Shown: piece after piece, positions 1 through 12,873 of the stretch
How positions within the stretch are numbered: position 1 is the stretch's first letter
How the letters are laid out: the number at the start of each line of letters is the position of its first letter
DNA from: Thermoproteota archaeon
GTDB lineage: Archaea > Thermoproteota > Bathyarchaeia > Bathyarchaeales > Bathycorpusculaceae
Length of the DNA: 12,873 nucleotides
NCBI GenBank assembly: GCA_012511995.1
Contig: JAAZFA010000017.1
Span: forward strand, 1-12,873
Direction: 5' to 3'
Position numbers and translations under genes: made by a program
The notes under the pieces: model-generated
What the model saw: the letters and a program-made list of their open reading frames with translations, nothing else
What the model was told of the DNA's origin: nothing
The model's database searches: none

Positions 1-901
1 TAAACCAATTAGTAATTGCCAATTCAAGTTTTGTTCTTGGAATAGCTTCTTTGAGTTTAGCTGGCATACGTAAGAGGACGTAGAGAAGCGAAGAACTAGA
101 TAAATCGAAGTTTGAAAGCGGCTTAAGTAAAGCGATATCGAGCATGTTGTTTAGTGACCCATAAACCCGAAAACTTGCTGCAGTAATTACTAAGGCACTG
201 AATAGCTTAATGTTAAAGGTACGTGATAACTCACTAATTTCCTTTACAAGCGACTCCTTAGCCAACATTAGGTCAAGTAAATAATTGACTACTGCATTCC
301 CTTTGATTTGAATGCCTTTTCTGTCAACACCGTTAAAAGTCTCGAGTAAATCGCGATCCAAACACAATACTGTAGAGTTTTCCGTAGCCAGACATAACTG
401 TAATGAAGCATATGTATTGAAATGCGCATCGGGAGGCTGAATTTTTGAAGGTAAAATCGCTATAGTCAGCGAATCGATGTTTTGCGATCGGAATTGAGTT
501 ATCAAACTTGGAATTGAAGCACTGCCCACTCCGTCCCAGGTTGACCCAAAAATTATGGTGCCTCGAAGTTTATCTTGGCTTTGCTTTTTAATACAGTCAA
601 TTACGGATTTGTCCTGAACGACAGTTGGGAGGACATCATACCAGAAATGAGTAGCTATGTCTGTATCCTCATAACCTATGATTAAGTGAGGTTTATACCC
701 TTCCGGTAGCCATTTGTACACGTCACCGCTTGATTTTTCGATAAAAACTGGTATTATACCGTCTATTGGTTGCTTGAGCATCGTCTTTATTGGGTATTCG
801 CCTATGCAAACAATGGCTTGCTTTGGAATAAGCGGAATCAAATGTTCAAGGTGTTTTTCGATACTCGTAATGATGTTAAAAGCATTTTTGTTATATCTCA
901 T
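1..901 (-). CDS. Divergent tubulin/FtsZ/CetZ-superfamily protein, 3' end beyond the window
   Basis: The minus strand is open from an ATG at 901 to the left edge: 300 codons without a stop, C-terminus missing. Seen: a Rossmann-like N-terminus (AIVCIGEYPIKTM, residues 29-41); a glycine/serine loop GSTWDGVGSAS (119-129) where FtsZ has GGGTGSG; strand LTIAILP (145-151); FNTYASLQL (161-169), resembling the tubulin YNATLS helix; LCLDRDLLETF (179-189), matching the FtsZ IPNdkLL / tubulin CIDNEAL position; and ALLKPL...SLLYVLLRMPAKL (257-283), matching the FtsZ AxxSPLL...vLvnItgg and CetZ ALLVVAGPPE regions. The order and spacing fit the superfamily, so the fold assignment is inference from several aligned blocks. 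Odd: the glycine box is altered and the T7 loop reads NIKLFSAL (230-237) instead of NxDFADV, so GTP hydrolysis may be lost. An in-frame ATG at 916 is an alternative start; AGGT lies just before 901. The gene is divergent from the 963 membrane protein. Confidence 0.65.
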   Translation of the reverse strand, partial: MRYNKNAFNIITSIEKHLEHLIPLIPKQAIVCIGEYPIKTMLKQPIDGIIPVFIEKSSGDVYKWLPEGYKPHLIIGYEDTDIATHFWYDVLPTVVQDKSVIDCIKKQSQDKLRGTIIFGSTWDGVGSASIPSLITQFRSQNIDSLTIAILPSKIQPPDAHFNTYASLQLCLATENSTVLCLDRDLLETFNGVDRKGIQIKGNAVVNYLLDLMLAKESLVKEISELSRTFNIKLFSALVITAASFRVYGSLNNMLDIALLKPLSNFDLSSSSLLYVLLRMPAKLKEAIPRTKLELAITNWF

Positions 902-962
902 TTGAGATACCTGCATAAACTTTAAGAGGCTTACACTTGAAATAAGCTTTTAGGTAAAGTGC
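902..962. promoter_or_regulatory. Compact divergent promoter region between the tubulin-like and membrane-protein genes
   Basis: Only 61 bp separate the two divergent starts, so both promoters must overlap or lie inside the opposite gene. An imperfect operator-like inverted repeat is visible, GCTTA (929-933), nine bases, TAAGC (943-947). TTTAAGA at 921-927 is a weak TATA candidate for the plus gene. AGGT at 952-955 is a plausible ribosome-binding site for the TTG start at 963. None of these elements is strong on its own. Confidence 0.35.
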
Positions 963-3371
963 TTGAAAAAACCCTCCTTATTTTCTCGAGTCAGCAACTG
1001 GACTAGTGCAAAAAGAAAAAGAAACAGCAAAAAAGAAGAATTAGAAAGACAAGCGGAAACTCCAATGCTAAAAATGATTACCTTTCTTGTTACGTTAGCG
1101 GCTATGGCGTTGGGTATGTCTTATTTACCGCTTTTTCCGCAACCTCTGCCTATTCTGTTGGCTGTTTTGGTTGCGTTTGTCACTTATCAAAAACCACGTT
1201 TCGGTATGCCTATTGGGGGAGCTTTACTTGGAATAGGTTTGCTTTATCAGCTATCAAAATTATACTTTATTTCTTTTCTAGGTGATACTCCTGTGCGAAT
1301 AGCGTTTATTATAGTTTGGATGGGTTTGTTTGTTGTATTACCGCTGATGTTTAAACGCTATAAAAGTGCATTGGCGATTAATTTTGGTATTTTTGCGTTT
1401 GTATCTCTTTTTTTTGAACCATTATATTTTATGGCTATTCCGCTGATTTTTGCATCTGCAGTTTACTTTAAAAAATATGTGGGGCTAACTGCAGTTTATT
1501 TTGTACTCTTATCGGTACCCCTTCAGCTCTATCAGTATTACCAATATACGGTTTTACCTTTTTCGAAAATTCAATCGGACTGGTGGACAATGCATGGTTC
1601 AGCTCCACCCTTATTTGTTTCCCTAAGTTCAGTTTCTGAAAACCTCACGAGCTCCATTAGTCAGTTCCGACTCTACGATACTTCGAATTTTATTTATGAT
1701 ATTGCTGGTCAAACAACATGGATTCCTAATTGGAACGGTGTCACTATCAAGGATGCATTGAGTCAATACATAGATTCCATGCCAGGTATAATCCTGTTTG
1801 TAGTAATCGTTGCTGGATTAGCAGTGGCATTCTTGTTCTTCTCGAGGATACTTGCCAAAGAAGGATTAATCGGCAGTAGCGACAGGTTTTTCCCTTGTTT
1901 TTCAGCAACAATTGCAGCCGCAGTATTCTTTATACTGCTCTCTACTCTGCAGGTGCCTTTGGCTTTCACTACAGAAATTGGTATTACAACAATGGTTTTT
2001 GGCATACTGGGAACAGCTCTCTTGACGCTACCGGTAATGTTTATGGATTACACACCAAAACAACGTGCGACAAATCAGCAAATTGCAGAGAAAGCACAAG
2101 CATTACTAGAGAAGGTTATCCACTTTGAGGGACAAGTGGCAAACGTCAAAGAAGCCATTCCTATAACCGTTAGCTCAACTGAAGGGAAAACGTCTGTTCT
2201 CAAATACGCTATTGAGGACACATTAAAAAAAGCAGTATTGCACAAAATCGAATTAGATGAATTAGACGAAAAGTATAGTGAACTAGAAAAGTTAGATCAA
2301 GATTATGAAGCCATCGAAGCAGAACTAAACACAATCCTATCAGAATACCAAGTTTTCTCAAACTGTGAATTCGCCAATTGGGTTGGAAAACTCAAAGTTG
2401 AAGGCTTAGACGTTAAAACCACAGCAAACGTTGAATTTCAAAAAGAGGTTTCAATTGAACAACGAACCGAAGCCATTAAACAACTCATCGAAGCAGGAAA
2501 GAATCTAGTCAGAGAATTAACATGTACTACAGTACCAATATATTCCATCATTAGCTCGTTATATGACCCTACTTTACCTGCAAAAAGCCACGCTATAGAG
2601 TTTGCGTCTGAGAAAATAGCGAAGAACCAATCGCCATGGATAGCCGTTGAAGCACTCTATAATGCTTTGAATAACTGGAAACGCCAATATGGTTCAGACA
2701 TTAAAATCACAATTAATTATTTTCAGAATTCTTTAAAACCTATTACACGCTTGGCTAGTCAAACTGAAAGTATAGTACTAGCTTTTGGTGACAATACCCC
2801 TAAAGTACAATGCTATGCCAAGAAAGCGTGTGAATTAAAAACGTTGGCGCTAAAGCGGTTAAATAAAGAAAGGCTGGGCCTTCAAGATATTGTGGGTCTA
2901 AGAGATGATGTCGAAACTTTCATTGCTATGTCTACTGACATTCTTGAGATGCTGCATAAGGCATTGGTTGATGATGAATTAGCTATCGATCGTTTGTCTC
3001 CCACCAAAGATTTTCTCTGGGAGAAGAATGATTTCTTACATGAGTGGTTAGAAGCGGCAACTATGATGCTATCCCAACCCTCAAAATATAAAATTAACGA
3101 AATTATGACGAATTTGTCGAAATCTCTTGTAAATGTTGATGCCGCTATACAGACATTAGCGTTATATGCTGAAAGGAAGGAGCTGCTGTTAAACTATCCA
3201 TTGGCGGAAGCGGCAATAAGCAATCAATTGGAAGTTAAAGGACGATTGTTGCCCATGGATTTACCTTTCCAGCCGTATTTTGCATCTGAATATCTTCGTT
3301 TGTTTTACATGACACGCCTTGGTGAATACTTGTTTAATAAAGAAAATTCAGAATTGATTAAACGCTCATAG
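963..3371 (+). CDS. Polytopic membrane protein with long helical cytoplasmic tail (unknown function)
   Basis: 802 residues from a TTG start; AGGTAAAG ends 3 nt before it, and the next in-frame Met is residue 35. Seen: a basic N-terminus (KRKRNSKK, about 17-24), which should stay in the cytoplasm. Hydrophobic segments lie at about 36-55, 62-76, 82-104, 111-130, 136-152, 154-170, 174-192, 274-296, 313-332 and 339-360. The stretch 193-273 between the seventh and eighth is polar and Trp/Ser-rich, probably extracytoplasmic. From about 365 to 802 the protein is charged and helical, with a coiled-coil-like acidic stretch at about 425-460 (ELDELDEKYSELEKL). The even number of segments puts both ends in the cytoplasm. 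I do not recognise the family; transporter signatures are absent. Divergence from the tubulin-like gene suggests, by inference, a membrane anchor or adaptor for it. Confidence 0.8.
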   Translation: MKKPSLFSRVSNWTSAKRKRNSKKEELERQAETPMLKMITFLVTLAAMALGMSYLPLFPQPLPILLAVLVAFVTYQKPRFGMPIGGALLGIGLLYQLSKLYFISFLGDTPVRIAFIIVWMGLFVVLPLMFKRYKSALAINFGIFAFVSLFFEPLYFMAIPLIFASAVYFKKYVGLTAVYFVLLSVPLQLYQYYQYTVLPFSKIQSDWWTMHGSAPPLFVSLSSVSENLTSSISQFRLYDTSNFIYDIAGQTTWIPNWNGVTIKDALSQYIDSMPGIILFVVIVAGLAVAFLFFSRILAKEGLIGSSDRFFPCFSATIAAAVFFILLSTLQVPLAFTTEIGITTMVFGILGTALLTLPVMFMDYTPKQRATNQQIAEKAQALLEKVIHFEGQVANVKEAIPITVSSTEGKTSVLKYAIEDTLKKAVLHKIELDELDEKYSELEKLDQDYEAIEAELNTILSEYQVFSNCEFANWVGKLKVEGLDVKTTANVEFQKEVSIEQRTEAIKQLIEAGKNLVRELTCTTVPIYSIISSLYDPTLPAKSHAIEFASEKIAKNQSPWIAVEALYNALNNWKRQYGSDIKITINYFQNSLKPITRLASQTESIVLAFGDNTPKVQCYAKKACELKTLALKRLNKERLGLQDIVGLRDDVETFIAMSTDILEMLHKALVDDELAIDRLSPTKDFLWEKNDFLHEWLEAATMMLSQPSKYKINEIMTNLSKSLVNVDAAIQTLALYAERKELLLNYPLAEAAISNQLEVKGRLLPMDLPFQPYFASEYLRLFYMTRLGEYLFNKENSELIKRS

Positions 3372-3415
3372 TCATAGTTTTTGTTAGTGTATAGCGTTAC
3401 GATGTGATTGTTTTG

Positions 3416-3634
3416 TTAAATATGGTTGCTGATTCTTTTTCTAATTTCCTCTTGCTGGTCAGGCGAGAAAATTTCTTCATTGCATGATGGGCAGCGGAGA
3501 GCTTTTACATCTTTCAGAACAACATTGTCAATTTCAAAATCAAAAGTAATCGCAACGTATTCAACGCAACAGGTGGGACAAAGTAATGCGCCCGCTTTAG
3601 TGCTTTTGTTGTTCTTCGCTGAATTTTTTGCCAA
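3416..3634 (-). CDS. Small YgiT/MqsA-N-like zinc-finger protein
   Basis: A 72-residue ORF from a TTG start, with two cysteine pairs: CPTC at 19-22 and CPSC at 48-51, separated by a beta-rich stretch (EYVAITFDFEIDNVVLKDV) and followed by EEIFSPDQQEEIRKRI. This CxxC...CxxC-x-E pattern resembles YgiT-type zinc fingers, found alone or as the N-terminal half of MqsA antitoxins. No HTH half and no MqsR-like toxin gene is visible next to it, so a toxin-antitoxin role is not supported. The start is uncertain: no good ribosome-binding site is visible, and the first 12 or so codons overlap, in another frame, the 3' end of the decayed flavodoxin copy. It converges with the membrane-protein gene ending at 3371. 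Confidence 0.55.
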   Translation of the reverse strand: MAKNSAKNNKSTKAGALLCPTCCVEYVAITFDFEIDNVVLKDVKALRCPSCNEEIFSPDQQEEIRKRISNHI

Positions 3635-4079
3635 GTGTATTCGCCCAAGTTTTTACCTTTGTCATATCCATTTTACGCGACACTGGGCTGCCTAAAATTT
3701 TAATGTATCCCCCAAACGCTTCAGTAGCAACCCGGTTTAAAGTTAACGAAACTAGATAAAACATTGGTAGTATATGCTGTAACAGTCTCGTCATATGTTT
3801 CTGGGTAAATAAAGCCTGAACAAGTATAGTGTGCGAATAAGCAGTTCCCAAAGTCTTTACCTAAGAAGAATTCGGTCTCAGGATAAATTTTACCCTCCAC
3901 ACACCGGTACTAACTATAATGGCGTGGTATTCATTAAAATATTGTACCGAATGACCATTTAAATTAGTCAAGTCAACCCAAAAGTTGTATTTTTCTTGAA
4001 GAACTTGCGCTATTTTCTTAGTTACTTTTTCTGTCGCATCACCTTTGCTTCCATAGGCAATCAAAATCTTATCAACCAA
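3597..4079 (-). pseudogene. Decayed tandem copy of the flavodoxin/HemG-like gene (two frameshifts)
   Basis: Seen: from a TTG at 4079, preceded by GGTGA, the frame reads VDKILIAYGSKGDATEKVTK, parallel to the start of the intact neighbour at 4585. At about 3893-3900 one base is missing: the homologous text GKIYPETEFFLGKDF continues in another frame (intact copy: GKVYSKATKFLENDF), while the original frame stops at 3861-3863. The second frame holds FAHYTCSGFIYPETYDETV (intact: FASSAWGGTPGEYYESAM). Near 3740-3755 an extra base restores the first frame, giving VATEAFGGYIKIL and DMTKVKTWANTLGKKF to the stop at 3597. The total span, 483 nt, is almost that of the intact gene, so a deletion and an insertion compensate. 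The middle third has also diverged most. Inference: a duplicate now inactive, unless the indels are sequencing errors. Confidence 0.75.
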
Positions 4080-4108
4080 AATTTCACCTTCACGATGCTG
4101 AATACAAT

Positions 4109-4585
4109 TTATCGTGTGAATAACTTGCCTAGTTCTAAAGCCCATGCTTTAACCTTAGTTAAATCGACGTTATCCACCATGGTCTTTTTGAAATATCTAA
4201 TTCGACCACCGAATGCTTCTTTGCTTACTACAGATATTTTTGGGTATTTTGATAAAGTTTTTCCGACGAATCTCTTCATTGCACTTTCATAGTATTCACC
4301 TGGAGTTCCACCCCAAGCAGATGAAGCAAAAAATGCCACTTGTTTTCCGCTGAAGTCGTTCTCTAAAAATTTAGTTGCTTTACTGTACACTTTACCCATT
4401 CTAACTCCTGCACCTACGATTATATTGTGGTATTGCATTAAATCAGGCGTTGGTTCTTCGTTTAGGTCAACTAAATCTACTTCAAGTCCAAATTCGGAAC
4501 GAAGCACTTCAGCGATTACACCTGCAGTTTCTCCAGAAACGCCTTGCTTTGTTTCATAAGCAATTAATGTTTTGTCATTGACCAT
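4109..4585 (-). CDS. Flavodoxin-domain protein, HemG-like (Flavodoxin_5 type)
   Basis: 158 residues from ATG 4585, with AGGAAAG just upstream. Seen: an N-terminal strand and FMN-phosphate loop TLIAYETKQGVSGETAG (6-22); DLVDLNEEPTPDLMQYHNII (37-56); the loop VGAGVRMGKVYSKATKFL, which resembles the GsgIrMGkw..ea.kFl block of protoporphyrinogen-oxidase-like flavodoxins; and a C-terminal EAFGGRIRYFKK...DLTKVKAWALELG, matching the fGGrl.y...W block. In bacteria HemG oxidises protoporphyrinogen IX, but many archaeal homologues have no proven substrate and the rest of a haem pathway is not visible here, so I call only an FMN flavoprotein, probably a cytoplasmic electron carrier or oxidoreductase. 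It is first of a minus-strand group with its decayed copy 29 bp downstream. The upstream 93 bp is shared with the divergent glycosyltransferase gene. Confidence 0.85.
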   Translation of the reverse strand: MVNDKTLIAYETKQGVSGETAGVIAEVLRSEFGLEVDLVDLNEEPTPDLMQYHNIIVGAGVRMGKVYSKATKFLENDFSGKQVAFFASSAWGGTPGEYYESAMKRFVGKTLSKYPKISVVSKEAFGGRIRYFKKTMVDNVDLTKVKAWALELGKLFTR

Positions 4586-4735
4586 TTTTTCTTTCCTGAT
4601 AAAAACAGATTACGAAGAAGGTAATAAATTACGGGGTAACAACATTGTAATCATTAAATAAGATGTGGCAACTCGCTATTGAAACACGACTACAAAAAAG
4701 GGTTTTTAGGTAGTGGTTTAGTAGTTTTGAGCGGA
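4586..4735. promoter_or_regulatory. Divergent promoter region, flavodoxin / glycosyltransferase
   Basis: Two AT-rich TATA-like elements are visible. CATTAAATAAG (4651-4661) is suitably placed for the plus-strand glycosyltransferase, putting a start site near 4685. TAATAAATTA (4621-4630) is suitably placed for the minus-strand flavodoxin gene, whose ribosome-binding site AGGAAAG lies directly before ATG 4585. The implied plus-strand transcription start near 4685 argues against the TTG at 4679 as the glycosyltransferase start. Confidence 0.35.
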
Positions 4736-5776
4736 ATGGTATATCCAATAGTGCATGAACATATCATCCCGAAGATATCTGTTGTTATGGCAGTTTACAA
4801 CAAAGCACCTTACCTACGTCAAAGTATAGAGTCCGTTTTAAAGCAGGACATGCAGGCGTTTGAATTGATCTGTGTTGATGCATCCTCAACCGATGAAAGC
4901 CTTTCAATACTCAACGAATATTCCTCCAAGGACTCTCGAATAACGGTTTACAGCACTACATATTCTAGAATTCCAGCCATAACAAAAAACTTTGGTATAG
5001 ATAGAACAAAAGGCGATTATGTATTCAACCTCGATGCAGATGATTACTTAAGACCAGATACGCTAAGTAAAATGTACATTCAAGCAAAGACGACTGGTGC
5101 AGATGCTGTTATACCTGATTTACAGACAGTATCCTCAAGCGGACAAAAGATACCGCCGTTTATATCCGGTGTTAAGGGCAACAGGAAAATACTGCTTACT
5201 AATAGGCAAGCTGTCATTGAAAGCCTCGATTGGGCAATTCACGGGTTCGCTCTTTGGAAAGGACATATGATTCGCAAGATCAGGTTTGAAGAGTTTGGCG
5301 TATATAGCGATGAGTATTCTGCACGAGTTCTATTTTTTAATTGTAGAAAAATTTGTTTCTCCGAGGGTACTTACTTTCATAGATTTAGTAATCAATCTTT
5401 AACCGGAAGGATTAGTTTACAAACCTATGACCGTCCTGAAACAACACGCAGAGTAGCCTCTTTCTTAGACGAGCACTCGTTCAGTCAAAGAAATGTTAAT
5501 GGCTTACATTTTTCTGCCTTTAAAGACTGCTGTTTTCTACTTTTCTTGAGCAAGAACCTGGCGGCGCCAAACCTGGCAGAAGCTGAAAAAAGGATAAAAA
5601 GAGTTTATGACCGTATTGATATGCATAAAGTTAGAAAAAGCGTTTGTACTCTAACTCCTGGTAGAAGTGCGTTATGGTCTACAGAAGGGAAATTAAAAAA
5701 ATATTTGTTTGTTCTTTTGACTTTTCTAAACTGGAATTCGCTGAAAAGGATACCGATGAAACATTTTTTTACATAA
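4736..5776 (+). CDS. Family 2 (GT-A fold) glycosyltransferase
   Basis: About 346 residues from ATG 4736. Seen: the canonical GT2 N-terminus ISVVMAVYNKAPYLRQSI (14-31), the nucleotide-binding Asp in DASSTDES (48-55), and the metal-binding DxD in NLDADDYLRPDTL (98-110). The acceptor half contains FALWKGHMIRK and a YSDEYSARVLFF segment, where GT2 enzymes carry the ED-type catalytic acids. No transmembrane domain follows, so it is probably a soluble or peripheral enzyme using a nucleotide sugar for surface glycan or protein glycosylation; donor and acceptor cannot be told. The start is uncertain: the frame stays open to a TTG at 4679 (19 residues more) and also has a TTG at 4727. I prefer 4736 because the GT2 domain then begins near the N-terminus. 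No other glycan gene is adjacent, so it looks like an orphan. A T6 run (5780-5785) follows the stop. Confidence 0.85.
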   Translation: MVYPIVHEHIIPKISVVMAVYNKAPYLRQSIESVLKQDMQAFELICVDASSTDESLSILNEYSSKDSRITVYSTTYSRIPAITKNFGIDRTKGDYVFNLDADDYLRPDTLSKMYIQAKTTGADAVIPDLQTVSSSGQKIPPFISGVKGNRKILLTNRQAVIESLDWAIHGFALWKGHMIRKIRFEEFGVYSDEYSARVLFFNCRKICFSEGTYFHRFSNQSLTGRISLQTYDRPETTRRVASFLDEHSFSQRNVNGLHFSAFKDCCFLLFLSKNLAAPNLAEAEKRIKRVYDRIDMHKVRKSVCTLTPGRSALWSTEGKLKKYLFVLLTFLNWNSLKRIPMKHFFT

Positions 5777-5833
5777 ATGTTTTTTCAACAAAATGCTTGA
5801 GACATGATTAGGTTATCCGTTTTATTCGATCAA

Positions 5834-5843
5834 TAAATATTAA
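5834..5843 (+). promoter_or_regulatory. TATA-like box before the BsuPI-like gene
   Basis: AAATATTAAA lies about 45 nt upstream of the ATG pair at 5883/5886, in otherwise mixed sequence, which is the expected distance for an archaeal TATA box with a short leader. The downstream GAAGGAAG (5872-5879) then serves as ribosome-binding site. Confidence 0.4.
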
Positions 5844-5882
5844 ACCATATCATTATCAACACAAGAACTCTGAAGGAAGATA

Positions 5883-6327
5883 ATGATGGTAATTAAACTC
5901 AATAATACTTTTAAAATTGTTATAACAGCATGTTTTATAGCCCATTTTTGTAACATCCGCTTTATTAATTTTATCTTACAAAATGATTCTAAGCGAAAAA
6001 GTTTTCCCTCTGGAGGTAGACTTGGATAAAAACGTCTTTAATGTTGGGGAAAAAATATCTTTCAATGCAACGACAATTAATAGAAGCGGTAAAGACGTCA
6101 ACATGTCTTCCAACGGAGAAATGCCATGTGTATTTTTTCACCATATCAATGACATGACCACTCATGGGGAAACAACAGTAAGAGTCGACCAAATATTCAA
6201 AGCGAACGATAAAATATCAAGAGCTTTTGAGCATGAAGCTATTGAGACAGGCACATACCCCTTGATGTCCATTACTGCATTGGAGTTAATGAGGTTTGGA
6301 TTCAAAACAAAATTGATAACATTATGA
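5883..6327 (+). pseudogene. Membrane-anchored or secreted BsuPI-like (Ig-like) protein, frameshifted near its N-terminus
   Basis: The best ribosome-binding site (GAAGGAAG, 5872-5879) precedes ATG 5883/5886, which opens a peptide with a hydrophobic core, LNNTFKIVITACFIA. This frame soon loses its hydrophobic character and ends at a stop near 6029. The next frame, blocked upstream by a stop at 5938-5940, continues PIFVTSALLILSYKMILSEK and then the conserved body FPLEVDLDKNVFNVGEKISF. Joining the frames at about 5938-5950, by removing one base, gives a 147-residue protein: one N-terminal signal or anchor segment (about 10-33), then a beta-rich domain with NATTINRSGKDVNM, GEMPCVFFHHIN and ETGTYPL. 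This recalls BsuPI-type intracellular-proteinase-inhibitor / Ig-like domains found in secreted archaeal proteins, a family call made only by pattern. If only the intact frame is used, the gene starts at ATG 5983 and encodes 114 residues without the anchor. Confidence 0.55.
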
Positions 6328-6401
6328 TTGAAGTAAAATAGAGATCTTTGAGCTACCGCAGGTCAGTAACACAAAATTTGCGATAACTGTATGATTTGTT
6401 T

Positions 6402-6759
6402 TTATGTATTTCTGGATGATTCCAGTACTATATGTTTACCACAACTGTTACAAAACAATGCGCCAGAGACATTATTGACTTCACAATTTGGACAAGTAAT
6501 TGAATTATCCGAAGGCGTAAATAGATTGTGATTTTTCCTGACTATTATCTTTAACTTTTTTGAAAGCTGCCTGTGTTTCATGCGCTGCAATAGTGAACAC
6601 TTTTTCAATCTCAACACCGACTTGATATAACACGTCACTTAACTCATCGGAGGGATAGGATACTTTGGCTGCTTTTCCAGCAATAGTTTTAGTACCACAT
6701 TTTGGACAAAAATTCGCCTCATCAGGGATTTGAGCGCCACAGTTTGAGCAATAAACCAT
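6402..6759 (-). pseudogene. Double zinc-ribbon protein split by a frameshift
   Basis: From ATG 6759 (GTGAAATTT before it) the frame reads MVYCSNCGAQIPDEANFCPK, a classic CxxC-x11-CxxC zinc ribbon (YCSNCG...FCPKCG), then a helical linker (SDELSDVLYQVGVEIEKVF, HETQAAFKKVKDN). After the linker the frame runs into nonsense ending at 6505. Another frame carries a second ribbon, ITCPNCEVNN...LFCNSCGKHIV, to a stop at 6402. The junction is close to a five-A run on the coding strand (6532-6536): removing one A gives a continuous product of about 118 residues with a zinc ribbon at each end. Such proteins are common in archaea, with no defined function beyond probable nucleic-acid or protein binding. 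It could be a real pseudogene, a sequencing error in the homopolymer, or (least likely) a slippery site. A TATA box at 6801-6812 supports a separate transcript. Confidence 0.7.
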
Positions 6760-6800
6760 AAATTTCACGATTGAATGGTAAGTGGATTGTAAATTTAAGG

Positions 6801-6812
6801 TTTTATAAAATA
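6801..6812 (-). promoter_or_regulatory. TATA box for the zinc-ribbon gene
   Basis: On the minus strand the element reads TATTTTATAAAA and lies about 45 nt upstream of ATG 6759, predicting a transcription start about 20 nt before the codon. Just upstream lies a perfect palindrome GACGC-AA-GCGTC (6826-6837), in a position where a regulator could sit. Confidence 0.4.
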
Positions 6813-6850
6813 AAATAAAGCTTATGACGCAAGCGTCCATTGAAGTGCCC

Positions 6851-6866
6851 TGAAAAAGGTTTTTCA
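6851..6866 (-). terminator. Possible terminator after the geranylgeranyl reductase gene
   Basis: TGAAAAA-CC-TTTTTCA on the minus strand is a perfect 7-2-7 inverted repeat containing a T5 tract, 21 bases after the stop codon of the reductase. Archaeal termination mainly needs T tracts, so the T-rich arm matters more than the short-looped hairpin. Confidence 0.35.
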
Positions 6867-6886
6867 TAGAATAAAAGAAGGTATGC

Positions 6887-8251
6887 TTAATCGACTAATT
6901 TCTTGCGCGCTTCTTCGATTAAACGCACCGTTTCATCACGCCATTCTTCAAATCCGCGGGGTGTCTCTGGATATGTATTGTAGTGGACGCCTAACCCTTT
7001 CATCATGCTAACAGTTGTATGTAGCTTGTTTAGGAAGCCAACTTTACGTATACCGCGGAAAACACGTTTGGCAGTTTCAGTTATGTTTAAGTGGAAATCA
7101 TCACCCATGCCTGCTTTAAGTACATCATCTTCAGTCATCAATTTTTGATTCATACCATAGTTAAGATCTTCGTCGCTACAGCTCAATAGGAATATCTTGA
7201 AGATATCAAGCGTGCCTTGTTTCTTTCCATAGGTGTCGATGTATCTCTTATTGTAACCCCAGAGTGCCTCTCTTGTTGGTTCACCCTTACCCAATGCTTC
7301 CACGATTTGTTGACCTGCATAGTATCCAGATAGCATTGAGGGACCGATGCCGCCACCATGAATGGGGTTTACTAGTGAAGCTGCGTCGCCAATTATTACA
7401 ACACCATTGGCCACCATGCTATCAAGTGGTCTTCGTACAGGATCAAACCATGCACCACCAGTCAATACCAAGGAATCCTCAAACATTGGTTTTTTTAGTG
7501 CTGTCTTGTAGAGTTGCTCTTTAGGGTTAGGGTAACCTGTTTTTCGCATGCAGGTACCAATTCCTACGTTCATACGTGCACCACCTTTGGGGAAAATCCA
7601 CACGTAGCCGCCTGGTGAGGCTTGCTGGTTAAGGTATATCTCGCAGAAACGGGTATTTTCGGCTTCTTGTTTGAGTTGTCGGATTTCTCTATAGCATGCT
7701 TCGACGTCTTCGTTGTCAATTTCACTGTCGATGCCTAATTCGGCTGGAAGTTGCTTGCGGATCATGCCGAAGAAGCCTGTAGCGTCGACGACGACTTTGC
7801 TTCGTAACTCTGATATGTTACCAGTTTTCATATTTTTAGCTGTAATTCCAACCACAGCGCCTTTTTCGATGATTGGACTGCGGATATTCATATTATCTTC
7901 TAGATGTGTACCTGCGTCAGTGGCTTTTTTGAGTAACCACTGACCAAAGAGGCGCCTATTTAGAATGTGACCTACAAAGTCCTTGTCGGCAATGGTGAAA
8001 ATCGTGTTTTCATCTGGTGAATAAATTTTTATACCGTCTATTTTGGCTTCTAATTCGCCGCCTGTGGGTTTCTCGAGACCTAAGGTTTTTAAGTGGTGGT
8101 CGCCGAGTGCATCTCCACAGATTTTCTCGCCAATTTCTTGTTTTGGTTTTTTCTCGATCAGGCAAACTTTAAGCCCTTTTTCGGTTAAAGTTTTTGCTGC
8201 TATACAGCCTGCTGTTCCTGCGCCTACAACAATAGTGTCATATTTTTCCAT
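6887..8251 (-). CDS. Geranylgeranyl reductase family FAD-dependent oxidoreductase
   Basis: 454 residues from ATG 8251, chosen because AGGAAGAG lies directly upstream and the FAD-binding fold then begins at residue 5; the longer open frame to 8350 would cross the promoter. Seen: dinucleotide-binding YDTIVVGAGTAGCIAAKTL (4-22) with its acidic strand end LIEKKP; GEKICGDALG, the position of the conserved Cys-Gly of this family; PGGYVWIFPKGGARMNVGIG, containing the YxWxFPKG signature; and VVIIGDAASLVNPIHGGGIG, the second FAD motif. The C-terminal 120 residues are helical. Family members reduce the geranylgeranyl double bonds of archaeal ether lipids (digeranylgeranyl phospholipid reductases) or related isoprenoids; the exact substrate is inferred. 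It is cytoplasmic and membrane-associated in the family. It is divergent from an HxlR-type regulator and shares its promoter. Confidence 0.88.
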   Translation of the reverse strand: MEKYDTIVVGAGTAGCIAAKTLTEKGLKVCLIEKKPKQEIGEKICGDALGDHHLKTLGLEKPTGGELEAKIDGIKIYSPDENTIFTIADKDFVGHILNRRLFGQWLLKKATDAGTHLEDNMNIRSPIIEKGAVVGITAKNMKTGNISELRSKVVVDATGFFGMIRKQLPAELGIDSEIDNEDVEACYREIRQLKQEAENTRFCEIYLNQQASPGGYVWIFPKGGARMNVGIGTCMRKTGYPNPKEQLYKTALKKPMFEDSLVLTGGAWFDPVRRPLDSMVANGVVIIGDAASLVNPIHGGGIGPSMLSGYYAGQQIVEALGKGEPTREALWGYNKRYIDTYGKKQGTLDIFKIFLLSCSDEDLNYGMNQKLMTEDDVLKAGMGDDFHLNITETAKRVFRGIRKVGFLNKLHTTVSMMKGLGVHYNTYPETPRGFEEWRDETVRLIEEARKKLVD

Positions 8252-8280
8252 GAGTAATCTCTTCCTAGTGACTTTACTTA

Positions 8281-8298
8281 TTACACTTTGTTGTGTAA
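8281..8298. promoter_or_regulatory. Operator-like palindrome TTACAC-N6-GTGTAA
   Basis: A perfect 6-6-6 inverted repeat lies between the shared TATA box and the start codon of the geranylgeranyl reductase. It falls at the expected minus-strand transcription start (about 25 nt from the TATA element), where bound protein would block transcription. Winged-helix dimers such as HxlR bind sites of this size, and an HxlR gene is the divergent neighbour; binding itself is inferred. Confidence 0.5.
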
Positions 8299-8305
8299 GT
8301 AAACG

Positions 8306-8315
8306 CTTATAAATT
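8306..8315. promoter_or_regulatory. Shared TATA box of the reductase/HxlR divergent pair
   Basis: CTTATAAATT reads as a good archaeal TATA box on the plus strand and as AATTTATAAG on the minus strand. On the plus strand it predicts a start site around 8335-8340, just before ATG 8351. On the minus strand it predicts one around 8283, about 30 nt before ATG 8251 and upstream of its ribosome-binding site. One element could serve both directions. Confidence 0.5.
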
Positions 8316-8332
8316 GTGAAGTGAGTTTCTCC

Positions 8333-8343
8333 ACACTGAGTGT
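8333..8343. promoter_or_regulatory. Second operator-like palindrome ACACT-G-AGTGT
   Basis: A perfect 5-1-5 inverted repeat sits 8 bases before the HxlR start codon and over its expected transcription start. Its half-sites (ACAC/GTGT) match in sequence and orientation those of the palindrome at 8281-8298, on the other side of the TATA box. This suggests one regulator, probably the HxlR protein, controlling both directions. Confidence 0.45.
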
Positions 8344-8350
8344 AAACCAC

Positions 8351-8791
8351 ATGAGCGCACCCCTAACATTAAGTGCAGAGTTCCGAAAAATTGTAGAGAC
8401 ACGTATGGCACAGATACTCAGAGGCGTTGAAGAAACATTTAATGAAATAATTGAAAAACAAAACATTACCCCTGTACACTTAACAGCAGAATTAGAAAGC
8501 CTTCAAGATAACTTTAACTTTGTTTTTCAGAAATGGAGCCTTGAAATTCTCTACACAATAATGTTAAGGAAAACTATCGGTTTCGGTGAAATTAAGAAAA
8601 TATTAGGTGTAAACTCACGTACCCTTTCTGACAAACTCAAAATGCTTCAAACACGTGGGTACATATTTAGAAACGTCAATGAAGGACCACCATTGCGGGT
8701 AGAGTACTCTTTATCTACTAAGGGACAGGATACGGTGTTACTTGCTTTGCCTCTGCTATATTATTCTAGTTCAACTGACGATAAGGTTTAA
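8351..8791 (+). CDS. HxlR-type winged-helix transcriptional regulator
   Basis: 146 residues from ATG 8351. A GTG at 8321 is in frame but lies upstream of the start site implied by the TATA box at 8306-8315, so I reject it. Seen: an N-terminal helical extension of about 60 residues (EFRKIVETRMAQILRGVEE), then the HxlR core: FQKWSLEILYTIMLRKTIGF, GEIKKILGVNSRTLSDKLKM (recognition helix region), LQTRGYIFRNVNEGPPLRVE and YSLSTKGQD, the wing and the last helix. The family pattern KWxxxIL...F.eL...S.rtLs.rL..L...G...R......P.rVeYsLT..G is well kept. HxlR proteins are dimeric DNA-binding regulators, often of adjacent redox or stress genes; no Cys is present here, so thiol sensing is unlikely. The probable targets are itself and the divergent reductase. 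The stop overlaps the stop region of the convergent Lrp gene by 4 bases. Confidence 0.85.
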   Translation: MSAPLTLSAEFRKIVETRMAQILRGVEETFNEIIEKQNITPVHLTAELESLQDNFNFVFQKWSLEILYTIMLRKTIGFGEIKKILGVNSRTLSDKLKMLQTRGYIFRNVNEGPPLRVEYSLSTKGQDTVLLALPLLYYSSSTDDKV

Positions 8792-9282
8792 GCTGATTTA
8801 CGCATTGCCTGAGGTAAACTAGTACTTTCCTTAACTGTCTCAAAAACCATACATGTCAAGGTTTTTTCTAAGCCTTTGATATTGCGTAATTTGTCTACGA
8901 CGAATTTTCCAACGGTTTCCACATTCTCAGCACGTAACTTCACCAGTAGGTCCCAGTCACCCGTAATAATGTGGACTTCTTGGACTTCTGGAAATCGCGC
9001 TATTTCTTCAGCAACATCTCGTTGAGTAATTGGTGTGTTGTCTTTTGCACGGTAGGATACAGATGCAAGGATAAAAGCTACCGTTGATAAATGGAGTTTC
9101 TCTGGGGAGAGTATGGCGCGGTATTGTTTAATTATGCCGAGTTCTTCCATGCGCTTGATTTTTGCGAAAATGGTTGTTATTGGTGTATTGATTTTCTTCG
9201 CTATTTGGTTAGCTGTTAGTTTACTGTTTTCTTGTATGAGAGTTAGTATAGCGAGATCTTTTTCGTCTAATTTAACGCTCAT
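8788..9282 (-). CDS. Lrp/AsnC family transcriptional regulator
   Basis: 164 residues from ATG 9282. Seen: an N-terminal HTH starting LDEKDLAILTLIQENSKLTA (5-24) with NQIAKKINTPITTIFAKIKR (25-44) as recognition helix region and MEELGIIKQYRAIL; then the RAM/AsnC ligand domain with AFILASVSY, EEIARFPEVQEVHIITGDWD, LLVKLRAENVETVGKFVVDK and LRNIKGLEKTLTCMVFETVK. The GDWD turn matches the conserved G-x-D-y effector-binding region of the family. Lrp/AsnC proteins assemble into octamers and sense amino acids. Divergence from the asparagine-synthetase-like gene suggests control of that gene by asparagine or aspartate, by analogy with AsnC and asnA of E. coli (inference). The end of the gene converges on the HxlR gene. 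Confidence 0.9.
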   Translation of the reverse strand: MSVKLDEKDLAILTLIQENSKLTANQIAKKINTPITTIFAKIKRMEELGIIKQYRAILSPEKLHLSTVAFILASVSYRAKDNTPITQRDVAEEIARFPEVQEVHIITGDWDLLVKLRAENVETVGKFVVDKLRNIKGLEKTLTCMVFETVKESTSLPQAMRKSA

Positions 9283-9308
9283 ATGTAAATATTACCGATT
9301 TAACCTAT

Positions 9309-9325
9309 TAAAACATATAGTTTTA
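9309..9325. promoter_or_regulatory. AT-rich palindrome at the Lrp promoter
   Basis: TAAAAC-ATATA-GTTTTA is a perfect 6-5-6 inverted repeat 27 bases upstream of the Lrp start codon, and its centre doubles as a TATA-like element for the minus strand. Lrp family members commonly bind AT-rich palindromes at their own promoters, so autoregulation is a reasonable inference. Confidence 0.4.
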
Positions 9326-9343
9326 GTAAATTATCCATGTTTT

Positions 9344-9389
9344 TTTATAAAAAATTTATTACTCTCTTTGTAACAGTGTACCAATACAC
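9344..9389 (+). promoter_or_regulatory. TATA box and inverted repeat before the asparagine synthetase-like gene
   Basis: TTTATAAAAA (9344-9353) is a clear TATA box and predicts a transcription start near 9376. Exactly there lies the perfect repeat GTGTA-CCAA-TACAC (9376-9389). The position over the start site suits an operator. The half-sites point in the opposite sense to those beside the HxlR gene, so a common regulator is not implied. Confidence 0.5.
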
Positions 9390-9392
9390 GTA

Positions 9393-10364
9393 GTGAACAC
9401 GTTGACTATGCAAGAATTAATCCTACTCCCAAAACCGTTAGACCAACTTACTGACCCTGAAATTAAGCGTAAAGCCTGCATAGGCAAAATTATGACTTAC
9501 ACACTTAAAAGCCTCACAAATACCTATGTCACTAAAGGCTTTGAGTGGTTGCTCCCCGTTGCCTTAAGCCAAAGTACCGACCCCCTCTGGCCAGATCCAG
9601 GCGCATCAATTGAAAAACGAATTGAAGTAAACATCTACGACAAACTAGTTCGTACAACAGCTAGCATGATAGTTCATAAACTTGTAGGGTGTTCAACTGT
9701 TTATGAAAAACTATTTATTTTATCGCCTAACATCCGCATTGAAAAAGCTGAACGTGCAAAAACTGGCAAACACATTTACGAATTTACACAATTAGATTTT
9801 GAAATACGCAATGCAAACTCAAAAGATATTTTCAGGTTAGTCGAAGATACACTGTGCACCCTCATTAAGGGTTTAAAGGTTGAGTGTAAAGCGGAATTAG
9901 CTGCGTTGCACCGAAGTGACCTCAAGATTCCTAAGGCACCATTCAAAGTATTAGACCGCACAGATCTGGAAGCAAAACATGGCATCGAATGGGAAGCAAG
10001 AATTTGTAGAGAGATCACAGAACCAGTCTGGATAGTAAACATTCCACGTGAATTTTATGACTATGAAGACTTTGCCACGGGCAGATGGGATAACTACGAT
10101 TTGTTCATGCCGCAGTATGGTGAAGTTCTTTCAGGCTCTCGACGAGAGTTCGAGTATGAAAAAATCTATGAAAAGATGGAACGAGAGCAAGTTAGAAAAG
10201 AGAATTACTCCATCATACTCAAGATGGCAAAAGAAGGTAGATTAAAACCTACTGCAGGTGCAGGCATGGGAATGGAACGTATAGTTGGCTACATTACTGG
10301 AGTAGAACATATAGGTGAGTGTCAACCCTTCCCGAGGGTACCTGGAAACGTACATGAACTTTAA
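9393..10364 (+). CDS. Archaeal asparagine synthetase A-type enzyme, AsnRS-related class II catalytic core
   Basis: 323 residues from GTG 9393; ATG 9408 (five residues shorter) is an equally plausible start. Seen: class II aaRS motif 2 as FILSPNIRIEKAER (108-121) with HIYEFTQLDFEI (127-138), closely following the AsnRS fRAE...RHL.EF...E pattern. Motif 3 is GAGMGMERIVGYITGVEHIG (289-308) followed by QPFPRVPG. The N-terminal OB-fold anticodon-binding domain of AsnRS/AspRS is absent: the protein is only the catalytic core. Proteins of this design in Pyrococcus make asparagine from aspartate, ammonia and ATP rather than aminoacylating tRNA, and the length fits that family. A tRNA-charging role is unlikely without an anticodon domain. 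The divergent Lrp/AsnC gene supports an amino-acid-biosynthesis role. The next gene (PEP carboxykinase) begins 17 bases later, so the two are probably cotranscribed. Confidence 0.85.
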   Translation: MNTLTMQELILLPKPLDQLTDPEIKRKACIGKIMTYTLKSLTNTYVTKGFEWLLPVALSQSTDPLWPDPGASIEKRIEVNIYDKLVRTTASMIVHKLVGCSTVYEKLFILSPNIRIEKAERAKTGKHIYEFTQLDFEIRNANSKDIFRLVEDTLCTLIKGLKVECKAELAALHRSDLKIPKAPFKVLDRTDLEAKHGIEWEARICREITEPVWIVNIPREFYDYEDFATGRWDNYDLFMPQYGEVLSGSRREFEYEKIYEKMEREQVRKENYSIILKMAKEGRLKPTAGAGMGMERIVGYITGVEHIGECQPFPRVPGNVHEL

Positions 10365-10381
10365 TGAACTGACGTGATAGA

Positions 10382-12280
10382 ATGAATCCATACCTTGAAG
10401 CATTACAACAAAAATTAAGCCCAGCTGATTTCAAAAAATTAAGCGCAATAGATAATCCTGTTGTTCATGAATTCATCGCAAAGGAAAGCGACCTCTGTCA
10501 CCCGGAAAAAATCTTCATATGCAGTGACTCCACAGAAGATATCGCTCATGTGAGGAAGATGGCGGTAACTTCTGGTGAAGAATTAGCAACTCTGAGCATG
10601 GATGGTCACACTGTTCATTTTGATGGTGAACAGGACCAAGGCAGGGATCGCGTAAACACAAAATATCTCATTCCAAAAGGGGTGACTTTTAGTAAAGCAC
10701 TCAACCAAATAGATCGACAAGAAGGTTTAGCTGAAGTCAGGGGTTTAATGCGTGAAATCATGAATGGCAAAACAATGATTGTCCGCTTTATTGCCCTTGG
10801 ACCCACCAACAGTGCTTTTACTCTTTTGGGTATCCAATGTACCGATTCCTGGTATGTTGCCCATACTGAAGATCTGCTTTATCGTCCTGGATATGAGCAA
10901 TTCGTTAAGGCCGGTCCAAAAAGCGATTTTTTACGTGTCATTCACTCAGCAGGAAAACTAAACAGTGACATGGTTAGTGTCGATTATAAGAATAAACGCA
11001 TCTACATCGACCACATGGACAATACAATATATAGCGTCAATACCCAATACGCTGGTAATTCTGTTGGCTTTAAAAAACTTGCGTTCCGTTTAGCAATCCG
11101 TAAAGCCAGTAGTGAAGGCTGGCTAGCAGAACATATGTTACTCATGGGTATTTTTGGTCCAGATGGAAAACGAAAAAGCTACTTTGCAGGTGCTTTTCCA
11201 AGTGCGTGTGGTAAAACTTCAACTGCTATGTTACCAGGCGAAACCATTCTCGGTGACGACATTGCATACATCCGAGACGTAAATTCTACTGCACGTGCAG
11301 TTAATGTTGAATCAGGTATATTTGGCATTATTCAGGATGTTAAAGCTAAAGATGATGCCCTGATATGGAAAGTCATAACTAGCCCTGGTGAAATTATTTT
11401 CTCAAATGTCCTAATAAAAGACGGTAGACCCTACTGGCTTGGAATGGGCGAAGAACTTCCTAAGGACGGTCAAAACTATACTGGTATATGGTATGAAGGT
11501 AAAAAAGACGAAGCAGGCAACGAGATACCCGCAGCAAACAAGAATGCACGCTATGCAGTGTCGCTAAAAGTATTAGAAAACGTTGACCCTGAACTCAACA
11601 ATCCTGCCGGTGTAGAACTCGCCGGTATTATGTATGGTGGAAGAGACGCTAAAGCTTACGTGCCAGTTCAACAAAGCTTCAGTTGGGAACACGGTATAAT
11701 TGCTTATGGCGCATCTTTAGAGACCGAAACAACATTTGCTACTATCGGAAAAGAAGGTATGCCAGAGATTAACATGATGAGCATCCAAGACTTCATTTCT
11801 ATCCCCATGGGTAAAAACGTTAAAAACAACCTACAGTTCGGTCGTAAACTAAAGAAACAGCCAACAATTTTTGGGGTAAACTATTTCCTGCGTGAAGTCG
11901 GAAACGGTAAGTACCTCAATACTCCTCAGGATAAACATGTCTGGGTTAAGTGGATGGAACTACGCGTTCATAACGAAGCAGGTGCAATTAAGACCCCTAC
12001 CGGCTACATACCTATTTACGAAGACCTAAAGAAACTGTTTAAGCGTGTACTAAAACGTGATTACAGTAAAGAAGACTATATCAAACAATTCACTATACGA
12101 GTACCCGAGAACCTTGCTAAGATCGAACGTGTTTCACGTTTCTACCAAGAAAATGTCACTGACACACCATTGGAAATGTTTGGTATGCTCTATATGCAAC
12201 GCCAACGTTTAATTGATGCACAAGCTAAATATGGCGACTACATATCTCCCGAATGCTTTGAAAAGGAAGTAAACTCATAA
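10382..12280 (+). CDS. pckG: Phosphoenolpyruvate carboxykinase (GTP)
   Basis: 632 residues, within the usual range for the GTP-dependent family. ATG 10382 has GTGATAG just before it. Seen: the substrate-binding Arg region GRDRVNTKYLIPKG (87-100); QYAGNSVGFKKLAFRLAIRK (222-241), with the metal and substrate-binding lysine; LAEHMLLMGI (248-257), with the metal-binding His; the P-loop AFPSACGKT (271-279), including the reactive Cys; GDDIAYI (291-297), with the metal Asp; and YGGRDAKAYVPVQQSFSWEH later on. All key residues appear present. The enzyme interconverts oxaloacetate + GTP and PEP + CO2 + GDP in the cytoplasm, mainly for gluconeogenesis, or in the carboxylating direction in some autotrophs. 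It follows the asparagine-synthetase-like gene by 17 bases, linking aspartate/oxaloacetate metabolism. A T-rich tract at 12298-12310 may end the transcript. Confidence 0.95.
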   Translation: MNPYLEALQQKLSPADFKKLSAIDNPVVHEFIAKESDLCHPEKIFICSDSTEDIAHVRKMAVTSGEELATLSMDGHTVHFDGEQDQGRDRVNTKYLIPKGVTFSKALNQIDRQEGLAEVRGLMREIMNGKTMIVRFIALGPTNSAFTLLGIQCTDSWYVAHTEDLLYRPGYEQFVKAGPKSDFLRVIHSAGKLNSDMVSVDYKNKRIYIDHMDNTIYSVNTQYAGNSVGFKKLAFRLAIRKASSEGWLAEHMLLMGIFGPDGKRKSYFAGAFPSACGKTSTAMLPGETILGDDIAYIRDVNSTARAVNVESGIFGIIQDVKAKDDALIWKVITSPGEIIFSNVLIKDGRPYWLGMGEELPKDGQNYTGIWYEGKKDEAGNEIPAANKNARYAVSLKVLENVDPELNNPAGVELAGIMYGGRDAKAYVPVQQSFSWEHGIIAYGASLETETTFATIGKEGMPEINMMSIQDFISIPMGKNVKNNLQFGRKLKKQPTIFGVNYFLREVGNGKYLNTPQDKHVWVKWMELRVHNEAGAIKTPTGYIPIYEDLKKLFKRVLKRDYSKEDYIKQFTIRVPENLAKIERVSRFYQENVTDTPLEMFGMLYMQRQRLIDAQAKYGDYISPECFEKEVNS

Positions 12281-12297
12281 AATGGTAGACACAATCC

Positions 12298-12330
12298 TTT
12301 TTCCACTTTTAATATCTTAAAATATTTAAG
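12298..12330 (+). terminator. T-rich terminator tract and adjacent palindrome after PEP carboxykinase
   Basis: TTTTTCCACTTTT (12298-12310) lies 18 bases after the PEP carboxykinase stop and resembles an archaeal T-tract terminator. It is followed by the perfect inverted repeat CTTAAA-ATA-TTTAAG (12316-12330), which may be part of termination or a TATA-like upstream element for the next gene. Confidence 0.4.
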
Positions 12331-12413
12331 CAATGACAGTACACTGAGCAGTAATTCACAATTGTTAATTAGATAAAACGGCCAAAAGAAATACTAAAGC
12401 AGAAGGAAGTAAA

Positions 12414-12665
12414 ATGGTGCCTAAAATGAAGAAGCCTGAAAAGAAATGCGAACACACAATTAAAGCAATGTGCATCGAAAGTGATGGGTCATTCAATTGT
12501 CCTCAATGCGGTATGTCAATTTCTCCTGATGACGTAAATGATGATAACTATCAAATCATGGATACAAAAGTAGTGAATGATGAATTGGCTGAGTTAGTCA
12601 TTGCATGCGGCAAATGCGGTTGTATCATTAAGTTGACTGGGTTTCAACAGGGCTTTGATGCATAA
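12414..12665 (+). CDS. Small cysteine-rich zinc-binding protein of unknown function
   Basis: 83 residues from ATG 12414, with a strong ribosome-binding site GAAGGAAG at 12402-12409. Seen: a lysine-rich start (MVPKMKKPEKKCEHTIKAMC), a CxxC knuckle CPQCG (29-33), an acidic middle part (ISPDDVNDDNYQIMD), and a second knuckle CGKCGC (66-71) close to the C-terminus. Seven cysteines and one histidine in total give enough ligands for one or two zinc sites. No enzyme motif is present. It resembles many small archaeal zinc ribbons thought to bind nucleic acid or act as protein modules, but I do not recognise a specific family. It is separated from PEP carboxykinase by 133 bases with its own ribosome-binding site, so it is probably transcribed separately. 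Confidence 0.75.
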   Translation: MVPKMKKPEKKCEHTIKAMCIESDGSFNCPQCGMSISPDDVNDDNYQIMDTKVVNDELAELVIACGKCGCIIKLTGFQQGFDA

Positions 12666-12873
12666 CGAGGTTTCTTTATAATTCATAGTTATAACAAATA
12701 ATGCTCTATCCAGGTCTACTCCAATATGTATCAAAAAATTTTACTGTTTTTTCCATAATTGTTGGTGCTATATAGGTTCAGTTTACAGTAGTGGTTGCAT
12801 TATTATGTTGAGGGATGGGTGTAAGTTTTTTTGGTGTCTATAACAGTTGTATGGAGGAAAAAAGAGAGTTATA
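12666..12873. other. Right-edge stretch without a supported gene
   Basis: Stop codons interrupt the frames on both strands. A TATA-like GCTATATAGG (12768-12777), a TCTATAAC element (12837-12844) and a GGAGG (12853-12857) near the edge suggest the promoter and ribosome-binding site of a plus-strand gene lying mostly beyond the window. ATG 12851 opens a frame (MEEKREL) that is too short to judge. Confidence 0.3.

Follow-up and report, generated by a model that had tools for sequence, protein, structure and literature searches.

Alpha/beta-tubulin follows a two-subunit logic in which one nucleotide site is silent and both subunits bind nucleotide, and CetZ carries intact GTP motifs with a glycine-rich T4 loop. 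In the FtsZl1/Tubulin_2 (PF13809) loci described by Makarova and Koonin in 2010 (PMC2875224), membrane proteins adjoin the tubulin homologue, genes for vWA, GTPase, kinase and OmpA proteins are frequent neighbors, and neither T6-H7 nor an FtsZ-like C-terminal domain was identifiable in FtsZl1; the part of that account available to us describes no degenerate tubulin partner. Loss of GTP motifs is on record for the thaumarchaeal non-canonical FtsZ (Nmar_1262), in which GGGTGTG (AGKAGSA in its place) and T7 are gone, and according to the accessible part of the same source the Nitrosopumilus maritimus FtsZ, with both motifs missing, formed no polymers in yeast (PMC3684127). Non-canonical FtsZ-like sequences have been mentioned in Bathyarchaeia as well, with no further detail in the available part of the source (PMC9723716), and could include either of the two proteins discussed below.

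Here we describe a locus from a Bathyarchaeia metagenome-assembled genome (MAG; 2.23 Mb, 499 contigs, 85% complete), starting from one of its contigs (C10), a stretch of 12,873 nucleotides hereinafter called the window. With this analysis the orphan hypothetical protein at its start, which we call D, becomes a component of a locus that is conserved and probably cytoskeletal in an uncultured archaeal class; neither the D family nor the locus was named in the titles and abstract openings of the papers listed for FtsZ/tubulin families and Bathyarchaeia. The features of the window are collected in Table 1.

Table 1. Features of D and its neighborhood in the window
Feature	Position	Strand	Basis
D, pseudo-tubulin, 305 N-terminal residues of ~405 aa	2..916	-	ORF, homologues, AF2 model, fold matches
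NIKLFSAL, T7 of the sequence-only reading; in the model H8-S7 loop and start of S7	191..214	-	AF2 model
Likely T7/H8 acids of D, E226 to E229	230..241	-	Alignments with FtsZ
T6 position of D, R188-D189 versus FtsZ Asn (DNN/DND)	350..355	-	Alignment; R188 in 52/54
T4 position of D, WDGVGSA (residues 127-133), replaces GGGTG[ST]G	518..538	-	Alignment, motif counts
D/TM divergent intergenic region, 46 bp	917..962	.	ORF positions
TM, 802-aa membrane protein, no Pfam family	963..3371	+	ORF, Pfam scan, hydrophobicity

A pseudo-tubulin with a complete predicted fold

The reading frame of D is genuine and truncated by the contig end; a second possible start codon, at 899-901, is the point at which most of the family begins. 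A further contig of the MAG, C35, has exactly 127 bases in common with the window start and encodes the remaining 100 residues (3′ end of D at L003:2792-3220); P0001, a homologue 97% identical to D, has 405 aa. Searches recovered 452 homologous proteins (E<=1e-3). Motif counts out of 120 given below refer to the closest homologues, that is, the best 120 of these 452 matches, and counts out of 54 to an alignment that includes distant family members. The tail of D is variable, with a basic cluster within the last 60 residues in 111 of the 120.

A prior sequence-only reading, made by eye, had recognized a real ORF carrying the blocks of the tubulin/FtsZ superfamily, and its block order stands: the T4 position (WDGVGSA) is followed by strand S5, helix H5 (FNTYASLQL), S6/T6 (LCLDRD) and H9-S8 (ALLKPL..LLYVLL). 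The fold that it proposed, to be checked by structure prediction and Foldseek, was likewise recovered at the level of predicted structure: the AF2 model of P0001 and its fold matches to the superfamily display the two-domain tubulin fold. Another Rossmann family can be set aside, as all 50 Foldseek and 50 VIA rows among the matches listed are tubulin-superfamily proteins or microtubule/gamma-tubulin complexes. By sequence, the window ORF scores 13.6 bits with PF00091 versus a curated cutoff of 33, and 29 of 32 D family members match this profile at E<=1 (best 1.1e-4); hhalign gave no significant pair for D with FtsZ or with its tubulin-like neighbor T2 (see below), because the profiles are too shallow. 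The best sequence-profile match of D is CetZ (3zid), and CetZ structures are also among its best matches by fold. In one maximum-likelihood tree containing D with Bathyarchaeia FtsZ, CetZ-like and thaumarchaeal-type sequences, D nevertheless forms a single long branch of its own (~2.2 substitutions per site), which agrees with the earlier suggestion of a separate family. Computation supports placing D in the tubulin superfamily, with the full predicted two-domain fold kept and, unlike in CetZ, the canonical loops for GTP binding lost. The same fold is found in Asgard AtubB2, alpha/beta-tubulin and BtubA/B; AtubB2, however, keeps a G-rich loop in the alignment, whereas D has none.

A nucleotide pocket that looks rebuilt

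Of the 120 homologues (best 120 of 452), 115 carry WDG[VI]G[ST]A and none carries GGG[TS]G[STA]G; the alteration of GGGTGSG pointed out earlier is real, and its replacement is conserved rather than a product of chance. GEYPIK stands where the T1 motif GxGxxGxN would be, and most of the phosphate-holding glycines of T1 and T4 are gone from the alignment. By contrast, G129, D163, F166 and N167 are identical in 54/54 rows, W127 is kept in 50 and R188 in 52 of them, and in the alignment the Asn of helix H5 falls on the NA motif that CetZ-like proteins carry. The conservation of these pocket residues and of WDGVGSA suggests, as far as alignments go, that the pocket was rebuilt rather than left to decay.

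This bears on the idea of D as a ligand-sensing subunit, whose rebuilt pocket (W127, D128, D163, N167 and R188) would still take up a nucleotide or other small ligand: these positions are kept at 50 to 54 of 54 and the H5 Asn has its CetZ-like counterpart, but with the T1/T4 phosphate-holding glycines mostly absent and the loop seemingly lost in the divergent D-like protein of genome G250 (see below), we consider such a function decidedly improbable.

The segment NIKLFSAL, read earlier as T7, is the wrong one: in the model (H7 208-219, H8 223-234, S7 238-248) residues 235-242 form the H8-S7 loop and the beginning of S7. The acids at E226 and E229 are better candidates. The former is acidic in 54/54 and the latter in 50/54 rows, their surrounding pattern recurs in 116 of the best 120 of 452 homologues (the remaining four retain both acids), and the members of family f27 shown have R or K in place of E229. 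E226 pairs with the first T7 acid in 8/8 canonical FtsZ sequences under 6/6 MAFFT settings, with 11 to 14 of 19 other tubulin-like proteins (the motif pattern misses some), and with 10/15, 0/15 and 0/15 T2 proteins in three runs, the pattern again missing some; the helix boundary of the model permits a three-residue shift by which E226 could pair with the second T7 acid. Because of the unstable T2 pairing and this latitude in the helix boundaries, E226 is likely, rather than certainly, the T7/H8 acid.

A conserved locus with a second tubulin-like protein

Gene order was read in 20 loci drawn from 37 D genomes. D and the membrane protein gene TM lie head to head in 20/20, and in the window the 46-bp region between them would be a promoter region common to both. 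A second tubulin-like gene, T2, lies tail to tail with D in 17/17 loci where the contig continues (three contigs end), and a further gene, X, assigned by position, precedes T2 on the same strand in those 17/17; four further f27 loci show the same arrangement with X found by profile. The sequence-only reading missed this locus, with its GTP-motif-intact Tubulin_2 partner and membrane proteins, because it lies outside the coding end of the window.

In TM, the hydrophobic segments fall within residues 33-363 and a long hydrophilic part follows. Most X proteins combine a hydrophobic N-terminus with a single membrane span farther along and a C-terminal tail that is conserved, and part of X is predicted to be extracellular; one query gave no match to X in the window's own genome, where its absence is not established, as the MAG is 85% complete. 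T2 is a PF13809 Tubulin_2 protein (40.8 bits versus a cutoff of 27) with intact GGGTGSG and FDLAD motifs. Its model has long helices from 330 to ~770, finds its best fold match in CetZ and, in contrast to the published description of FtsZl1, is predicted to contain T6-H7 and an FtsZ-like C-terminal domain. It offers a structural hint on a point left open in the available part of the 2010 account (PMC2875224), the T7 loop and the C-terminal tubulin domain needed for filaments in FtsZl1/Tubulin_2. The scanned TM, X and Y proteins and the other scanned neighbors had no vWA, GTPase, kinase or OmpA Pfam matches.

Gene Y itself (302-317 aa) directly follows TM in six loci (L058:12445-13383, L063:12563-13516, L064:12569-13483, L105:12271-13188, L107:6185-7117 and L108:14123-15031); the six proteins are linked to each other by BLASTP, and the three scanned had no Pfam match over the cutoff.

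Distribution of the components

Among 256 genomes of the Bathyarchaeia class, D is present in 37, T2 in 40 and TM in 39, and 36 of the 37 D genomes have T2; the exception, G023, has D at a contig end. T2 matches without D came from G005, whose T2 lies at the end of a contig; G140, whose match (E 7e-4) falls in the helical part and is regarded as chance; G210, in which no D, TM or X is recognizable nearby; and G250. G109 has D but no TM, and TM occurs without D in G005, G132 (a fragment) and G250. The order in G250 is X-T2-TM followed by a 346-aa D-like protein with a weak D match (E 0.011), whose T4 loop and H8 acids seem, by eye, to be lost. The very divergent D-like protein in the collinear X-T2-TM-D order (L103:7949-8989, -) has an N-terminal cysteine-rich (CxxC) segment. 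D is distributed patchily, over two families (f1 and f27); within the window's genus, 17 of 32 genomes carry it. Of the 37 D genomes, 12 have a further clear PF00091 protein (E<1e-20), and one genome of the class has four PF00091 matches in a row, a tandem of tubulin/FtsZ-like genes (L166; G200:C3:9500-14800).

The D profile also finds proteins with AGKAGSA, AGKDGAA or AGKSGAA, taken as the thaumarchaeal type (E 1e-6 to 8e-5; 3/398 genomes of the phylum). These resemble D in having lost the GTP motif, but they score higher with the FtsZ profile and their T4 replacement is a different one. Beside the three genes no T2 or X was seen, and TM matched at one of the three with only 9.1 bits on a cut 115-aa ORF. 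A common origin with D is not supported, the AGKAGSA type joining the FtsZ side of the tree (UFBoot 83, a weak value given the long branches); since the two do not group, the alignments and tree suggest that the GTP motifs were probably lost on more than one occasion.

In the window's genome nothing passes the PF00091 cutoff, but a Snf7/CdvB-type protein lies over the cutoff, which speaks against an FtsZ-type division role for D. Snf7 matches at E<=1e-3 occur in 40/41 genomes (over the cutoff in 21/41), and among 14 control genomes in Sulfolobus only, below the cutoff. Given this wide occurrence of Snf7/CdvB and the lack of PF00091 over the cutoff in the window's genome, division is likely of the Cdv type, with D and T2 as accessory components. 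Anti-phage defence was considered and dropped, five proteins having no PADLOC match.

A candidate membrane-attached assembly and its alternatives

Together, D, T2 and the membrane proteins look like an undescribed membrane-attached cytoskeleton of the Bathyarchaeia. As a GTP-motif-intact and a pocket-altered tubulin are tightly paired, both with conserved folds, a heteromeric membrane assembly is the best explanation, and we propose with moderate confidence that D is the non-hydrolysing partner of the adjacent T2 and co-assembles with it into a membrane-tied filament or patch via TM and X. Computed support comes from the fold, the loss of T4 and T1, the conservation of the new pocket and of E226, gene linkage, co-occurrence and T2 architecture; from these we infer D-T2 contact, co-assembly, GTPase complementation and a membrane role. 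T2, with GGGTGSG, FDLAD and its long helical arm, would be the GTP-motif-intact subunit; D and T2 would join in alternation or end to end, and the product would be tied to the membrane through the polytopic TM and through X with its one span and predicted extracellular part. The rebuilt pocket of D would hold no hydrolysable GTP, like the silent subunit site in alpha/beta-tubulin, and its conserved helix-H8 acid would complete the GTPase site of a neighboring T2. Such a pair, one member without and one with the GTP loop, is a natural test case for the origin of heteromeric tubulin lattices.

More tentatively, the locus may encode a hetero-filament tethered to the membrane. In it, a GTPase-competent T2, with a helical and probably coiled-coil arm of ~450 residues splitting its C-terminal domain, would be joined by a D that binds no GTP and gives T2 its catalytic acid. 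If true, such a filament would represent a cytomotive lattice distinct from FtsZ, CetZ and tubulin, in which a subunit with a dead pocket is obligate and a spacer arm is built in. Counted against the proposed partnership of D and T2 are the R/K at E229 in f27, the G250 D-like protein without T4 and H8 acids (by eye), the unstable pairing of E226 with T2 and the non-significant hhalign result. T2 may also manage without D, since its T1/T4/T7 appear complete and G210 has T2 with no D, TM or X nearby. D may be a lattice subunit, a cap or a GTPase-completing partner.

The cap would be a regulator that sets its tubulin-like longitudinal face on a T2 end or monomer and, at the membrane, restricts T2 filaments or nucleates them. 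The conserved T4/T5 face amid lost nucleotide loops, the conserved gene neighborhood and the variable, adaptor-like tail with its basic cluster all fit this role, but D conserves the H8 acid and its entire fold, neither of which a one-sided cap would require, and we rate the cap a serious though unlikely alternative.

The sequence-only reading had favored a filament or scaffold without normal GTP hydrolysis; D as a filament or scaffold by itself is less likely than D as a partner subunit, because the conserved locus contains a GTP-motif-intact T2 and membrane proteins. In its fullest form that alternative has D building its own nucleotide-independent static scaffold on which T2 and TM act. The complete predicted fold without canonical GTP loops would allow it, whereas the near-constant company of T2 (36/37, the exception at a contig end) and the N. 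maritimus FtsZ, which lacks both motifs and formed no polymers in yeast in the available account (PMC3684127), make it improbable. That D is a decaying paralogue near T2 by chance is hardly credible: the GTP motifs are lost and D is split by stops in G013, but the frames are open in most D genomes, residues are invariant across two families, and sequencing error or local decay is possible in G013, since T2 and TM are in pieces there too.

Other genes in the window

Farther along the window, 3597-4145 (-) is a degraded second copy of the flavodoxin-like (by eye) gene at 4109-4585 (-), with 32% identity over 158 aa and an in-frame stop. In the ORF calls, a geranylgeranyl-reductase-like gene (6887-8350, -) overlaps a divergent HxlR-type regulator (8321-8791, +). 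The gene at 9393-10364 (+) codes for a 323-aa class II aminoacyl-tRNA-synthetase core (tRNA-synt_2, 1.2e-29; no other domain match), a product which we take to resemble the archaeal AsnRS-related asparagine synthetase.
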